Of a stretch of DNA of 64,000 nt, positions 1 to 64,000 are shown in pieces. The translations under genes were made by a program, and so were the position numbers. How positions within the stretch are numbered: position 1 is the first letter of the stretch; every line of letters starts with the position of its first letter. Source of the stretch: Spirochaetales bacterium (GTDB lineage Bacteria; Spirochaetota; Leptospiria; Leptospirales; Leptonemataceae); assembly GCA_015075425.1 (NCBI GenBank), contig JABTUL010000001.1, forward strand, positions 2,108,001 through 2,172,000, given 5' to 3'. The notes beneath the pieces were generated by a model. That model searched no databases. It saw only the letters and a program-made list of their open reading frames with translations, and was not told the origin of the DNA.

Positions 1-674
1 ATAACGGCACCCAGAGCAACCGCGGCCACCGCGACCTCTATCCCGATAGTGTGATCAGAGTAACCGACGGGTAAACCAAATGCACTTTTTAGCGACAGCA
101 TTGCCTTCAGATTTACCTGTTTCCAATGGGCTGGATACTGACTGGTGCAATGCAATAGGGAAATATCCTCGCGACGGATTCCCCCTTCGCAGAGCCAGCA
201 AATTGCGGAGTCGACCTCTCCAATTGTAGACATACCTGTTGAGAGGATCACACGGCGGCCCAAAGCTCCAATGCGCCGCAACAGCGGTACATTGGTGATT
301 TCCCCAGATGGAACTTTATAATAGTCCATATTGAACTTCCGTAAGAATTCCGCGGAATCTTCATCAAAGGCCGTTGAAAGAAAACCAATCCCCCGTCGTT
401 GACTGGTATGGAACAGGATCTGGTGAGCTTCCGGAGTAAGTTCCAGTCGTTCGAGCATCTGGTACTGAGTTTCAAGAGCCTCCGTTCCACGAATCTGGTA
501 ATTCGCTTTGGGAGCCGCGGTATGCACCAGACGGCCGGTATTGTATGTTTGAAATTTCACGTAGTCGGCCCCGGCTTCCGCTGCGGCCGCAACCATATCT
601 TCTGCCAGAGCTATATCGCCATTGTGGTTAACGCCCGCCTCGGCTATAACGATCACATGGGCCTCGTTAATCAT
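1..674 (-). CDS. neuB: N-acetylneuraminate/legionaminate synthase (partial, 3' end outside window)
   Basis: Condenses phosphoenolpyruvate with an N-acylated hexosamine to make a nonulosonic acid. I translated the reverse strand directly: the protein begins MINEAHVIVIAEAGVNHNG and continues with the family blocks KFQTYNT, STAFDEDS, KVPSGEITN, LSTGM, LLHCTSQYP and GYSDHT, all expected of the NeuB TIM barrel. The gene runs off the left edge, so the C-terminal third and any antifreeze-like domain are not seen. Its ATG overlaps the end of the neuD-like gene by 8 bases, which suggests translational coupling. The legB and legC genes upstream point to legionaminic acid (LegI) rather than sialic acid, but NeuB, LegI and PseI cannot be separated with certainty from this fragment. 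Confidence 0.93.
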   Translation of the reverse strand, partial: MINEAHVIVIAEAGVNHNGDIALAEDMVAAAAEAGADYVKFQTYNTGRLVHTAAPKANYQIRGTEALETQYQMLERLELTPEAHQILFHTSQRRGIGFLSTAFDEDSAEFLRKFNMDYYKVPSGEITNVPLLRRIGALGRRVILSTGMSTIGEVDSAICWLCEGGIRREDISLLHCTSQYPAHWKQVNLKAMLSLKSAFGLPVGYSDHTIGIEVAVAAVALGAV

Positions 675-1317
675 TCGACTTTCCTCCGGAAATGTTAAGC
701 GCGCGGGCCGGGTTGCCCCCATACCATCCGGGTAGATTCAGATTATTCATTACGACTGAGCCCATCCCGATCCAGACGTCAGGACCGATTTTAACCCCCT
801 GCTTGATGATAGAACCTGAACCGATAAACGCACCGTCCCCGATTGAGCAGCCTCCGTTTACAATTGCACCGGTGGCTACATGCACATGATTTCCAACGCA
901 TGTGTCGTGCTCAAGAAGAGCCCTGGTATTGATAATACAGTTGTGACCAATGGTCGCACTTGAATTTATTACAACCTGATGCATGACGATTGTTCCTGAC
1001 TCTACACGCGCGGAACGGGCCACTGTTGCCGAGCGGGCAATAACCTGAGCGGGGGAAGCCCCCTCCATGGAAGCTACAGTTTTGAAAATTCTTTCGCGTT
1101 TCCGGGCCGGGCCTATGGATCCAATAGTAATCAGGAAGAATCGACCCCGAACCCATTCAGGTAGGCACACATCCGATCCGAGGTAAGGGTAAAGCCCGCC
1201 GGCTTCCGCTTCAACCTCGTCCACAATGCCGGAAATAGAAAACTTTCCCTCCGATTCGATCACCTCAATGCAGGAGCGACAATGGCCGCCCCCGCCTATC
1301 AGCACAATGTCAGCCAT
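667..1317 (-). CDS. NeuD/PglD-type sugar O- or N-acyltransferase
   Basis: A 216-residue acyltransferase of the NeuD/PglD/LegD group. The N-terminal Rossmann-like sugar-binding part starts ADIVLIGGGGHCRSC, and from about residue 90 a left-handed beta-helix of hexapeptide repeats follows (ATVARSARVESGTIV, SATIGHNCIINTRALLEHD). The HD in EHDT corresponds to the catalytic His region of the family, and the end WYGGNPAR is typical. It lies 2 bases after legC and overlaps neuB by 8 bases, so it belongs to the nonulosonic acid operon, where such enzymes acetylate the 4-amino sugar or the final acid. The acceptor position cannot be told from sequence alone. Confidence 0.88.
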   Translation of the reverse strand: MADIVLIGGGGHCRSCIEVIESEGKFSISGIVDEVEAEAGGLYPYLGSDVCLPEWVRGRFFLITIGSIGPARKRERIFKTVASMEGASPAQVIARSATVARSARVESGTIVMHQVVINSSATIGHNCIINTRALLEHDTCVGNHVHVATGAIVNGGCSIGDGAFIGSGSIIKQGVKIGPDVWIGMGSVVMNNLNLPGWYGGNPARALNISGGKSND

Positions 1318-1319
1318 TT

Positions 1320-2486
1320 TCAGTTCACCGCTGGAAGCTGTACCGAGCTGGGGAGGTTTGCTATCGTTGCGTATGCTTCATCCGTGTGAATCAGAGAATC
1401 ATGAATATCTTTAGCGTACATTTGCAGTCGATGCATGGGCCGCCACACGGACCGGGCAAAAATACCGGCTTTGACCGCCGCATGAAGAAAGCGCTCTTTA
1501 GAAGCTGAATCACGGAAACGGACAGCGTTCAACCAATAGTTAGAACGGGATCCCTCTCGCTCACGAATCAGAGTTGGTCCATCTGAAAAAGTATCAAAGA
1601 ACTGCGCATATTTTTCAGCTCCCTGGCGATGTGCCTGAACCAGTTCGCCAAGGCGCTCAAACTGAGCCAGACCCAGTGCGGCATTTAAATTAGGCATCCT
1701 GAAATTGTAACCAACCCGGTCATGAACGAACTCAAAGGGATGATCAGTTTTTGCTGTCGTACTCAGATGCCGGGCTCTGGCTGCCAGCTCTGGATCATCC
1801 GTGATTATAGCTCCCCCCCCGCCAGTGGTAATGATTTTATTCCCGTTGAAACTTATCACCCCCATCAGACCAAACGTACCCGTATGCCGGGTCCCGCTCA
1901 GGCTCCCGAGGCTCTCCGCAGCATCCTCGACGAGGGGCAAACCATGCTCTTTGCAGATTTTGGCTATCGATTCTATGCGACAGGCGTGACCGAAGGTGTG
2001 CATCGGGACGACAGCGCTAATCCTCCGCCCCGTGATTAACTCCACAATCTGTCCACCTTCCTTACGCCTCGTTCTTTGCTCAAGAAAATTCATAAGAGCA
2101 GCGGGAGACATCCCTAATGTATCCGGGTCTATGTCAATAAAGGCAGGCCGTGCTCCCGTATAGGAAACCGCATTGGCGGTCGCAACAAAAGTAAGTGCCT
2201 GAGTCAGCACCAGAGATCCGGCCTCCACTCCGGCCAGTACCAGCGCTAAAAAAAGCGCCTGCGTTCCGTTCACCAGGGCAACGGCAAAACGGGCACCGGT
2301 GTATTGCGCCATTGCCGCTTCAAATTGGTATACGAACGGGCCGGTACTCGAAACAAAAGTTGAATCAATGCATTCATTAAGATAGTTTTTTTCCCGACCG
2401 GAGAAGCACGGGCTATGCAAAGGTATCTGTGCCGCGAAGTTGTAGGTCCTCTTGATTTGATCCAGTAACGCAGTATGTTCATACAT
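1320..2486 (-). CDS. legC: LegC-type PLP-dependent sugar aminotransferase
   Basis: A DegT/DnrJ/EryC1 aminotransferase of 388 residues. It should aminate the 4-keto sugar made by the LegB homologue upstream. The opening IPLHSPCFSGREKNYL and the following DSTFVSSTGPFV resemble the LegC subgroup. The PLP-binding lysine lies in SFNGNKIITTGGGG. The ATG overlaps the 3' end of legB by 8 bases, and neuD follows after 2 bases. Length is normal for the family. The assignment to LegC rather than another DegT aminotransferase rests on both sequence resemblance and the legB/neuB neighbours. Confidence 0.9.
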   Translation of the reverse strand: MYEHTALLDQIKRTYNFAAQIPLHSPCFSGREKNYLNECIDSTFVSSTGPFVYQFEAAMAQYTGARFAVALVNGTQALFLALVLAGVEAGSLVLTQALTFVATANAVSYTGARPAFIDIDPDTLGMSPAALMNFLEQRTRRKEGGQIVELITGRRISAVVPMHTFGHACRIESIAKICKEHGLPLVEDAAESLGSLSGTRHTGTFGLMGVISFNGNKIITTGGGGAIITDDPELAARARHLSTTAKTDHPFEFVHDRVGYNFRMPNLNAALGLAQFERLGELVQAHRQGAEKYAQFFDTFSDGPTLIREREGSRSNYWLNAVRFRDSASKERFLHAAVKAGIFARSVWRPMHRLQMYAKDIHDSLIHTDEAYATIANLPSSVQLPAVN

Positions 2487-3477
2487 TGTAGAGGTCAGCC
2501 TTGTAATGATTCAACCGGCCTGGCTCCCGGAACCAGCGCAGAGTAGCCTCAAGGCCCTCCAGTAAAGATACGGCAGGTCGCCACCCGGTGAGGTCATAAA
2601 GTCGATCCGGGCAACCAAGCAAGCGCTCCACCTCACTCCCGGCCGGGCGGATTCTGGCCGGGTCCTCGATGATTTGCGCCTCTGAGGAGGTCATTCGCAA
2701 TATGGTTTTAATCAGCTCCCCAATGGAAACCTCCCGGCCTGTGGCGATGTTTACATCGGAACCTACCGATTGATCGCACTCTGCAATGCGGATAAAGCCT
2801 TCGATGGTATCGGATACAAAAACCATGTCGCGAGTTGGATGCAAAGATCCAAGCCTGATTTCACTCTTTCCAGTCAGGGCCTGAACAACGGTTGCCGGAA
2901 TGATTGCTCTGGCCGACTGACGCGGTCCATATGTGTTGAAAGGGCGGATGATCGTCAAGGGCAGCCCAAAACTATGGTAGAAAGCGTCGGCCATAGCATC
3001 CGCACCAATCTTGGTCGCAGAATAGGGAGACTGCCCCTGACGCGGATGCTGCTCCGTAATTGGCACAAACCGAGCTGTCCCATAAACCTCTGACGTTGAA
3101 GTCAATAGGATCCGCTCGACATTGAGCGATCGGGCAGCCTGTAGAATATTTAGAGTGCCCCGGATATTCGTTTCGACATAATTGTCTGGCGATTGGTAGC
3201 TATAAGGAATGCCAATGAGCGCTGCCAGGTGGAATACTACCTGACAATCGCGCATCGCTGCTGCCACCCCGAAGGCATCACGAACATCCCCGGCAAAAAT
3301 CTCCAAGCGCTCTCTTTGCTCCGGGCCTAATTCGTCAAGCCACCCCCAGCTATTGCGCGAATTGTAGCGGACAAACGCGCGTACGGTTAACCCCCGGCCC
3401 AGAAGTGCGCCGACGAGATGACTTCCAATAAAGCCGGCCGCGCCCGTAACGAGAACACGCTTACTTTTCAGCTTCAG
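2479..3477 (-). CDS. legB: LegB-type NAD-dependent nucleotide-sugar 4,6-dehydratase, probable CTG start
   Basis: A short-chain dehydrogenase/reductase that removes water from a nucleotide-linked GlcNAc to give the 4-keto-6-deoxy sugar. The dinucleotide motif TGAAGFIGS (residues 11-19), the LegB-like stretch YNSRNSWGWLDE and the YSATK catalytic motif are all present. The Rossmann motif lies upstream of the first standard start codon (TTG at 3306). The same frame is closed by the TAG of the preceding gene at 3481-3483, so translation must begin between them. The best candidate is CTG at 3477, six bases after an AGAAGGGG Shine-Dalgarno-like run formed by the end of the upstream gene. With this start the protein is 332 residues. 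A sequencing error near 3480 is the alternative. Confidence 0.85.
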   Translation of the reverse strand: MKLKSKRVLVTGAAGFIGSHLVGALLGRGLTVRAFVRYNSRNSWGWLDELGPEQRERLEIFAGDVRDAFGVAAAMRDCQVVFHLAALIGIPYSYQSPDNYVETNIRGTLNILQAARSLNVERILLTSTSEVYGTARFVPITEQHPRQGQSPYSATKIGADAMADAFYHSFGLPLTIIRPFNTYGPRQSARAIIPATVVQALTGKSEIRLGSLHPTRDMVFVSDTIEGFIRIAECDQSVGSDVNIATGREVSIGELIKTILRMTSSEAQIIEDPARIRPAGSEVERLLGCPDRLYDLTGWRPAVSLLEGLEATLRWFREPGRLNHYKADLYNV

Positions 3478-3480
3478 GTT

Positions 3481-3990
3481 CTACCCCTTCTCTGGACCCA
3501 CTAAATACAGTGGTACGCCCGGTCCCACCCAATGAAGATCGCATACAAATGCCGTACCGGGCTCGCCAGAGCCAGCTCCTGCATTGCGAACAACTAACCC
3601 CCTACCTTCCAGGACGTCCCTCGCCAACCTTGCCAATTCATTGTCCCCAATGACGGCTACGGGGCTCCCTGGCTTCAGATGCAGGGTATGCTTCTCGATC
3701 TCCTCTTTCACCCGATAGTAGTAGTTAATCGACCGCACGAGAAAGTGGTAGGACTTATTTACCTTCTCCCTTAAACCATCGGGTGTCAGGATGTACTTCA
3801 GAGTCCTGCCGTTCAAAGTGGATACCTTCACATAACCCATCTTGATCATACGTTTGAGAAGCAGGTTCGTCATGCCAACGGAGAGGCCAGCCAGTTTAGC
3901 CAGCTTGCGCTGGGTCGGGCTTTTTTCCGCTTCGCTGGAAGCATGGAGTGCTTCCAGCAAGGCCAGTTCACTGGGGCTCAAATCGGACAT
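3481..3990 (-). CDS. MarR-like winged-helix regulator at the head of the nonulosonic acid operon
   Basis: A 169-residue protein beginning MSDLSPSELALLEALH. Residues about 8-70 form a winged helix (TQRKLAKLAGLSVGMTN as recognition helix, then NGRTLKYILTPDG as wing). The C-terminal half, from VAVIGDNELARLARDV, looks like a small Rossmann-type domain. MarR-like proteins of this kind are often found at the start of surface-polysaccharide clusters, and this one is directly coupled to legB, so it probably senses or regulates that pathway. The frame stays open upstream to 4386, but that extension is arginine-rich, has no domain and overlaps the HEPN gene, so I take the ATG at 3990. No good ribosome binding site precedes it. 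Confidence 0.75.
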   Translation of the reverse strand: MSDLSPSELALLEALHASSEAEKSPTQRKLAKLAGLSVGMTNLLLKRMIKMGYVKVSTLNGRTLKYILTPDGLREKVNKSYHFLVRSINYYYRVKEEIEKHTLHLKPGSPVAVIGDNELARLARDVLEGRGLVVRNAGAGSGEPGTAFVCDLHWVGPGVPLYLVGPEKG

Positions 3991-4013
3991 AGTTTTATTG
4001 TGGCAAGGCTCAG

Positions 4014-4027
4014 GCCCCCGAAGGGGC
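4014..4027 (-). promoter_or_regulatory. UUCG-tetraloop hairpin in the leader of the nonulosonic acid operon
   Basis: On the minus strand the sequence GCCCC-TTCG-GGGGC forms a perfect five-pair stem closed by a UUCG tetraloop, an especially stable RNA fold. It lies 23 bases upstream of the ATG at 3990. No T-run follows it, so it is not a typical terminator; it could protect the mRNA or affect translation. Function is inferred only from position. Confidence 0.4.
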
Positions 4028-4150
4028 ATACCTCCGGCCAATGAGTCCCAGGGCAATTTTTTCTTGGGCGGCCGACATATGGACAGGATTGCCCGGTCGG
4101 CCCGAAAAGGCTCGACAGCAATCGAGGTTCGTTGCTGACCAACAAATTTC

Positions 4151-4191
4151 TGACGAGCTGTCGTCAAGCGGAAATTGTTCAAAGATTGAAC
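4151..4191. repeat. Two adjacent inverted repeats downstream of the HEPN gene
   Basis: Two perfect short inverted repeats sit side by side: TGACGA-GCTG-TCGTCA (4151-4166) and GTTCAA-AGA-TTGAAC (4177-4191). The second begins just after the stop codon of the HEPN gene in that gene's direction. Both lie in the 205-base gap before the MarR-like gene. They could be operators for a dimeric regulator (perhaps that MarR protein) or weak mRNA 3' structures. No T-run is seen. Confidence 0.35.
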
Positions 4192-4195
4192 ATGG

Positions 4196-4612
4196 CTACC
4201 CACCCCCGGACGGTTGGATCTGTTTTTCGCACCATTCCTGGACAAACCGCCCATGCTGGATCGCTCGTTCCGCCTGGACAATAGAAAACGCCCGGTGCGG
4301 CAGCCCCTCGGGCAAGCCATTTGGATAGCGCGTCGGAATGTAGAACTGGTCCAGTTCGCGCGCCGCATCCAGAACTTCCGGATCAATGCTAACCGACCTC
4401 CCCGGAGCTTTTCCGAGACCCTGAAGAAGCGCCGCTACTCCATGACCACGGGCTTCTCCATTCCAGAGATAATAAATAGATTTTACTGCTTTTTCGGCCG
4501 CCTGCTGAGCAGTGAAGCAGGCCCACTCGAAATATTGATGCTCGAGATCGAGCTGTGCCTTCTGTAGATCAATTTGTGCCTGCTGCCACCAATCCTGCCA
4601 CCGTGCGGCCAT
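4196..4612 (-). CDS. HEPN domain protein of an MNT/HEPN pair
   Basis: A 138-residue, mostly helical protein: WWQQAQIDLQKAQLDLE, then YFEWACFTAQQAAEKAVKS, the usual core of the PF05168-type HEPN fold. The gene starts one base into the stop codon of the nucleotidyltransferase gene (TGATG overlap), so the two are coupled. In such pairs the HEPN protein is commonly the toxin or the partner modified by the nucleotidyltransferase. I do not see a clear R-x4-6-H ribonuclease motif; the only candidate is around RGHG in the middle of the protein. RNase activity is therefore uncertain. Confidence 0.85.
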   Translation of the reverse strand: MAARWQDWWQQAQIDLQKAQLDLEHQYFEWACFTAQQAAEKAVKSIYYLWNGEARGHGVAALLQGLGKAPGRSVSIDPEVLDAARELDQFYIPTRYPNGLPEGLPHRAFSIVQAERAIQHGRFVQEWCEKQIQPSGGG

Positions 4613-4989
4613 CAGACGCCGCGCTCTGCGAGAACGATGCCCTCCCTGGCGGCACTATTCATGACGGGGCTACCGCGCAGCCATTCCCCGGCAGAAAACA
4701 CCTGGACCTCAGCGGGAACTTCGAGTCCTTCAAAAAAGGACACATAGGGAAGACCCCGGAGGAATGGATCCGGCAGCTCATGATCCACCAGGATCAGCAA
4801 ATCGGCATCGCTTCCAGGAACAGCATCTCCGCGAGCCACGGAACCAAAAAGGATAATCTTCTGCACCTCCGGCCGGGCTTCGAGACACAAATCCGCGCGA
4901 CGCCTTAATTCCTGACGGAGCAATAGCAGATTAAGAAATGCTATCTGGACGGGCATAAGACGAATGCTACCGGAGCGCTGGCGCAGCAA
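4612..4989 (-). CDS. Minimal nucleotidyltransferase (MNT) of an MNT/HEPN pair
   Basis: A 125-residue polymerase-beta-type nucleotidyltransferase. The catalytic pattern is complete: GSVARG at residues 49-54 followed by SDADLL at 60-65, supplying two metal-binding aspartates. MNT proteins of this sort act as antitoxins by adding AMP or other nucleotides to the partner HEPN protein. The stop overlaps the HEPN start by one base. An in-frame ATG at residue 12 (MPVQIAFLN) is a reasonable alternative start. The gene follows the AbiEii-like gene after 45 bases and probably shares its transcript. Confidence 0.87.
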   Translation of the reverse strand: MLRQRSGSIRLMPVQIAFLNLLLLRQELRRRADLCLEARPEVQKIILFGSVARGDAVPGSDADLLILVDHELPDPFLRGLPYVSFFEGLEVPAEVQVFSAGEWLRGSPVMNSAAREGIVLAERGV

Positions 4990-5034
4990 GCAACAACATA
5001 ATTGCGGTTGCCGCGGAAAAAAGGGCGGCCGAGC

Positions 5035-5757
5035 CTATAAGACAAGCATGTGCCCTCCAACATCAGGAGCCAGCTGATTCACGCTGCCCATCAAAATATC
5101 CTTACTCATCCGGGAAATATCGATCATGAGCCTGTCCGCACCTCCATACGCAGTCCAGCGTACCTCAGTGACGACCTTGTCCGGGACGGTTTGCAGTAAT
5201 TGCGCAATCGACTCAGCCGAAATGCCCAATACCTTTCGTTCAACATGCTTGAAAACAGCAGGCCAGAAAAAGCGGGCATGCCTGCTAATCGCGACCAGAT
5301 CCGCCAGGTCCTTGGCCGCAAAGCGATACAAAGCACCCACCTTATTGGTGAGGATATTTTCGAGGCTGTCAACCATGCAGCCGGAGACCCGGCCAGGATC
5401 GCCAACTCGATACTCAATATCATTCACGAAATCGAGCTTCAGGCAGGTATTTTCTGTATCATAGATCCTGGCCTGGACAAAATCCCCCTCTGCAAGGGCA
5501 GGCATTTCGAGCCGGAATCCCCGGGCGCGACAAAAAGCCTGAACTTTCCGCAAGACCGCGGTTACATCGGTAAGAAATCCGGGGCTGGCATTGCTGAAGA
5601 AATCCAGATCGTCTGAATAGCGGTGATTCAAATAGAATCGGCTAAGAGCGGTACCACCTGTCAGATATAAGGACCGGCCGCAATCGTTTACGACTTTCAG
5701 GATCCCATCCTGTAGCGGGTAGAGTTTCTCCTCGTAGAATCTTACGTAATCTTTCAT
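5035..5757 (-). CDS. AbiEii/AbiGii-type nucleotidyltransferase toxin
   Basis: A 240-residue member of the AbiEii family (type IV toxin-antitoxin or abortive infection). Motif I is LTGGTALSRF (residues 32-41) and motif II is RYSDDLDFFS (46-55). A later AAKDLADLVAI segment matches the conserved K-D-L-x-D region. Members transfer nucleotides to RNA or protein targets. The ATG at 5757 has a good ribosome binding site (GGGAG four bases before). That start lies inside the preceding small gene, giving an unusually long 116-base overlap. The MNT/HEPN pair follows in the same direction. Confidence 0.88.
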   Translation of the reverse strand: MKDYVRFYEEKLYPLQDGILKVVNDCGRSLYLTGGTALSRFYLNHRYSDDLDFFSNASPGFLTDVTAVLRKVQAFCRARGFRLEMPALAEGDFVQARIYDTENTCLKLDFVNDIEYRVGDPGRVSGCMVDSLENILTNKVGALYRFAAKDLADLVAISRHARFFWPAVFKHVERKVLGISAESIAQLLQTVPDKVVTEVRWTAYGGADRLMIDISRMSKDILMGSVNQLAPDVGGHMLVL

Positions 5758-6025
5758 AATGCTCCCTGCGGCCGGGCGGCCAGATCAGGGCCAGAGCCTC
5801 ATCATCCAGAAGCTCGCGGATGCGGTCCACTCCAAAAAGAGCAAGCATAGTATACCAGGGAAGTCGCGTGAGCAGACGAACAAATGCCTGGGACCGCGAA
5901 AAGGGGCCGGCCTCCTCCTGGGCACCGCGTACACAATCATAGAGTTCCATGGGATCGGTCGTATAGTCCCAGACTACGCCGCGCAGAGCATCAGCGATTT
6001 CTGCCCTGTCTTCGAGGCGCTCCAC
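5642..6025 (-). CDS. Small protein overlapping the AbiEii gene, candidate antitoxin
   Basis: A 127-residue acidic/basic helical protein with no domain I can name. It contains GVVWDYTTDPMELYDC, then LPWYTMLALFGVDRIREL, and ends VLISDRWYRS. It starts with GTG at 6025, six bases after the coiled-coil gene, and its last 38 codons overlap the AbiEii start region. A small protein placed directly before an AbiEii toxin is a natural antitoxin candidate, but it does not show the winged-helix start typical of AbiEi. The assignment is by position. Codon use looks normal through most of its length; the overlapping tail is the least certain part. Confidence 0.65.
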   Translation of the reverse strand: MERLEDRAEIADALRGVVWDYTTDPMELYDCVRGAQEEAGPFSRSQAFVRLLTRLPWYTMLALFGVDRIRELLDDEALALIWPPGRREHYERLRKILRGETLPATGWDPESRKRLRPVLISDRWYRS

Positions 6026-6031
6026 AGCAAC

Positions 6032-6457
6032 CTACTTAAAGAACGTTCCGTAGGTCAGGATGACCGAAATGAAAGCAAAAAAGAAACCAAAAAGCCATTG
6101 CAGAAATTGAAAACGGCGGTCCATGGCTTCAAATCGTTTGTCGACCGCTTCAAAGCGCTTGTCCATCTGGTGAATCAGGTCGTCAAAGCGTTTATCCACC
6201 GCTTCAAAGCGTTTATCCACCGCTTCAAAGCGCCTGTCAACGGCCTGAAAACCGGCGCGCATTTCTTCTATGAGCAAGCGGAAATCGTCCTTAGTGACCT
6301 GGGTTTCCGCCAGGTATTCCTGATCCTTCTGGATGCGCACCAGGAGGTCGGACAGGATCATGGAAGCCGTCTGGAATTCACCACGACTGATCTGAACCAC
6401 CGCCTCCCCTACCCTGGCGCGGGTTTCCTCCGGAGTGAGGGCTGAGGGTAATGCCAT
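6032..6457 (-). CDS. Coiled-coil protein with C-terminal membrane anchor
   Basis: 141 residues from the ATG at 6457 (a TTG at 6484 would add nine). After a short helical head, residues about 65-115 consist of repeated seven-residue units of the form RFEAVDK, giving a regular coiled coil that probably oligomerises. The last 20 residues, roughly FLFGFFFAFISVILTYGTFF in character, form one membrane segment. The layout resembles the Bdr proteins of Borrelia and DUF1640-type proteins, but I cannot assign a function. It sits six bases before the small AbiEii-associated gene, so it may be the first gene of the toxin-antitoxin transcript. Confidence 0.72.
   Translation of the reverse strand: MALPSALTPEETRARVGEAVVQISRGEFQTASMILSDLLVRIQKDQEYLAETQVTKDDFRLLIEEMRAGFQAVDRRFEAVDKRFEAVDKRFDDLIHQMDKRFEAVDKRFEAMDRRFQFLQWLFGFFFAFISVILTYGTFFK
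6184..6225 (-). repeat. Tandem 21-base repeat encoding coiled-coil heptads
   Basis: Two exact tandem copies of a 21-base unit (6184-6204 and 6205-6225), flanked by degraded copies from about 6119 to 6246. Each unit encodes three turns worth of the RFEAVDK heptad. Such units can expand or contract by slippage in multiples of seven codons without breaking frame. Confidence 0.8.
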
Positions 6458-6623
6458 CGGTTCAGATAAGCCGTGGGCTGGCAAGAAGGCAAGAGATTTT
6501 TGAATAGATACGACCTGGCTGGCAGGATCGCTAACAGTTACTGTAGCATGCCTCGATCAGAGCGAGTCTTTCTTAACCTTCCTTTTGCTTGCCAGGCAAG
6601 GGGCCCCTGCCAGTTCACGTTTA

Positions 6624-7334
6624 ATGAACCAGCCCGTAGAATATGAAATAACATCCGATGAGCTGACCCCCAGAGATCTGAGTGTAGACCGCGATCGCTA
6701 CATCAGAGCCATCGAAAATTTTGAAATCAGTCATTTGCTGAGCTTCCATTTCAGCGGGCAGGCCGAATCCCGCTTAAAAGAAGTCATTTCTACCATGCTG
6801 GCCCGCCATGCCCGCGAATCACACATGGGCACTATCTTTCATCTGTTGAAAGAGTTGATCATCAACGCGGCCAAAGCGAATTTCAAGTCAGCCGCGCATA
6901 AGCTCAATCAGGAACAGCGCGAAGAATTCTCCCTGGAAAAATTCAAAGAGATGCTAAAAGCCGATAGCGATGCCTACAAGCTCCTCAAGTCCAAGTCCAA
7001 AGAACTCGGTCTGTGGATTAAAATCAAAGCACTCATCGACGAGGATGGGGCTTACTTCCTGATTAAGAACAATACCCTTCTCTCCCCAACGGACAACGAA
7101 AAGATTCGCAAAAAACTGGAAAAAGCGATGACCTACGATAGCCTGGCCGACTTTTACATGGCCCAGGCAATGGAAGGTGGTGAGCAGGAGGGCGCGGGCA
7201 TCGGCTTTGCCATGATCATTACGGCTCTTAAAGGCATGGGACTCGACGGCAAGTACCTGACTGTTGGCCTTGAGAACGATGCCACGGTCGCCAGGTTACA
7301 CATCCCGTTTGCCGCGCTCGATAAAGCCAGCTGA
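6624..7334 (+). CDS. Orphan GHKL (histidine-kinase-like) ATPase domain protein
   Basis: 236 residues from the ATG at 6624. The N-box appears as HLLKELIINAAKAN and the glycine box as GAGIGFAMIITALKGMG near the C-terminus, as in HATPase_c domains. There is no histidine phosphoacceptor, receiver or membrane segment. It could be a free-standing anti-sigma/serine kinase-like protein or a scaffold that binds ATP. A helical insert of about 70 residues, lysine-rich, separates the two boxes. The upstream neighbour is divergent and the downstream one (purB) convergent, so it is transcribed alone. A TTG 13 codons upstream is possible, but the ATG gives a cleaner protein. Confidence 0.68.
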   Translation: MNQPVEYEITSDELTPRDLSVDRDRYIRAIENFEISHLLSFHFSGQAESRLKEVISTMLARHARESHMGTIFHLLKELIINAAKANFKSAAHKLNQEQREEFSLEKFKEMLKADSDAYKLLKSKSKELGLWIKIKALIDEDGAYFLIKNNTLLSPTDNEKIRKKLEKAMTYDSLADFYMAQAMEGGEQEGAGIGFAMIITALKGMGLDGKYLTVGLENDATVARLHIPFAALDKAS

Positions 7335-7350
7335 ATTGGCCGGCTTTATC
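7320..7350. terminator. Bidirectional hairpin between the GHKL gene and purB
   Basis: GATAAAGCC (7320-7328) and GGCTTTATC (7342-7350) are perfect nine-base complements separated by 13 bases. The left arm overlaps the end of the GHKL coding region and the right arm lies just before the purB stop. This is a good place for termination of two convergent transcripts, although no long T-run follows on either strand. Confidence 0.55.
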
Positions 7351-7363
7351 GGCCAGTTATATT

Positions 7364-8662
7364 TCAGATCAGCCGGAGTCTTTGGTAAATCGCATCGACA
7401 TTGCGCAAAAACGGAGCTATGTCAAAGACTTCGTTTAAGCGATGTGCCGACAATCTCTCCTGAACCTCAGAATCCTGGTCGGCCAGCTCTCTAAGAGAGC
7501 GATCCGCCTGTTCCCAGACCTGCATGGAAAGCCGCTGCACAATATCGTAAGCGGCTTCGCGCTCAAGCCCTGAGTCAATCAGGGAAAGCAGAAGTCTCTG
7601 GGAAAAAATAAGACCACGAGTAAGGCCCAGAACACGATCCATGTTCTCTGGGTATACGTGTAAATTTTTTACTACATAAATCATTTTTGTAAGTATGTAA
7701 TCTAAGGCAATGAGGCTGTCCGCCAGAACCACTCTTTCCGCAGAAGAATGGGAAATATCTCTTTCATGCCAGAGAGGCATATTGCGATAAGCAACCTGGA
7801 CATTCGACTGGATCACGCGGGCCAGACCGCATATACGCTCACAGATGACCGGATTTCTTTTATGTGGCATGGCGCTGGAACCTTTCTGCCCGCTGGCAAA
7901 GGGCTCCTCCACCTCCCGGCCCTCCGTCTTTTGCAAAAGACGAATTTCCTGAGCCATGTGGTCGAGGCTTCCGGCGACTATCCCCACGGTGCTCATGAGC
8001 TCCGCGTGGCGATCGCGATTGATCACCTGCGTTGTTACGGGATCCGCCTTGAGCCCCAGAATGCTACAGACCTCCTCTTCCAGGTCGGGATCGATGTTGG
8101 AAAAAGTACCCACGGCACCGCTGAATTTCCCCACGGCAACCACTTCACGAGCACGAAGCAGCCTCTCCTGGTCACGCAAGAGTTCTGCGTAGAAATGAGC
8201 AAACTTGAGCCCGAGCGTTACGGGCTCACCGTGGATGCCGTGAGTGCGGCCCACCATCACCTGATCTTTGTAGAGAAGAGCTGCTTCCCGGACGCAATCG
8301 ATAAGAGCGCTCAGTCGTTCCTTGATGATATCAATGGAGCGGACCAGTTGCAGACAAAGTGCCGTATCACCCAGATCAGAACTGGTCAGGCCATAGTGCA
8401 CAAAGCGACCGGCCGGACCGATGTGCTCCTTTACATTTGTTAAAAAAGCAATGACATCGTGCTGCACCGTATTCTCAATTTCTAAAATGCGGGCCACATC
8501 AAAGGCGGCCTTTTTTTCGATTTCCAGCAGCTCATCGGCTGTAAAAAGGCCGCGCCGCTGCCAGGCGCGACACACGGCCAGTTCCACTTCCAGCCAGATG
8601 GCATACTTTTCTTCGAGGGACCAGATCCGGGCGATGCCCGGGTTGCTGTAGCGATCAATCAT
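7364..8662 (-). CDS. purB: Adenylosuccinate lyase
   Basis: Splits adenylosuccinate and SAICAR, releasing fumarate, in purine synthesis. The protein has 432 residues, normal for the short bacterial form. The fumarase/aspartase signature [11 protein letters not shown] lies at residues 261-271, with the mobile catalytic serine loop. GRTHGI at 139-144 holds the other catalytic histidine region, and TSSDLGD at 93-99 binds substrate. It is transcribed alone, divergent from ygiQ and convergent with the GHKL gene. Confidence 0.97.
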
Positions 8663-8757
8663 TTCTGTCAGAACAGGGCTTCCGGGCTGTCCGTCAAGTA
8701 GGGCGTGTTCCCCGAAAAGATGCGGACAAACGCGGCCACTTCCAGAACCTATCCGGC

Positions 8758-10803
<2,046 letters not shown>

Positions 10804-10804
10804 C

Positions 10805-11746
10805 ATGTTCATCTTTCTGGTAGTTTTCCTGATCCTTTTCCAGCTCTTCATGTACGGACCTGTCTTTTGCTTTTTCTTCAATAGAATCTGGCCGGGCAGA
10901 ATGGAACTGTCCTTTCGCGGGCCGGGATTCATTCTGCCCTTCCTCTTTTTTTATGCCCGCGATTTGCGCTTTGTCCTGCACGGCACCGTAGAGCGTGATC
11001 GTGCTGCTCTTGCCCTTCATCGATTGCATTTCTATATTCATCCGCTTCTACTTTTGATCGGTCGCCTTGTGCTCCGGCGCCTGGAACTTTACCATCCGGT
11101 GCTTCACTATTTCAATCGCCAGCCATCACATGAAAAAACGGTTTATCTACCAGGCCGACATCGACTGGAAATCCAGCGTGGATCCGTACACGGCGGACAT
11201 ATCTATGTAGTGGATGAAAGCTACAGTCCGCCCTATATCATCGAGCTGCATGAAATTGAACTTGAAAATGCAGACATGGATGCCGGGACGCCTGTGGATC
11301 TTTTGTTCCGAACAGGGCGGGGGCGGGCTCGCTGGGGAGGTGGCCGGCTGGAAATCGGGCAGAGCGGCGGCCGGGGATACTTACGTCTATGGGGCACAAG
11401 CTGGGCCCAGATCGCCGGGCGTCGCGATGCTCTTTTCATGCAAAGTAAGCTCGGTTTACTGCTTGAGCATGAAGGCGGCGCGGAAGAACGCAGCATCCAG
11501 GGAGTTGTAGGCAACATCGCGGCGCGGCGCGAGGAGAGCACTCTGTTTGATCGGGCAAATCTACGGCCCGAAATATCTTTTGGATTTCGTTTTAGCTGGC
11601 AGGAATTGCAGCTTCCCTTTGATCTGGGCATTCAGGTTTTACTGGGCAAAATGCTGGAAACAACCAGCGCACGCGGTCTTTCGCGCAGCATACTGCCCGG
11701 ACTCCGTGGCCTGTTTGAATTGCTCAAGAAGCAGGAAAAAGCCTGA
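10805..11746 (+). CDS. Membrane-anchored protein of unknown function, possibly AsmA-like
   Basis: 313 residues beginning one base after the ygiQ stop. A strongly hydrophobic N-terminal segment (residues 1-25) anchors it to the inner membrane. The rest reads as beta-rich periplasmic sequence with phrases such as PYIIELHEIELENADMD and GRARWGGGRLEIG, similar in style to AsmA/DUF748 lipid-transport-like proteins. I do not recognise the family. It is probably co-transcribed with ygiQ and with the small lipoprotein gene 32 bases downstream. Confidence 0.72.
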   Translation: MFIFLVVFLILFQLFMYGPVFCFFFNRIWPGRMELSFRGPGFILPFLFFYARDLRFVLHGTVERDRAALALHRLHFYIHPLLLLIGRLVLRRLELYHPVLHYFNRQPSHEKTVYLPGRHRLEIQRGSVHGGHIYVVDESYSPPYIIELHEIELENADMDAGTPVDLLFRTGRGRARWGGGRLEIGQSGGRGYLRLWGTSWAQIAGRRDALFMQSKLGLLLEHEGGAEERSIQGVVGNIAARREESTLFDRANLRPEISFGFRFSWQELQLPFDLGIQVLLGKMLETTSARGLSRSILPGLRGLFELLKKQEKA

Positions 11747-11778
11747 AAGGGCTTTACACAAAACCGGGGAGCCGACAG

Positions 11779-12090
11779 ATGAGAGTCATGCGCTGGATCT
11801 TCGCTCTCTTCCTGGCCCTTACAGCATGCAGCTACGAATACGCGGGCCTGCAAATGGCGTCTCTGGGCAGTTGCTACAGTAGCTGCTCCTCAGCCCAACA
11901 GGATTGTCTGGTCAATTCCTTTATTCGTCGCTCTTTTCTTCCTGAATGCTCGCGCTCTGATTATGAAAGTGACTTTTTCGCCAAACTGAGTTGTGATCCC
12001 GCCTGGATCGCTTTGCAATGTTCCGGTGCTGTGGAAGGTTGCCAGAATCGCTGTTCAGAAGATTATCCAGTGTACGGGCAGTCTCTGTAG
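11779..12090 (+). CDS. Small cysteine-rich lipoprotein
   Basis: 103 residues with a signal peptide ending in the lipobox LTAC (cysteine 17). The mature part has nine further cysteines within about 80 residues (SCYSSCSSAQQDC, ECS, SCD, QCS, GCQNRC), suggesting a disulfide-stabilised periplasmic or surface domain. I do not recognise a family. It follows the AsmA-like gene by 32 bases. Confidence 0.72.
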   Translation: MRVMRWIFALFLALTACSYEYAGLQMASLGSCYSSCSSAQQDCLVNSFIRRSFLPECSRSDYESDFFAKLSCDPAWIALQCSGAVEGCQNRCSEDYPVYGQSL

Positions 12091-12173
12091 CCCCCCGGAT
12101 GCCGGCCGGATTAACCAGGGTCACACAGGCTCAGTTTCAGCTGCGGAAATACCGGTAAAGCCAGCGGCCTATT

Positions 12174-12734
12174 TTACGGCGCTGGCCCTGGTGGGCCGGG
12201 TTGCGCAGGAGCGGGCACCAGTGTTTCCGCGGGTTTTGCCGGCGGTGCCATGTCTGGAGCAGGTCCTGGCTCTGGCGGGCCTTCACTTTCCTCACCGTTC
12301 CAGCTCAGGTGGCCGTTGATAATAAGCTGCCTTTCCACGTAGAGTCCTAAAAAAACTGTCTGAATCTGAGCATCCACGGAATGAATGGCCACCGGAAGTT
12401 TACCGGAGGAATCGCTGTCCCAGCAGACCACCCAGAAAAGACAGGTGGAACCAAGTCTGGCGGTAGCCGGGCCGCGCGGGAGATCGGTAACATGTAGAGG
12501 AATTTTATAATTTCCAAAAAGCACTCCATTGCCGAACAAACTGTTTAGAACATGTAAATAGGGTTCCAGGAATGCCCGCTGGTATTCCTGCTGATTGGCG
12601 TAGATTGCTTTATGAAAGCCCCGCGGCGCATTGGCCGGAGCAATGCCTGTGTTCAGCGTATGGCAGGACAAAAGCACAGGGAGCAGCCAGATGAGTCTCC
12701 TGCCCCGGAGGAGAGATGGACGGAGTGTTCGCAA
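12174..12734 (-). CDS. TRL-like lipoprotein, divergent second copy
   Basis: 186 residues. The signal peptide ends with the lipobox LLSC (cysteine near 24). The block STCLFWVVCWDSDSSG followed by SVDAQIQTVFLGLYVERQ aligns by eye with the TRL-like core of the upstream gene, suggesting an old tandem duplication. The C-terminal 40 residues are proline-, alanine- and glycine-rich and probably disordered. Translation seems to start at a TTG placed directly after the stop of the upstream gene. Function of TRL-like proteins is not known. Confidence 0.62.
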   Translation of the reverse strand: MRTLRPSLLRGRRLIWLLPVLLSCHTLNTGIAPANAPRGFHKAIYANQQEYQRAFLEPYLHVLNSLFGNGVLFGNYKIPLHVTDLPRGPATARLGSTCLFWVVCWDSDSSGKLPVAIHSVDAQIQTVFLGLYVERQLIINGHLSWNGEESEGPPEPGPAPDMAPPAKPAETLVPAPAQPGPPGPAP

Positions 12735-13040
12735 TCACTCGCCCTTAACGACGATAGTAGTCCGCGTGAACAGAAATAGAAGAATGGAGGTATAACGGTA
12801 ATCCACGCTGGCCACTTTCTGAATCCCCGCTTCCTCTGCAATCTTTGAAACCGATGCATCACCGGTGCAGATAAGACCGACAAAACAGCGCACGTTTGCC
12901 TCTGCTACTTTTTGCGTAGCCCGGTTGGCCGTCACGATATAGGGGGCGCTGTAATTATTATAGATTATACCACCGGCACCACCGGGAGGAATACAGGCAG
13001 CCAGGACAAGGATCAGGAGAATCGAGGCAAAACTACGCAT
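12735..13040 (-). CDS. TRL-like family lipoprotein
   Basis: 101 residues; the lipobox is LAAC (cysteine 16). The rest fits the TRL-like family (PF13146 type): GGIIYNNYSAPYIV, then a conserved cysteine pair in CFVGLICTGDAS, then IQKVASVDYRYTSIL. Such small lipoproteins are common in spirochaetes and often occur in groups. It is followed without a gap by a divergent copy. Function unknown. Confidence 0.75.
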   Translation of the reverse strand: MRSFASILLILVLAACIPPGGAGGIIYNNYSAPYIVTANRATQKVAEANVRCFVGLICTGDASVSKIAEEAGIQKVASVDYRYTSILLFLFTRTTIVVKGE

Positions 13041-13075
13041 GGAGCAGCCTGAAAAAATGCCGCGCCGGAGGAAAG

Positions 13076-13115
13076 AAAAAAACGAAAGCTCGAGTAGCGC
13101 CTTCGGGGAAGCGCC
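13076..13115 (-). terminator. Weak terminator after fliH
   Basis: On the minus strand an imperfect hairpin (GGCGCTTC/GAAGGCGC with a one-base bulge) lies at 13097-13115, followed about 14 bases later by a run of seven T. It lies just past the fliH stop and before the TRL lipoprotein pair. The distance from stem to T-run makes it a marginal intrinsic terminator. Confidence 0.3.
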
Positions 13116-13133
13116 AGTGTCCCCCGGGCAGAC

Positions 13134-14063
13134 CTACAGAGGCTCGGCGTTGCGGATGGCTTCTTCGATTTCCTTGAGCTGTGTGGAAATGCGGGCATCT
13201 ATGGAACCCACATCTGTTTCGATGATACAGCCACCGCGATCGATACGTGAATCTTCGTAGATATTTACTTTGCGCAGAGATTCCATCATCTTGATCAGCT
13301 CATCTTTGTGCGCTGTGGTCAGTTCCAGATCAGAGAAATTGACGCGGATATCAACGCGATCCCGATCCTTGATGCGCTTGAGCGCTTCACGGATGTTATT
13401 GAGCACAATTTCTTTACGCTCCACAACCTCATCTTTAATCACTTTACGGGCGATGAGCAGGATCATATCCACCATCTGCTGCTCTGACGCGGCGATGATA
13501 TCTTCGCGGATATCAATGGCCTGCCCGACTATTGTTCCCAGCCGATCAATCAAGCGACGGACTTCCGCCTGCCCGCGCTTGAAACCGACTTCACGGCCGG
13601 CGTCGTATCCCTTCTGGTAGGCTTCGTGCTCAATTTCGCTGACCCGCATATCAGCTTCCTTGACCATGCGCTCCACTTCAAGTTTGGCCCGCTCAACGAT
13701 TTGCTCGGCATTGAGCCGCGCCGCTTCTTCTTCCCGTTTGGCTTTTTCTTTGGATTCCTGGATTAAACTGAAAGCAACCGACTTGCCTTCTTCCTCAATC
13801 TGGCGGGCACGCTCATGAGCTTCTTCGAGAGATCTTTTGATCTGCTCTTCTGTCTCTTTGCGGTAGCGTTCCATCTCCGCTTCGATTTCTTCAATCGTTG
13901 GACCAGCGTACTGATCGATGATATTGCCGTCGGAATCGACTTCGTATTCATCACTGTCATCAATGCCCTGAAATTTCTTGTAGCGATCCGGCAGTTCGAG
14001 TTCTACACTCTCCTGCACCTGCGCTATTGCTTCGGGCTTAAATACGAGACGGTTGCTGGCCAT
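13134..14063 (-). CDS. fliH: Flagellar export apparatus protein FliH
   Basis: FliH binds and restrains the export ATPase FliI at the base of the flagellar motor. The 309-residue protein (from MASNRLVFKPEAI) opens with a lysine-phenylalanine-proline phrase and VELELPDRYKKFQG, as in leptospiral FliH. Residues about 70-170 are a long charged coiled coil (EEIEAEMERYRKETEEQ). The conserved C-terminal FliH domain covers the last 130 residues, ending RGGCIIETDVGSIDARIS. The frame stays open to 14159, but that longer start would leave only 14 bases to the divergent gene, so I prefer 14063. FliI is not adjacent in the window. Confidence 0.9.
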   Translation of the reverse strand: MASNRLVFKPEAIAQVQESVELELPDRYKKFQGIDDSDEYEVDSDGNIIDQYAGPTIEEIEAEMERYRKETEEQIKRSLEEAHERARQIEEEGKSVAFSLIQESKEKAKREEEAARLNAEQIVERAKLEVERMVKEADMRVSEIEHEAYQKGYDAGREVGFKRGQAEVRRLIDRLGTIVGQAIDIREDIIAASEQQMVDMILLIARKVIKDEVVERKEIVLNNIREALKRIKDRDRVDIRVNFSDLELTTAHKDELIKMMESLRKVNIYEDSRIDRGGCIIETDVGSIDARISTQLKEIEEAIRNAEPL

Positions 14064-14173
14064 GGAGTTCTTCTTAGTTGCTATATTATCGGACCGGGCA
14101 AGTTCTTTTTGCTGCCCATTTTTGTATTCGTCCTCTTGATTGACGGCGCTCCCTTCCATCCATCCCTGGCCTC

Positions 14174-14953
14174 ATGAGTCTGGTGGAGCTCGAGGTAGAC
14201 GATCAGGGAGGACCTGTCTGGCTTTTGCGGTTGAATCGGCCAGAGGCCTTAAATGCACTGTCCCGGGATCTTCTACGCGAACTGGAAGATCATCTGGCTC
14301 GGGCGGCAGAATCGAATCTGCGGGCTCTGGTGATCACCGGATCAGGCAAGGCTTTCTGTAGCGGAGCCGACCTCAAAGAAAGAAAGGAGATGTCTGACCG
14401 GGATGTGCAGGCCTTTCTTTTGTGGATGGGTCGGGTCCAGCGCGGTCTGGAAGAGCTGCCCTGCCCCACGATCGCCGCTATCAACGGACTGGCGCTGGGC
14501 GGCGGCCTGGAACTGGCACTCTGTTGTGATCTGCGAGTTGCCCTGGAAAGTGCCAGCATGGCTTTGCCGGAGACTTCTCTGGGAATCATCCCGGGAGCCG
14601 GCGGAACACAACGCTTGCCGCGCATCATTGGCATGGCCCGGGCCACGGAGATGATTCTCACTGCGCGGCGCCTGAGCGCGGCGGAGGCACTGCAGTGGGG
14701 TCTCATCAATGCCCTTTACCCGGATACAGAGCTGGAAGCTTTCCACTTTGAAATGGCCCGCCGTATCCGGGCTGCGGCTCCCGTTGCTATCCGCCAGGCA
14801 CGACGATCGCTGCGTGAAGGTTTTGGACTACCCCTAAACGAAGCCCTGACTCGCGAGCGCTACCTTTATGCAGCCACCCTGGCGACAGAAGACAGAATGG
14901 AAGCCCTGCTTGCCTTTCAAGAAAAACGCAAACCTGTTTTTAAAGGACGATAA
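14174..14953 (+). CDS. Enoyl-CoA hydratase family protein, AUH/methylglutaconyl-CoA hydratase-like
   Basis: 259 residues of the crotonase superfamily. The oxyanion-hole segments are SGADLKER and ALGGGLELAL, and the two acid/base glutamates fall at E113 and E133 (PETSLGIIPG). Phrases such as GADLKER, GLALGGGLELAL, IPGAGGTQRLPR and the end LLAFQEKRKP closely resemble the mammalian AUH protein, suggesting 3-methylglutaconyl-CoA hydratase in leucine breakdown. A general short-chain enoyl-CoA hydratase remains possible. The gene is divergent from fliH and followed after 2 bases by dcd. Confidence 0.88.
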   Translation: MSLVELEVDDQGGPVWLLRLNRPEALNALSRDLLRELEDHLARAAESNLRALVITGSGKAFCSGADLKERKEMSDRDVQAFLLWMGRVQRGLEELPCPTIAAINGLALGGGLELALCCDLRVALESASMALPETSLGIIPGAGGTQRLPRIIGMARATEMILTARRLSAAEALQWGLINALYPDTELEAFHFEMARRIRAAAPVAIRQARRSLREGFGLPLNEALTRERYLYAATLATEDRMEALLAFQEKRKPVFKGR

Positions 14954-14955
14954 CT

Positions 14956-15477
14956 ATGATTCTCACCGGGCCGGCCATTGCGCAAAAACTGGGCAAGGAC
15001 ATCGTAATCGAACCCTTCCGCCAGGAGCAACTCAATCCCAACTCCTACAACTTATGCCTGCACCATGAACTTTTGACCTACACCGCAGCGGAGCTGGACA
15101 TGCGCCGGCCCAATGCCACCCAAACCCTGGTGATTCCGGAAGACGGATTGTTGCTTGAGCCCGGACGACTGTATCTGGGACGCACAGCAGAATATACAGA
15201 AACCCACAACCTGGTACCCATGCTTGAAGGACGCTCCTCCATAGGTCGCCTGGGCCTTTTTGTTCATGTAACTGCCGGATTTGGTGATGTCGGATTCAAA
15301 GGTTACTGGACCCTGGAGATCAGCGCCATCCAGCCCATTCGGATCTATGCGGGAGTGCAGATCTGTCAGATCTTTTACCATACCGTGGAAGGGATGATCA
15401 CGGAGTACGTCTCCGGTAAGTATCAGGCCAACCGGGGCATTCAACCCAGCCTGCTGTATATGGATTTTGAAAAATGA
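14956..15477 (+). CDS. dcd: dCTP deaminase
   Basis: Makes dUTP from dCTP for thymidylate synthesis. The 173-residue protein has the family's signature EGRSSIGRLGLFVHV (residues 91-105), then AGFGDVGFKGYWTLE with the catalytic glutamate at 121. Some family members also hydrolyse dUTP; the sequence does not settle which type this is. Its end overlaps cysE by 4 bases, so the hydratase, dcd and cysE form one transcript. Confidence 0.93.
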   Translation: MILTGPAIAQKLGKDIVIEPFRQEQLNPNSYNLCLHHELLTYTAAELDMRRPNATQTLVIPEDGLLLEPGRLYLGRTAEYTETHNLVPMLEGRSSIGRLGLFVHVTAGFGDVGFKGYWTLEISAIQPIRIYAGVQICQIFYHTVEGMITEYVSGKYQANRGIQPSLLYMDFEK

Positions 15478-16088
15478 AGATCTGGCGCATACTCAAAGAG
15501 GATCTATCCAGTATTCGCCGCCACGATCCGGCAGCAAGGGGACTCGAAGTACTCCTCTACCCCAGCATCCATGCGATGCTCATACATCGTTTGATTTCCC
15601 ATCCGCTCTATAGAATGCGGCTTTTTTTTCTGGCCCGGCTTTTTTCACAGATTGGCCGATTTTTTACCGGCATGGAAATCCATCCCGGAGCCCGTATTGC
15701 TGGTGGTTTTTTTTGCGACCATGGCATGGCTGTGGTGATCGGGGAAACGGCCAGGATCGGTCCTAATTGTGTCATGTTCCACGGTGTAACCCTGGGAGGG
15801 ACGGGCAAACACCAGGGGCTCCGACATCCTCATGTAGGCCGGGATGTGTTCATCGGGACTCATGCAACCCTCCTTGGACCCATTCAGATCGGTGACAATG
15901 CTCGCATCGGAGCCGAGTCAGTGATCATCAATCGGGATGTGCCTCCGGATTGCACCGTTGTTGGCGCACCCGGAAAAATTGTGGTGCAACACGGAAAAAA
16001 ATTGCGTCGGCCGCTGCCCCTGCCCATCAGCCCTTACAGAAGAGAAGAAATTGCCCGGAGCGTAAAACGGAATCAAACTTTATCTTGA
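15474..16088 (+). CDS. cysE: Serine O-acetyltransferase
   Basis: Acetylates serine for cysteine synthesis. The 204-residue protein is the short EpsC/CysE form, lacking much of the N-terminal helical domain. Left-handed beta-helix repeats begin at EIHPGARIAGG. The active-site histidine is in CDHGMAVVIGE (H83), and FHGVTLGGTG and RHPHVGRDV follow as usual. The stop codon TGA lies inside the -35 element of the promoter for the next gene. Confidence 0.93.
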   Translation: MKIWRILKEDLSSIRRHDPAARGLEVLLYPSIHAMLIHRLISHPLYRMRLFFLARLFSQIGRFFTGMEIHPGARIAGGFFCDHGMAVVIGETARIGPNCVMFHGVTLGGTGKHQGLRHPHVGRDVFIGTHATLLGPIQIGDNARIGAESVIINRDVPPDCTVVGAPGKIVVQHGKKLRRPLPLPISPYRREEIARSVKRNQTLS

Positions 16089-16113
16089 CGATGTTTTTTG
16101 CGCTTTCTATACT
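16085..16113 (+). promoter_or_regulatory. Strong sigma-70-type promoter next to a start codon
   Basis: TTGACG (16085-16090) and TATACT (16108-16113) are separated by exactly 17 bases, so five of six positions match in each box. The ATG of the next gene is at 16122, only eight bases after the -10 box. Transcription should start at or just before this ATG, giving a leaderless mRNA. Confidence 0.72.
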
Positions 16114-16121
16114 GACCCTGG

Positions 16122-16793
16122 ATGCTGGACTTCGTTAAAGGGGACCCTGAGTCCCCTACGGGAAACTTGATCGTTTTTTGCAATGTGAAGGGTGAAAATC
16201 CCGTAGAGCCTGGCGGCAGCATCATCGTCAGTAATGTTTTTGTCAGCTTCCTTTCCGCCCGCAAGGATACCTTCCCGGTGGTCGTTTTCCCGCCGATGGC
16301 CCTGTCTTCCGATGATGAGCTGGAAGATCTCCTCTGCTTGAATGATGGAGCGGACGTCTTGCAGGTGGAGGATTTTGAGAAGCCTCCGGGCAAGAGCATG
16401 GAAGAATATATAGAAGACAGAATGCAGGAATTCAACATGGTCGTGGTGGATTATGTGGAGCTGTGCCGGGCCTACATTGAAAAACGGGAAAAAGAACTCG
16501 AGATTCCTCCAGTCGAACTCACGGAAGAAGCGGTACTGGCCCGCCTGGATACCATCAAGGATCTACGGATGGCCCAACTGGATACCTATCTGAATTTCCT
16601 GGAAACCAATTACAGCAAATATGATGCCGGGAATTTGCGGCGTGCTCTGGACTCGCAGCCGGCAGGAAGCTACCTGGCCCGCCTGTACATCAAAAAATTT
16701 CAGGCCATCTACCAGGAAAACTATGAGCACGCAGCCCGCCTGCAGAAGCGGATCGACTTACTGCAGAATCTGCAGCCCCGTTCTGTCACTTGA
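16122..16793 (+). CDS. Conserved hypothetical protein, possibly leaderless
   Basis: 223 residues of unknown family. The first half is compact and beta-rich (GNLIVFCNVKGENP, GSIIVSNVFVSFLS). The second half is helical and charged, and its end, ENYEHAARLQKRIDLLQ, resembles the UvrB/UvrC-type helical hairpin by eye. No signal peptide or membrane segment. It has its own promoter overlapping the end of cysE and no visible Shine-Dalgarno. The stop overlaps the next gene by 4 bases, so the two are coupled. Confidence 0.75.
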   Translation: MLDFVKGDPESPTGNLIVFCNVKGENPVEPGGSIIVSNVFVSFLSARKDTFPVVVFPPMALSSDDELEDLLCLNDGADVLQVEDFEKPPGKSMEEYIEDRMQEFNMVVVDYVELCRAYIEKREKELEIPPVELTEEAVLARLDTIKDLRMAQLDTYLNFLETNYSKYDAGNLRRALDSQPAGSYLARLYIKKFQAIYQENYEHAARLQKRIDLLQNLQPRSVT

Positions 16794-18184
16794 CTCATGC
16801 CACGCCGGAGGGCACGGCTGGCTTCTTCAAAAAAAGGAACTACCGCAACGAGGCTTTCCTTGAGGAAACCTGGCACGCGCGTTTGCCAAGCGGCCTGACG
16901 GTTTCCCGCCTGGGGGCCGGCACCTATCGCATGGCGGCCGGGATCAAAAGTCATGCTGAAGCTCTGCGCGAGGCTCTTCTTTCCGGCATCAACGTCATTG
17001 ACATGGCCTTGAACTTTGCTCATGGTAAAGCTCTGGATCTGGTGGGTGCAGTTCTGGGGGAGCTAATGGTGGCCGGTCGCCTGCGCCGCGATGAATGTGT
17101 CCTTTTGCTCAAAGTTGGCCTGGTGGAAGGCCCCTGGATCCAGGCGCTGGGCCGCTACCCACTCACCTGGCTCAATGCAGAAGAAGCCTACAGTATCCAT
17201 CCTGATGCCCTGCGAAGCGGACTTGATCTGTGCCTTGAGCGTCTGGGACAGAGATGTATCGACATCCTCTACCTTCAAAATCCCGAATGGCTCTGGCAAA
17301 AAGGGCTGCCGGCCGGAGAACTGAAAGCACAGCTTGCGGATGCATTCGCAACCTGCGAAGATCTAAGAAAACAAAAGAAAATTCAGCACTACGGGATCAG
17401 TGTCAGTGATCTCTCTCTCTTTACAGCCATCCCACCACGCGAAATGCTCGCTCTGGCCGGACCCGGTTTCTTAAGCTTCCAGTACCCCTGCAACTTGCTT
17501 GAACAGGAAATGCACAGGACCTTTACGTCCACTCTACGCGAATTGAAGCGGCTCGATCACGTTTATCTGGCCGGTCAAAGACCCCTCAATGCCAGTGATG
17601 GCGGGCAAATTTGCCGACTGGCGGAAAGCATGCCCATCATTGCACCGGAAGCCTTGCAGGCGGCCTTAATGCAAGACCTGACTGATTTGCGGCGCCTGGA
17701 AATGCAGTTCATGGCAGAAACGGGTTTTCAGTTTGACGGTCGCTTCCCGGCCCTCTCTGTCTTGTATGAAAATTTCCGGCAGCAAATTGTTTCGCGGGAA
17801 CACTTCCGGGCCAACCGCAGTCTTCTGGCCGGGACCGTAAGCCGGACTCTGTCGGCTCTCCGTCGAACCGGAGGCGGGAAGGAGCAGATCGAATTCTACC
17901 GGCAGCTCTGCAATCAGATGTTACTACGCTGGGAGAAAGCGAGCGCCCTGCGCGGGCTTGAGAGCCTCCGGGAGTTGCGGAAAAAGCTGGATGCAACCAT
18001 GCCCGGTCTGCCTCTGGCTGTGCAGGCGATTTTGCCACTCCTGCGTAACGGACCACAAACGATTCTTGTGGGCATGCGCCGGCCTGAATATGTAAAGCAG
18101 CTCACCGGAATGTTCGCGGCAAAGCCACCGGAGGAATCTCCATTCGACCGGCGGGAAGGGGCGGAAAATGTGATTGACCATTGA
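16790..18184 (+). CDS. Aldo/keto reductase homologue lacking two catalytic residues
   Basis: 464 residues, with an AKR TIM barrel in the first 300 (LGAGTYRMA, INVIDMALNFAHG, LLLKVG, RCIDILYLQNPEWLW, YGISVSDL) and an added helical region of about 150 residues, ending with NGPQTILVGMRRPEYV. The usual tetrad is Asp-Tyr-Lys-His. Here Asp71 and Lys108 are present, but the tyrosine position is Phe76 and the histidine position is Gln163. It is therefore probably not an ordinary carbonyl reductase and may have a binding or changed catalytic role. It overlaps the previous gene by 4 bases. Confidence 0.82.
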   Translation: MTHATPEGTAGFFKKRNYRNEAFLEETWHARLPSGLTVSRLGAGTYRMAAGIKSHAEALREALLSGINVIDMALNFAHGKALDLVGAVLGELMVAGRLRRDECVLLLKVGLVEGPWIQALGRYPLTWLNAEEAYSIHPDALRSGLDLCLERLGQRCIDILYLQNPEWLWQKGLPAGELKAQLADAFATCEDLRKQKKIQHYGISVSDLSLFTAIPPREMLALAGPGFLSFQYPCNLLEQEMHRTFTSTLRELKRLDHVYLAGQRPLNASDGGQICRLAESMPIIAPEALQAALMQDLTDLRRLEMQFMAETGFQFDGRFPALSVLYENFRQQIVSREHFRANRSLLAGTVSRTLSALRRTGGGKEQIEFYRQLCNQMLLRWEKASALRGLESLRELRKKLDATMPGLPLAVQAILPLLRNGPQTILVGMRRPEYVKQLTGMFAAKPPEESPFDRREGAENVIDH

Positions 18185-18242
18185 ACCCGATGGGTTGCCT
18201 GTCTATCTTCCCTGACAAATAAAAATACGCAAGGAAGCGCAC

Positions 18243-19160
18243 TTGACTGCCATCGATCAAATCCAGCTTAATTTCAATCCTGCCTCCCTCATCACCCTGA
18301 ACATCGTTCTGGCTCTGGTTATGTTTGGCATTGCTCTGGACCTGCGCCTTTCTGCTTTTCAGGCAGTGCTGCGCAGTCCGAGGGCACCGGTGATTGGTCT
18401 GTTTGCCCAGTTCGTCCTCTTGCCCGCTTTCACCTACCTTGTGGTGCGCTTGATCGAACCGCATCCCAGCGTGGCCTTGGGTATGATGCTCGTGGCTGCC
18501 TGTCCGGGCGGCAATTTGTCCAACTTTTTTACTCATCTCTCCGGCGGCAATACCGCTCTGTCCGTTAGCATGACGGCCGTATCCTCGGCCCTCGCTGTGT
18601 TTTTTACGCCATTCAATCTGGCTTTCTTTAGTAGCATGTACGAACCCACCGCAAGCATTCTGCGCGAAGTGAATCTGGATTCCCTGGATATGTTCATCAA
18701 TGTCCTCTTGATCCTGGGCCTGCCTCTCGTTCTGGGCCTTCTGGTAAGCCATCGCCTGCCCAAGATTGCGCTGGTGCTCAAAAAGCCGTTTCGCTATATT
18801 TCCCTGACCTTTTTTGTTCTGTTTGTGCTGGCGGCTCTTGCGGCTAACTGGGATAATTTTCTCTCTCACATCCATCTGGTCGCCGGTCTCGTCTTCTTGC
18901 ACAATCTGGTGGCACTTCTGTCCGGTTACGGGCTGGCCTTCCTCACAAAGCTGCCGGCCTATGACAGACGCGCCATTACAGTAGAGGTGGGTATTCAGAA
19001 CTCTGGCCTGGGACTGACTCTCATTTTTAATTTCTTTGGTGGAATGGGCGGCATGGCCCTGATTGCGGCGTGGTGGGGCATCTGGCATATCATCAGTGGC
19101 CTCTTTCTCTCCGCAATCTGGTCACGAACCCCACTACCGGAAACGAAGGAGCATTTCTAA
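18243..19160 (+). CDS. BASS family (bile acid:sodium symporter-like) transporter
   Basis: 305 residues, almost entirely hydrophobic, with about nine or ten membrane segments. ACPGGNLSNFFTHLSGGN and VGIQNSGLGLTLIF correspond to the two conserved crossover regions of the family, which bind sodium and substrate. BASS members carry bile acids, pantoate, pyruvate or other organic anions; the substrate here is unknown. The start is TTG at 18243, with AAGGA ten bases before. The stop overlaps the start of the amidohydrolase gene by one base (TAATG), so the transporter may import that enzyme's substrate. Confidence 0.88.
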   Translation: MTAIDQIQLNFNPASLITLNIVLALVMFGIALDLRLSAFQAVLRSPRAPVIGLFAQFVLLPAFTYLVVRLIEPHPSVALGMMLVAACPGGNLSNFFTHLSGGNTALSVSMTAVSSALAVFFTPFNLAFFSSMYEPTASILREVNLDSLDMFINVLLILGLPLVLGLLVSHRLPKIALVLKKPFRYISLTFFVLFVLAALAANWDNFLSHIHLVAGLVFLHNLVALLSGYGLAFLTKLPAYDRRAITVEVGIQNSGLGLTLIFNFFGGMGGMALIAAWWGIWHIISGLFLSAIWSRTPLPETKEHF

Positions 19161-20917
19161 TGGGTTTCGATACCATTATCCGCGGCGGCACACTCGTCGA
19201 TGGAAGCGGGGGAGCACCGTACAACGCAGACATCGGCATCCGTGACGGCCTGATTACAGAGATTGGATCGATCGGGGGCAGCAATGGAGCACGGATCGTC
19301 GATGCGACAGGGGCCATTGTAACTCCTGGATTTGTGGATCTGCACACGCATTACGATGGTCAGGTCTCCTGGGATTCGGATCTCATGCCTTCTGTGCAGC
19401 ATGGTGTTACCACGGCCGTAATGGGATCTTGCGGAGTCGGCTTCGCTCCTGTGCATCCAGAAGACCGCCAGAAGCTCATCGATCTGATGGAAGGAGTGGA
19501 GGATATTCCCGGTGCGGCCCTGGCAGAGGGCATTCAATGGAACTGGACCAGTTTTCCGGAGTACATGGATGCCCTGGACCGGATGCCCCACACCATCGAC
19601 ATCGCCGCTCAGGTACCGCACGATGCGCTGCGGGTATTTGTGATGGGGCAGCGCGCGCTTGAGCAAGAAGAAGCCACAGCAGAGGACATCGTTAAGATGC
19701 AGTCCCTGCTCCGCGAAGCCATGCAGGCAGGCGCGGCCGGGTTCACTACCGGCCGCAGCGATGTACACCGTTCCAATTCCGGAGCCTGGACTCCGGCCTC
19801 GGAAGCCACTCGCGCAGAGTTGAACGCGCTTGCCAGTGTCCTTGCTGATCTGAAGTCCGGCGTGGTTCAGGCAGTGTCCGATTTTGACATGGAACGCGAT
19901 CAGAATCGATTCGATGCAGAATTTGATATCCTGGAAGAGTTCGCCCGGTCAGCCGGGAGTCAGCCCTTCTCTCTTTCCCTCAACCAGCGCGATTTCTGGC
20001 CCGACCTGTGGCAACGCATCATGCAGCGCGGAGAAAAAGCCGCGAAGAAAGGCATTGCCTTCCGCTTTCAGGTGGCACCCCGTGCTATCGGCGTGAATCT
20101 GGGGCTGCAGTGCACCTTCCACCCCTTCATGGGCAAGCCTTCCTACAAAGCGATCAGCCAGCTTCCTTTAACGGAGCGCGTGAAGCGAATGCAGGACCCG
20201 CAGCTCAAAGAAAAAATTCTGGCAGAAACATCAGACCGGCTCGCCGGCGATGGCACGGCCGTTCCTCCTCTGGCAGATAAACTGCTCGCTGCCATAGATA
20301 AGGTTGCCTTCAAATTGTTTGAGCTGGGGGAATCACCGGACTATGAACAGCCAATGTCACGCAGCCTGGGCGCTCAGGCCATGGCTGCTTCCCGGCAACC
20401 GCTGGATCTGGTTTACGATGCCCTCCTCAAAGACCAGGGACGGGCTTTACTCTATTTTCCCATCTACAATTATACAGAATTTTCCTACAACAATGTTCTG
20501 ACCATGATGCAACACCCGCTTTCTCTGCCCGGTCTTTCCGATGGCGGCGCTCACGTGGGCACCGTCTGCGATGCCAGTTTTCCCACCTACTTACTGGCCT
20601 ACTGGACACGCGATCGGTCTACAGAGCGCATTCCTCTGGAAAGAGCCGTGCAGATGCTCAGTTCCGATACAGCCACCCATATGGGCTACAAAGATAGAGG
20701 CCGACTGGCCGCGGGCTTCAAGGCCGATGTAAACGTGATCGACTACTCGAATCTTAAACTCAAGGCACCCCGAATGGTTAAGGATTTGCCGGCCGGTGGC
20801 CAGCGGCTCTTACAGGATGTAGAGGGCTATGTGGCGACGATGGTTTCAGGCCAGCTCATCCTGGAACAGGGTCGGCTGACTGGACAGCGGCCCGGTCGCG
20901 TTGTCCGGTCCGCGTAA
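19160..20917 (+). CDS. N-acyl-D-amino-acid deacylase-type amidohydrolase
   Basis: 585 residues of the amidohydrolase superfamily. The opening [15 protein letters not shown] is standard, and metal ligands are seen in [26 protein letters not shown] near residue 460 provides the aspartate region, and [15 protein letters not shown] closes the fold. Close relatives remove acyl groups from D-amino acids or hydrolyse related amides. The ATG at 19160 follows AAGGAG by nine bases and overlaps the transporter stop; the frame is open to 19070, but that start lies deep in the transporter gene. Confidence 0.87.
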
Positions 20918-20973
20918 GCAGAGGCCCGTGTTTTCAACGGCCCCTGGGCAGGACCAGGTCGGGAAAAAAGCGC

Positions 20974-20993
20974 TTGACAGACCGACCGGTCTG
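20974..20993 (+). promoter_or_regulatory. Thiolase promoter -35 box with TetR-type operator
   Basis: TTGACA (20974-20979), a perfect -35 box, runs into CAGACC-GACC-GGTCTG (20978-20993), a perfect inverted repeat of six-base arms. ACCGACCGGT-like palindromes are typical of operators bound by TetR-family regulators of acyl-CoA metabolism. The -10 box would be near 20996-21002 but is poor. A repressor here would block RNA polymerase, and the TetR gene lies one gene downstream. Confidence 0.65.
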
Positions 20994-21019
20994 CCTGTTT
21001 TTGCCAGCAGGAGAACTAC

Positions 21020-22348
21020 ATGAAACTGAAAAAATCCATTGCTCTATGTAACATCAGGCGCACGCCCTTTGCCCAGATCGGAAAGGCTCTGGGCCGATTT
21101 CCCGCCCACCATCTAGGCAAAATGGTCGCTGAAGATATCCTGAAAACGAGCGGACTGAAGAAAGAGGCCATTGATGGCGTCATTGTAGGCGAGGGCTTTC
21201 CCTTTGCCCCTAACTCGGCAAGGGTCATCTCCAGCCTGCTGGATCTTCCCGAGGCCATTCCGGCCATTACGATCAATCAGAACTGTGTTTCCAGTCTGGA
21301 AGCGGTCGCAGAAGCCGCGCGCAGGATCGAACTGGGTGAAGGGGAGACTTTCCTGGTCCTTGGCGAAGAATCGCAGACTGCCATGCCCTTTGTGGTGGCC
21401 GGGGCCCGACTCAACAAAAAGGTGGGCAATTTAGAAAAATTGAAGAAGGCTCTCGCAAGCAGCGAACTGCCCGATGGCGTGGAATTGCGCGACACCCTCG
21501 AAGATGGGCTGGGTGACGGAGAAACCAGTTACGGTATGCACGTCACTGCAGAGATCGCCGCGCAGAATTACCGCATTCCTCGCAAAACACTGGATGATTT
21601 TGCCTACCAGAGTTTCAAACGCGCTCTGGCAGCAACGGAGGCTGGAAAATACGCTCCCTACATCATGCCTGTCAAAGATGAAGACGGATCTGAACTTGCT
21701 GCCGATGAAGCAGTGCTTTTGCGCAAAGGTCTGGTAGAAAATCCGGGACGAATGGAAAGAGCCATGCTGCTTTTTGACAATCCTCAGATGAAATGGGCAG
21801 AGTTCATAAAAAAATACGACAGAGATCTGGAACATAAGGCTGACCCCACCACCAGTATCTTCAACGCCTGTCCGCGCTCTGATGGTGCGGCCGGAGTCAT
21901 CGTAACTACCGTTGAGAAGGCAAAGGAACTGGGTCTTTCCATCCAGGCGATTTTGAAAGGCTACCACATGAAAGGCGTTCATCCCAATCGCATGGGTATA
22001 GGTCAGGCTGAAGCTTCTCTGGCTCTTCTTGAGGAAATGCAAATGAAGCCAGAACAGGTGGATCGCATCGAAATCCATGAAGCTTTTGCAGCTACCGCTG
22101 TGGGGGCTCTGGAAGAAATCAAAGCGCGCACAGGATTTGCCTGGGAGAAAGCATTCCAGGAAAGCAGGATCAATCCCAACGGTGGATCCATTGCTATCGG
22201 TCATCCGTTTGGAGCTACGGGAATTCGGCTCATGGCCAATGCAGCCATGGACTTTGCAGAAGATTCGAGTGCGCGCACGGCTCTCCTGACAGCCTGTGCT
22301 CATGGTGGCATTGCCGGGGCAGTACTTATGGAACGCTACGATCCCTGA
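21020..22348 (+). CDS. Acetyl-CoA C-acyltransferase (thiolase)
   Basis: 442 residues with all thiolase active-site elements: nucleophilic Cys89 in NQNCVSS, His353 in HEAFAA, His395 in AIGHPFGATG, and Cys426 in ACAHGG. It is longer than the common 390-residue acetoacetyl-CoA thiolases, as in the FadI/FadA-like group that cuts 3-ketoacyl-CoA in beta-oxidation. The insert around residues 130-200 is consistent with that. It has its own promoter with a TetR-type operator and is followed at once by a tetR gene. Confidence 0.92.
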   Translation: MKLKKSIALCNIRRTPFAQIGKALGRFPAHHLGKMVAEDILKTSGLKKEAIDGVIVGEGFPFAPNSARVISSLLDLPEAIPAITINQNCVSSLEAVAEAARRIELGEGETFLVLGEESQTAMPFVVAGARLNKKVGNLEKLKKALASSELPDGVELRDTLEDGLGDGETSYGMHVTAEIAAQNYRIPRKTLDDFAYQSFKRALAATEAGKYAPYIMPVKDEDGSELAADEAVLLRKGLVENPGRMERAMLLFDNPQMKWAEFIKKYDRDLEHKADPTTSIFNACPRSDGAAGVIVTTVEKAKELGLSIQAILKGYHMKGVHPNRMGIGQAEASLALLEEMQMKPEQVDRIEIHEAFAATAVGALEEIKARTGFAWEKAFQESRINPNGGSIAIGHPFGATGIRLMANAAMDFAEDSSARTALLTACAHGGIAGAVLMERYDP

Positions 22349-22358
22349 GGTGAACGCG

Positions 22359-22970
22359 GTGAGTAAACATGGACCGTCTGTCCGGGAGCGCCTCGTGCAG
22401 ACGGCCATGGATCTCTTCTACCGGCAGGGCTATGCGGAAAGCGGACTCAAGCAGATCCTCAAAGAGTCCGCTGTTGCCCGGGCTTCCTTCTATGATCATT
22501 TTGCCTCCAAAGAGGAACTGGCGCTCTACTATTTGCAGAGCCAGAGCGATCTGTACCGTGAAAGAACCAGGCGACTGATGGAGCACCATCCTCATCCTCT
22601 CGACTACGTAGAGGTACAGGTGAGGCTACTGCGCAAGGCAATCAAAAGCCCGGTTTTCTTTGGTTGCGCCCTGGCAAACTTTGCCGCGCTGCCCCAGGAG
22701 GATCGGCTCAAAGAAAAAGCAGAGCAAATTACCAGGGAATGGTGCTCTCTGTATGCGCAGTACTTTGATGCTGCCAGGAAAGCCCGGATACTGCTTCCGA
22801 CCTGCGATGTCTGGGAGCTGGCCATCCAGTTCAAAACCATCTATGAAGGTTCCCTGATTCTCTGGCGCATGAGCGGGCAACCGGACCCCATTGTCCACAG
22901 TCGGGAGCTGTACCGCATACTGCTCAAAGCGAATCTGGTGGATGGACACCTTTCCGGGAGTACTTTCTGA
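22359..22970 (+). CDS. TetR family regulator, likely repressor of the thiolase operon
   Basis: 203 residues from the GTG at 22359, which follows a GAGGTG ribosome binding site overlapping the thiolase stop. The helix-turn-helix is at about residues 10-55 (AMDLFYRQGYAESGL, then VARASFYDHFASKEEL). The C-terminal ligand domain (residues 75-190) is of the kind seen in YxaF/LmrA-like regulators. Co-transcription with thiolase and the palindrome in the thiolase promoter suggest a self-regulating switch, probably responding to an acyl-CoA. The ligand is an inference. Confidence 0.88.
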   Translation: MSKHGPSVRERLVQTAMDLFYRQGYAESGLKQILKESAVARASFYDHFASKEELALYYLQSQSDLYRERTRRLMEHHPHPLDYVEVQVRLLRKAIKSPVFFGCALANFAALPQEDRLKEKAEQITREWCSLYAQYFDAARKARILLPTCDVWELAIQFKTIYEGSLILWRMSGQPDPIVHSRELYRILLKANLVDGHLSGSTF

Positions 22971-23085
22971 TCCGCAGGCCGCGCACACCTGGTTCAGCGC
23001 AGCCCCCGGGAATTTACAGCAGGCACTCTTTCATCGGCCGGGAAAAAATCCTTTTCAGTCCCAAAGCAGCATTCAGCGTGGATGC

Positions 23086-23307
23086 ATGATCTCCGAAGCC
23101 CAGAAAAAATGCCTGGACCTTTACAATGAGGGCCTCGCTCTTTACAAGCAGCGTAAATGGCAGGAAGCCATCGCGCGTTTTGAAGAAGGCTTGAAGGCGG
23201 TTCCGGGAGACGGGCCATCAAAACTCTACATAGAACGCTGCAATCAATACATCAAGAATCCACCCGGCGCTGACTGGGATGGCGTTTTTGTGATGACCAC
23301 CAAGTAA
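23086..23307 (+). CDS. Free-standing adenylate-cyclase-tail-like TPR microprotein
   Basis: 73 residues, starting MISEAQKKCLDLYNEG. The sequence has one TPR-like hairpin (LALYKQRKWQEAIARFEEG) and then VPGDGPSKLYIERCNQYI and PPGADWDGVFVMTTK. This arrangement is the usual C-terminal tail of class III adenylate cyclases, here without any cyclase domain. The frame is open from 22891 but that part overlaps tetR. It is seven bases before a bactofilin gene, so the two are likely co-expressed. A role in protein binding near the bactofilin is possible but unproven. Confidence 0.75.
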   Translation: MISEAQKKCLDLYNEGLALYKQRKWQEAIARFEEGLKAVPGDGPSKLYIERCNQYIKNPPGADWDGVFVMTTK

Positions 23308-23313
23308 AATCCT

Positions 23314-23679
23314 ATGGCAAGAAAGAAAGAACTGCTTCGATCGATTACAGAGGAAGGTGGCGTTGTCACCGTCCTTGGCCGGGAAACCGCTTTCCAGGGA
23401 GTACTGGAATTCGACAGACCTTTACAGATCAACGGCCATTTTGAGGGTGAAATCAAAACAGATGGCGTGCTCATGATTGGCGAGGGCGCGATTGTGAAAG
23501 CTCGCATTGAGGCCGGGACGGTAATCGTTGGCGGGGAAATCACGGGAAACGTCACCGCTCGCACCAGACTGGAAATGCTGCCTTCAGGAAAAGTATACGG
23601 GAATATCAAGACTGCTAAACTGCAGATTGCTGATGGCGTGGTTTTCGACGGCAACTGCGAAATGATCCAGCCCGGTTAA
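23314..23679 (+). CDS. Bactofilin (first copy)
   Basis: 121-residue bactofilin, a filament-forming cytoskeletal protein with a right-handed beta-helix core. The DUF583 repeats run from about residue 20 (VLEFDRPLQINGHFEGEI) to 115 (LQIADGVVFDGNCEM). The N-terminal tail KKELLRSITEEGG is short and could bind the membrane. Its 3' end overlaps the glycosyltransferase gene on the other strand by 4 bases. A second bactofilin lies at 27813-28211. Confidence 0.9.
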   Translation: MARKKELLRSITEEGGVVTVLGRETAFQGVLEFDRPLQINGHFEGEIKTDGVLMIGEGAIVKARIEAGTVIVGGEITGNVTARTRLEMLPSGKVYGNIKTAKLQIADGVVFDGNCEMIQPG

Positions 23680-24779
23680 CCCTCCGCAAGCAAATCCCGA
23701 AAGGCCTGCTGGTGGATTTGCGCCGTTCGCTTCCATGTCCAATCGCTTCGGGAAAATCGCCGCCGCTTTTTCAGTGGTAGGGCTCTGTGCATTGTAAATA
23801 AAGATGCCGTCCAGCCGGCAATGTCCCCTGGTGCCACATAGACGCCACCCGGACCGGCAATTTCATGCAAACTGGGAATATCAGAAAGGATAACAGGCAG
23901 GCCGCTTGCCAGAGCTTCCAGAGCGGAAAGCCCAAAACCCTCGTAAAGGCTGGGGAGGCAAAAGAAGGCCGCGGCACTGTAGAGCACACCCAGTTCTCCA
24001 TCACTTAAAGCTTCCATTACATGAAGGTACCCTGTGGCCACCGCTCGATCCAGAGAACTATAGAATTCTTTACTTTCCCAGCCACGCCTCCCTGCTAAAA
24101 CCAGATCCAGCGGTTCTATCCGTTCACGATCGCACAGCAGCCGATAGCCCGCATAAGCTGCCAGCAGGGTTCCGTAATTCTTACGCGGCTCAAGGGTCGA
24201 AACACTCAAGATAAAGGGTCGCGGGAGCGGTGGCTTCCAGCGCACCACAGGAGGTGGCGAGTAGCCCAGGAGAGCAACGGTTGCACGCTGAGCCGGGTAG
24301 CCGTAGATGCGAATCATATCGGCCTGGGTTTGCGCACTGATGGAGAGAATACGGCCGGCGCGCCTGATACTGTATCCTTGAACGATCCTTTGCTGGTAAC
24401 GAGCCAGCCGACGCATTGCCTCTGGATAGAAAACGGCCACCAGATCGTAGAACGTCAGTACGGCCGGCATGCGCGGCAGAAACAGAGGGAGGACCTGCTG
24501 CGATCCCCAGAACAGATCCAGAGGCTTGTTTCGCAGAAGCCAGGGCAGGGCAAGATTGAAATAGAGTCCACCCTTGCGGGAAAGAATACCCTGCCCGGTG
24601 TGCCAGTGGATGTGATTCGCCGGCAGGTCGGCAAAATCGGCATGGAGTGGCAAATGACTGAAAAGATGGAAGGTGAAGCCTTCTGTGGCCGGCGTGTTCC
24701 GCAAAATCTCAGCAATCACCCGGGCCACACCAGAAGTGGGCCGCGAAAGCGGCCGGCCATCAACTCCAATCTGTATCAA
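23676..24779 (-). CDS. Family 4 glycosyltransferase
   Basis: 367 residues of the GT-B type. The C-terminal donor domain shows FILSVSTLEPRKNYGTLL, then LPSLYEGFGLSALEALASG, the usual E-x7-E nucleotide-sugar motif. The N-terminal acceptor domain begins GVDGRPLSRPTSGVARV. It probably transfers a sugar to lipid or polysaccharide; the acceptor is unknown. The TTG start overlaps the hfq stop by 4 bases, so it is translated from the rho-hfq transcript. Confidence 0.88.
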   Translation of the reverse strand: MIQIGVDGRPLSRPTSGVARVIAEILRNTPATEGFTFHLFSHLPLHADFADLPANHIHWHTGQGILSRKGGLYFNLALPWLLRNKPLDLFWGSQQVLPLFLPRMPAVLTFYDLVAVFYPEAMRRLARYQQRIVQGYSIRRAGRILSISAQTQADMIRIYGYPAQRATVALLGYSPPPVVRWKPPLPRPFILSVSTLEPRKNYGTLLAAYAGYRLLCDRERIEPLDLVLAGRRGWESKEFYSSLDRAVATGYLHVMEALSDGELGVLYSAAAFFCLPSLYEGFGLSALEALASGLPVILSDIPSLHEIAGPGGVYVAPGDIAGWTASLFTMHRALPLKKRRRFSRSDWTWKRTAQIHQQAFRDLLAEG

Positions 24780-25006
24780 GCGCTTTTGGTTTTGCGTTCT
24801 GGACGGGGCAAATGCGCTGGCTGGATCGATGTAATGGAATGCTTGAACACAAGCGACTGATGTTTATCCGTTTCTACAAGCACGGTAAAGGCATCGTGTC
24901 CGATAACCTTGCCTTTCACGTGGACCCCGTTACGCAAAAAGAAAGTCAGAGGTTTTTGCCTTTCAATGGCTGTGGCCAAGATGACATCCTGGTTCTGGCT
25001 GCGCAC
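24776..25006 (-). CDS. hfq: RNA chaperone Hfq
   Basis: 76 residues. The Sm1 region reads FFLRNGVHVKGKVIGHDAFT and the Sm2 region SLVFKHSITSIQP, with the Lys-His pair at residues 55-56 that contacts RNA in the family. The N-terminal QNQDVILATAIERQ matches the helix that frames the proximal face. The start is GTG with GGAAG eight bases before. Hfq rings bring small RNAs to mRNAs. The gene sits 59 bases after rho and overlaps the glycosyltransferase. The C-terminal tail is short and basic. Confidence 0.9.
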   Translation of the reverse strand: MRSQNQDVILATAIERQKPLTFFLRNGVHVKGKVIGHDAFTVLVETDKHQSLVFKHSITSIQPAHLPRPERKTKSA

Positions 25007-25065
25007 AGGGCAGGCTTCCAGGGCTGCCCGGAAAGTTCAAACAGAATTCGTACGCTTGAAAAATT

Positions 25066-26493
25066 CTAAAGGCCGGAAGGCACGTTCATGCTGCCCAGAA
25101 AGTCTTCATTGGTTTTGGTATTCTTCATGCGTTCGAGCAGAAGCTCCATGGCTTCTGTGGTAGAGAGCGGACTGAGTACCTTACGCAAGACAAACACTTT
25201 ATTGAGCACAACAGGATCAAGCAGCAGCTCTTCTTTGCGCGTGCCTGATTTATTGATTTCAATGGCCGGAAAGATACGCTTGTCCGCAAGCCGCCGGTCC
25301 AGATGGACTTCCATGTTACCGGTACCTTTGAACTCTTCAAAGATCACCTCATCCATCCGGGAGCCTGTATCTACCAGTGCAGTTGCTATGATCGTTAGAG
25401 AACCACCGTGCTCAATATTGCGCGCGGCGCCAAAAAACCGTTTGGGTTTGTGCAGAGCATTGGAATCCACACCACCGGACAGAATCTTTCCGGAAGTGGG
25501 AATCACCTGGTTGTAGGCTCGCGCGAGCCTGGTAATGGAATCGAGTAGAATTACCACATCGCGACCGTGTTCAACAAGTCTTTTGGCCTTTTCAATGACC
25601 ATATCGGCAACCTGAACATGCCGCGAAGCCGGTTCATCAAAGGTGGAGCTTACCACCTCACCTCTGACGTTGCGGGCCATATCGGTGACTTCTTCCGGCC
25701 GCTCGTCAATGAGGAGTACAATCAATGTTACTTCTGGATGGTTGTGGGTGATGGCATTGGCAATGTTTTGCATCAGAATTGTCTTGCCCGTGCGTGGTGG
25801 CGCCACGATCAAACCGCGCTGACCTTTGCCAATCGGCGTCATGAGATCAATGATCCGCGTGTCCATCTGCGATGGATTCCATTCCATGACCAGTCGCTCA
25901 TCAGGATAGAGCGGAGTCAGGTTATCAAAAAGAATCCGCCGATGAGCAACATCGGGATGCTCCCCGTTGATGCTATCCACCCGCAGCATGGCAAAGAAAC
26001 GTTCTGATTCTTTGGGAGAACGAATCTGCCCGGATATGGTATCGCCGGTGCGCAGTCCAAAAAGTCGGATCTGTGATGGGGAAACATAAATATCATCAGG
26101 TCCCGGGAGGTAATTGTAATCGGGGCTGCGTAAAAAACCATAGCCTTCCTGCAACCGCTCGAGGGTGCCGTGGGCGATAACTGTACCATTGCGTTCCACC
26201 TGCTTTTGTAAGATGGCAAAGATCAAGTTTTGCTTCTTCTGCCCGGCGGAAAATTCCACTCCCAGGGACTCTGCCAGCTCCGTTACTTCATGGATGGGCT
26301 TGCGCTTGAGTTCGCCAAGATCTATGGGATCGGGTATCGGGCCATCGTAAGGGACCTTTTTCACATGGCCTTTGCCGTTACTCTCTTCATCCCCCTCTGC
26401 TTCCGGCAGGAAGCCCGGATCCTCATAGATTTCCCGTTCACGAATCTGGCGATCGTCCCGGGAACGGGAACGAGATCCTTTTCTGGCTGGCAT
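25066..26493 (-). CDS. rho: Transcription termination factor Rho
   Basis: 475 residues. The first 55 form a charged, probably disordered extension ([17 protein letters not shown]), followed by a Rho N-terminal helical part, then the RNA-binding cold-shock-like fold at about 105-180 ([20 protein letters not shown]). The Walker A motif APPRTGKT is at 231-238, with [15 protein letters not shown] as Walker B and the Q-loop region [16 protein letters not shown] lies seven bases before the ATG. Rho is an ATP-driven helicase that ends transcription. Confidence 0.97.
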
Positions 26494-26507
26494 AGATGCT
26501 CCTTATG

Positions 26508-26521
26508 GCCCCCCGGGGGGC
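26508..26521 (-). promoter_or_regulatory. GC palindrome in the rho leader
   Basis: GCCCCCCGGGGGGC is a perfect 14-base palindrome placed a few bases before the Shine-Dalgarno of rho, downstream of a C-rich, A/T-rich leader. rho is self-controlled in other bacteria, so this structure could take part in such control. Two mRNA copies could also pair. Function is inference only. Confidence 0.4.
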
Positions 26522-26643
26522 GAAAAAGTTCGGGGGAAACAAAACTTAATGATGATAATCGTTTAAACTTTTACCGGACGGCTCAAGTGATTGTTAGCAA
26601 TATTTAAGTCGTTTCCCTGACAACAAAAAATTTAGGCGCCGGT

Positions 26644-27708
26644 TCAAAACTTTACGTAGCGAAACGGATTGACCGGCTTTCCATTGACGATGACTTCAAA
26701 ATGCAGATGCGGGCCTGTAGACAGGCCAGTATTTCCGGATCGGGCAATCACTGCCCCGGCTTTGACAACGTCTCCGGCACTTACATGAAAGCGACTCAGA
26801 TGCGCATACAGCGTCTTCAAATTTCCGCCATGATCAATGATAACTGCTTTCCCGTACGATCCCAGGTATCCGGCATAGTGCACCCGACCGGACCTGGCAG
26901 CGCGCACGCTGGCATAGCTCATGCCAATGTCAATGCCGGTATGCACCTGCCAGCGTCGCGAGAACGGATGGATGCGGCGACCAAAACCGGATGTCAAACG
27001 GCCGGAACCGGGAAAGATCCAGGTGGGGGCCGGTGGTTCCGGAATCTTTGCATTGGGTAGAAAAACGCGAACACCGTTCTCCACGATGTCAAGATCCTCA
27101 AGATCAGGATTATCCTGCATGAGCTCATCAAGACTGACCGAGTAGCGATCAGCAACGGCGGCCAGGGTATCGCGCGGTGTCATTTTGTACATGAGACCCG
27201 GCTTAACCGGTATGATAACTTTCTGTCCCGTCTTTAGCTCATCCGACTCCAGATGAGATGCCTTACGGATGAGAGCCACTGGTATGCTGTACTTCCGGGC
27301 GATTCCATCAAGGGATTCACCGGGTTTCACCGTATGCGTACGGGTTTTACCGGTATAGGCCGGCTCATCTTTTAATAATTCTTCTTTAAGTTTTTCCGAG
27401 CGCTCTTCGAGTTCTACCGGCTGCAAAGACGATTCCAGACGTTCGAGTTCTTCAGCGTCAATGGTATCCGCGGTACTGCTACTGGTGATGAGAGCCAGGC
27501 CCCCGGAGAACATGAAGAACAGAGCAAGGAAGCTCATACCACCAACACGGTATTTTTTACGCCCCAGTTCCAGCTTGCGCACGACCGGATGTTCGCGGCC
27601 GGGATAGCTGTAAAGGAAGGTCCCCCCTCCCAAGTGCATCAGGGAAAATCGACCCTTCAGATGAAAGAGCCTCTGGCCACTTCGATTCTTGAAACGCTTG
27701 TTATACAT
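26644..27708 (-). CDS. LysM and M23 peptidase (cell wall endopeptidase)
   Basis: 354 residues. One membrane segment at about 56-76 anchors it facing the periplasm. Two LysM domains follow (HTVKPGESLDGIARKYSI at 125-142; YKMTPRDTLAAVADRYSV at 174-191), then an M23/LytM domain with zinc ligands His256, Asp260 and His336, and His334 (TGPHLHFEV). No ligand is missing, so it should cut peptidoglycan cross-links. It follows a bactofilin gene in the same direction, as in the bactofilin-M23 pairs that set cell shape in other bacteria. Confidence 0.93.
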   Translation of the reverse strand: MYNKRFKNRSGQRLFHLKGRFSLMHLGGGTFLYSYPGREHPVVRKLELGRKKYRVGGMSFLALFFMFSGGLALITSSSTADTIDAEELERLESSLQPVELEERSEKLKEELLKDEPAYTGKTRTHTVKPGESLDGIARKYSIPVALIRKASHLESDELKTGQKVIIPVKPGLMYKMTPRDTLAAVADRYSVSLDELMQDNPDLEDLDIVENGVRVFLPNAKIPEPPAPTWIFPGSGRLTSGFGRRIHPFSRRWQVHTGIDIGMSYASVRAARSGRVHYAGYLGSYGKAVIIDHGGNLKTLYAHLSRFHVSAGDVVKAGAVIARSGNTGLSTGPHLHFEVIVNGKPVNPFRYVKF

Positions 27709-27812
27709 CCAGTGTATTGGTCCAGAGGCCAGATTGTGGATCTACTGGCAGCGGACAACCCCTTTTTGGCCTTCAATCCCTTGATTCGGACGGGATTGCC
27801 GGCACCTCAAGC

Positions 27813-28211
27813 CTATTTTTCGATGATCTTCAAGTCACCGTAGGCTTCTTCAATGACTTTGCGCGGATCTTTTTTGAGTCCGCCGGTAATATTGATGCTG
27901 CCTTTGGCCACCACACCGGGCGCAATATGGAGCTGCGGGGATGTGATATCTCCCAGCAATTTTCCATTTTCTTCCAGCCGGACCTGATGCTCTGCGCGGA
28001 TGTTGCCAATCATGGTCCCGCTGATCATCACCGCTTTTGCGGCAATGTTGGTTTTAACCTTGCCGGTCTCTCCCACAATCAGCGATTCTTCTGTTTTGAT
28101 TTCCCCTTCAAACTTGCCATCAATCTTCAGAGAACCGGAAATGTAGAACTTACCCTCAAAAATAGATCCAGGCCCGATCACGCTGTTCAGGGTATCATTC
28201 CGGGTGGCCAT
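27813..28211 (-). CDS. Bactofilin (second copy)
   Basis: 132-residue bactofilin. The N-terminal tail ATRNDTLNSVIGPGS leads into DUF583 beta-helix repeats (SLKIDGKFEGEIKTEESL through LHIAPGVVAKGSINITGG), ending with a short charged helix (PRKVIEEAYGDLKII). It lies between the TPR gene (42 bases upstream) and the M23 peptidase gene (104 bases downstream), all on the minus strand. The neighbours suggest it positions the peptidase for helical or curved cell shape. Confidence 0.92.
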   Translation of the reverse strand: MATRNDTLNSVIGPGSIFEGKFYISGSLKIDGKFEGEIKTEESLIVGETGKVKTNIAAKAVMISGTMIGNIRAEHQVRLEENGKLLGDITSPQLHIAPGVVAKGSINITGGLKKDPRKVIEEAYGDLKIIEK

Positions 28212-28253
28212 GTTCCGGAAATCCAGCCGGCCGGCTATCTGGCAATCAAAAAT

Positions 28254-30155
28254 CTATCGTTCAAAGCGAGATGGTAGAACCGCTTCCCGGATTCTACCAT
28301 CTTTGAGAGTCAGGTTCACCTGCTCTATATTGCTCCGCGCCCGGGTGGCCTCCTCTCCATTGCCGCGGGTGATGATTTCCTGGTACAGATCCAGGGCCGT
28401 CGGAAAATCTCGATCCCGCCGGGCAAGCAAAGCCAGTCGCTCAAGGAGGGCGGGCAGGCCGAGGGAAGATTGTCGGACCCGCAGATAGCGCACCTTTTCC
28501 TGCACGGCCGGCAAATCGATGCGCAGCAAACGGTAGTAGTCTTTTTGCAGATCGGGATCCTCTCGACCCAGCAGATCTTTTTTGATGGTGAATATTTGCT
28601 TCTTTAGATCTTCCTCTTCTTTCAAGTATTCCCTGGTTTCAGCTTCAATGGCGTAGTAGATCTGACGGGCTTTCTCGAGTTCTTCTTTTTCCCGCGGTGT
28701 ACGCAACTCTCGCCGGAAAATGCTGGCCAGCTCTCCGTGAATCTGGTAGCGAGTGGCACGTGAGTCAGAGCGCAGACGGAAATCCATTGCCGACTCATCC
28801 TGGGTTTCTTTGCGCCTCAGGGACCGCTCAAAAAGGTCACGGGCCAGGTCCATCCGTCCGGTGTATTCAAAAGCGATACGGGCCAGAGTGAGCTCTGCCT
28901 GGGCCTTGCGGGTTTCATCCTGACTCAGATTTAGAAATTCTTTGTAATGCTCTTCTGCTTTGATGTAATTGCGAACCTCCGTGTACAGTCCGGCCAGTCG
29001 ATAAGCACCGGCAGCAACGTTCTCCTGCTCTGCCGTGCCACGGGCCATGGTCAGAAACTTTTCACTGAATTCGATCGCCCTTTCGCGGTTCTGTGAGCTG
29101 CGGTACTCTTCTGCCAGCAAGGCTACGTAATTGATATTATCCGGATCAAGCTTGTGGGCAAATTCCAGGAAGATGGCGTAGCCCACAAAATTGCGCAGGG
29201 CAGTGCGCTCTTCCCCCAGTTCATCCCCGGTGCCACGGTAAAAGCTGGACCGGTTGAAAATTCGGGCAAATTCCTTGCTGGTAATCTCTAATTTTTTTAC
29301 TACAGTTGCCATACGGAAAGCCAGGTAGCCATCGCTCTTTGCCCTTTCTTCCTGGAATTGTCTGTACTCATTCTTGCGGATCCTTTCCAGCTCCCCTTCC
29401 AGCGCATCCAGCCGGCTCTTCTCCTGCCCGTAGTTGTTTTCCGCCCCTGCCACAGAAAGATTTCCCCCGCGAACTTGATCGGCCCGGGCTACATCAATGG
29501 CCTTGAGGGCAAGGTCGGTCCGGCGGCGGGCCTGAACATAGTCTGGAAGCAGCCGACCCACCCTTTCTGCAGCATCCCGGCGGGCTGCATCCCGCTCTTC
29601 GGGGATGCGCTCCGGATGAGCAAAAGAGGCTGCCATACTCTGGTAGATGGCCAGACGCTCTTCTGCTGTACCGTCCGGTTGCTTCTGCCGCTCAAGGGCC
29701 GTATAGCGCAGCGCCTCGCTGTACGCTGATAAGGCCAGATACGGGTCACCGATCTCCTCATAGCAGCGGCCAAGCCATTCATACAGCTGGCGCAGATAGG
29801 GGGAATGCCCGGCAAATTCAATTTTGCCGTACTTTTTTTCTTTTAGAAGGGTAATGAGTCTGAGGGTATTCTTGTCGAGATTGGGCCTTTCTGCCACCCG
29901 CCTTTCATCTTGAATGCGCTTTTCTTCTATAAACTGGGTGGTATAGTTATTGATTTCTCGATGAATGATGCGGGCTATCTCGCTGTAATCAGGCTCCTCC
30001 TGCTCAAGGGCGGCCGCTATGTTGTCAAGAGTCTGCGACGCTATGACTTCCGACGGTCGCCTGTACAGGGCTTCCTGGGGCATAAGAGCCGTAGCCCAGA
30101 GCAAAAAGAGGCCCGCAGCACGTACCACGACGCAAAGATCGGCCCGGCAGATCAT
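28254..30155 (-). CDS. Large secreted TPR protein
   Basis: 633 residues with a signal-peptide-like start (CVVVRAAGLFLLWATALMPQ). The rest is helical and contains TPR-like hairpins, for example YLRQLYEWLGRCYEEIGDPYLALSAYSE split between residues about 120 and 150, and later ones at 370-450 and 585-610. No enzyme domain is seen. It is divergent from the M16 peptidase gene and upstream of bactofilin and the M23 peptidase, so it may be part of the same cell-wall machinery as a scaffold. Confidence 0.8.
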   Translation of the reverse strand: MICRADLCVVVRAAGLFLLWATALMPQEALYRRPSEVIASQTLDNIAAALEQEEPDYSEIARIIHREINNYTTQFIEEKRIQDERRVAERPNLDKNTLRLITLLKEKKYGKIEFAGHSPYLRQLYEWLGRCYEEIGDPYLALSAYSEALRYTALERQKQPDGTAEERLAIYQSMAASFAHPERIPEERDAARRDAAERVGRLLPDYVQARRRTDLALKAIDVARADQVRGGNLSVAGAENNYGQEKSRLDALEGELERIRKNEYRQFQEERAKSDGYLAFRMATVVKKLEITSKEFARIFNRSSFYRGTGDELGEERTALRNFVGYAIFLEFAHKLDPDNINYVALLAEEYRSSQNRERAIEFSEKFLTMARGTAEQENVAAGAYRLAGLYTEVRNYIKAEEHYKEFLNLSQDETRKAQAELTLARIAFEYTGRMDLARDLFERSLRRKETQDESAMDFRLRSDSRATRYQIHGELASIFRRELRTPREKEELEKARQIYYAIEAETREYLKEEEDLKKQIFTIKKDLLGREDPDLQKDYYRLLRIDLPAVQEKVRYLRVRQSSLGLPALLERLALLARRDRDFPTALDLYQEIITRGNGEEATRARSNIEQVNLTLKDGRIREAVLPSRFER

Positions 30156-30218
30156 TTGTTTACCCCTTTTTAAGGAAAATTAAGCTGCTCTGCAAGCGGC
30201 TTTTGGGTTTCTTGACGC

Positions 30219-31442
30219 GTGCTTATTCATGACATCAAAAAAATTCGTGTTGGTTCCGTTAACGTCCTTCTCTACCAGAACAGCAGTTTTTTGACCAGCA
30301 TCCAGATTTTAACCCGAGCAGGATCGACGGCTGAAGCCCCCGGTCAGGAGGGACTGGCTCATATACTCGAGCATATGTTTTTCAAAGGCAGCCAGAAGCG
30401 CCCCGGGCCCCTTTCCATTTCCAGAGCCGCCAATGATATTGGTGGCAAACTCAATGCTTACACGAGCTACGATCATACCTGTTACTTCATCACCGTCCTC
30501 AATGAAAACTTTGAAACAGGACTCGACATCTTAAGCGATATGTACCTGCATCCCCTCTTCCCGGAAGAAGAACTGAAAAAAGAAATCAGCCCCATCCTTT
30601 CGGAGTTGCGCGAACGGGAAGACGAACCCGATGCCTTCTTGAGTGAACGTGCTCTGGAATCTTACCTTGGGACCGCCTACCACCCGATCATCGGTCGCCC
30701 GGAAACGATAGCAGCGGCATCTCTGGAAAACGTCAGGGCCTTTCATGAGAATTACTATGGCGGAGATAATGTCCTTCTGGTAATCTCTGGAGGCGTGGAG
30801 GAGAACCGCGCACTGGATGCGGTGGCCAGACTCTTTCATACACACAGTGTCCGGCCGCCACCGGATCTGCCTGTTTTTGCCTACCAGCCCGGTAGCGTTG
30901 AATTGTCCCGACCTGGATTGCATGAGGGGTACTTTCATCTTTACTTCCCGGCTCTGCCCCTTGACCATCCGGACAGAACCACTGAAGACGTGATGAACTA
31001 TGTCCTGGGCGGCAATGATTCCAGTCTCCTGTTTGAACGCATTCGCGAGGAACTGGGACTCTCCTGTTATGGTATCTATTCTTTTACTTCACGGTTTGAA
31101 GGTTTGGCGCTGGCCGGCATTACTTGTGGCATCGATCCGGCGCAACTCTCCATCATGGAAAAAGAGGTGTACCGTATACTCGAACGGCTGTGCACCACGG
31201 AAATTGAAGAATCCCTGCTGCTGCGCATGAAAGCAGCTTTGAAAACCAGCTTCGCCCAGCGTTCGGAAACAAGTGATGGCATGGCCTCCATGATTGGAGT
31301 CCCCGCGCTGCGCGGAGAGGAAGGTCATCCGGTTAAAAAGGCCCTGGAAAATATTGAAGCCGTCACTCCAGCGGATATAAAACGTCACGCAGCCCGACTT
31401 TTTCAGCAGGAAAGCTTCCGGGCTGTCCTCCTGCCTGCCTGA
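30219..31442 (+). CDS. M16 family zinc peptidase
   Basis: 407 residues, pitrilysin/processing-peptidase-like. The inverted zinc motif HILEH (residues 48-52) and a downstream glutamate in LSELREREDE (near 129) are present, so this is likely an active subunit. The second domain includes the conserved RIREELGLSCYGIYSF. No signal peptide, so it should act in the cytoplasm. GTG start. It overlaps the next gene by one base. Confidence 0.92.
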   Translation: MLIHDIKKIRVGSVNVLLYQNSSFLTSIQILTRAGSTAEAPGQEGLAHILEHMFFKGSQKRPGPLSISRAANDIGGKLNAYTSYDHTCYFITVLNENFETGLDILSDMYLHPLFPEEELKKEISPILSELREREDEPDAFLSERALESYLGTAYHPIIGRPETIAAASLENVRAFHENYYGGDNVLLVISGGVEENRALDAVARLFHTHSVRPPPDLPVFAYQPGSVELSRPGLHEGYFHLYFPALPLDHPDRTTEDVMNYVLGGNDSSLLFERIREELGLSCYGIYSFTSRFEGLALAGITCGIDPAQLSIMEKEVYRILERLCTTEIEESLLLRMKAALKTSFAQRSETSDGMASMIGVPALRGEEGHPVKKALENIEAVTPADIKRHAARLFQQESFRAVLLPA

Positions 31443-32419
31443 TGATTCTATCCATTCCGGAAGCGGTCATGGCTCTCCGGCAGGGCCGGACGGTCATCGT
31501 GCCCACGGAAACGGTCTATGGACTCGCGGCCCGGGTAGAGAGCGCAGGAGCGGTGCAGCAAATTTTTCAGATCAAAAAGCGACCGCCGGGCAATCCGCTC
31601 ATCCTGCATTTTGCGGACACAGAAACGATGAAGAAATACACAGCGGAACCGGACCTCATAGATCGCGTGGCTCGTTTCTGGCCAGGGCCGCTGACCCTCC
31701 TTGTTCCTCACGGCGACCGCATTCCCCGGGCTGTCACTGCAGGTAGCCCGCTTGTGGCCTGTCGCATTCCCGATCATCCTCTGCTTCTGCAAATCCTGAA
31801 AAGTCTGGGAGAACCGCTGGCCGCGCCATCGGCAAACCTTTCCGGTCGGGTCAGTCCCACATGCGCCGGAGACATTGATCCCCTATTGCTTGAACTTACG
31901 GCCGGAGTCGTGGACGGTGGACCCTGCAGGATCGGTATAGAGTCAACGATCATCAGTTTTACAGAGCAACGCTTTCATGTTGTTCGTCCAGGCATGATTA
32001 GCGAAGAACAGTTGCGCGCGACTGGCCTTCCAGTCGGGGACCCCCTTGAGGAAATCGCACCAGGACAGTCCCGGCGCCACTATGCTCCACCCCTGCCCCT
32101 TATTTTACTCAAAGAGAGAGGAGACGGAACAAACAGGGTGGAACTTGCCGATTGCTGCTACCTGGACAGTGGACGGGGCCGATTTGCCGGCCTGCCCTTT
32201 GGGGCACGGATTAGCCTTTCTATGAGTGGCCGTGTGGAAGAGGTGGCCCACAATCTATTTTCTGCCTTTCATAAACCAGGCAATGCCCGCTTTCTTGTCA
32301 TGGAGCCTCTGCCCGCCGAAGGCAGTGCAATAGCCATAAACGATCGCATCAGTCGGGCGGCCACTCTGCTCGGCCATATTTCCGGCGAAGGATCGGCCCT
32401 CCTTACCCGAACACTATGA
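31442..32419 (+). CDS. L-threonylcarbamoyladenylate synthase, Sua5 type
   Basis: 325 residues. The N-terminal YrdC domain starts at VIVPTETVYGLAARV, followed by KKRPPGNPLILH and APSANLSGRVSPT, and catalyses formation of the carbamoyl-AMP intermediate for tRNA t6A. A C-terminal Sua5 domain of about 110 residues begins near RHYAPPLPLILL. Having both parts makes it Sua5/TsaC2 rather than TsaC. Its ATG overlaps the M16 peptidase stop, and its end overlaps the phosphoesterase by 4 bases. Confidence 0.93.
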   Translation: MILSIPEAVMALRQGRTVIVPTETVYGLAARVESAGAVQQIFQIKKRPPGNPLILHFADTETMKKYTAEPDLIDRVARFWPGPLTLLVPHGDRIPRAVTAGSPLVACRIPDHPLLLQILKSLGEPLAAPSANLSGRVSPTCAGDIDPLLLELTAGVVDGGPCRIGIESTIISFTEQRFHVVRPGMISEEQLRATGLPVGDPLEEIAPGQSRRHYAPPLPLILLKERGDGTNRVELADCCYLDSGRGRFAGLPFGARISLSMSGRVEEVAHNLFSAFHKPGNARFLVMEPLPAEGSAIAINDRISRAATLLGHISGEGSALLTRTL

Positions 32420-33051
32420 AAAAACGAACGATTTTCATAGGCGATGTTCACGGCTGCCTGGATGAACTCAGAGCGCTCTTAAAAAAATGTAACCTGTCAG
32501 CGGATGATCGTGTCATTCTCACGGGCGACCTGATCAACCGCGGACCAGACTCCCGGGGCGTTGTAGACCTGGTCCGTGAAAAAGGGTATGAGTGTGTGCG
32601 CGGCAACCATGAAGACTATTTTTTGCGCGGCGTTCCTTTCGAGGAACGCAACCACAGCTATGCCACTCTGGGAGACGAGCAACGTAATTTTATAGAAAAC
32701 TTACCACTTTACCTGCATATCGATTCTTTTCTGGTCGTTCACGCCGGTCTCATGCCCGGCGTTCCCGTGGAAAAAACTCCAGCCCGGATTCTTTTGCATA
32801 TTCGCACCTGGGATGGAACAGGAAAGATTTTAAACCACAGCAGCCATCCGGCCTGGCATGAATCCTACAGCGGGCCTCCTGTGGTCATCTACGGACACTG
32901 GGCCAGGCAGGGCTTGCATCGCGGACCTTATTCCATAGGACTTGATTCCGGCTGCGTCTACGGGCGACAGCTTTCTGCGTACATTGCTGAAGAAGATCGC
33001 ATTGTCCAGGTAGAAGCCCGCCGTGCTTACTACCGTCCCGATCGTGGTTAA
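32416..33051 (+). CDS. Metallophosphoesterase, PrpA/ApaH-like
   Basis: 211 residues with the whole calcineurin-type motif set: GDVHGC, GDLINRGPDS, RGNHEDY, HAGLMPG and IYGHWARQG, ending with LDSGCVYGRQLSAY. This resembles serine/threonine phosphatases of the PrpA/PrpB group and diadenosine tetraphosphatases; substrate cannot be decided. It is coupled to sua5 by a 4-base overlap. Confidence 0.9.
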   Translation: MKKRTIFIGDVHGCLDELRALLKKCNLSADDRVILTGDLINRGPDSRGVVDLVREKGYECVRGNHEDYFLRGVPFEERNHSYATLGDEQRNFIENLPLYLHIDSFLVVHAGLMPGVPVEKTPARILLHIRTWDGTGKILNHSSHPAWHESYSGPPVVIYGHWARQGLHRGPYSIGLDSGCVYGRQLSAYIAEEDRIVQVEARRAYYRPDRG

Positions 33052-33091
33052 AATTTTACTGCTTTTTTGTGGAAGCCGTGCAATCCTCAGT

Positions 33092-33097
33092 TAGAAT
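33092..33097 (+). promoter_or_regulatory. -10 box close to the start of the GAF-SpoIIE gene
   Basis: TAGAAT matches five of six positions of the -10 consensus and ends six bases before the ATG at 33104. The -35 partner is poor (TTGTGG at 33067-33072, spacing 19). No Shine-Dalgarno is visible before the ATG. If used, the mRNA would be leaderless, as also suggested for the gene at 16122. Confidence 0.4.
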
Positions 33098-33103
33098 GGC
33101 ATC

Positions 33104-34369
33104 ATGACCCTCTCCGGCGCTCTGGAATCAGAAAATCTCCGCCTGAAGGGTCTCGTGCATGCCTTCAGTCAGCTGAACACTTCCCTTGACCTGGAGGCTG
33201 TTTTGCTGAACACGTTGCAAACGGCAACGGGACTCATGTCGGCAGAGATTGGTTCCATCGCCCTCATTGATGAAAAAAGCCGCACTCTATCTTTTGTAGA
33301 ATCAACCGATCCCAATTTCCAGAAGCTCAAAGAAATGCGTATACCCGTGGGCGAAGGAATTGCAGGCAACGTGGCCCTGACCGGAGTCCCGGTGCGCGTG
33401 GCCGATGTGCGCCAGGACAGTCGCTTCTATGCAATGATAGATGAAAAGATGGGCCAGAAAACCAGCAGTTATATGTGTGTGCCCCTGAAGGTGAACAATA
33501 AAATCACCGGGACAATGCAAATCATGAACCGCATTGACGGTCAGAGCTTTGGTCCGGAAGATGAGGAGCTGATGCTACGCTTTGCTGACCAGGCGGCGCT
33601 TGCCATTCACAATGCTCGACTCCATCGCATTCAACTCGAACAGAAGGCTATCGAATCAGAGCTGCGCGTCTGCGCAGAAATCCAGGCCAAGCTCTTTCCA
33701 GAGGCCATGCCCGCACTTCCCGGATATGAACTTTTCGGTACATCAGAGCCCAATCGCCAGGTGGGTGGAGATTACTACAACTTTTGCCGCCGTGCGGACC
33801 AGAGTTGCGACGTAATCATCGCAGATGTTTCCGGAAAAGGACTGGCGGCAGCTCTTATGGTATCAGAACTCCATACAGGTGTCCATCTTTTAGGTCAACT
33901 CGATCGCCCTCTCCATGAGAGCATCAGTATACTCAACAGCCATCTGCATGAATCTCTGATCACCGGAAAGTTCATCACCCTTTTTGCCGCTCGCATTCAT
34001 CCTGATCGCCATGAGATCGATTATGTGCTGGCCGGGCATCCGCCTCCCATTCTGATCGCCCCTGATGGCAGCCGCCGCGAACTACAGAGAACCGGACCGG
34101 TGCTGGGCATTGGACCCTTTGTATTCCAGGCGGCGAAGACAGAGCTGTCACCCGGAGAAGTCCTTGTTGCTTTTTCTGATGGCTACTCGGAAGCTTCCAA
34201 TCCGGACGGAGGCTTTTTTGAAGAAGATGGCATCTACGAGACGGTCCTTGGCGTGCGTAAGGAACCTCTGGATATTGTCGGGGAAACGCTCAAGAAACGG
34301 TGCCTGGAATTCTGCCGCGGGCAACCCACTGCCGATGACATGACTCTTTTACTGATCCGTCGCCAGTGA
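33104..34369 (+). CDS. GAF domain plus SpoIIE/RsbU-type protein phosphatase
   Basis: 421 residues. A GAF domain covers about 25-175 (LEAVLLNTLQTATGLMSAE to ADQAALAIHNARL). A short coiled coil then leads to a PP2C-like SpoIIE domain with the metal-binding groups QVGGDYYNF, IIADVSGKGLAAAL, VAFSDGYSEA and ADDMTLLLI. Such proteins usually dephosphorylate anti-sigma-factor antagonists in response to a small ligand. The ligand of the GAF domain is unknown. It overlaps the next gene by 4 bases. Confidence 0.93.
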   Translation: MTLSGALESENLRLKGLVHAFSQLNTSLDLEAVLLNTLQTATGLMSAEIGSIALIDEKSRTLSFVESTDPNFQKLKEMRIPVGEGIAGNVALTGVPVRVADVRQDSRFYAMIDEKMGQKTSSYMCVPLKVNNKITGTMQIMNRIDGQSFGPEDEELMLRFADQAALAIHNARLHRIQLEQKAIESELRVCAEIQAKLFPEAMPALPGYELFGTSEPNRQVGGDYYNFCRRADQSCDVIIADVSGKGLAAALMVSELHTGVHLLGQLDRPLHESISILNSHLHESLITGKFITLFAARIHPDRHEIDYVLAGHPPPILIAPDGSRRELQRTGPVLGIGPFVFQAAKTELSPGEVLVAFSDGYSEASNPDGGFFEEDGIYETVLGVRKEPLDIVGETLKKRCLEFCRGQPTADDMTLLLIRRQ

Positions 34370-35154
34370 AACACATTGCGCGTTTAGCTTTTCTTTCTTT
34401 GCTGCTGGCTGGCTGTCAGAGAATCGATCCTGAGTGGATACATAACATTACCCGCCGCGACGGACAGCTGTACCACCTCTTCAGACTGGCCGGCTCAGAT
34501 CACCTGATGATTTTTTGCGGCAGGAGCCCGGAGGGCCAGAGTGAGGTGCAGCCCCTGCTGCCTTTCTTTCGCTCCCTGGGTTACAGCACGCTCGCTCTGG
34601 AAAGTGCTGATCCGGACATTTCTCGATTCATCGTGCATGCGGAACTTCTGCCCTTCCGTTCGCGGGCACTTTTCCTCGGGCCACTCTGCCAGAAGGGGGA
34701 CTGGTCCCGGGTAGAGCGCACAGCAACGGTTTTATTCGGTCCGGAAGGCCGGGAATTGCCTCCAGAACGCCCGCTGGTTGTTTTGTATGCGGACCTTTTT
34801 TTTCCCTATCTCCACGGGCGCCTCCCCGGTGTTCATCTGCGCCGGGAACCAGGACTTCCGACAGGAGAGTGGCAGGCGGAAAATCTGGAATTTGTCCGGC
34901 AATTCTTGCTCGTGCATCGCATTGCCGCCTACAGACCGATCAAGGAAGCATTTAGCTGCTGCCATACCCGCCCGGCCCGTATGCGCCAGGGGCAATGTCT
35001 GGAGATGAAGGGCTATGAGGTCAGTGGCAAAGCGGATCGCGATTTCTGCCCGCTGGCCCTGCGCCGGGCACAGAGCTGGTCCATGAGTCTGCCGGCCAAC
35101 GAAGAAGCCTGCCGTTACGAATTCGAGGGACGAACCCTATACTGTAAACCATAG
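34366..35154 (+). CDS. Lipoprotein of unknown function
   Basis: 262 residues with a signal peptide ending in LLLAGC (cysteine 17). The mature protein has no domain I recognise; phrases such as HLMIFCGRSPEGQSE and LPFFRSLGYSTLALES hint at an alpha/beta-hydrolase-like core, but no nucleophile motif is clear. Six cysteines in the last 75 residues may pair. It starts on a GTG that overlaps the SpoIIE phosphatase stop and it overlaps the convergent acyl-CoA dehydrogenase gene by 18 bases. Confidence 0.72.
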   Translation: MKHIARLAFLSLLLAGCQRIDPEWIHNITRRDGQLYHLFRLAGSDHLMIFCGRSPEGQSEVQPLLPFFRSLGYSTLALESADPDISRFIVHAELLPFRSRALFLGPLCQKGDWSRVERTATVLFGPEGRELPPERPLVVLYADLFFPYLHGRLPGVHLRREPGLPTGEWQAENLEFVRQFLLVHRIAAYRPIKEAFSCCHTRPARMRQGQCLEMKGYEVSGKADRDFCPLALRRAQSWSMSLPANEEACRYEFEGRTLYCKP

Positions 35155-36897
35155 CGGGCCGCGCGCTGCGGCTTTGATCTTTTCATGATTGGCACATAAA
35201 AGCGCGTAGCTATCGACATTGTAGGCATCACTGAGCGCCTTACGTTTCTCGCGGGCATCTCCGGTCAGTCGATCCCTGGAACGGTCCATGAGCAGGCTGT
35301 TAAAAAAGCGCACGCCGATTTCTACCATTTCGTAAGCGACTGTATCTTTCTTCACTTCATCCGTTATGGTTTTGTAATCTTCCAGAGCAGCATTGAACAT
35401 TTCATAAAGTTTGCTTATAGCAGGAGACGGTGCATATTTCCCGAGTTCTGCTTCAATATACTGACGGAAGTACCCCGTGGGTGCCATACCGGCCGTAACG
35501 CCACCAATGGCCGCAACAACCTGAAGCTGGGTTGTACCCTCATAGACCGGATTGATGCGCGAATCACGAAAGATCCGGGCCACGTCGTATTCTTCCGTGT
35601 AACCGGAGCCGCCGTGGATTTGCAGGGCATCACTGGCCAGCACACAGCCCATCTCCGAATTGTAAAATTTAGCCATCGGTGTAAAGAGGGTTGCCAGTCG
35701 ATCCCAGGAACGCAGGGTTTCATTGGCCCGGATCTCACGGTCGGAAACGCCCTGTTTTTCCAGTCTGTCTGTGCGGTGTAAGTACATGTCAACGGCCAAT
35801 CCCGCTTCAATGTGCAAAAGCCTCATGGCAGAAACCTCACGCTCCATGCGATCCAGAATCTTGCGAACGGCTGGAATTTCTATGATGGGTTTGCCAAACT
35901 GTTCTCTTTCGCGGGCATACTTGAGCGACTCAAAATAGGCAGCTGTCCCGATGCCCACGCCCTGCGAACCCACACTGATTCGGGCGCCATTCATCATGCC
36001 CATTCCATATTTGGTCAACCCGAGACCCTCTTCTCCAATCAATTCTGCGTAGCTATTGTCATAAACGATTTCGCAGGTTGGCGAACACAGGATGCCCAGT
36101 TTGTGTTCTATTTTTTCAATACGCACGTCCCCGCTCTTCACCAGGAAAAAGGACAGGCCTCTTGCGCCACTGCCAGGTTTTCCGGTCCGCGCCAGAGTGA
36201 GGATAGCGGCATCTCGATCTTTGAATCCGCAGCCCTGGGAAATAAAACGTTTGGTACCTGTAATCCGGTAGCTGCCATCCTTTTGCTTTTCTGCCCGCGT
36301 TTGAATATTGCGCAGATCGGAACCGTAGTTGGGCTCTGTCAGAGCCATGGCACCCATCATATTGCCGCGAGCAATTTCTTCCACTACGGGCATATGCTCT
36401 TTTTTGCCGTATCTTTCAATGATACTGCCCAGGTTTTGCAGTCCCAGGGTCATGGCAAAACTCGTATCTCCGCGCGTTAAAATCTCATAGGCCAGTGCTA
36501 CTACCGTTTCCGGAAGGCCCAGCCCTCCGTGGTCGCGGCGAATGCGAAAGGGCAAAAGACCGGCTTCCTGAAATTTCTCGTAAACCGCTACCATGGGTTC
36601 GGGAAAAGTAACTTTCCCGTTATCAAATTTAAGACCGATCTGATCGATGGTTTGCGCAATCGGAGCGAGTTCTTTGCCGGTTAATTCCCCAAAGGAATTA
36701 AGAATGGTGCGATAGTATTCCTTTGCATCCCTGACCGATGCCGGGGCAAAGGAATAGCGCTCATCTCCGGTTTCTTTGAAGCGCGCTGCATCGGCAAAGT
36801 TATCTTCATAGGCCTCAACCACTCGATCCCAGTCCACCAGCGACTCAAAGGCCGTTACCAGGTCTTCGTTATCGGAGAAATAGTTGTTCTGGATCAT
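35137..36897 (-). CDS. Acyl-CoA dehydrogenase
   Basis: 586 residues. The FAD-binding middle domain contains ALTEPNYGSDLRNIQT and the C-terminal domain contains QIHGGSGYTEEYDVARIFRDSR. The catalytic base is Glu453 in NPVYEGTTQLQ, the position typical of short/medium-chain enzymes. An extra C-terminal helical part of about 100 residues makes it longer than the usual 380-400. It should carry out the first step of fatty acid or amino acid acyl-CoA oxidation, in line with the thiolase and hydratase in this window. Confidence 0.93.
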   Translation of the reverse strand: MIQNNYFSDNEDLVTAFESLVDWDRVVEAYEDNFADAARFKETGDERYSFAPASVRDAKEYYRTILNSFGELTGKELAPIAQTIDQIGLKFDNGKVTFPEPMVAVYEKFQEAGLLPFRIRRDHGGLGLPETVVALAYEILTRGDTSFAMTLGLQNLGSIIERYGKKEHMPVVEEIARGNMMGAMALTEPNYGSDLRNIQTRAEKQKDGSYRITGTKRFISQGCGFKDRDAAILTLARTGKPGSGARGLSFFLVKSGDVRIEKIEHKLGILCSPTCEIVYDNSYAELIGEEGLGLTKYGMGMMNGARISVGSQGVGIGTAAYFESLKYAREREQFGKPIIEIPAVRKILDRMEREVSAMRLLHIEAGLAVDMYLHRTDRLEKQGVSDREIRANETLRSWDRLATLFTPMAKFYNSEMGCVLASDALQIHGGSGYTEEYDVARIFRDSRINPVYEGTTQLQVVAAIGGVTAGMAPTGYFRQYIEAELGKYAPSPAISKLYEMFNAALEDYKTITDEVKKDTVAYEMVEIGVRFFNSLLMDRSRDRLTGDAREKRKALSDAYNVDSYALLCANHEKIKAAARGPLWFTV

Positions 36898-36977
36898 TGG
36901 ACCGGAATGCCAGAGAAAGGCCGGACGGCAAGCAAAACTGACGCAGTGTCAGCACGGCAAGCGAGCATTAACCAGGG

Positions 36978-36996
36978 CGGGGATAAGAAATCCCCG
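36978..36996. repeat. Short perfect hairpin upstream of the DUF1761 gene
   Basis: CGGGGAT (36978-36984) and ATCCCCG (36990-36996) pair across a five-base loop (AAGAA). It lies in the 153-base gap between the divergent acyl-CoA dehydrogenase and DUF1761 genes, where both promoters must lie. It could be an operator or a leader hairpin; nothing more can be said. Confidence 0.35.
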
Positions 36997-37050
36997 TTCT
37001 CCCAATAATAATGGCTTGTCAGATTTTCTCCTGCGCCTGTGTTTCAACCC

Positions 37051-37485
37051 ATGAATCCAACCATCGACATCAACTGGCTGGCAGTTCTTGCCGCTACTTT
37101 TGCAAGCTTCGTTTTCGGCTTTTTGTGGTGGGGACCCATTTTTGGTCGGGCCTGGGCCCGCGCATTGGGTCTCCCCATGGACGGAGATTTCAGCGGGATG
37201 ATTAAACCCATGCTTCTCAATCTGGCCGGAAATTTTCTGACTTCCTACGTTCTGGTCTTCAGCACCAATGTATGGCGCGCTTCCGCCTGGGGTCTGTCAC
37301 CGGATCTGGCCTCAGGGCATATCGGATTTTTCAGCGGCCTCTTTACCTGGATCGGATTTTATATTCCCCTGCTGCTCAATCAGGTAGCCTGGGAAAGAAG
37401 GCCCTGGAGTGTTTTCGGTATCAATGCGGGCGGGCATTTCCTTTCTCTGCAGATCATCGCACAGATTGTAGCACACTGGCGTTAG
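37051..37485 (+). CDS. DUF1761 family membrane protein
   Basis: 144 residues from the ATG at 37051 (a GTG four codons upstream is possible). Four membrane segments are seen: near 8-28 (AVLAATFASFVFGFLWWG), 58-78, 93-113 and 122-142. The opening WWGPIFGRAWARALG is characteristic of DUF1761. Function unknown. It ends inside the xanthine dehydrogenase subunit gene on the other strand (32-base overlap). Confidence 0.8.
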   Translation: MNPTIDINWLAVLAATFASFVFGFLWWGPIFGRAWARALGLPMDGDFSGMIKPMLLNLAGNFLTSYVLVFSTNVWRASAWGLSPDLASGHIGFFSGLFTWIGFYIPLLLNQVAWERRPWSVFGINAGGHFLSLQIIAQIVAHWR

Positions 37486-38899
37486 AACTTTTTTCCAGGT
37501 AGAAGCGTAGAAAAGTATTACGCGCAAGCATCAGCCTGTACTCCCTTGAACCGCGAACATCGGAGAGAGGCTGTATGCTTCGCGCAGCCAGATCTCCGGC
37601 CAGGAGGAATGTTTCCCTCTGGAAGGGTTTGCCAGCTAAAAAGCGCTCCACATTTTCCTGACGGGCCACCACCGGTGCAACCCCCCCAAGGCTCACTCTG
37701 GCCTCCGTGATGGTTTGCCCATCGAGGCGGACATAGATTGCTGCGGTGAAAGAGGAGATGTCCAGATCGCGGCGCCTGGAAACTTTGTACAGACCCAGGA
37801 GCCCGTCCGCCAGAAGGGGGATGCGAATTCGCAAAAGAATTTCTCCTTTTTTAAGATCCAGATCTTTGTAACCCCGGTAGAGTTCGCGGATCGGCAGTTC
37901 GCGTCTGCCCTGAGGGGAAGCAAGCAGGAGGACGGCATCGCTTACCATAAGATAGGGCAGAGAATCGGCAATGGGGGAGCCATTGATGATGTTACCGGCC
38001 ATACCACCGGCATTCTTGATTTGCGGTGAAGCGAAAACGGAAAGGATTCCGGCAAATTCCCCGCGCCCGCCAAGGACCTCTTCCATATCCGTCCAGGTGG
38101 AGAGCCCGCCTGCATCGATAACACCATCCTGAACAGAAACTCCCTGCAATTCAGAGAGGCAGCCCAAGCTTAAATGCCAGTTGATTTCGCGACGACCCTT
38201 ATTTTGTTGCACACCAAGATCCGTTGCGCCATTCACAATCACGGCCCCCTGGACCAGACAATTCATGGCCGTCTCCAGGTCCGCAGGCCGATCGAGACGT
38301 TTTTCCTGGTGGGTTATAGAGAGTGCGTCACGCGACAGTAGCTCCAGCGCGGGTGCCATTTCTTCTTCCGGAAAAAGCTGGCAGAGCGCCGGGACCTGCC
38401 CCGGATCAATGGATTGACCGGCTTCAATGATGGGTGCGTAGCCCGTGCAGCGACACAGGTTGCCGGTGAGACCGCGGCGCAGTTCAGCACTGCTCAGTCG
38501 CTCCGCAGCCATTGCATCTTTCTTTTGCTCACACAGGCCGGCCATGGCCATCACAAAACCGGGAGTGCAAAACCCGCACTGCGCTCCATGACAACGAACC
38601 ATGGCTTCTTGAACCGGATGCAGCCCCCCCGCTGCCAGACCCTCAACCGTAACAACGTGGGTCGCATCGGCCTGGTAGAGAGTAAAGATACAACTATTGA
38701 TGGCCCGGTATTTGAGCCGCCCATTGCCAGGACGACCGATGAGAATTGTACAGGCGCCGCAGTCTCCTTCCTCGCAAACCAGCTTGGTGCCGGTCAGACC
38801 GGCTTCATAGCGCAAATAGGAAGAAAGGGGCTCAAAAACAAAAGCTCCGCTGACCTGCTTTCTTTCACCATTAAGATAGAAGATAACCTCACCGCGCAC
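37454..38899 (-). CDS. xdhA: Xanthine dehydrogenase small subunit (2Fe-2S and FAD), no partner nearby
   Basis: 481 residues. The first 2Fe-2S cluster is held by Cys42, 47, 50 and 70 (CEEGDCGAC), the second by Cys108, 111, 149 and 151 (CGFC, CRCTGY). An FAD domain of the CO-dehydrogenase flavoprotein type starts near 205, with ATDLGVQQNKG and GGMAGNIINGSPIADS. This matches XdhA. The molybdopterin subunit XdhB, which normally follows, is not in the window. GTG start. Confidence 0.9.
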   Translation of the reverse strand: MRGEVIFYLNGERKQVSGAFVFEPLSSYLRYEAGLTGTKLVCEEGDCGACTILIGRPGNGRLKYRAINSCIFTLYQADATHVVTVEGLAAGGLHPVQEAMVRCHGAQCGFCTPGFVMAMAGLCEQKKDAMAAERLSSAELRRGLTGNLCRCTGYAPIIEAGQSIDPGQVPALCQLFPEEEMAPALELLSRDALSITHQEKRLDRPADLETAMNCLVQGAVIVNGATDLGVQQNKGRREINWHLSLGCLSELQGVSVQDGVIDAGGLSTWTDMEEVLGGRGEFAGILSVFASPQIKNAGGMAGNIINGSPIADSLPYLMVSDAVLLLASPQGRRELPIRELYRGYKDLDLKKGEILLRIRIPLLADGLLGLYKVSRRRDLDISSFTAAIYVRLDGQTITEARVSLGGVAPVVARQENVERFLAGKPFQRETFLLAGDLAARSIQPLSDVRGSREYRLMLARNTFLRFYLEKSSNASVLQSVR

Positions 38900-38992
38900 G
38901 CTCGGAATGTCGAAGGGCTCTTGCAGAGGACAAGCAAAAAAAGTAGACGAGAACGCCCGCGCTGTGTATCTTACTCCAATTCAGGAGAAACT

Positions 38993-39220
38993 ATGTCAGA
39001 AACCACAGTACAGGAAAAAAGTCGCTTTGAAAGCACAATGACGGTGGCTGAGGCCATGCAGCTCCATGCCGATGCCGGTATGGTTTTCTCAAGCTATCAT
39101 CTGGGCGGATGTTCCCATTGCTCCATCAGTGAACTGGAAACCATTGAGCAGGTTTGCCAGGGCTACGGGGTACCGGTCGAACAACTGCTCGATTCCTTGA
39201 ACAACCTGCTGGAAGAGTGA
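38993..39220 (+). CDS. DUF1858 small redox-type protein
   Basis: 75 residues with a good Shine-Dalgarno (AGGAG) six bases before the ATG. The core AEAMQLHADAGMVF and LGGCSHCSISELETIEQVC fit DUF1858, a domain with a conserved GGC-x2-C motif often joined to hybrid-cluster or nitrite-reductase-like proteins. As a lone protein it may bind a thiol or metal partner. The frame is open from 38414, but that upstream part is antisense to xdhA. Confidence 0.82.
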   Translation: MSETTVQEKSRFESTMTVAEAMQLHADAGMVFSSYHLGGCSHCSISELETIEQVCQGYGVPVEQLLDSLNNLLEE

Positions 39221-39225
39221 AGGGC

Positions 39226-40806
39226 TCAGGGCCTTCCTTCGAGCCAGCGATCCAGTAGTCTCAGGCCCCAGCCTGTGGAGCCCTTACTCTGCGTCCCGCC
39301 CGCCGCCGGCCTCCAGGAAGTGCCGGCAATGTCCATGTGAGCCCAGGGGACATCGCGGGGTACGTGGCGGGACAGAAATTGCGCAGCAGACAGGGTGCCG
39401 GCCGGCCGGCCGGCGATGTTACGCATGTCGGCTACATCCGATTTCAAATCTTTTCCATACTCTTTCCAGTGGGGCATTCGCCACAACCGGTCTTGAGAGC
39501 GCACGGCAGCCCGTAACAATTCTGCGGCCAGAGCGTCGCTTGGCGTTACCAGCGCCGCTGCCTCATGGCCCAGAGCAATCACGCAGGCACCGGTCAGCGT
39601 GGCAAAATCCAGCATCGCCCGGGGCTGGTAGGTTTTCGCCGTATAGGCGAGCACATCGCCAAGGACCAGCCGACCCTCAGCATCGGTGTTCTGGATTTCT
39701 ATGGAGAGGCCATTGTAGGCATGGTAAACATCTCCTGGTTTGATAGCTCGACCATCGGGCATATTTTCGGCGATGCCCAGAGCTGCCACCACCGGCTGCT
39801 TTAAAGAGCGGGCAGCGGCCAGCGCCACTCCATGGAGCACAAGAGCCGCACCGGTCATATCGTATTTCATTTCATGCATATCTGCCGGGGGCTTTAAGGA
39901 AATACCACCTGTATCAAAGGTAATGCCCTTGCCCACGAGAGCCACGGGCTTTTGTTTGCTACCGGCCGGCCGGTACTCGAGCACAATCATCCGCGGCGGA
40001 ACGGCTGAACCCTGACCCACAGCTACGATCCCCCCGCAGCCCATTTTGCGCAGCTCATTTTCTTGAAAAACATTTATTTTTAATTTGAATTCTTTTGCCA
40101 CACTGCGGGCATAGTCTTCAAATCTTTCCGGAGTCAGAGAGTTGCCCGGGAGTTGCGCCAGGTAGCGCACACCGTTGACCATCCGGCCCAGAATCTCTCC
40201 ATGCCGCAGCGCCGCTTTCAGACGTTTGCCGTCCATTGAGAAAAGAACACCCACGTCCGGGCAATGCGGCAGCTCTCCGGTGGATGCCTTCTTTTTCTTA
40301 AAGATCTCCCATTTTTCTGCCCCGATCAAAAAGCAGGCAACCATCTGCGCTATCAGAAAATCGGGATTTTTTTCCGACTCGTAGTCGATGCTTTCATCCT
40401 CTTCTTCCGTCACGTTTGCGGAAGGCGGGCCCTCAAAAGTTTCCGGAAGAACGATAGTAAGTGCCAGCCCGCGCACATCTTTTTGCCAGGCCCCCAGGCG
40501 ACGCATCGCTGAACCGAGTTTTTCTGGATGAAACGTAGCCGACTGGCCCAGCCCGAGCAATATAACGTTGTTCTCTGCCCGAAGCTCGGCCACTGCCGCA
40601 CGAAAGAGCCCTCTTTCCCGTAGCTCCTGGCAGTGGCGCCGGGAAAGGCCGCTTCGATCAGACCAGTCCCGGGTAACATCAGAGAAAAGAAGAACCACGT
40701 TTGTGGCCACATGCCCCTCTACTTCCAGGCGGCCGGCGCTGAATCGATAGCCATTTTCCGGTAGACTCAGAGGTTGATTTTCCGATTGATTTTTCCTTCT
40801 GGCCAT
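39226..40806 (-). CDS. pepA: Leucyl aminopeptidase (M17)
   Basis: 526 residues. The C-terminal catalytic domain has GKGITFDTGGISLKP (metal-binding Asp and Lys) and the family signature NTDAEGRLVLGD, both complete. The N-terminal domain is less conserved. It forms hexamers with two metal ions in the family and removes N-terminal amino acids in the cytoplasm. It starts directly after the peroxiredoxin stop and ends 5 bases from the convergent DUF1858 gene. Confidence 0.95.
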   Translation of the reverse strand: MARRKNQSENQPLSLPENGYRFSAGRLEVEGHVATNVVLLFSDVTRDWSDRSGLSRRHCQELRERGLFRAAVAELRAENNVILLGLGQSATFHPEKLGSAMRRLGAWQKDVRGLALTIVLPETFEGPPSANVTEEEDESIDYESEKNPDFLIAQMVACFLIGAEKWEIFKKKKASTGELPHCPDVGVLFSMDGKRLKAALRHGEILGRMVNGVRYLAQLPGNSLTPERFEDYARSVAKEFKLKINVFQENELRKMGCGGIVAVGQGSAVPPRMIVLEYRPAGSKQKPVALVGKGITFDTGGISLKPPADMHEMKYDMTGAALVLHGVALAAARSLKQPVVAALGIAENMPDGRAIKPGDVYHAYNGLSIEIQNTDAEGRLVLGDVLAYTAKTYQPRAMLDFATLTGACVIALGHEAAALVTPSDALAAELLRAAVRSQDRLWRMPHWKEYGKDLKSDVADMRNIAGRPAGTLSAAQFLSRHVPRDVPWAHMDIAGTSWRPAAGGTQSKGSTGWGLRLLDRWLEGRP

Positions 40807-41259
40807 TTACTTCAGCTCCTTTATGTCGGCGAGGATCTCCGCTGCATGCTCTTTGACGTTGACTTTGTTATACAATTTAATTACTTTAAGATTGGCATCC
40901 AGCAGGTAGGTCGCGCGTGCCACGCCCATATAAACACGGCCATACAATTTTTTCTCCACCCACAGACCCAGCTCCGTAATCAGGGTCCGCTCCGTGTCGG
41001 CAATCAGGGGAAAATTGAGCTCCTGCTTCTTCCGGAATCTGGCATGTGATGCTGCAGAATCGGGCGAAACGCCCACAACAGCAAAGCCTGATTTTTTCAA
41101 AGCCGGCAGAGAATCCCTGAAGTTGCAGGCCTCCTGAGTACAACCCGGTGTTGCATCTTTAGGATAGAAATACAGGACGAGACCTTTTTTGCCACTGAGG
41201 TCTTTGAGAGTTGTTTGGCTGCCGTCAAACAGGACACAGCGATAATTCTTGAGCTTCAT
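40807..41259 (-). CDS. bcp: Peroxiredoxin, Bcp/PrxQ type
   Basis: 150 residues from the ATG at 41259, which has GAGGTG five bases before. The peroxidatic Cys40 and resolving Cys45 lie four residues apart in PGCTQEAC, as in atypical 2-Cys PrxQ enzymes. FYPKDATPG precedes them as usual. It reduces peroxides with electrons from thioredoxin; trxB lies divergently 74 bases away, which fits a shared stress or redox role. Confidence 0.92.
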   Translation of the reverse strand: MKLKNYRCVLFDGSQTTLKDLSGKKGLVLYFYPKDATPGCTQEACNFRDSLPALKKSGFAVVGVSPDSAASHARFRKKQELNFPLIADTERTLITELGLWVEKKLYGRVYMGVARATYLLDANLKVIKLYNKVNVKEHAAEILADIKELK

Positions 41260-41333
41260 CCACACACCTCAAGGACCATGTTTCTCCGGAGCTTTAATGT
41301 TGCAAGCGCAGGCGGCTTTTTGTAGCTGGTTGT

Positions 41334-42287
41334 ATGTCAGTACATCAGCTCATCATCATCGGAAGCGGACCGGCAGGACATACGGCCGCCATTTATGCCG
41401 GGCGAGCTAACTTGAATCCTCTCCTTTATGAAGGATTCATGGCCGGCGGCGTTGCGGCCGGCGGCCAGTTGACGACCACCACAGATGTGGAAAACTTCCC
41501 GGGATTCCCTGAAGGCATATCCGGACCGGAACTGATGATTCTTCTACGACGGCAGTCGGAACGCTTTGGAACCCGAATCCTTACAGAAACCATCAGCCGG
41601 GTGGACCTCAGACGTCGGCCTTTCACGCTCTACCCGGAAGACAGTGATGAGGGAATCAAGGCCCATGCCGTGATCATTGCCACCGGAGCCACAGCCAAAA
41701 GGCTCGCCCTACCGGGCGAGGAGGAACTCTGGCAGAAAGGTATCAGCGCCTGTGCTGTCTGCGATGGCGCACTACCCATGTTCAAAGAGGCACCCCTTGT
41801 TGTGATCGGTGGGGGAGACTCGGCGGCAGAAGAAGCTTTGTTCCTGACCCGCTATGGCTCGCGGGTGTATGTCGTGCATCGTCGTCAGGAATTGCGGGCT
41901 TCTCGTATCATGGCGGACCGTTTGCTAAAAAATCCTAAAATTGAAATGGTCTGGGACAGCGTCCCCACGCGTGCTCTTGGCAACGGTACGCTTTCCGGGG
42001 TTGAGGTGGAAAATGTAAAAACAAAGGAACGCAAAACGCTCGCAGCTCGCGGCCTCTTCTATGCGATCGGTCACAAACCCAACACAGAAATCTTTCAGGG
42101 ACAACTGGAACTGGCAGAAGACGGTTACATCGTCACCACGGCGGGTACTGCCAGAACCTCAGTAGAAGGGGTCTTCGCCGCCGGTGACGTGCAGGATCGC
42201 CATTACCGCCAGGCAATTACGGCCGCCGGTTCCGGTTGCATGGCCGCTCTGGAAGCGGAACGCTGGCTGGCTGCTCAAGACCTCTGA
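41334..42287 (+). CDS. trxB: Thioredoxin-disulfide reductase
   Basis: 317 residues. FAD-binding [16 protein letters not shown] at 10-25, the redox-active pair Cys140 and Cys143 in ACAVCDG, the NADPH-binding [13 protein letters not shown], and the FAD closing motif [10 protein letters not shown]. All needed parts are present, so it should pass electrons from NADPH to thioredoxin. Its stop overlaps the start of the diadenylate cyclase gene by one base. Confidence 0.96.
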
Positions 42288-43740
42288 TGCAGAGCCTGCG
42301 CGAGGCTTTCGGGGATACCCGTGAACAACTTGAGCTGATCCTGACCTTCCTTGATGAGCGCGCGTTTGCCGATATCCTGCTGCTTGCCGCCGGGCTTTAC
42401 CTGATCTACCGCACGTTTCGTTTTTCCGGCAGCCGCCGCATTCTCTCCGGGGTTCTCTTTCTCGCCGTTATCTTTATCCTTTCGCGTTTCTTTGGACTGC
42501 GGGCGGTGCCTTTTCTCTTTATCACCTTTCGCGATCTTTTTATTTTGCTTTTGATCGTTCTGTTCCAGCCGGAAATCCGCCGAATGCTCGAGCGGGCCAT
42601 GGCCTTTCGCGGCTTTCGCCTGGAAAAAGAAGGCGCCTTCTTCTCCGACCAGCTCAGCCGCACCATTTTTGACCTGGCCCGGGCCCGGACCGGTGCCATT
42701 CTCATTCTTCCGGGCCGGGAAAGCGTGGAAGCTTTCTTGAACGGAGGTATTGAAGCCGGAGCGATGTACAGCGATGCACTGCTGCGGAGCATTTTTGATG
42801 AACATTCACCGGGCCACGATGGCGCTGTGCTGATAGAGAACGAGCGCATCAAACGCTTCGCTTTGCGACTGCCGCTGGCCCGGGAAAATACCATCCTGAA
42901 AAACCTGGGCACCCGCCACCATGCAGGTATGGGTCTATCAGAAAGAACCGATGCACTGGTGATCGTAGTTTCGGAAGAAAGAGGGACGGTAACAACCTTC
43001 CAGAGCGGACTCATGGAAAGTGTTAGAGAACAAAGTGAGCTGGTGACAAAAATCCAGAATTTCGCTTACCGTTCGCAGCAACCTGCGGGTGAACGGCTGC
43101 GCGAGTTATTGCAAACAGCGCCGGCCATGGCCGCATCCCTTCTTTTAGCCATTCTCCTGTGGGGGGGCATCATACTGAGCGAGGGTCGCATCAGGCAAAC
43201 GGAAGTGAAAGTTCCTATTGAAAGCGTGGGCCGCCCGCCGGGCCTCATGATTGCAGATATGAGTCACCATACTGTGATCCTTCGCCTGTCCGGAACCAAA
43301 CAGAAACTGAACCAGGCCACGCCGGAAAACATACGCCTGCGACTCAATCTACGCGACGCAGCGCCGGGCCGATTAACCTATAGCATTCGCAGCCGCAATT
43401 TAGAATTGCCACCGGGAGTTGAAATGATTGCAGCAGATCCGCCGGAGCTTCGGTTCTCTGTGGTTGCCATCAATGAAAGCGAAGCGCGCATCAGACCCAA
43501 TCTGGCAGGGAAGTTACCGGCGGGCCTCTCCTTAGAAAGTGTGCAGGTCGACCCGGCGCAGGTCGCTGTCTATCTTGTGTCCGACAATGCCGACCGTAAA
43601 AATCTGAGCATACCTACCGAACGCATTGATTTAAAGAACATCACAGAATCAACGGAAGTAGCGGTCCGCCTCCTTCCACCGGCCGTAATGCGGCCGGTGG
43701 AAAAACGCTGGCCGCAAATCAAAGTCCGCCTTACCGTAAG

Positions 43741-45711
<1,971 letters not shown>

Positions 45712-45788
45712 CTGTCTGCACCTCAAGACCAGAAGAAAAGTTCGTTTGACATTGCAAAGGGGAAATAGCCCTGTAACGCTAAAGCTTC

Positions 45789-46991
45789 ATGTTCTCCCAC
45801 TTCTTTGGACGCAGTCCCCCCTTCACGGTTGACAGCCGACTTTTCCTTGCAGCCGCCCTGGGGGGAGGGATACTTCTCTGTGCCGTTGCACTGGTTCTGC
45901 GTCCCGCCTGGCCTTTTCTTCTGGTTGCCCTCGAATTGCTGGTAATTTATGCTGCCGCCCGCCAGGGAAAGCAAAAACGCTGGCTGGAACTGCTTGCCGC
46001 TTTGAGTGTTCTCCTGCTCTTTTTGCTGCCATCTGCACGGCCCGTGGCAACGATGCTCGCCCTGCTGGTTTTTTTTCTGACGCCTTTTCGTTACCGGCGG
46101 ATAGCAGCGGTTCTTGCTCTTTGTGTGTATGCGTTTTCCCTTTATCCGGAAATTACGCTGGAGCCTGTGGTTTTCTTTGCCGCTTTCCTGGCCCTGGTGC
46201 TTCTGGTATCAGAGGCGACAGCATCCCTTGTCCGGCGTCTGGAAAACTATCGCGCTTTCTTTGAAGAAGACCTGACCCTTGCCCGCTTACTACAAAAGCA
46301 GATACTGGCCTGCTCCGCCGATTTGACGAGCGACTACCATTTTGAACTGCTGCATATGCCGGCCGGGGATCTGAGCGGTGATGTTTACGATATCTCTCGC
46401 CCGGCAGATACGGTGCTACGCATTTTTCTTGCCGATGCCCGGGGACATGGCGTCAGCGCCAGTCTCTCCGCCATGCTCATCAAAAGCGAATGGCTGAGTG
46501 TCAATAGAGCCGACCAGTCTCCCGCAGAAATTCTTTCCCGTCTGAATCAAAGAATCATCGAACGCTACGGTGATACGGTATCGCTTTCCGCAATCATTCT
46601 GGATATCCGTGAGAACGAACTCACCTATGCTTCTGGCGGACATCTGCCGCAGTACATTCTCCAAAAAGACGAATTACGCGAACTTGAGTCCCAGGGTCCG
46701 CCGCCAGGGATGATGGCAGATGCTCACTATGAAGAAAGGACCCTGCCCTTCCCCTCACCGGCACGGCTGATCCTCTTTACCGATGGCCTTATTGAGGGAG
46801 AAAAAAACACCAGCACGGAATCGGGCCTTAGCTGGCTCAAAGAAATTCTGCCCGGTTCAGGAAACCTCTCCGTCGAGGACACGGCACGCAAGTTGATCAA
46901 GGAGCTGGCCCACCGTCACAAACAGGATCCGGATCATATCCACCTCCATGATGATCTGACCTTAATCCTGCTGGAAAAACGACAGCCTTGA
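45789..46991 (+). CDS. Membrane-bound SpoIIE-type protein phosphatase
   Basis: 400 residues. Five or six membrane segments fill residues 18-145, followed by a short coiled coil and a SpoIIE/PP2C domain with LSGDVYDIS, IFLADARGHGVSA, LILFTDGLIEGE and HDDLTLILLE. It is a second phosphatase of the RsbU kind in this window, this time sensing through the membrane. The target would be an anti-anti-sigma protein, not seen here. Coupled to the M20 gene by a 4-base overlap. Confidence 0.9.
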   Translation: MFSHFFGRSPPFTVDSRLFLAAALGGGILLCAVALVLRPAWPFLLVALELLVIYAAARQGKQKRWLELLAALSVLLLFLLPSARPVATMLALLVFFLTPFRYRRIAAVLALCVYAFSLYPEITLEPVVFFAAFLALVLLVSEATASLVRRLENYRAFFEEDLTLARLLQKQILACSADLTSDYHFELLHMPAGDLSGDVYDISRPADTVLRIFLADARGHGVSASLSAMLIKSEWLSVNRADQSPAEILSRLNQRIIERYGDTVSLSAIILDIRENELTYASGGHLPQYILQKDELRELESQGPPPGMMADAHYEERTLPFPSPARLILFTDGLIEGEKNTSTESGLSWLKEILPGSGNLSVEDTARKLIKELAHRHKQDPDHIHLHDDLTLILLEKRQP

Positions 46992-48133
46992 TTCTTCCTG
47001 AAGTCCGCAGCATAGCCCCGACCATTATTGCCACCCGCCGCACCATCCATAGCTATCCCGAACTGGCCTTCCAGGAGCACAAAACGGCTGCGCTGATTGC
47101 AGAGCGTCTGAAATCGTCAGGTTATGAACCCAGAACCGGGATCGGTCAGACGGGTGTCGTCTGCGATCTGGGTCCGGGTCCGTATCTGGCCCTGCGGGCC
47201 GACATGGATGCTTTGCCCCTGCAGGAGCAAAGCGATGTGGAATATCGCTCTCGCGTTCCGGGAATCATGCACGCCTGCGGTCATGATGGGCACGTTGCTA
47301 TTTTACTGGGAGTCGCAGAAATTCTGGCACATAAAAAATTGAAGCGCGGTTTGCGGTTCATTTTCCAGCCAGCAGAGGAAGGTCACGGTGGTGCGACGGC
47401 CATGATACGGGACGGTGTGCTCGATCAGGTAGATCGCATCTATGGATTGCATTTATGGAATTATCAGAACTTTGGGGAAGTGGGCGTGATGAGCGGGCCG
47501 GTGCTTGCTGCCACGTCAGAATTTGAAATCACCATCGAGGGCCAGGGAGGACATGGAGCAACGCCCCAGGGGACTGCCGACGCCGTTTTAGTCGCAGCAC
47601 ACGTGATTACCGCGCTGCAGAGCATTGTAAGCCGCAATCTTGACCCCCTCGACAGCGGAGTCGTAACCGTGGGTGCCGTTTCTGCCGGTAGCAACTACAA
47701 TATCATTGCTGAAAGTGCGCGGTTGATCGGCACCATACGTAGCTACAAGGACTCTACCCATGCCCTCCTCTGTGATCGGCTGACCTCCGTAACCCGCTCC
47801 GTCGCCGCTGGCCTCGGCGCCAGAGCGAGAATCGTCATCAAAGAGGGCTATCCACCCACGGTGAACCATCCGGAACTCGCAGCCACAGTGGAAAAAGCAG
47901 CCCGGTCCGTTGGCGCAGCAGTCGGTCCGCCCTACCTGACCATGGGCGGGGAAGATTTCAGCTTCTACGGCCGGCACGTCCCGTCCTGTTTCTTTTTCAT
48001 TGGCTCCCGCCCGGCCGGGCGGGAAGTACTGAGCATACCCCACCATTGTTCACACTTTGATATAGAAGAGGAAGCATTGCTTGTGGGCGCGTCCGTTTTC
48101 CTGTCAGTGCTGGCAGAGGAAGGATTGCTTTAG
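46988..48133 (+). CDS. M20 family amidohydrolase (N-acyl-amino-acid/hippurate hydrolase type)
   Basis: 381 residues of the M20D group. Metal-binding motifs RADMDALPL, HACGHDGH and QPAEEGHGG are complete, and TMGGEDFSFY supplies the last ligand region. Relatives free amino acids from N-acyl or hippurate-like conjugates; the substrate is not evident. Starts on a TTG overlapping the phosphatase stop. Confidence 0.9.
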   Translation: MILPEVRSIAPTIIATRRTIHSYPELAFQEHKTAALIAERLKSSGYEPRTGIGQTGVVCDLGPGPYLALRADMDALPLQEQSDVEYRSRVPGIMHACGHDGHVAILLGVAEILAHKKLKRGLRFIFQPAEEGHGGATAMIRDGVLDQVDRIYGLHLWNYQNFGEVGVMSGPVLAATSEFEITIEGQGGHGATPQGTADAVLVAAHVITALQSIVSRNLDPLDSGVVTVGAVSAGSNYNIIAESARLIGTIRSYKDSTHALLCDRLTSVTRSVAAGLGARARIVIKEGYPPTVNHPELAATVEKAARSVGAAVGPPYLTMGGEDFSFYGRHVPSCFFFIGSRPAGREVLSIPHHCSHFDIEEEALLVGASVFLSVLAEEGLL

Positions 48134-48215
48134 CGCAAGCTCTTTCTCTTAGATGTTTTCTTGACAAGATTTGCGCAAGTGCCAGGGCGGATACCATACC
48201 AGTTGCGAGGGGCCC

Positions 48216-49427
48216 GTGAAATTCTTACTCAAACTGCTTGAGAAGCAAGATCATCACTTCCAGAAAGGCGGTAAATTTGAAAAACTGCACGCCCTCTGGG
48301 ATGCGCAGAGTACCTTTCTTTTTACTCCCGCAGAAGTCACGGCAAGCGGCCCCCATATCCGCGACAAACTGGATCTGAAACGACTCATGATTACGGTGGT
48401 CGTCGCTCTGCTTCCCTGCGTGCTCTTTGCCTTTTACAACGCCGGCTACCAGTCTGCCCTTGCCGCGGGAACCTTTCCCCTGGTGCCCGCCTTTGTCGAT
48501 CATCTGCAAATTTTTATCAACGGGGCCCTCCTCTGTGCACCCATCATCCTGGTCAGCTATGCTGTTGGTGGCTTCTGGGAAGCTCTGTTCGTATCTGTGC
48601 GCGGTCACAAAATAACAGAAGGCTTTCTGGTCACCGGACTCCTCTTCCCACTCACTCTACCTGTAACCATTCCGCTCTGGCAGGTGGCTATTGGCATCAG
48701 TTTCGGTGTGGTCATCGGAAAGGAAATCTTTGGCGGAACGGGCATGAATATCTTAAATCCCGCATTGACCGCTCGCGTTTTTCTATTCTTTGCATTCCCT
48801 ATAGAAATTTCGGGAGACCGGGTCTGGATTGCCCATGGCAAAGAAGTGGTCGATGGCTTCAGCGGCGCTACAGCTCTGGCTGTTGCCGCAGCCACTCCGC
48901 GTGGCGGGGATGCCGCAGCGTTTCTGACCCAGAATCAGTTCAGTGATTTCAGTCTGTGGAATTTATTTGTGGGCCTCATACCGGGGAGCATGGGAGAAAC
49001 TTCAGCTCTCGCCTGCCTGGTTGGTGCCGTCATCCTGATTCTTACCGGCGTTGGCAGCTGGCAAATTATTGCTTCGGTGATTGCCGGCGGTGCGCTCACG
49101 GCCTGGGGGCTCAATATGGTAGCCGGACCGGGTCTGCCCGGATCCCTTTCTCTGCCGCCTCTGTACCACCTTTTTATGGGTGGCTTTATGTTCGGTGCCG
49201 TCTTCATGGCCACCGATCCCGTGAGTGCGGCCGCCACAAGTCGGGGCAAGTACATCTATGGCTTTCTGGTTGGCGCTCTGGCCATCACCATTCGCATCTG
49301 GAATCCTGCCTATCCTGAAGGTATGATGCTTGCCATATTGTTCATGAATATTTTTGCTCCCCTGATAGACCACTATGTGATCCAGGGCAACATCAAGCGG
49401 AGGCTCAAACGTGCAACAGCGCAGTAA
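48216..49427 (+). CDS. nqrB: Na+-translocating NADH:quinone reductase subunit B
   Basis: 403 residues from a GTG at 48216, with GAGGGG just before. About ten membrane segments. FMN is attached covalently to a threonine in the SGAT motif; here SGAT is at 216-219 (Thr219), matching the family position. NqrB is the main membrane subunit and sodium path. In other bacteria nqrA precedes it, but here the upstream gene is the M20 hydrolase. The frame is open to 48171, but that extension is not conserved in style. Confidence 0.95.
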   Translation: MKFLLKLLEKQDHHFQKGGKFEKLHALWDAQSTFLFTPAEVTASGPHIRDKLDLKRLMITVVVALLPCVLFAFYNAGYQSALAAGTFPLVPAFVDHLQIFINGALLCAPIILVSYAVGGFWEALFVSVRGHKITEGFLVTGLLFPLTLPVTIPLWQVAIGISFGVVIGKEIFGGTGMNILNPALTARVFLFFAFPIEISGDRVWIAHGKEVVDGFSGATALAVAAATPRGGDAAAFLTQNQFSDFSLWNLFVGLIPGSMGETSALACLVGAVILILTGVGSWQIIASVIAGGALTAWGLNMVAGPGLPGSLSLPPLYHLFMGGFMFGAVFMATDPVSAAATSRGKYIYGFLVGALAITIRIWNPAYPEGMMLAILFMNIFAPLIDHYVIQGNIKRRLKRATAQ

Positions 49428-50259
49428 CCTTTACATCTTCACCTTTGCTTTGATCGTCTGTCTGGCCTGTAGCATCGGCCTTGCCCTCGCGGCAACGGCA
49501 CTCAAACCGGCACAGGTTACCAATTCCCGGCTGGATGTAGTCAAGAACCTCCTTTCCATCTCCGGATACAAGGATCAGGACATAGCCCGGCTTTCTGCAA
49601 AAGAGATGCTCGATCTTTACAAAAAGGAATTCCCATCGCAGATTTTGAATGAAAACAATAAACCCGTCGAGCGGGCCTGGATAGAAAAAGAGCTGGCGAT
49701 GCTTGGCTACCCGGAAAGTGACCTGAAGGAACAATTTGATTTTGAGATAGTAGAAACGTTTAACAAGAAGATCAACCTGATCGCCCGCCGGGCCGGGCAG
49801 AAACCCGAAGAATATCGGGCCAGATTTGCCACCGGAAAGGCCGGCTACCGGATGATCTTCATGCACAGGCCGGCTGAAGAAGTGGATGCCTACATTATTC
49901 CGATCGCCGGGAATGGCCTGTGGGGTATGATGTATGGCTACCTGGCTCTTCAGCCGGACCTCGTCACCATCAAAGGGGTGCGCTTCTACAAACATGTGGA
50001 AACTCCGGGCCTTGGTGCAGAGGCGGAAAAACCCTGGTTCACGAATATGTTTATTGGCAAAAAGATTCTGGATGAAAGCGGTCAACTGCGGCCCGTGCGC
50101 GTGGCCAAAGGTAAGGCTGCCTCGGACGCGGAAGTGGATGGAATCAGTGGTGCCACACTGACGGGCAATGGTATTACGGAATTTATCAAGAAAGATCTGA
50201 GCGCATTCGAACCGTACTTTCAGATCCTTAGAAAATTACACACGGAAGATGGAGTCTGA
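49411..50259 (+). CDS. nqrC: Na+-translocating NADH:quinone reductase subunit C
   Basis: 282 residues. One N-terminal membrane segment at 8-30, then a periplasmic domain that ends with SGATLTGNGI (246-255), where Thr249 carries the second covalent FMN. Starts at a GTG inside nqrB (17-base overlap). The FMN is added by ApbE, which is not in the window. Confidence 0.95.
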   Translation: MQQRSNLYIFTFALIVCLACSIGLALAATALKPAQVTNSRLDVVKNLLSISGYKDQDIARLSAKEMLDLYKKEFPSQILNENNKPVERAWIEKELAMLGYPESDLKEQFDFEIVETFNKKINLIARRAGQKPEEYRARFATGKAGYRMIFMHRPAEEVDAYIIPIAGNGLWGMMYGYLALQPDLVTIKGVRFYKHVETPGLGAEAEKPWFTNMFIGKKILDESGQLRPVRVAKGKAASDAEVDGISGATLTGNGITEFIKKDLSAFEPYFQILRKLHTEDGV

Positions 50260-50261
50260 TT

Positions 50262-50930
50262 ATGGCAGTAGCAACGGAAGAAGTTAAATCCCCACCACGC
50301 GAACCCCTTTTTGGCAAGAAGGAACGCAAAGCCGTTTTTGATCCACTCTGGGAAAATAACCCGATTACATTACAGATTCTCGGCATTTGTTCGGCCCTGG
50401 CGGTGACTTCAAGCCTTCAGCCCACGCTGGTCATGGCTGGAGCGGTAACGGCTGTCACCGCCCTTTCGAATCTCATCGTTTCGCTCATGCGAACCCTGAT
50501 TCCCCCCCGAATTCGCATCATCGTGATGCTGGCCGTGATTGCCTCTCTTGTCATCATTGCCGATCAAATCCTGAAGGCCTATCTCTGGGAAGCGAGCAAA
50601 CAGCTCTCCGTTTTTGTTGGCCTTATAATCACCAACTGTATCTTACTGGGCCGGGCAGAGGGATTTGCCTTACAAAATAAACCATGGCCATCTTTTCTGG
50701 ATGGTATCGGCAATGGCCTGGGCTACTCCGTAGTTCTGATCACCATAGCGACCGGCCGTGAACTGCTGGGAAACGGGACCCTGCTGGGCTACCAGATGGT
50801 GCCTCCGTTTCTTTATGAAATGGGCTATAAAAATATAGGCCTGATGCTGCTCCCGCCGGGGGCGTTCATTCTGCTGGGCCTGCTTATCTGGGTGCAGCGC
50901 TCCTTATCCCACAAATATGAGGAAAACTAA
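50262..50930 (+). CDS. nqrD: Na+-translocating NADH:quinone reductase subunit D
   Basis: 222 residues with six membrane segments after a hydrophilic N-terminus of about 30 residues. Cys43 (GICSALAV) and Cys126 ([11 protein letters not shown]) are the positions that, with two in NqrE, hold the intramembrane iron centre. Phrases [11 protein letters not shown] and TGRELLGNG are typical. Stop overlaps the nqrE start by one base. Confidence 0.95.
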
Positions 50931-51538
50931 TGGTTGATTTAGTAAATATTGCTGTTAAATCCGTTTTCATAGAAAACATTCTGCTGGCCAATTTTCTGGG
51001 CATGTGTTCTTTTCTTGCTATTTCGCGCAAAATCGGCACAGCCATCGGGCTTGGCCTGGCCGTCATTTTTGTAAACGGGCTGACCGCTCCGGTGAACTGG
51101 CTGATCGATCATTACCTGCTGGCGGACGGTGCTCTGGCCTGGGCCGGGCTGCCCACGGTGGATCTGAGCTTTTTACAGTTTATCAGCTTCATCGCTGTAA
51201 TTGCTGCCATGGTGCAGATTGTAGAAATGGTGATTGATAAATTTTCACCGGCCCTTTACGCATCTCTGGGTATTTTTCTGCCGCTGATCGCGGTAAACTG
51301 CGCTATCCTTGGAACTTCTCTTTTTATGAACACCAAAGGCTATAACCTGGCACAGACAACGGTTTACGGTTTCAGTGCCGGTGCCGGCTGGTGCCTGGCC
51401 ATCGTGGCCATGGCTGCCATCCGCACCAAGATTCGCTATTCTGATGTGCCCCATGGACTGCGCGGACTGGGAATGACCATGCTTCTCACCGGACTTATGG
51501 CAATCGGTTTCATGTGTTTTGTAGGAATCAATCTTTGA
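50930..51538 (+). CDS. nqrE: Na+-translocating NADH:quinone reductase subunit E
   Basis: 202 residues, six membrane segments, homologous in fold to NqrD. Cys26 ([10 protein letters not shown]) and Cys124 (VNCAILG) complete the intramembrane iron ligand set. It resembles NqrE rather than RnfA by the company of NqrB, C and F. Overlaps nqrD by one base and precedes nqrF by 31 bases. Confidence 0.95.
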
Positions 51539-51569
51539 GCTATACTGCGATTAGCGCTGTGAGGTACAG

Positions 51570-52796
51570 ATGAGCGGAATTATGATCGTGCTACTGAGCG
51601 TAGCGATCTTCACAGGGATGATTTTGATGTTGATCTTTCTCATCATCACTCTGGAGAAAAAACTCGTAGGTGGGGGCGAGGTGCAGATCATTATCAATGA
51701 TGATGAAAGCAAAGCCATCAAAGTCCCGGCCGGAGCTACCCTTCTCTCCTCTTTGAGCGCCAGCCAGATTTACCTGCCCTCAGCCTGCGGCGGGGGCGGA
51801 ACCTGCGCCATGTGTAAATGTCAGGTGCTTGATGGGGGCGGCGATATCTTACCGACGGAAGTTGGCTATTTCTCCCGCAAAGACATTAAAGAAAACTGGC
51901 GATTGGCCTGCCAGGTAAAAGTGAAAAATGATCTGCGCATCAAAGTGCCGGATGAAATTTTTAGCATCCAGAAGTTTGATTGCGTGGTTCGATCCAACGA
52001 CAACGTAGCTACTTTCATCAAAGAACTGATCCTTGATATCCAGGGCGGAAAAACGCTCAATTTCCATGCAGGTGGTTACATCCAGATTTACATTCCTCCC
52101 TATAAAAACTCTTTCAAAGAATTTGATGTTCCCACGGAATACCGATCCGACTGGGATAAATTCAATCTCTGGCGTTACAATGGCGCCAACGATGAAGAGA
52201 TTTTCCGGGCCTACTCCATGGCCAACCACCCGGCTGAAGGAAATCGTGTCATGCTCAACGTGCGCATCGCCACGCCTCCTCCGGGAAAGGATGTGCCTCC
52301 GGGGATTGCTTCGTCTTACATATTCAATCTGAAACCGGGCGACCGTGTGGTTGTCTCTGGCCCGTACGGCGAATTTTTTGCCAAAGAAACGGATCGGGAA
52401 ATGTGCTACATTGGTGGAGGTGCCGGTATGGCCCCCATGCGCAGTCATATCTTTGACCTGTTCCAGACCAAAAAAACCAAACGTAAGGTGACGTTCTGGT
52501 ATGGGGCCAGGTCCAGGCGGGAAATGTTCTATGAAGAAGATTTTGACCTCATCGCCCGGGAGAACAGCAACTTCAGCTGGCATGTGGCTCTTTCCGAACC
52601 GCTTCCCGAGGATAACTGGACCGGCAAAGTCGGTTTCATCCATGAAGTCCTGCGGGATAACTACCTGCTCAAGCATCCCGACCCCACTGAAATCGAATTC
52701 TATATGTGCGGCCCGCCACCCATGATCAACGCAGTGAACAAGATGCTGTTTGATCTGGGAGTGGAGAAAGAAATGATCGCTTACGACGAATTCTAA
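51570..52796 (+). CDS. nqrF: Na+-translocating NADH:quinone reductase subunit F
   Basis: 408 residues. One membrane segment at about 4-26, a 2Fe-2S ferredoxin domain with Cys73, 79, 82 and 114 (CGGGGTCAMC), then FAD- and NADH-binding domains (RAYSMANHP, GGGAGMAPMRSH, MCGPPPM). NqrF oxidises NADH and feeds electrons to the membrane subunits. All cofactors expected of NqrF are present. The gene ends just before a hairpin. Confidence 0.96.
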   Translation: MSGIMIVLLSVAIFTGMILMLIFLIITLEKKLVGGGEVQIIINDDESKAIKVPAGATLLSSLSASQIYLPSACGGGGTCAMCKCQVLDGGGDILPTEVGYFSRKDIKENWRLACQVKVKNDLRIKVPDEIFSIQKFDCVVRSNDNVATFIKELILDIQGGKTLNFHAGGYIQIYIPPYKNSFKEFDVPTEYRSDWDKFNLWRYNGANDEEIFRAYSMANHPAEGNRVMLNVRIATPPPGKDVPPGIASSYIFNLKPGDRVVVSGPYGEFFAKETDREMCYIGGGAGMAPMRSHIFDLFQTKKTKRKVTFWYGARSRREMFYEEDFDLIARENSNFSWHVALSEPLPEDNWTGKVGFIHEVLRDNYLLKHPDPTEIEFYMCGPPPMINAVNKMLFDLGVEKEMIAYDEF

Positions 52797-52800
52797 ATTT

Positions 52801-52816
52801 CAGGCCAGAAGGCCTG
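52801..52816. terminator. Hairpin between convergent nqrF and nqrM
   Basis: CAGGCC-AGAA-GGCCTG forms a perfect six-pair stem with a four-base loop, four bases after the nqrF stop and five bases before the nqrM stop region. It probably ends both transcripts, though T-runs are short. Confidence 0.55.
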
Positions 52817-52820
52817 GCAA

Positions 52821-53000
52821 TCAAGCTTCGGCACGCGCCTGTGTTTCCTTACAGGAACTCTGCCCTTCGCAGGTGGAGCAGGCGCCCCCGCCGAGCCCCC
52901 CGCAGCTCCCCTTGATTGCGGAGCGGCCAAAGAAAAGCCCAACGCCCAGAAGGGCCATGAGTCCCAGGAAAACAAGAACTGCCAGAAGAATGCTCACCAT
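52821..53000 (-). CDS. nqrM: NqrM (DUF539), Na+-NQR maturation factor
   Basis: A 59-residue gene. It begins MVSILLAVLVFLGL, a membrane segment of about 22 residues, followed by FGRSAIKGSCGGLGGG and then the cysteine groups CSTC and C at residue 50. The KGSCGGL block with following cysteines is the mark of NqrM, a small membrane protein required to mature Na+-NQR, probably by delivering iron to the NqrD/E centre. In other bacteria it lies after nqrF on the same strand; here it is convergent. No clear Shine-Dalgarno, and a GTG directly after the ATG is an alternative start. Confidence 0.85.
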   Translation of the reverse strand: MVSILLAVLVFLGLMALLGVGLFFGRSAIKGSCGGLGGGACSTCEGQSSCKETQARAEA

Positions 53001-53043
53001 AAGTCATGGTAAGAATAGAAGCCCCCGTTGACCAGAGAAAAAA

Positions 53044-54681
53044 CTACTTCAAGCGCCGCATGTAGGTGCGCACAGCAGGCCTGCTAATGGAAAATCGTGC
53101 GGTGTAGGTTCCTGGCTCTTTTTCTTGCAGATCAATCAGATCGCCCTGTTGATCGATGTAACGCTTCAGGTCCCTTTTCGCCGAATCGCTCAGGTTTGCT
53201 CCCCGATTCTCGGTGAGCAAAATATTGTAGGCTTTTCTGGCTGCATCAGCGCGGCAGCGGGACTGCGCTTCCCGCATGGATGAGGCAAAGACGGTAACAA
53301 AAACCTCATAGCGGTCCTCTGCACCCGAGCGGCTGGTGGAACCCTCTCCACGCACGGCACTGCCGCTGACGGCAGTGCCGGAGCGTTTCAGTTCGGCATA
53401 CTCCCGGCTGCGTCCCTGAACGATTTCACTGGCTACCGATTTTTCCTCTGCGCGACCCCTTACGCTGCTTTCCGGCGCATCGATCCTTTGCTTGCTCCGG
53501 CTGCGCTCCGGGCTTCTACCGGCAGTCGATCCAGCAGCGGCTACCACGGTTCCCCGCGATGCATTCCCTTCAGGGTTAAGGACTGTCCTATCCCTTGCGG
53601 TTGGACCGGCCGTGGATAAACTGCCCGATGCATTTCTCTCGGATTTTTTTTCCGCTTCCCGCGACCCGGCAGTCCCGGCTCTGGACGCAGTCTCCCGGGG
53701 ACCGCTTAGAACAGCCACCGGGCCGGCAGCCCCCTCTGCTTTCGCCGGTGCCAAGGATTTCCGTCCCTCGGATTTTCCCAATTCCGGATTTTCCTGGCCC
53801 ATGGCTGCCACCGAACTACCCGGTCCATTTTCCCGACCCCGGCTGGCTGAACCTGGAAGGCCTGGCCCCCCGCTAGCCGATCCGGGGCTTCCAGCCCTTG
53901 ATTCGATGGCCACGCTTTCTTTGCCCTCCCGTGAACCGGGGCCGGCCTGGTCCGAGGAACCGGCTTGATCCGATGAACGGGAAGAGGCCGGCGGGACGCT
54001 CCGGGATTCGCCGGGGCCCGCCGCGGCATTCCCTGGCCCGGCTCCCGGACTGGCGGTAGATCTTGCCGCGCTGGCCGCTGCTGTTCGACCGGACGATGGC
54101 CCGGATATTCGATCTTCCATCTTTTCCGCCGCATCGCCAGCCACTCCGTCCTCTGTGGCTCCCGATCCAGCCCGTGCCCCTGAAGAATCTCTGGAATCTC
54201 CAGAGTCGCCTGTCGCGGACTCCCTCTCCACGGTTGCGGTTGCATCGCCTGGGCCTTCGTTAGAAGGTTGAGCACTGGCTCGATCAGCAGTCCGCCTCGT
54301 ATTTCCTGAATTTTCTGAATTCTCAGTCCTCTCTCGCTCTGCACTTTCGCGGTTATCGCCGCTTTCTACGGAAAGCTCCCGCCCCTCCGTGGCAGCAAAA
54401 TGGTCGCGAGAGCCGTCTGTGGCTCCAGCAGCGGACGGCCCGGCCGCCGGATCGGGTTTGGATGACACCGCAGCACGGGAAACATTGGTCTCCAGGGTCC
54501 GGGAAATCTCCGCAACCCTTTCCATTTCCCGGGCCGCTTCCGCGCGGGCCTGTTCCGCAGCCCGTAATACGGGAGCTGCCGCTTGATCTTCACGCAGGAC
54601 CGGCTTTTTTTCCGGAACAGGAGATCGACAGGCAAAAATCCAGAGCAGGAGTAAATAGAAAAATGCGGGGAAAATGGGCAT
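53044..54681 (-). CDS. Lipoprotein with a long disordered region
   Basis: 545 residues from the ATG at 54681 (PIFPAFFYLLLLWIFAC, a lipobox with cysteine at 18). Residues about 20-60 are helical, then roughly 380 residues of low complexity rich in Ser, Gly, Ala, Arg, Glu and Pro, including a tandem SSDQAG pair. The last 95 residues are folded (YEVFVTVFASSMREAQ to TYTARFSISRPAV). It looks like an anchored stalk with a C-terminal head. I do not recognise the family. Confidence 0.72.
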   Translation of the reverse strand: MPIFPAFFYLLLLWIFACRSPVPEKKPVLREDQAAAPVLRAAEQARAEAAREMERVAEISRTLETNVSRAAVSSKPDPAAGPSAAGATDGSRDHFAATEGRELSVESGDNRESAERERTENSENSGNTRRTADRASAQPSNEGPGDATATVERESATGDSGDSRDSSGARAGSGATEDGVAGDAAEKMEDRISGPSSGRTAAASAARSTASPGAGPGNAAAGPGESRSVPPASSRSSDQAGSSDQAGPGSREGKESVAIESRAGSPGSASGGPGLPGSASRGRENGPGSSVAAMGQENPELGKSEGRKSLAPAKAEGAAGPVAVLSGPRETASRAGTAGSREAEKKSERNASGSLSTAGPTARDRTVLNPEGNASRGTVVAAAGSTAGRSPERSRSKQRIDAPESSVRGRAEEKSVASEIVQGRSREYAELKRSGTAVSGSAVRGEGSTSRSGAEDRYEVFVTVFASSMREAQSRCRADAARKAYNILLTENRGANLSDSAKRDLKRYIDQQGDLIDLQEKEPGTYTARFSISRPAVRTYMRRLK

Positions 54682-54739
54682 GATAACCTGCCTGGCCCGG
54701 GATTCAGGAAAAGGCAAGGAAAACCACCGGGATCATGGA

Positions 54740-55867
54740 CTATAGACCCTTTTTACAACGAATCGGTTCACCATTTCTAAAGGGAATCTGGATTTCCAGG
54801 CGCTTGTCATAGGCAACGGTGTGATAGTCGTGTGAACATTCTGTGGGCTGCGGACGGAGGGGATCACGAGGTAGATCTTTAGGGTCACAGAATACCCGAT
54901 CATCGGGGGAACGCCAGAGCCGCCAGTCGGACGGAACGAGAGCCCGCAGGCCACCATCCAGAAGGGCATTGCCCCGTCGCTCCGGCGGGAGGTAGGGGTT
55001 GCCGCCCCCGTGGGCTCCGGTGAATATATCGATCCGGTCCGGTCGGATGTAAGCCGGTGCACCGGTGTCGGTCAGACAGAAGTAACCATCATGTTTTGAA
55101 CCACCGGGCATGCGAATCCCCAGTTTCCGAATGCGGGGGATGAATCCCATAATGCCAATGACTTTGCCGCGACTGCAGCCCTTCCAGTTTCCGGCCAGCT
55201 TATTGCAAAAAGAAGAAAGGTGTACGGCAATGGTCCGGTAAGGCAGGACGGTATAACCCTGACCCGCTCCATAGCCCCAGATCGTATCCGGATACAGGTC
55301 AAAAACCCCGGAACGGCCTGCGTAGCGAATGCGCAGGCCCTCGCTGCTGATACCGGATCCCTGCCAGGTAACCTGCCGTAGAAAGTCCGCTGAAGCCCGC
55401 GCTATGATTTTGCCGCGAGCATCTTTTACAGCCACGGGCGGCCCCGGATGAAAATCTTCCAGCGCCAGGTGATAGTAGGTAGGCCAGAACCAACCGGCTG
55501 AGACCATCTGCGAACCGTCCAGAGAATCTTCGAGTAGCTGATCGAGGGGCAGCGGAACATGGGAGAGCAGATCGGCAAGCGGGGAAACAAGCACCGGCGC
55601 AAAAGAGGAAGGGCGAAGCATGTCTTTATCCATCCAGCAGGCCGGGATGGAACGCTCGTTAGAACGAATCTGAACACGTTCTGTCGAAGCCTTTTGATGG
55701 GTAACTGCTTCATTATGATAAAGAAGCAATTTGTAATTTTTTTCATCTTTTTCCCCGGCATAACAGGGACACCCCTGAACCTGTCCCACGCAGACCACTT
55801 TAGAGATTTCTGGCAACTGCCCTTTTACAGATGCAAGAGCCAGCACCAGGAAAAAGAAAAAACGCAT
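54740..55867 (-). CDS. Secreted 3D-domain (MltA-like) protein
   Basis: 375 residues with a signal peptide (FFFFLVLALASVKG). The C-terminal part has the 3D domain: GQGYTVLPYRTIAVH, then HDGYFCLTDTGAPAY and RPDRIDIFTGA, a double-psi beta-barrel with conserved aspartates as in MltA-type lytic transglycosylases and Rpf-related proteins. The N-terminal 180 residues are not assigned. It probably cuts or binds peptidoglycan. It lies between two other envelope genes on the same strand. Confidence 0.8.
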   Translation of the reverse strand: MRFFFFLVLALASVKGQLPEISKVVCVGQVQGCPCYAGEKDEKNYKLLLYHNEAVTHQKASTERVQIRSNERSIPACWMDKDMLRPSSFAPVLVSPLADLLSHVPLPLDQLLEDSLDGSQMVSAGWFWPTYYHLALEDFHPGPPVAVKDARGKIIARASADFLRQVTWQGSGISSEGLRIRYAGRSGVFDLYPDTIWGYGAGQGYTVLPYRTIAVHLSSFCNKLAGNWKGCSRGKVIGIMGFIPRIRKLGIRMPGGSKHDGYFCLTDTGAPAYIRPDRIDIFTGAHGGGNPYLPPERRGNALLDGGLRALVPSDWRLWRSPDDRVFCDPKDLPRDPLRPQPTECSHDYHTVAYDKRLEIQIPFRNGEPIRCKKGL

Positions 55868-55901
55868 CCGTCCGTTCTACAGAGAAGGCCATGCGAGACC
55901 A

Positions 55902-58856
55902 TCAAAAATTGAATCCGAGCGAAAATTGACCCCGCCATTTATTGGGCGGCAGGGATCTTTTGCCGTCATAGGGTGTGGCCCATTCAATTTTCATCACCGC
56001 TCCTGGTAAAAAAGGCCAGAGAAAATTGGGCCAGTGAACACCGGCTCCGTAGCTCAGGTACAGATCCCGGGTCACTCCGTACTTTCGGGAAAAGCCCTGA
56101 AAGCTCTGTGGATCATCAAAAGCTGATCCGGCATCGGCAAAAAGTACTCCGCGGATTCCACGCAGCGCAAGACGAAACGGAAAACCCAGCTGCAGATACT
56201 CAATGAAGGCAAAGCGATACTCCAGATTCAAAAGAAAAGCGTGCCGTCCCTCCAGTTCCAGAAATCTGTAACCACGCAAAGTCGCGTAGCCACCCAGTCG
56301 AAAAGGATACAGGTCGGAATCGGCACCGGAACGCGAGCCCAGGAACGCACGGAACGCAAATAACGAAAAATCAGAAAATAGATGATAAAAACGGTATTCC
56401 ATTAAAAACTGGTTCAGTCGACGGTCCTCGCCGGAAAAACGCAGAGGCTCACTGAAGGAAATATAAAAGGACTGACCATCAAGCGGCCCATAAATCGTAT
56501 GGACGGCAGAGCTGAAGCGATACTCCACGCTTAACTGCTGGTAGTTCTGGAAGACATCTTCCTGGTCTCTCTCTTCCGGTAGGGGCGGTAAAAATTCCTG
56601 TTCCAGGCGGCCCTGATCATAGACAAGGCCGATGGCCGCAAATCGGTGCAGCGGATATTCCATCCCGGCGTATATACCCGCGCCCTCCTGGGCCGCCATG
56701 CGGAAAAAAGGATTGTAGATGACTTCATTTAAACTTAGATCGAGAGGATTTAACACGGCAAACGTTCCGCTCTTGCGGAATGCCCCGGCATAAAGATCCA
56801 TTCGGTACGGTGTAAAGCTGTAGCGCGCATCCAGATCCAGGTTGCGCGAATTGACTTTGTCCGGTTCTTCCCCGGCAGCAAAGTAACTGGTAAAAAATTG
56901 AACACGATGATCACCGGTAAAATCCGCCAGACTGGCAAATCCCAGCAGAGCCCAGTTGATTTTTCCCGATCCACTGCTGCCGCCGGTCAAAATCAAGAAA
57001 GGCGGCCCTTCTGTATGTAGAAAAGGCCGATAAGCCTCGACCTGGCTTACGGCAACAGGCGGGGCCTCAGGAAATACAGAATCTTGAACGTTCGACAGAA
57101 GTGGCTTCGCTTCAAAGACCAGCTCTGGACGGTAAAAGACGGTTTCTTTTACGCCATCGGCCTCAACCCAGAGCAGGCCGGACGATTCATGACTGGCAAA
57201 GGATCGAACACTGCCTGGCCGGGCTGTGATGGCCCGCAAATCGCGCGGGCCCACCGGTTTGTGCAGATTCTCAGCGGGAATCAAGAAGAGGTTTCCCGCA
57301 CCCTGTCCCCTGGCCCGGACAATGAGTCCGCTGGCAGCCGGAGCCGGAGCGTGGATGCTAAATGGTAATTCGGTTACCTTTTGCGGCTCTTGACCGGGTG
57401 CAAGCAAGCGATAGAGCGCTTCGGGCCCGCGATCGCAGGCCGCGACAAAATAGAGGATGCCCTGAAAAAAAACCGGATCCTTTTCGTAGCAGAGCGATTG
57501 CGTCCAGGCAACCAGGCTTTCCGTCTTAGTATCATACAGGTAAAGATCCGCCTGCCCTCGGGTAACTCCGGTCAGCACCACCTGCTGCCCATCCGGGGTA
57601 TAGGCGGGATGGTGGATTCCGTCCAGGGGTAAGGGACGGCTCTCGCGGATCTTCTTTCCCTGGATATCCACTAAAAGTAAACTTTGCTTACCATAACTGC
57701 GACCGGACAGAAGGAGCATCTGACCATCGGGCCTGAACGATATTCTGGTGGAAAGGGGCTGCCACTCTTCATAGCGACCGCTTTGCAGGGCGCGAAGCTT
57801 CAGCCGCATCCGGCGCACATGTCCCTTTTCCCGGCCCGGCCCGGGGATATCGGAAATGGCCAGCACCGGTGTTACGCCCACAACAGTCAAATAGGCCATC
57901 GTGCGGCCGTCGGGTGAAATGGCGGGGGACAGATGCAAGGAGCGATCATCGGCAAGGACGCGGAGCGTGGGGTCTGCTCTTCTATCCGCAGCCAGTTCCA
58001 CAGCGTAGACACCCTGTAAATAACTGGTATACTCTATTTGCAATGAGTCCATGCTTTTTCCGCTGAGATGAAAGAATGCCTCAGACAGCCGACGGCCGGC
58101 TTTCAGCTCAAGTAGCAGATGAGCAAGTCGCAACGTTCCATAGCGCTCCGTAAAAAAGGTTAGAAAGCTCTGGCCCATTTTGTAGTGGTAATAACCAGGA
58201 ACGCGGCCGGAAAATAGAGCACTTAAAGGCGGAGTCTCCCCCGACACCACAAGCGGACGCATGAATTCATGCATGGAATCGTCGCTGAAGGGACTGAGCA
58301 ATTCCGCCATTCCCTCCATCAACCATAGCGGGTAGCGGCCGTAATTTTCCTGCACCATACTCAGTGCAAAAGCATGTACGATCTCGTGAGACAGTACGTG
58401 CTCGAGAGCGCGGTAGTCGCCATGAAAGGGCACGACAACTCGCCGATGAAAAAAATCCGTAAATCCTCCCGTGGCTTCATCGAGAGGAAAGGGCAGAATA
58501 TTCCCGGCTGTAAAATCCTGGCGTGAGGGATAGAGAAAAACCGGTATGAGTTCAGCAACTTCATGCTGAAAAGTTTGCCGCATGCGCGCATAGGCCGCCT
58601 CACAGAAGCGTGCCGCTGCCATACCCATAGCATAGTTACCATCCGGATAGTGAATCCGGAAATGCTCTGTTTCCAGAATGAGCCAGCGCACGGAAGTCGC
58701 CGGTATTTTGAAGTGTGCCTGGATAGATTCCGTTACAATTAAGTTGACCCAGCAAGCCAGAAGAAGCGCCTGCAATCGTGTCCTCAAAACGGATCCGGCT
58801 TTTTCTCTTTTCTGGCCTGCTTTTCTGCCTGGCCCTCTTCCTTGCCGCCATCCCAT
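55902..58856 (-). CDS. Secreted metalloprotease, beta-propeller and outer-membrane beta-barrel fusion
   Basis: Up to 984 residues. After a signal peptide (residues about 24-46) comes a peptidase-MA-like domain with HEIVH at 157-161 and a likely third zinc ligand Glu181 in WLMEGMAE. Residues about 285-600 contain TolB/PD40 propeller repeats (LSPAISPDGRTMAYL, FRPDGQMLLLSG, YTPDGQQVVLTG). The last 350 residues look like an Omp85-type barrel with TLRGYRFLELEGRH, LFADAGSAF and a C-terminal phenylalanine (GQFSLGFNF). The start is uncertain: ATG at 58856 overlaps the divergent gene by 79 bases; TTG at 58787 would nearly remove the overlap. Confidence 0.82.
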   Translation of the reverse strand: MGWRQGRGPGRKAGQKREKAGSVLRTRLQALLLACWVNLIVTESIQAHFKIPATSVRWLILETEHFRIHYPDGNYAMGMAAARFCEAAYARMRQTFQHEVAELIPVFLYPSRQDFTAGNILPFPLDEATGGFTDFFHRRVVVPFHGDYRALEHVLSHEIVHAFALSMVQENYGRYPLWLMEGMAELLSPFSDDSMHEFMRPLVVSGETPPLSALFSGRVPGYYHYKMGQSFLTFFTERYGTLRLAHLLLELKAGRRLSEAFFHLSGKSMDSLQIEYTSYLQGVYAVELAADRRADPTLRVLADDRSLHLSPAISPDGRTMAYLTVVGVTPVLAISDIPGPGREKGHVRRMRLKLRALQSGRYEEWQPLSTRISFRPDGQMLLLSGRSYGKQSLLLVDIQGKKIRESRPLPLDGIHHPAYTPDGQQVVLTGVTRGQADLYLYDTKTESLVAWTQSLCYEKDPVFFQGILYFVAACDRGPEALYRLLAPGQEPQKVTELPFSIHAPAPAASGLIVRARGQGAGNLFLIPAENLHKPVGPRDLRAITARPGSVRSFASHESSGLLWVEADGVKETVFYRPELVFEAKPLLSNVQDSVFPEAPPVAVSQVEAYRPFLHTEGPPFLILTGGSSGSGKINWALLGFASLADFTGDHRVQFFTSYFAAGEEPDKVNSRNLDLDARYSFTPYRMDLYAGAFRKSGTFAVLNPLDLSLNEVIYNPFFRMAAQEGAGIYAGMEYPLHRFAAIGLVYDQGRLEQEFLPPLPEERDQEDVFQNYQQLSVEYRFSSAVHTIYGPLDGQSFYISFSEPLRFSGEDRRLNQFLMEYRFYHLFSDFSLFAFRAFLGSRSGADSDLYPFRLGGYATLRGYRFLELEGRHAFLLNLEYRFAFIEYLQLGFPFRLALRGIRGVLFADAGSAFDDPQSFQGFSRKYGVTRDLYLSYGAGVHWPNFLWPFLPGAVMKIEWATPYDGKRSLPPNKWRGQFSLGFNF

Positions 58857-60946
58857 TCGTTGAACGTCACCTTGAAAAGGAGCTGCAGGTCACCGAGCTC
58901 AAAAATCGCATCATGGCCACGGTAAAATCAAGCAGCCCTTATGCACTCAAAATCCAGGGAGTACGGTTTTCTCTCATTGACGGGATCATCTTCTCCGGAG
59001 TCGAGTTGAGCCTGGAACGGGGTCCGGTCCTCTTTCATGCAGAAAATGTTCTTTTACGATTATCGATCTGGAAGGCCCTGCGCGGAGAAGACCCACTGCA
59101 TGAAGTGTACATCCCCTCCGGCTCGCTGTATCCGGTCCGTATGCATCGAGAAAGAAAGACCCTGAACAAAGCCCTCCCGGTAGACCTCTTGAAGAATCGC
59201 AATATTCGCATAACCGGCCTTGAGCTGATCCTGCCCGGTGAAGCTCGCTTTGTCCGTCCGGTGGCCCGGGTGCTGATTCAGCCATCGGTAGACCAGGCCC
59301 GTCTGAGCGGTGAAATTACCTCGCGACTGGAAGGCGAGAATGCTCGCGTTACGTTCCACGGCAATTTTATCTATAATGCCAGGAGCCGATTTTTCTTTGA
59401 ATTTGTCAACATCGGCTCGCGGCTCACCCGTTACGGACTGAAAGCGTCTCCGCTTTTTTCCGATGATTTCCGCACCTTCAGCCGATTCATCCGCCTCGAA
59501 CACGATCCGTTGCAAGGAAAGGGCAGTTTCGACTATGAAGCCGGCAAACTGGCCATCAACCTTGAGGGTCAGTTTGAGAAGCTGAACCTGCAATTTTTCC
59601 GCAGAGACCGCCTGGCCATTGAAGCGAATGACCAGAACGGAACCTTCCGCTACAACGCTGGATTTTCCAGCATTCAGGAGTTCGCCGATTTTTTTGACTT
59701 TCAGCTCACATCCCCGGACCTGGGAACCCAGATTCGCTACCGCAGTCCAGCCCTCGCCGGCGGGCATGAATACAGATTTGATCTGACGCTGGCTGAAGGC
59801 GCGGAAATGATTTTTGGCGGACTGCCTGCGCGCGGGCAGTTGCGCCTCAGCTCCCAGCTCAGTTACAACAAACGCGAAGAAATCACACCCGAACTGGATC
59901 TGACCATTCAGAGTCTGCGGGTGGATCTATCCAGTATTTATCCGGGTGAGTTTTCCAGCATCGATCTCAAGGGGATCATCAAGCAGTCCGCCGGCGAGAT
60001 GCGCTCCACTCTGGACGGGGCCTTGCTGGGATTTCCGCTCAGTGCCCGCGGCGAAGGCAAAATTACTTTTGATCCGGTGCGGCTCGATGATCTGCCCCTT
60101 CACGCTCTGTGGCAGAAGCATAAATGGAAACTGAAGCTCGAAGAGGTTGCCTACGATCGCGTGGTTTCCTTTGTGGGTGCGGTGGTATCCGGGATCTACA
60201 GCGCGGCCCACGCTCGCAACGCTCGCAGAGCGGAAGACTCCGGCCCGCTGTGGCGCACCTCTTTTACGGACAGGCGCATCTATCAGCTTTATTTAAAATA
60301 CCTTACCTTTGACGGGGAACTGGAACTCCGGGCAAAATCCCCTTCCAGCTTCCCGGAAGTAATCCTGGCCGATTTTGGCAAAACTCAGGCAAGCTATCAA
60401 TTTAACATACCCACGGCCAGAGGAAACGATGCCAGCGTCTACCTGCGCTACTACGGGACGTTTGATGCAACCATGCCCCGCCACGACCTGCGTCTGGAAT
60501 TGAACTTAAACAAAAATGCCTATGAATTGCCTGGCACCCGTTTGCGTCCGGCAAGGCTCAACCTCAATTATCATATTTCCGGCAGCGGCTGGTATCCGTA
60601 TGACCTCGTTTTCTGGACTCACAGCACAATGAATCTTACCATGCGGGATGTGGATCTAAGCTCACTTGGCCCGGCCCGTATCTTACTCTACAGCATGGGT
60701 CAGCCTGATCGTGAAGCCCGGGCCAGCCTTGTGTCCATCGCACGGCGCACCCAGGCCGGATACATTGATTTCACCAATATCCGTGTAGAAGCTCCATCCT
60801 TTGAAGCGGATGGCAGCGCTTCTTTTGAGAGCGATCTTCAGGGAAAGATGCAGCTCCGTTATGTGTTTGACGAAAATGGAACAAGGAAACGCGACACTGT
60901 GGAAATGCGCACAACCGATCAAGGACGCTGGATCCCCGATGAATGA
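58778..60946 (+). CDS. AsmA-like inner-membrane-anchored protein
   Basis: 722 residues from a GTG. One N-terminal membrane segment (FLFSGLLFCLALFLAAIPFV) and then a long beta-rich periplasmic body. Phrases such as YALKIQGVRFSLIDGIIFSGVEL and VNIGSRLTRYGL are like AsmA/TamB-group proteins, thought to bridge membranes and move lipids. Its start overlaps the 5' region of the divergent protease-barrel gene, and an outer-membrane partner on the opposite strand fits an envelope role. Confidence 0.82.
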   Translation: MSSKRIRLFLFSGLLFCLALFLAAIPFVERHLEKELQVTELKNRIMATVKSSSPYALKIQGVRFSLIDGIIFSGVELSLERGPVLFHAENVLLRLSIWKALRGEDPLHEVYIPSGSLYPVRMHRERKTLNKALPVDLLKNRNIRITGLELILPGEARFVRPVARVLIQPSVDQARLSGEITSRLEGENARVTFHGNFIYNARSRFFFEFVNIGSRLTRYGLKASPLFSDDFRTFSRFIRLEHDPLQGKGSFDYEAGKLAINLEGQFEKLNLQFFRRDRLAIEANDQNGTFRYNAGFSSIQEFADFFDFQLTSPDLGTQIRYRSPALAGGHEYRFDLTLAEGAEMIFGGLPARGQLRLSSQLSYNKREEITPELDLTIQSLRVDLSSIYPGEFSSIDLKGIIKQSAGEMRSTLDGALLGFPLSARGEGKITFDPVRLDDLPLHALWQKHKWKLKLEEVAYDRVVSFVGAVVSGIYSAAHARNARRAEDSGPLWRTSFTDRRIYQLYLKYLTFDGELELRAKSPSSFPEVILADFGKTQASYQFNIPTARGNDASVYLRYYGTFDATMPRHDLRLELNLNKNAYELPGTRLRPARLNLNYHISGSGWYPYDLVFWTHSTMNLTMRDVDLSSLGPARILLYSMGQPDREARASLVSIARRTQAGYIDFTNIRVEAPSFEADGSASFESDLQGKMQLRYVFDENGTRKRDTVEMRTTDQGRWIPDE

Positions 60947-60967
60947 CGTTCAGGGAGTCTTTTAAAC

Positions 60968-61315
60968 ATGGCTCGCCTGGCCGGCCGGGCCCTTTTGCTG
61001 CTTTTGCTCTTCCATTGCAAAGATAAGCCCACTGCACCGGCACGCGAAGAAGGGCCCGGGGCGCTCAGTGGCGTCTACTTACTTGAGCCTTCGCGCAGCA
61101 AAGAAAGCATCAAGCTCAAAAGTGATTTCTCCTGTGAATGGATCCAGGGAGATGTCAGACACATTTGTGCCTATCGCCATCAGAAAGGAATTCTGGAAAT
61201 CTTTACCCGGCCAGACGTAGAGCCTGTCGCTGCCTTCCATCTGTCCGATGGAGGTGGACGTGGTTTATGGGCAGGCCGGGTTCGATTCCTTGTGCGCTGC
61301 GAAAAGTGCGAATAA
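60968..61315 (+). CDS. Small lipoprotein of unknown function
   Basis: 115 residues with a signal peptide ending LLFHC (cysteine 17). The mature part has four cysteines (SCEW, HICAY, RCEKCE). No family recognised. It lies 21 bases after the AsmA-like gene and 46 bases before pgsA on the same strand. Confidence 0.68.
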   Translation: MARLAGRALLLLLLFHCKDKPTAPAREEGPGALSGVYLLEPSRSKESIKLKSDFSCEWIQGDVRHICAYRHQKGILEIFTRPDVEPVAAFHLSDGGGRGLWAGRVRFLVRCEKCE

Positions 61316-61361
61316 AAATAGTTTACCATCACAGTCAAGCACGCCGGGTGGTTTCAAACTG

Positions 61362-61967
61362 ATGCAGCTGGCGGACGTATTCAAGGACAGGGTCTTTACC
61401 TTATCCAACCTTCTTTCTTTTTTGCGGCCTTTTCTCCTGCCGCCCTTCCTTTACTACAGCAAGATCTATCACCTCGATTACAGCCCCACGACCCTTGTGA
61501 TCCTGCTCATTATTGTGTTTCTGGCAACTATCAGCGATTTTCTCGACGGTTACCTGGCCCGCCGCTGGAAACAGGAATCACGATTGGGTCGCTACCTGGA
61601 TCCTGTAAGCGATAAGATAGTCACCACCGGCGCTCTGGCCACCCTTGTGGCCTACTTTGACTTTCCCTTCTGGATTTTCATCGTGTATCTCCTGCGTGAA
61701 GCAGGTGGAATATGGGTGGGATACTTTCTCTTCTACCGCAGAAATCAGCAGGGCAAACCCAATTCTTGGGGCAAATGGGGTATGGGTCTGGCTTCCCTGA
61801 ACGTCCTCTGGTACATCTTAAAGCCGCAGCTTTTAATCTGGGATGCACCCGCTTTTTTCCAGTATCCTGAAATAGCGGCTTACGCTTTTCTTTTTGTTCT
61901 GGCCGGCGGAGCCATAGCCTATGCCCGCCAGTACGGGCGGATCATTTTCCATCCGGAGAAACAATAG
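61362..61967 (+). CDS. pgsA: CDP-alcohol phosphatidyltransferase (PgsA-like)
   Basis: 201 residues from the ATG at 61362. The CDP-alcohol motif is complete: Asp59, Asp62-Gly63, Ala66-Arg67, Gly76, Asp80 and Asp84 in the order D-x2-DG-x2-AR-x8-G-x3-D-x3-D. Several membrane segments surround it. Most likely makes phosphatidylglycerol phosphate from CDP-diacylglycerol; phosphatidylcholine or cardiolipin variants of the family cannot be excluded. The long upstream open frame overlaps the lipoprotein gene and is not used. Confidence 0.88.
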   Translation: MQLADVFKDRVFTLSNLLSFLRPFLLPPFLYYSKIYHLDYSPTTLVILLIIVFLATISDFLDGYLARRWKQESRLGRYLDPVSDKIVTTGALATLVAYFDFPFWIFIVYLLREAGGIWVGYFLFYRRNQQGKPNSWGKWGMGLASLNVLWYILKPQLLIWDAPAFFQYPEIAAYAFLFVLAGGAIAYARQYGRIIFHPEKQ

Positions 61968-61986
61968 AAATCCGATATTCATAGAG

Positions 61987-63639
61987 ATGCGCTCTTACTT
62001 CGTTGTCGCCTTGCTGCTACTTGGCAGTCTATCCGCTTCAAAGCAACTGGAGAATGGCAGCACCGTCAGCCCGACTTTCCAGAACCTGGAACATCAGGGA
62101 ACAGAGATTTTTCGCAGTCAAGATAACACGGAAGATATTCGGCTCAGCCGTTCGCTCAGTGGACAAAAGGCCGATGAGCTGCTGGATCTGGATTTTGAGA
62201 CGGAGCATCCGGCCACTCTGCGAGATGAAGCCGGTCGTTTTCAGATCCGGCAATCCAGCTATATCAGATCGGCCGACGCAAGGATGGGCCATGCCGCCGC
62301 CCTGTTCAGCCGCAAAGAGCATCGCATCGTTATCGATTCTCCGGCTCAGGTCTGGCCCTTCAGCGGATCACTCCAGAGCTTCAGTGTGCAGATGTGGATC
62401 AAACCGCTGCACTTCTTTGCCCGCAGCAGCCTGTTCAAACGTGAACTTCCGGACCTGGCTTTCCGGCAGGGCCGGGACCGCAGATTCGAACTCTACATCA
62501 AAAATGAAATTCTCGTGGCCGATTTTCAAAATGTTTTTCAAATCGACGACAGGCCCGTCCCAGTACTGCTGACTTCGCGCAGCAAAATCCCCATTGGACG
62601 GTGGACTCACGTAACTGCCTCCTACGATGAAACAAACGGCACGGTCAGCCTGTTCATCAATGGCGAAGAGCATCAGGTAGAAAAATTGCCCATTGGAGCA
62701 CGGGCCTTCATCAGTGAAAGAGATCGCTCGCCTATCGTTCTATGCGAAAACTACTCCGGACTGATGGATGAACTCAATCTTTCCCGGGGAACACCGCTTC
62801 CGCAAAGCAGCAGTTACGGACAACTTCACATGGAACACAACAGGCCGGTTCAGGCAGAGGGCATAGCCCGCTCCTCGGTGGAAAAACTACCGGAAGTAGC
62901 AGAAAGGGCCAGAATCTCCTACCGCTCTGAAGTTCCGGAGGGATCGGTGCTTCAAGTGTACTTTCGATCCTCGCTGCGTCCTTTTGATTCTGATACAAAA
63001 GAAAATCTATTGCCCTGGAAAATCTTTTACGACCGGACCGGACCTTTGCAACCTTTTCAATACTATCAGTGGAAAGCTGTATTCAAAGCCGATGCAAAGG
63101 GAAAGCAAAGCCCGGTATTGAAGTCTGTTTTTCTGAGCTATGATCCGGCTCGTGCTCCAGATCCGGTCCAGGATCTGCGCCTCGTTCCCGGATTTTCCCG
63201 CGATGAACAGGTTTGCCTGGAATGGAGCCTGCTCCCGGAAACCGAAGGAGCGGTCCGCTACGAAATCTACTACGGCTACCATCCTGATGAAATGGTGGGA
63301 CTCATCGCCTCCATGCGCCGCGAAGGTCTTCCTGCCCCGATTGTCCGCCTGAATGCCACACTTCTGCCGCAGAATGAAGAAGACAAAAGGCAGCGCGATC
63401 GCATCCGCGATCCCTCGCTCTTTTTGTACAACAAAATGCGTTTGATCATTGATAACAATCTCCTATCAATGAACATGGCCCGGAATCGGCAGCGCAGCAT
63501 GCCTTTTCTTGAGAATGGCCGGGTAGTGTATTTCAAAGTGGTTGCAGTAAAGAGCAATCCCGTGGAACTGCGATCCGCACCTTCCCGGACTGTGTCTGTG
63601 GAGCTGCGAGCCAGATCCGATTCCGGAAATGGATTTTAG
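61987..63639 (+). CDS. Secreted LamG/concanavalin-like protein
   Basis: 550 residues from the ATG at 61987, with a signal peptide (SYFVVALLLLGSLSAS). Residues about 115-270 look like a LamG/concanavalin-type jelly roll: FSVQMWIKPLHFFARSSLF, GRWTHVTASYDE, SLFINGEEHQVE. A later part near 400-470 resembles a fibronectin type III fold (DPVQDLRLVPGFS). It probably binds carbohydrate or protein outside the cell. It starts 19 bases after pgsA. Confidence 0.75.
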   Translation: MRSYFVVALLLLGSLSASKQLENGSTVSPTFQNLEHQGTEIFRSQDNTEDIRLSRSLSGQKADELLDLDFETEHPATLRDEAGRFQIRQSSYIRSADARMGHAAALFSRKEHRIVIDSPAQVWPFSGSLQSFSVQMWIKPLHFFARSSLFKRELPDLAFRQGRDRRFELYIKNEILVADFQNVFQIDDRPVPVLLTSRSKIPIGRWTHVTASYDETNGTVSLFINGEEHQVEKLPIGARAFISERDRSPIVLCENYSGLMDELNLSRGTPLPQSSSYGQLHMEHNRPVQAEGIARSSVEKLPEVAERARISYRSEVPEGSVLQVYFRSSLRPFDSDTKENLLPWKIFYDRTGPLQPFQYYQWKAVFKADAKGKQSPVLKSVFLSYDPARAPDPVQDLRLVPGFSRDEQVCLEWSLLPETEGAVRYEIYYGYHPDEMVGLIASMRREGLPAPIVRLNATLLPQNEEDKRQRDRIRDPSLFLYNKMRLIIDNNLLSMNMARNRQRSMPFLENGRVVYFKVVAVKSNPVELRSAPSRTVSVELRARSDSGNGF

Positions 63640-63672
63640 TTGTCCTCCAGGAGTCGGTCTTCCGTATAACCT

Positions 63673-64000
63673 GTGCCCGTTCATCCCATTCGATTCATCA
63701 GCGCTGCCGCGCTTTTTGATGGCCACGATGCCTCCATTAATATCATTCGCCGGATTCTGATGTCGTCCGGTGCGGAAGTCATCCACCTGGGTCACAATCG
63801 GGCCGTTGAAGAGGTGGCCATCGCAGCAATCCAGGAAGATGTGCAGGGAGTCGCGATTTCCAGTTACCAGGGCGGCCACGTTGAATATTTCGAGTTTCTA
63901 AGGCAGAGCCTGGATGAACGCGGAGGGGCTCATATTGAGGTTTTTGGGGGTGGCGGCGGCGTAATCATCCCGGAAGAGATCGCTCGCCTGTCTCAAAAAG
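63673..64000 (+). CDS. icmF: Fused isobutyryl-CoA mutase (IcmF), N-terminal part
   Basis: The gene runs off the right edge. It begins with GTG at 63673; an in-frame TAA just upstream limits the choice. The visible 109 residues form a cobalamin-binding domain ([15 protein letters not shown], with the DGHD motif; then [13 protein letters not shown] and [13 protein letters not shown], ending [13 protein letters not shown]). This order, B12 domain first, is that of IcmF, in which a G-protein domain and mutase domain follow. It would rearrange isobutyryl- or pivalyl-CoA. The G-protein and mutase domains are not seen. Confidence 0.85.

Follow-up and report, generated by a model that had tools for sequence, protein, structure and literature searches.

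Spirochaetes rely on bactofilins for the shape of their cells and, to our knowledge, the cytoplasmic partners of these bactofilins are largely unknown. The 64,000-nucleotide stretch of a Spirochaetales genome analysed here (the window) contains an open reading frame for a protein of only 73 residues immediately upstream of a bactofilin gene, which raises the question of whether so small a protein is the leftover of a larger one or a working companion of the bactofilin. A published description of this pair was sought in the open-licence literature (subscription papers lay outside its scope), and none was found. Our analyses make it somewhat probable that, in spirochaetes, the microprotein serves one type of bactofilin, the BbbA/LbbA type, as a dedicated accessory protein.

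The two-gene unit in the window

The two open reading frames lie on the same strand and in the same frame (Table 1), with 6 bases between the stop codon of the microprotein gene and the start codon of the bactofilin gene; the earlier note had recognised the adjacency but had counted seven bases. Since a glycosyltransferase-like gene converges on the pair, the microprotein and bactofilin genes form a two-gene unit in the window genome. The bactofilin matches PF04519 with 100.5 bits against a curated cut-off of 27.9, its top Foldseek match is the bactofilin filament 6rib, and it is one of five bactofilins encoded in this genome. Further downstream, an Hfq gene (24776-25006; PF17209, E=2.6e-18) lies between the glycosyltransferase-like gene and a minus-strand cluster of Rho (25066-26493), a LysM/M23-like peptidase (26644-27708) and a second bactofilin (27813-28211; PF04519). 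This cluster (25066-28211), in which Rho and the M23 peptidase were named from sequence reading, resembles the known bactofilin-M23 pairing, and it is the second bactofilin, not the one paired with the microprotein, that lies near the M23-like gene.

Table 1. Position and basis of the features at the microprotein-bactofilin locus (window coordinates)
Feature	Position	Strand	Basis and remarks
TetR-family regulator, upstream (context only)	22359..22970	+	PF00440, E=1.6e-11; start codon uncertain
Microprotein gene	23086..23307	+	ORF, 73 codons/73 aa, TAA stop
TPR_2-like stretch, microprotein residues 12-41	23119..23208	+	Pfam TPR_2, sub-threshold
Microprotein C-terminal peptide PPGADWDGVFVMTTK	23260..23304	+	Ends at the stop codon; contains residues invariant in 82 free-standing copies
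Bactofilin gene	23314..23679	+	121 aa/121 codons; PF04519, E=6.6e-29; putative BbbA/LbbA-like type (tree, weak support)
Glycosyltransferase-like gene, converging on the pair	23676..24779	-	Named from sequence reading, without family scan

The microprotein gave a single Pfam match, to one TPR_2 repeat (E=5e-6; 26.7 bits, cut-off 27.0), and no match in the NCBIfam scan, while its sequence matches in the PDB are designed and natural TPR proteins. Helices are predicted at residues 4-21, 25-38 and 43-57 (AlphaFold2, pLDDT ~96), and would form helix-turn-helix hairpins of the kind that TPR proteins have. Across the 82 free-standing copies that we compared, P59, P60, W64, D65, G66, V67 and K73 are conserved at 100%. 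Judged from sequence and model, the microprotein would thus consist of a TPR-like three-helix hairpin followed by a conserved C-terminal WDGV...TK peptide.

Conservation of the pair and its bactofilin type

Homologues of the microprotein were found in 58 of 61 genomes at E<=1e-3 (tailed cyclases included), and in a phylum-wide sample 266 of 392 genomes gave matches at E<=1e-8, with a short-frame match in at least 144 of the 392 (among the matches listed, 144 short ones in 144 genomes, and 6 long). The earlier note had proposed looking for the pair in other spirochaetes, and the linkage proved to be widespread: among 29 short-frame relative loci, 28 have a bactofilin gene immediately downstream in the same orientation, and one follows directly in 71 of the 72 free-standing named GTDB loci. 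The latter stem from a collection of 84,980 species, which yielded 542 relatives; the best 80 of these were examined and included the 72 short frames (74-258 aa from stop to stop). The 29-locus and 72-locus sets have organisms in common and so do not count as independent. Nine further fetched loci (L137-L142, L144, L145 and L175) all show the same adjacency. One exception occurs in each set (L038 and L089); both contigs have a length of 290,227, and we take them to be one and the same. From the locus to the end of that contig, the sequence reads as a 5S rRNA region. In 71 pairs the gap between the two genes ranges from -4 to 156 nt, with a median of 19.

A cyclase domain just upstream in relatives would, according to the earlier note, have made the microprotein a remnant. 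Instead, its description of the protein as free-standing agrees with the frames being closed at 74-258 aa in both the 72 and the 29 free-standing loci. Among the closest microprotein pairs, dN was 0 to 0.14 against a dS of 0.22 to 2.7 where dS was computable (e.g., dN 0.012 and dS 1.01), and the median dN/dS was 0.28 over 75 pairs with moderate dS; close pairs are thus under purifying selection. A decayed remnant or a chance open reading frame would fit the window in one respect, as the scan for promoters and terminators gave nothing above chance there and a strong ribosome-binding or promoter signal is absent, but the invariant residues, the conservation throughout the phylum and the low dN/dS of close pairs, far below 1, make such an origin extremely improbable. 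Hence, the microprotein is a real, conserved and selected gene, and since its free-standing copies are closed, conserved and selected throughout the phylum, we discard its interpretation as a cyclase remnant.

The pair is kept in at least four unrelated neighbourhoods (71 named loci, with several gene names taken from sequence reading). It is followed by a glycosyltransferase and Hfq in the first; in the second it stands between cdaA, ybbR and acpS-like genes on one side and rpsB on the other; in the third it follows a STAS gene and a polyprenyl synthase gene; and in the fourth it is preceded by HU, Lnt-like and response-regulator genes and followed by Rho. The gene upstream of the pair varies over the phylum, and within part of the order the pair is followed by relatives of the glycosyltransferase-like gene of the window. 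The diadenylate cyclase (cdaA), ybbR and acpS-like genes that precede the pair in one lineage (L048:1723-3986) point to a possible cell-wall context. A response-regulator gene lies 5' of the pair in many Spirochaetales loci (L109:3258-4001 and L119:3258-4001, the former scanned with Pfam), and in L235, L242, L222 and L225, where the microprotein is missing, such a gene reads as directly 5' of the unpaired bactofilin.

Through these neighbourhoods the microprotein travels with one bactofilin type. The sampled genomes contain 2 to 6 bactofilins each, and the microprotein adjoins 12 of the 109 bactofilins compared and none of the 82 paralogues of other types. In the tree, the 12 paired bactofilins share one part with 15 unlinked ones, apart from the 82 paralogues, at weak deep support (0.6-0.7). 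Every sampled genome with the microprotein also had a bactofilin of the BbbA/LbbA-like type, although adjacency partly defined the type; eight microprotein-less genomes (G044, G049, G055, G067, G079, G080, G112 and G117, three of them only 75-80% complete) showed no such bactofilin. Fifteen sampled genomes, including G010 from the family of the window genome as well as Treponema-like genomes and a Borrelia-sized one, keep a bactofilin of this type with no microprotein adjacent to it; the microprotein is therefore dispensable there, and a strict need of the bactofilin for it is ruled out. The C, E and M residues of the C-terminal bactofilin cap are present in 99, 86 and 96% of 83 paired copies vs 60, 40 and 80% of the 15 unpaired orthologues (in the 82 paralogues, C reaches 63% and M 32%), and the whole CEM cap is intact in 70 of the 83 paired copies. 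Possibly, this cap is a site of contact with the microprotein; the difference in the cap may also reflect lineage history, since 6 of the 15 unpaired copies belong to one family and the paired L068 departs from CEM as well.

The paired bactofilin groups with that of a Borrelia-sized genome, which lies beside an HU-like gene (L189), in a tree of weak support from which the named Borrelia and Leptospira bactofilins were absent, and relatives of the pair stand between HU and Rho genes. In Borrelia, bb0230 is rho. These HU/Rho surroundings of some pairs, together with the report that hbb flanks Borrelia bbbA, a gene related to Leptospira LbbA (PMC13393453), suggest that the bactofilin partner of the microprotein is of the BbbA/LbbA type, which the same paper sets aside as functionally divergent. 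Unlike the paired bactofilins, the Borrelia-like copy, apparently of the kind of BbbA (BB0231) and LbbA, has no microprotein beside it, and its genome has no class III cyclase.

Relation to class III cyclases

The earlier note had likened the microprotein to the C-terminal tail of class III adenylate cyclases, and our searches bear this out. All other matches in the window genome at E<=0.002 are C-termini of four long frames (L002-L005), and each of the four carries a PF00211 catalytic domain together with 7TMR-DISM or GAF parts. Among the best 80 of the 542 relatives, eight long frames, all from metagenome-assembled genomes whose titles name other phyla, are without exception CHASE2 cyclases ending in such tails, and no free-standing copy outside Spirochaetota was found; five further spirochaete tails belong to three CHASE2 and two HAMP cyclases. 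None of the loci examined was recognisable as part of a Leptospira chromosome; in the plasmid collection only tailed cyclases were found, on two L. interrogans records. The window genome (G000; 4.1 Mb) contains 56 class III cyclase domain matches, which is very many for such a size.

Like the tails of CHASE2, HAMP and 7TMR-DISM class III adenylate/guanylate cyclases, the microprotein combines a TPR-like hairpin with PP...W.G[VI]....K at the very C-terminus, and it is of equal length; unlike them, it is a separate gene linked to a bactofilin and has no sensor or catalytic domain (no PF00211 match in the Pfam scan of its 73 residues). F32, D42, R51, P59, P60, W64, G66 and the terminal K73 are common to the 82 free copies and 35 tails (the internal TPR matches L009, L011 and L013 excluded), and Y20, G43-P44, D63, V67 and M70 are near-invariant besides in the free copies. 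The lysine is the exact end in 82 of 82 free-standing copies vs 26 of 33 cyclase tails, two further low-scoring tails having been removed before this count. Hence, the microprotein is probably related to the cyclase tails; the tree of free copies and tails gave no resolution as to whether a tail became a free protein or the reverse.

These shared residues would also suit a common binding site, through which class III cyclases could be brought to bactofilin filaments and cyclic nucleotide signalling coupled to cell shape. In line with this, the DNA pattern WDGV-x5-K-stop occurs in 39 of 41 genomes of relatives, with zero matches of a reversed control pattern, and PF00211 cyclases are present in 21 of 21 microprotein genomes tested and in 20 of the 23 genomes tested that lack the microprotein. 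Of the three cyclase-free genomes, all in the latter group, two belong to one family (f14) and the third is the Borrelia-sized one, whose bactofilin is BbbA-like. However, in 9 of 12 microprotein genomes no cyclase tail extends as far as the C-terminal motif at E<=0.01 (the exceptions are G058, G070 and G094), and in the window genome the pattern matches only the microprotein and one place with no stop codon. Moreover, Treponema-like genomes and other phyla have tailed cyclases but no microprotein, and none of 8 named tailed-cyclase loci lies near a bactofilin. Given this, a binding site shared in this way seems unlikely to us. Since most microprotein genomes tested lack a motif-reaching tail and tailed cyclases exist without the microprotein, neither requires the other, and a strict dependence of the microprotein on tailed cyclases is ruled out.

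The free tail might alternatively act in trans, binding class III catalytic domains as an attached tail does, with the bactofilin storing or positioning it. An AlphaFold2 model of the catalytic domain and tail of a CHASE2 cyclase gives the TPR tail a confident position relative to this domain (pTM 0.86; tail helices pLDDT 93-97), and the presence of class III cyclases in every microprotein genome tested would suit this too. The model, however, was built from an alignment of 8 rows, pLDDT is only 41-67 at the motif end, the gene linkage is to bactofilin rather than to cyclase, and the microprotein is often missing where a genome has several tailed cyclases. Hence, we regard such a trans regulator as improbable.

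A probable dedicated accessory protein of the bactofilin

Because of linkage, specificity and selection, which we regard as good evidence, the microprotein and the bactofilin can be expected to work together. Co-produced from one short operon, they would act jointly, the microprotein most likely as an adaptor or regulator located at the bactofilin filament or at the membrane site of the filament, and its C-terminal WDGV...TK would serve as a docking peptide for a second partner. This partner need not be a cyclase, and cyclases with the same tail may use the same docking site. A fixed contact between the two proteins was sought in an AlphaFold2 read-through fusion (76 rows, mostly unpaired; a single bactofilin subunit) and none was predicted; both proteins are well folded in this model (mean pLDDT 90.9; pTM 0.59), and direct rigid docking within one chain is absent from it. 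The claim of the earlier note that the microprotein docks a cyclase on the bactofilin filament fares poorly, given the missing contact in the fusion model, the separate occurrence of microprotein and tailed cyclases and the absence of bactofilins near tailed-cyclase loci; a signalling link between cyclases and bactofilin via the microprotein is possible.

The short gaps and the position of the small gene first in the pair would also fit co-translational help by a bactofilin-specific chaperone or assembly factor, which binds nascent or monomeric bactofilin and is not a filament component. Small TPR proteins such as PcrH are chaperones, and they share TPR helices and a weak Foldseek similarity with the microprotein, which differs from them in its single repeat, its conserved C-terminal peptide and its gene partner. 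Such a role leaves the invariant C-terminal peptide unexplained and sits poorly with the 15 sampled genomes in which same-type bactofilins have no microprotein, and we consider it improbable as well. An accessory protein of the bactofilin, as we favour, recalls other two-gene units: LmdC-BacA of Hyphomonas neptunium and bb0246-bbbG of Borrelia are described as bactofilins with M23 endopeptidase partners (PMC13393453, PMC10945521). Like the present pair, these are conserved units that join a bactofilin to a cooperating partner; they differ in that the partner in the window is a small TPR-like protein with no peptidase domain.

It is conceivable, if rather unlikely, that the microprotein is a stand-alone cytoskeletal adaptor derived from a cyclase tail, in which WDGV...TK is a docking tag gathering the microprotein and, in many lineages, cyclases at one bactofilin type. 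If true, this would give spirochaetes a filament-bound second-messenger hub. In any case, a very small conserved gene beside one bactofilin type offers a direct genetic handle on the function of that bactofilin. It is also a pointer to the partner of the widespread, unnamed CHASE2-type cyclase tail, since the factor recognising WDGV...TK in the microprotein may also recognise this peptide in the cyclases.

Follow-up and report, generated by a model that had tools for sequence, protein, structure and literature searches.

A gluzincin-type peptidase domain, a TolB-like beta-propeller and an Omp85 barrel in a single chain of a Spirochaetales bacterium

Introduction

Several subfamilies of the Omp85 superfamily are without known function, and the WD40-like group was listed as not well characterised as recently as 2024 (PMC11116518). 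The WD40-Omp85 subfamily was described in 2014 by Heinz and Lithgow, whose main text gives it an N-terminal propeller and an Omp85 barrel without POTRA domains and likens it to BamA and BamB fused (PMC4104836). No peptidase domain is mentioned for this subfamily in the main text of that paper, which also names a 'Metallo' Omp85 subfamily, called Omp85-metalloproteases and defined by PF00149 (PMC4104836).

Two other systems are relevant for comparison. In PlpD, an N-terminal enzyme domain is kept in the periplasm on an Omp85 barrel; secretion to the cell surface (type Vd) was the model first proposed for this protein, and was then tested and rejected (PMC11116518). BepA is a periplasmic zinc peptidase that directs LptD to assembly or degradation at the BAM complex (PMC8423444). 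Here we describe a protein that combines a zinc peptidase-like domain with the propeller and barrel of the WD40-Omp85 kind.

Gene and domain architecture

The window, meaning the whole stretch of 64,000 nucleotides that was analysed, contains the following features (window coordinates):

55902-58856, minus strand: whole gene, 984 aa, a single chain made up of zinc peptidase, beta-propeller and Omp85 barrel
58713-58787, minus strand: signal-peptide-like segment, residues 24-48
57990-58685, minus strand: gluzincin-type peptidase domain, residues 58-289
58374-58388, minus strand: HEIVH zinc-binding motif, residues 157-161
58302-58316, minus strand: E181-G182-x-x-E185
57132-57932, minus strand: TolB-like beta-propeller, residues 309-575
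55905-56999, minus strand: Omp85-type 16-stranded barrel, residues 620-984, with C-terminal Phe
56268-56276, minus strand: RGY motif (Omp85 loop-6 motif), residues 861-863
58778-60946, plus strand: divergent AsmA-like gene, 722 aa, with its 5' end overlapping the protease gene

The frame is open from ATG to stop over 984 codons. Residues 24-48 resemble a signal peptide in sequence and fall largely within a predicted N-terminal helix (residues 13-45 in the model); this segment would presumably be cleaved. The true start may be a TTG at residue 24 as an alternative to the ATG. With that start the protein would begin with an ordinary signal peptide and its gene would share about 10 bases with the AsmA-like gene in place of 79.

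The first-pass annotation had read a zinc protease, a propeller and a barrel, in that order, in this one chain. Profile matches and an AlphaFold2 model bear this out, and we assign the three-domain architecture with high confidence; the agreement is far above chance. The domain limits first proposed (50-290, 285-640 and 640-984) were nearly right; the barrel begins at about residue 620, not 640. In the whole-chain model, built from an alignment of 35 homologues (mean pLDDT 81.9, pTM 0.81), residues 58-289 form helices and a small sheet, the strands of the propeller follow at 309-575, and another 16 strands lie between residues 620 and 982; the count of 16 barrel strands and the six blades of the propeller are our reading of the model strand list. 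In a Foldseek comparison of the whole model with the PDB, TamA/BamA barrels and TolB came out on top. The gene, the three domains (by profile and predicted structure), the conserved active site and the conserved single-chain order are supported directly.

The barrel is recognised by the Pfam family Omp85 (PF01103) over residues 788-984, with an E-value of 3.8e-9 and 36.9 bits, exceeding the curated cut-off of 24. The NCBIfam BamA profile also matches, well under its equivalog cut-off, which indicates likeness to BamA and not identity. The Arg of the RGY motif is kept in 34 of 35 homologues from the window's phylum, and RG followed by Y, F or H occurs in all 20 from the second phylum. LRGY at 860-863 and the terminal Phe, the motifs of Omp85 proteins, are conserved among the homologues with few exceptions. 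Based on the profile, the 16 strands and these motifs, the protein is a member of the Omp85 superfamily. The first-pass reading of an Omp85-like barrel ending in phenylalanine therefore holds for profile, model and Foldseek comparison; a predicted structure lacking a C-terminal barrel, which would have told against that reading, was looked for, and the barrel is predicted.

TolB-like repeats had been proposed for the middle of the chain, and here too the assignment is upheld, by TIGR02800, PD40, the strand pattern of the model and Foldseek matches to TolB. TIGR02800 (TolB, NCBIfam) matches with an E-value of 2.6e-10 and 39.8 bits, far under the equivalog cut-off of 343.15, so that we describe the domain as a TolB-like propeller and not as TolB. 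PD40 scores above its curated cut-off (Pfam), and a phmmer search against solved structures matched TolB over residues 304-495.

A Pfam scan of the protein at E-values up to 1 yielded no POTRA family, and also no patatin domain; in the model, propeller and barrel are no more than about 45 residues apart. Lack of POTRA separates the protein from BamA and TamA, and the combination of propeller, Omp85 barrel and no POTRA is that of the WD40-Omp85 subfamily as published (main text of PMC4104836). By architecture the protein is best filed with this kind, and its peptidase domain, reported here and not mentioned for that subfamily in the main text of the 2014 paper, is a feature deserving attention. 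The 'Metallo' subfamily of that main text is a metalloprotease group by name; its definition by PF00149 sets it apart from the window protein with its zinc peptidase. PF00149, as we understand it, covers calcineurin-like metallophosphatases and not zinc peptidases. PlpD resembles the window protein in that an enzyme domain precedes its Omp85 barrel, and offers a model for periplasmic tethering, but has a patatin lipase and one POTRA where the window protein has a zinc peptidase and a propeller.

Peptidase domain

The HEIVH motif with a downstream glutamate noticed in the sequence at first pass was located at residues 157-161 and at Glu181. The latter sits within W-L-M-E-G and is presumably the third zinc ligand, as in other gluzincins. 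Peptidase_MA_2 (PF13485) matches residues 100-280 of the window protein with an E-value of 5.2e-5 and 23.6 bits, against a curated cut-off of 32.4 (Pfam), and matches 32 of the 35 homologues, with E-values down to 3.8e-14. Modelled alone, the domain reaches a pLDDT of 91.7. Foldseek ranks the peptidase domains of clostridial collagenases H, G and T first (TM 0.61-0.70 by query), then M1 aminopeptidases, and a profile of the domain weakly finds collagenase-type and M1 aminopeptidase families by sequence too. The predicted fold, with HExxH and a downstream Glu, is that of a gluzincin.

Collagenase-type peptidases are secreted digestive enzymes. As these are the closest structural matches, and as several copies or matches per genome occur in the other phylum (Bacteroidota), the barrel could be imagined to export protease and propeller, so that the enzyme would digest external proteins at the cell surface, as first proposed for PlpD. 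We consider this unlikely, given that the type Vd model did not survive testing in PlpD itself (PMC11116518), that a 16-strand barrel is unlikely to let two folded domains pass, and that no cleavage or release signature was identified.

Conservation was assessed in 55 sequences, 35 from the window's phylum (including the window protein) and 20 from the phylum of a Bacteroidales record, L032. H157, E158, H161, E181 and E185 are invariant in all 55, as are the barrel residues R836, G855, G856, F906, D908, G937 and G939. Between the two phyla the peptidase shows 27-34% identity, the propeller 16-22% and the barrel 23-26%, making the peptidase the best conserved domain of the chain. Loss of the zinc ligands in homologues, which would have spoken against the first-pass reading of a zinc protease, was thus checked for and the ligands are kept throughout. 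That HExxH plus Glu is invariant, in the domain that is conserved best, speaks for an active enzyme and not a relic, and the pattern is as would be expected if the protease is the working part. We consider an inactive peptidase, with an N-terminal part that serves only for binding, highly improbable: related zincin families, BSP among them, do include substituted HExxH sites (PMC3650047), and the Peptidase_MA_2 score of the window protein lies under the cut-off, but neither a zinc ligand nor the general-base Glu is replaced in any of the 55 sequences.

Distribution and relatives

Matches were found in 41 of 61 genomes, own genome included, and in 30 of the 42 good assemblies. The homologues are nearly always single chains of about 930-1190 residues, and most members of the window's family and of its class have one. 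The existence of 34 single-chain homologues rules out a unique chain or a gene-fusion artefact. In a sample of Bacteroidota, about 88 of 148 genomes (about 60%, counted from our table) match at E below 1e-100. L032 itself, which had come from a scan of genome contigs, proved to be a chance match, with no such gene at the locus.

Profile searches recovered no three-part gene from the sister family in the same order; the matches there were limited to stretches of propeller, whose frames are mostly about 2,600 residues long, and a barrel apart from these. The plasmid collection yielded one relative only, WP_118831798.1 of Salinibacter ruber (L078:5932-7845; profile E 2.5e-120), annotated as 'basic secretory protein-like protein'. 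It has the protease and propeller of the window protein and no barrel, which suggests that a membrane anchor is not always needed.

The genome also encodes a diverged paralogue of 1010 aa (L069:7518-10550; G000:C1 about 807517-810549), in which HEYTH is followed by a propeller and a barrel-like end (whole-family profile E 1.6e-24). Relatives, too, have short matches of this kind. Also present is a BamA in a 1049-residue frame, named by its Omp85 score and length; given this separate BamA, the window protein is not the main assembly factor.

The initial impression that no described system has this exact set of domains did not hold up. Fusions of a propeller to an Omp85 barrel are published as a subfamily (main text of PMC4104836), the three-part chain occurs commonly in two phyla, and the second copy in the same genome has the same domain order. 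Public profile libraries recognise the domains in most relatives and, with the architecture this common, the surprise is moderate. In the literature covered, open-licence papers, we found no experimentally studied member.

Genomic context

The divergent gene is called AsmA-like on weak matches, its own to GspN_Lepto (NCBIfam) and those of its relatives to DUF748 and YhdP; its profile has no match in the PDB. Within the family, the 17 genomes with the protease gene all have the AsmA-like gene adjacent to it, divergent and overlapping, and these loci often keep a small gene that follows, as well as one resembling pgsA. Outside the family the AsmA-like neighbour occurs at 0 of 19 loci, some of them on short contigs. 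One family member (G012, L103:7297-9768) has the AsmA-like gene with no protease gene beside it; other family members have no full protease gene, and in these the AsmA-like gene is present only as fragments or is absent. The co-occurrence suggested by the first-pass annotation thus holds within the family and fails outside it. The loci outside the family and G012 rule out an obligate pairing, and the former indicate that the protease needs no such neighbour in general. Within the window's family, the two genes may be functionally linked.

This pairing raises another explanation, that the protein is mainly a component of outer-membrane assembly or of a lipid bridge, a TAM-like partner of the AsmA-like protein in which the protease would serve for trimming or gating. 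The constant arrangement in the family is consistent with this, as are the intact Omp85 barrel motifs and a search of the whole own genome in which no canonical TamB (PF04357) was found. We nevertheless regard it as quite unlikely, because the neighbour is missing from loci outside the family, because G012 has it with no protease gene alongside, because the POTRA, the part of TamA that binds TamB, is lacking, and because the peptidase is the most conserved domain.

Elsewhere in the window, positions 53044-54717 encode a 557-aa protein that is mostly Ser/Gly/Glu/Arg-rich low-complexity sequence, with a C-terminus like that of the Leptospira lipoprotein family LIC10766. Positions 61921-63639 encode a protein with a laminin-G-like (concanavalin A-like) domain; among the loci retrieved from neighbouring genomes it has no relatives.

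Proposed function

We propose that the protein is an outer-membrane-tethered periplasmic zinc endopeptidase involved in quality control or maturation of envelope proteins, an assignment to which we give an even chance. The Omp85-type barrel would be embedded in the outer membrane, its N-terminal side facing the periplasm, and the propeller and gluzincin domain would hang just under the membrane; this placement follows the periplasmic enzyme domain of PlpD (PMC11116518). A probable task of the propeller is to bind partner proteins or strands of the substrate; the protease would cut unfolded, misassembled or immature envelope proteins. Such a role would be comparable to that of BepA, likewise a zinc peptidase acting on an outer-membrane protein at BAM; the likeness is one of proposed role and not of membership, as BepA is a separate periplasmic protein of family M48 without a barrel. 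We infer the periplasmic side, catalytic activity, substrates and role by analogy, taking the orientation from other Omp85 proteins. Two observations count against the proposal: the predicted fold resembles the secreted, digestive collagenase-type peptidases as well as M1 aminopeptidases, and the Salinibacter homologue is without a barrel.

More tentatively, and with less than even confidence, we suggest that WD40-Omp85 proteins could largely be unrecognised outer-membrane-tethered zinc proteases, in which the barrel anchors a periplasmic gluzincin or acts as a gate that presents substrate to it. These would be widespread in Bacteroidota and the window's phylum, with a link to an AsmA-like bridge protein in the window's family. 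The protease site, invariant and located in the domain that is conserved best, points to a direct and testable activity for one of the Omp85 subfamilies without known function. If the proposal is true, Bacteroidota and Leptospira-related bacteria would have a dedicated zinc protease at the outer membrane.
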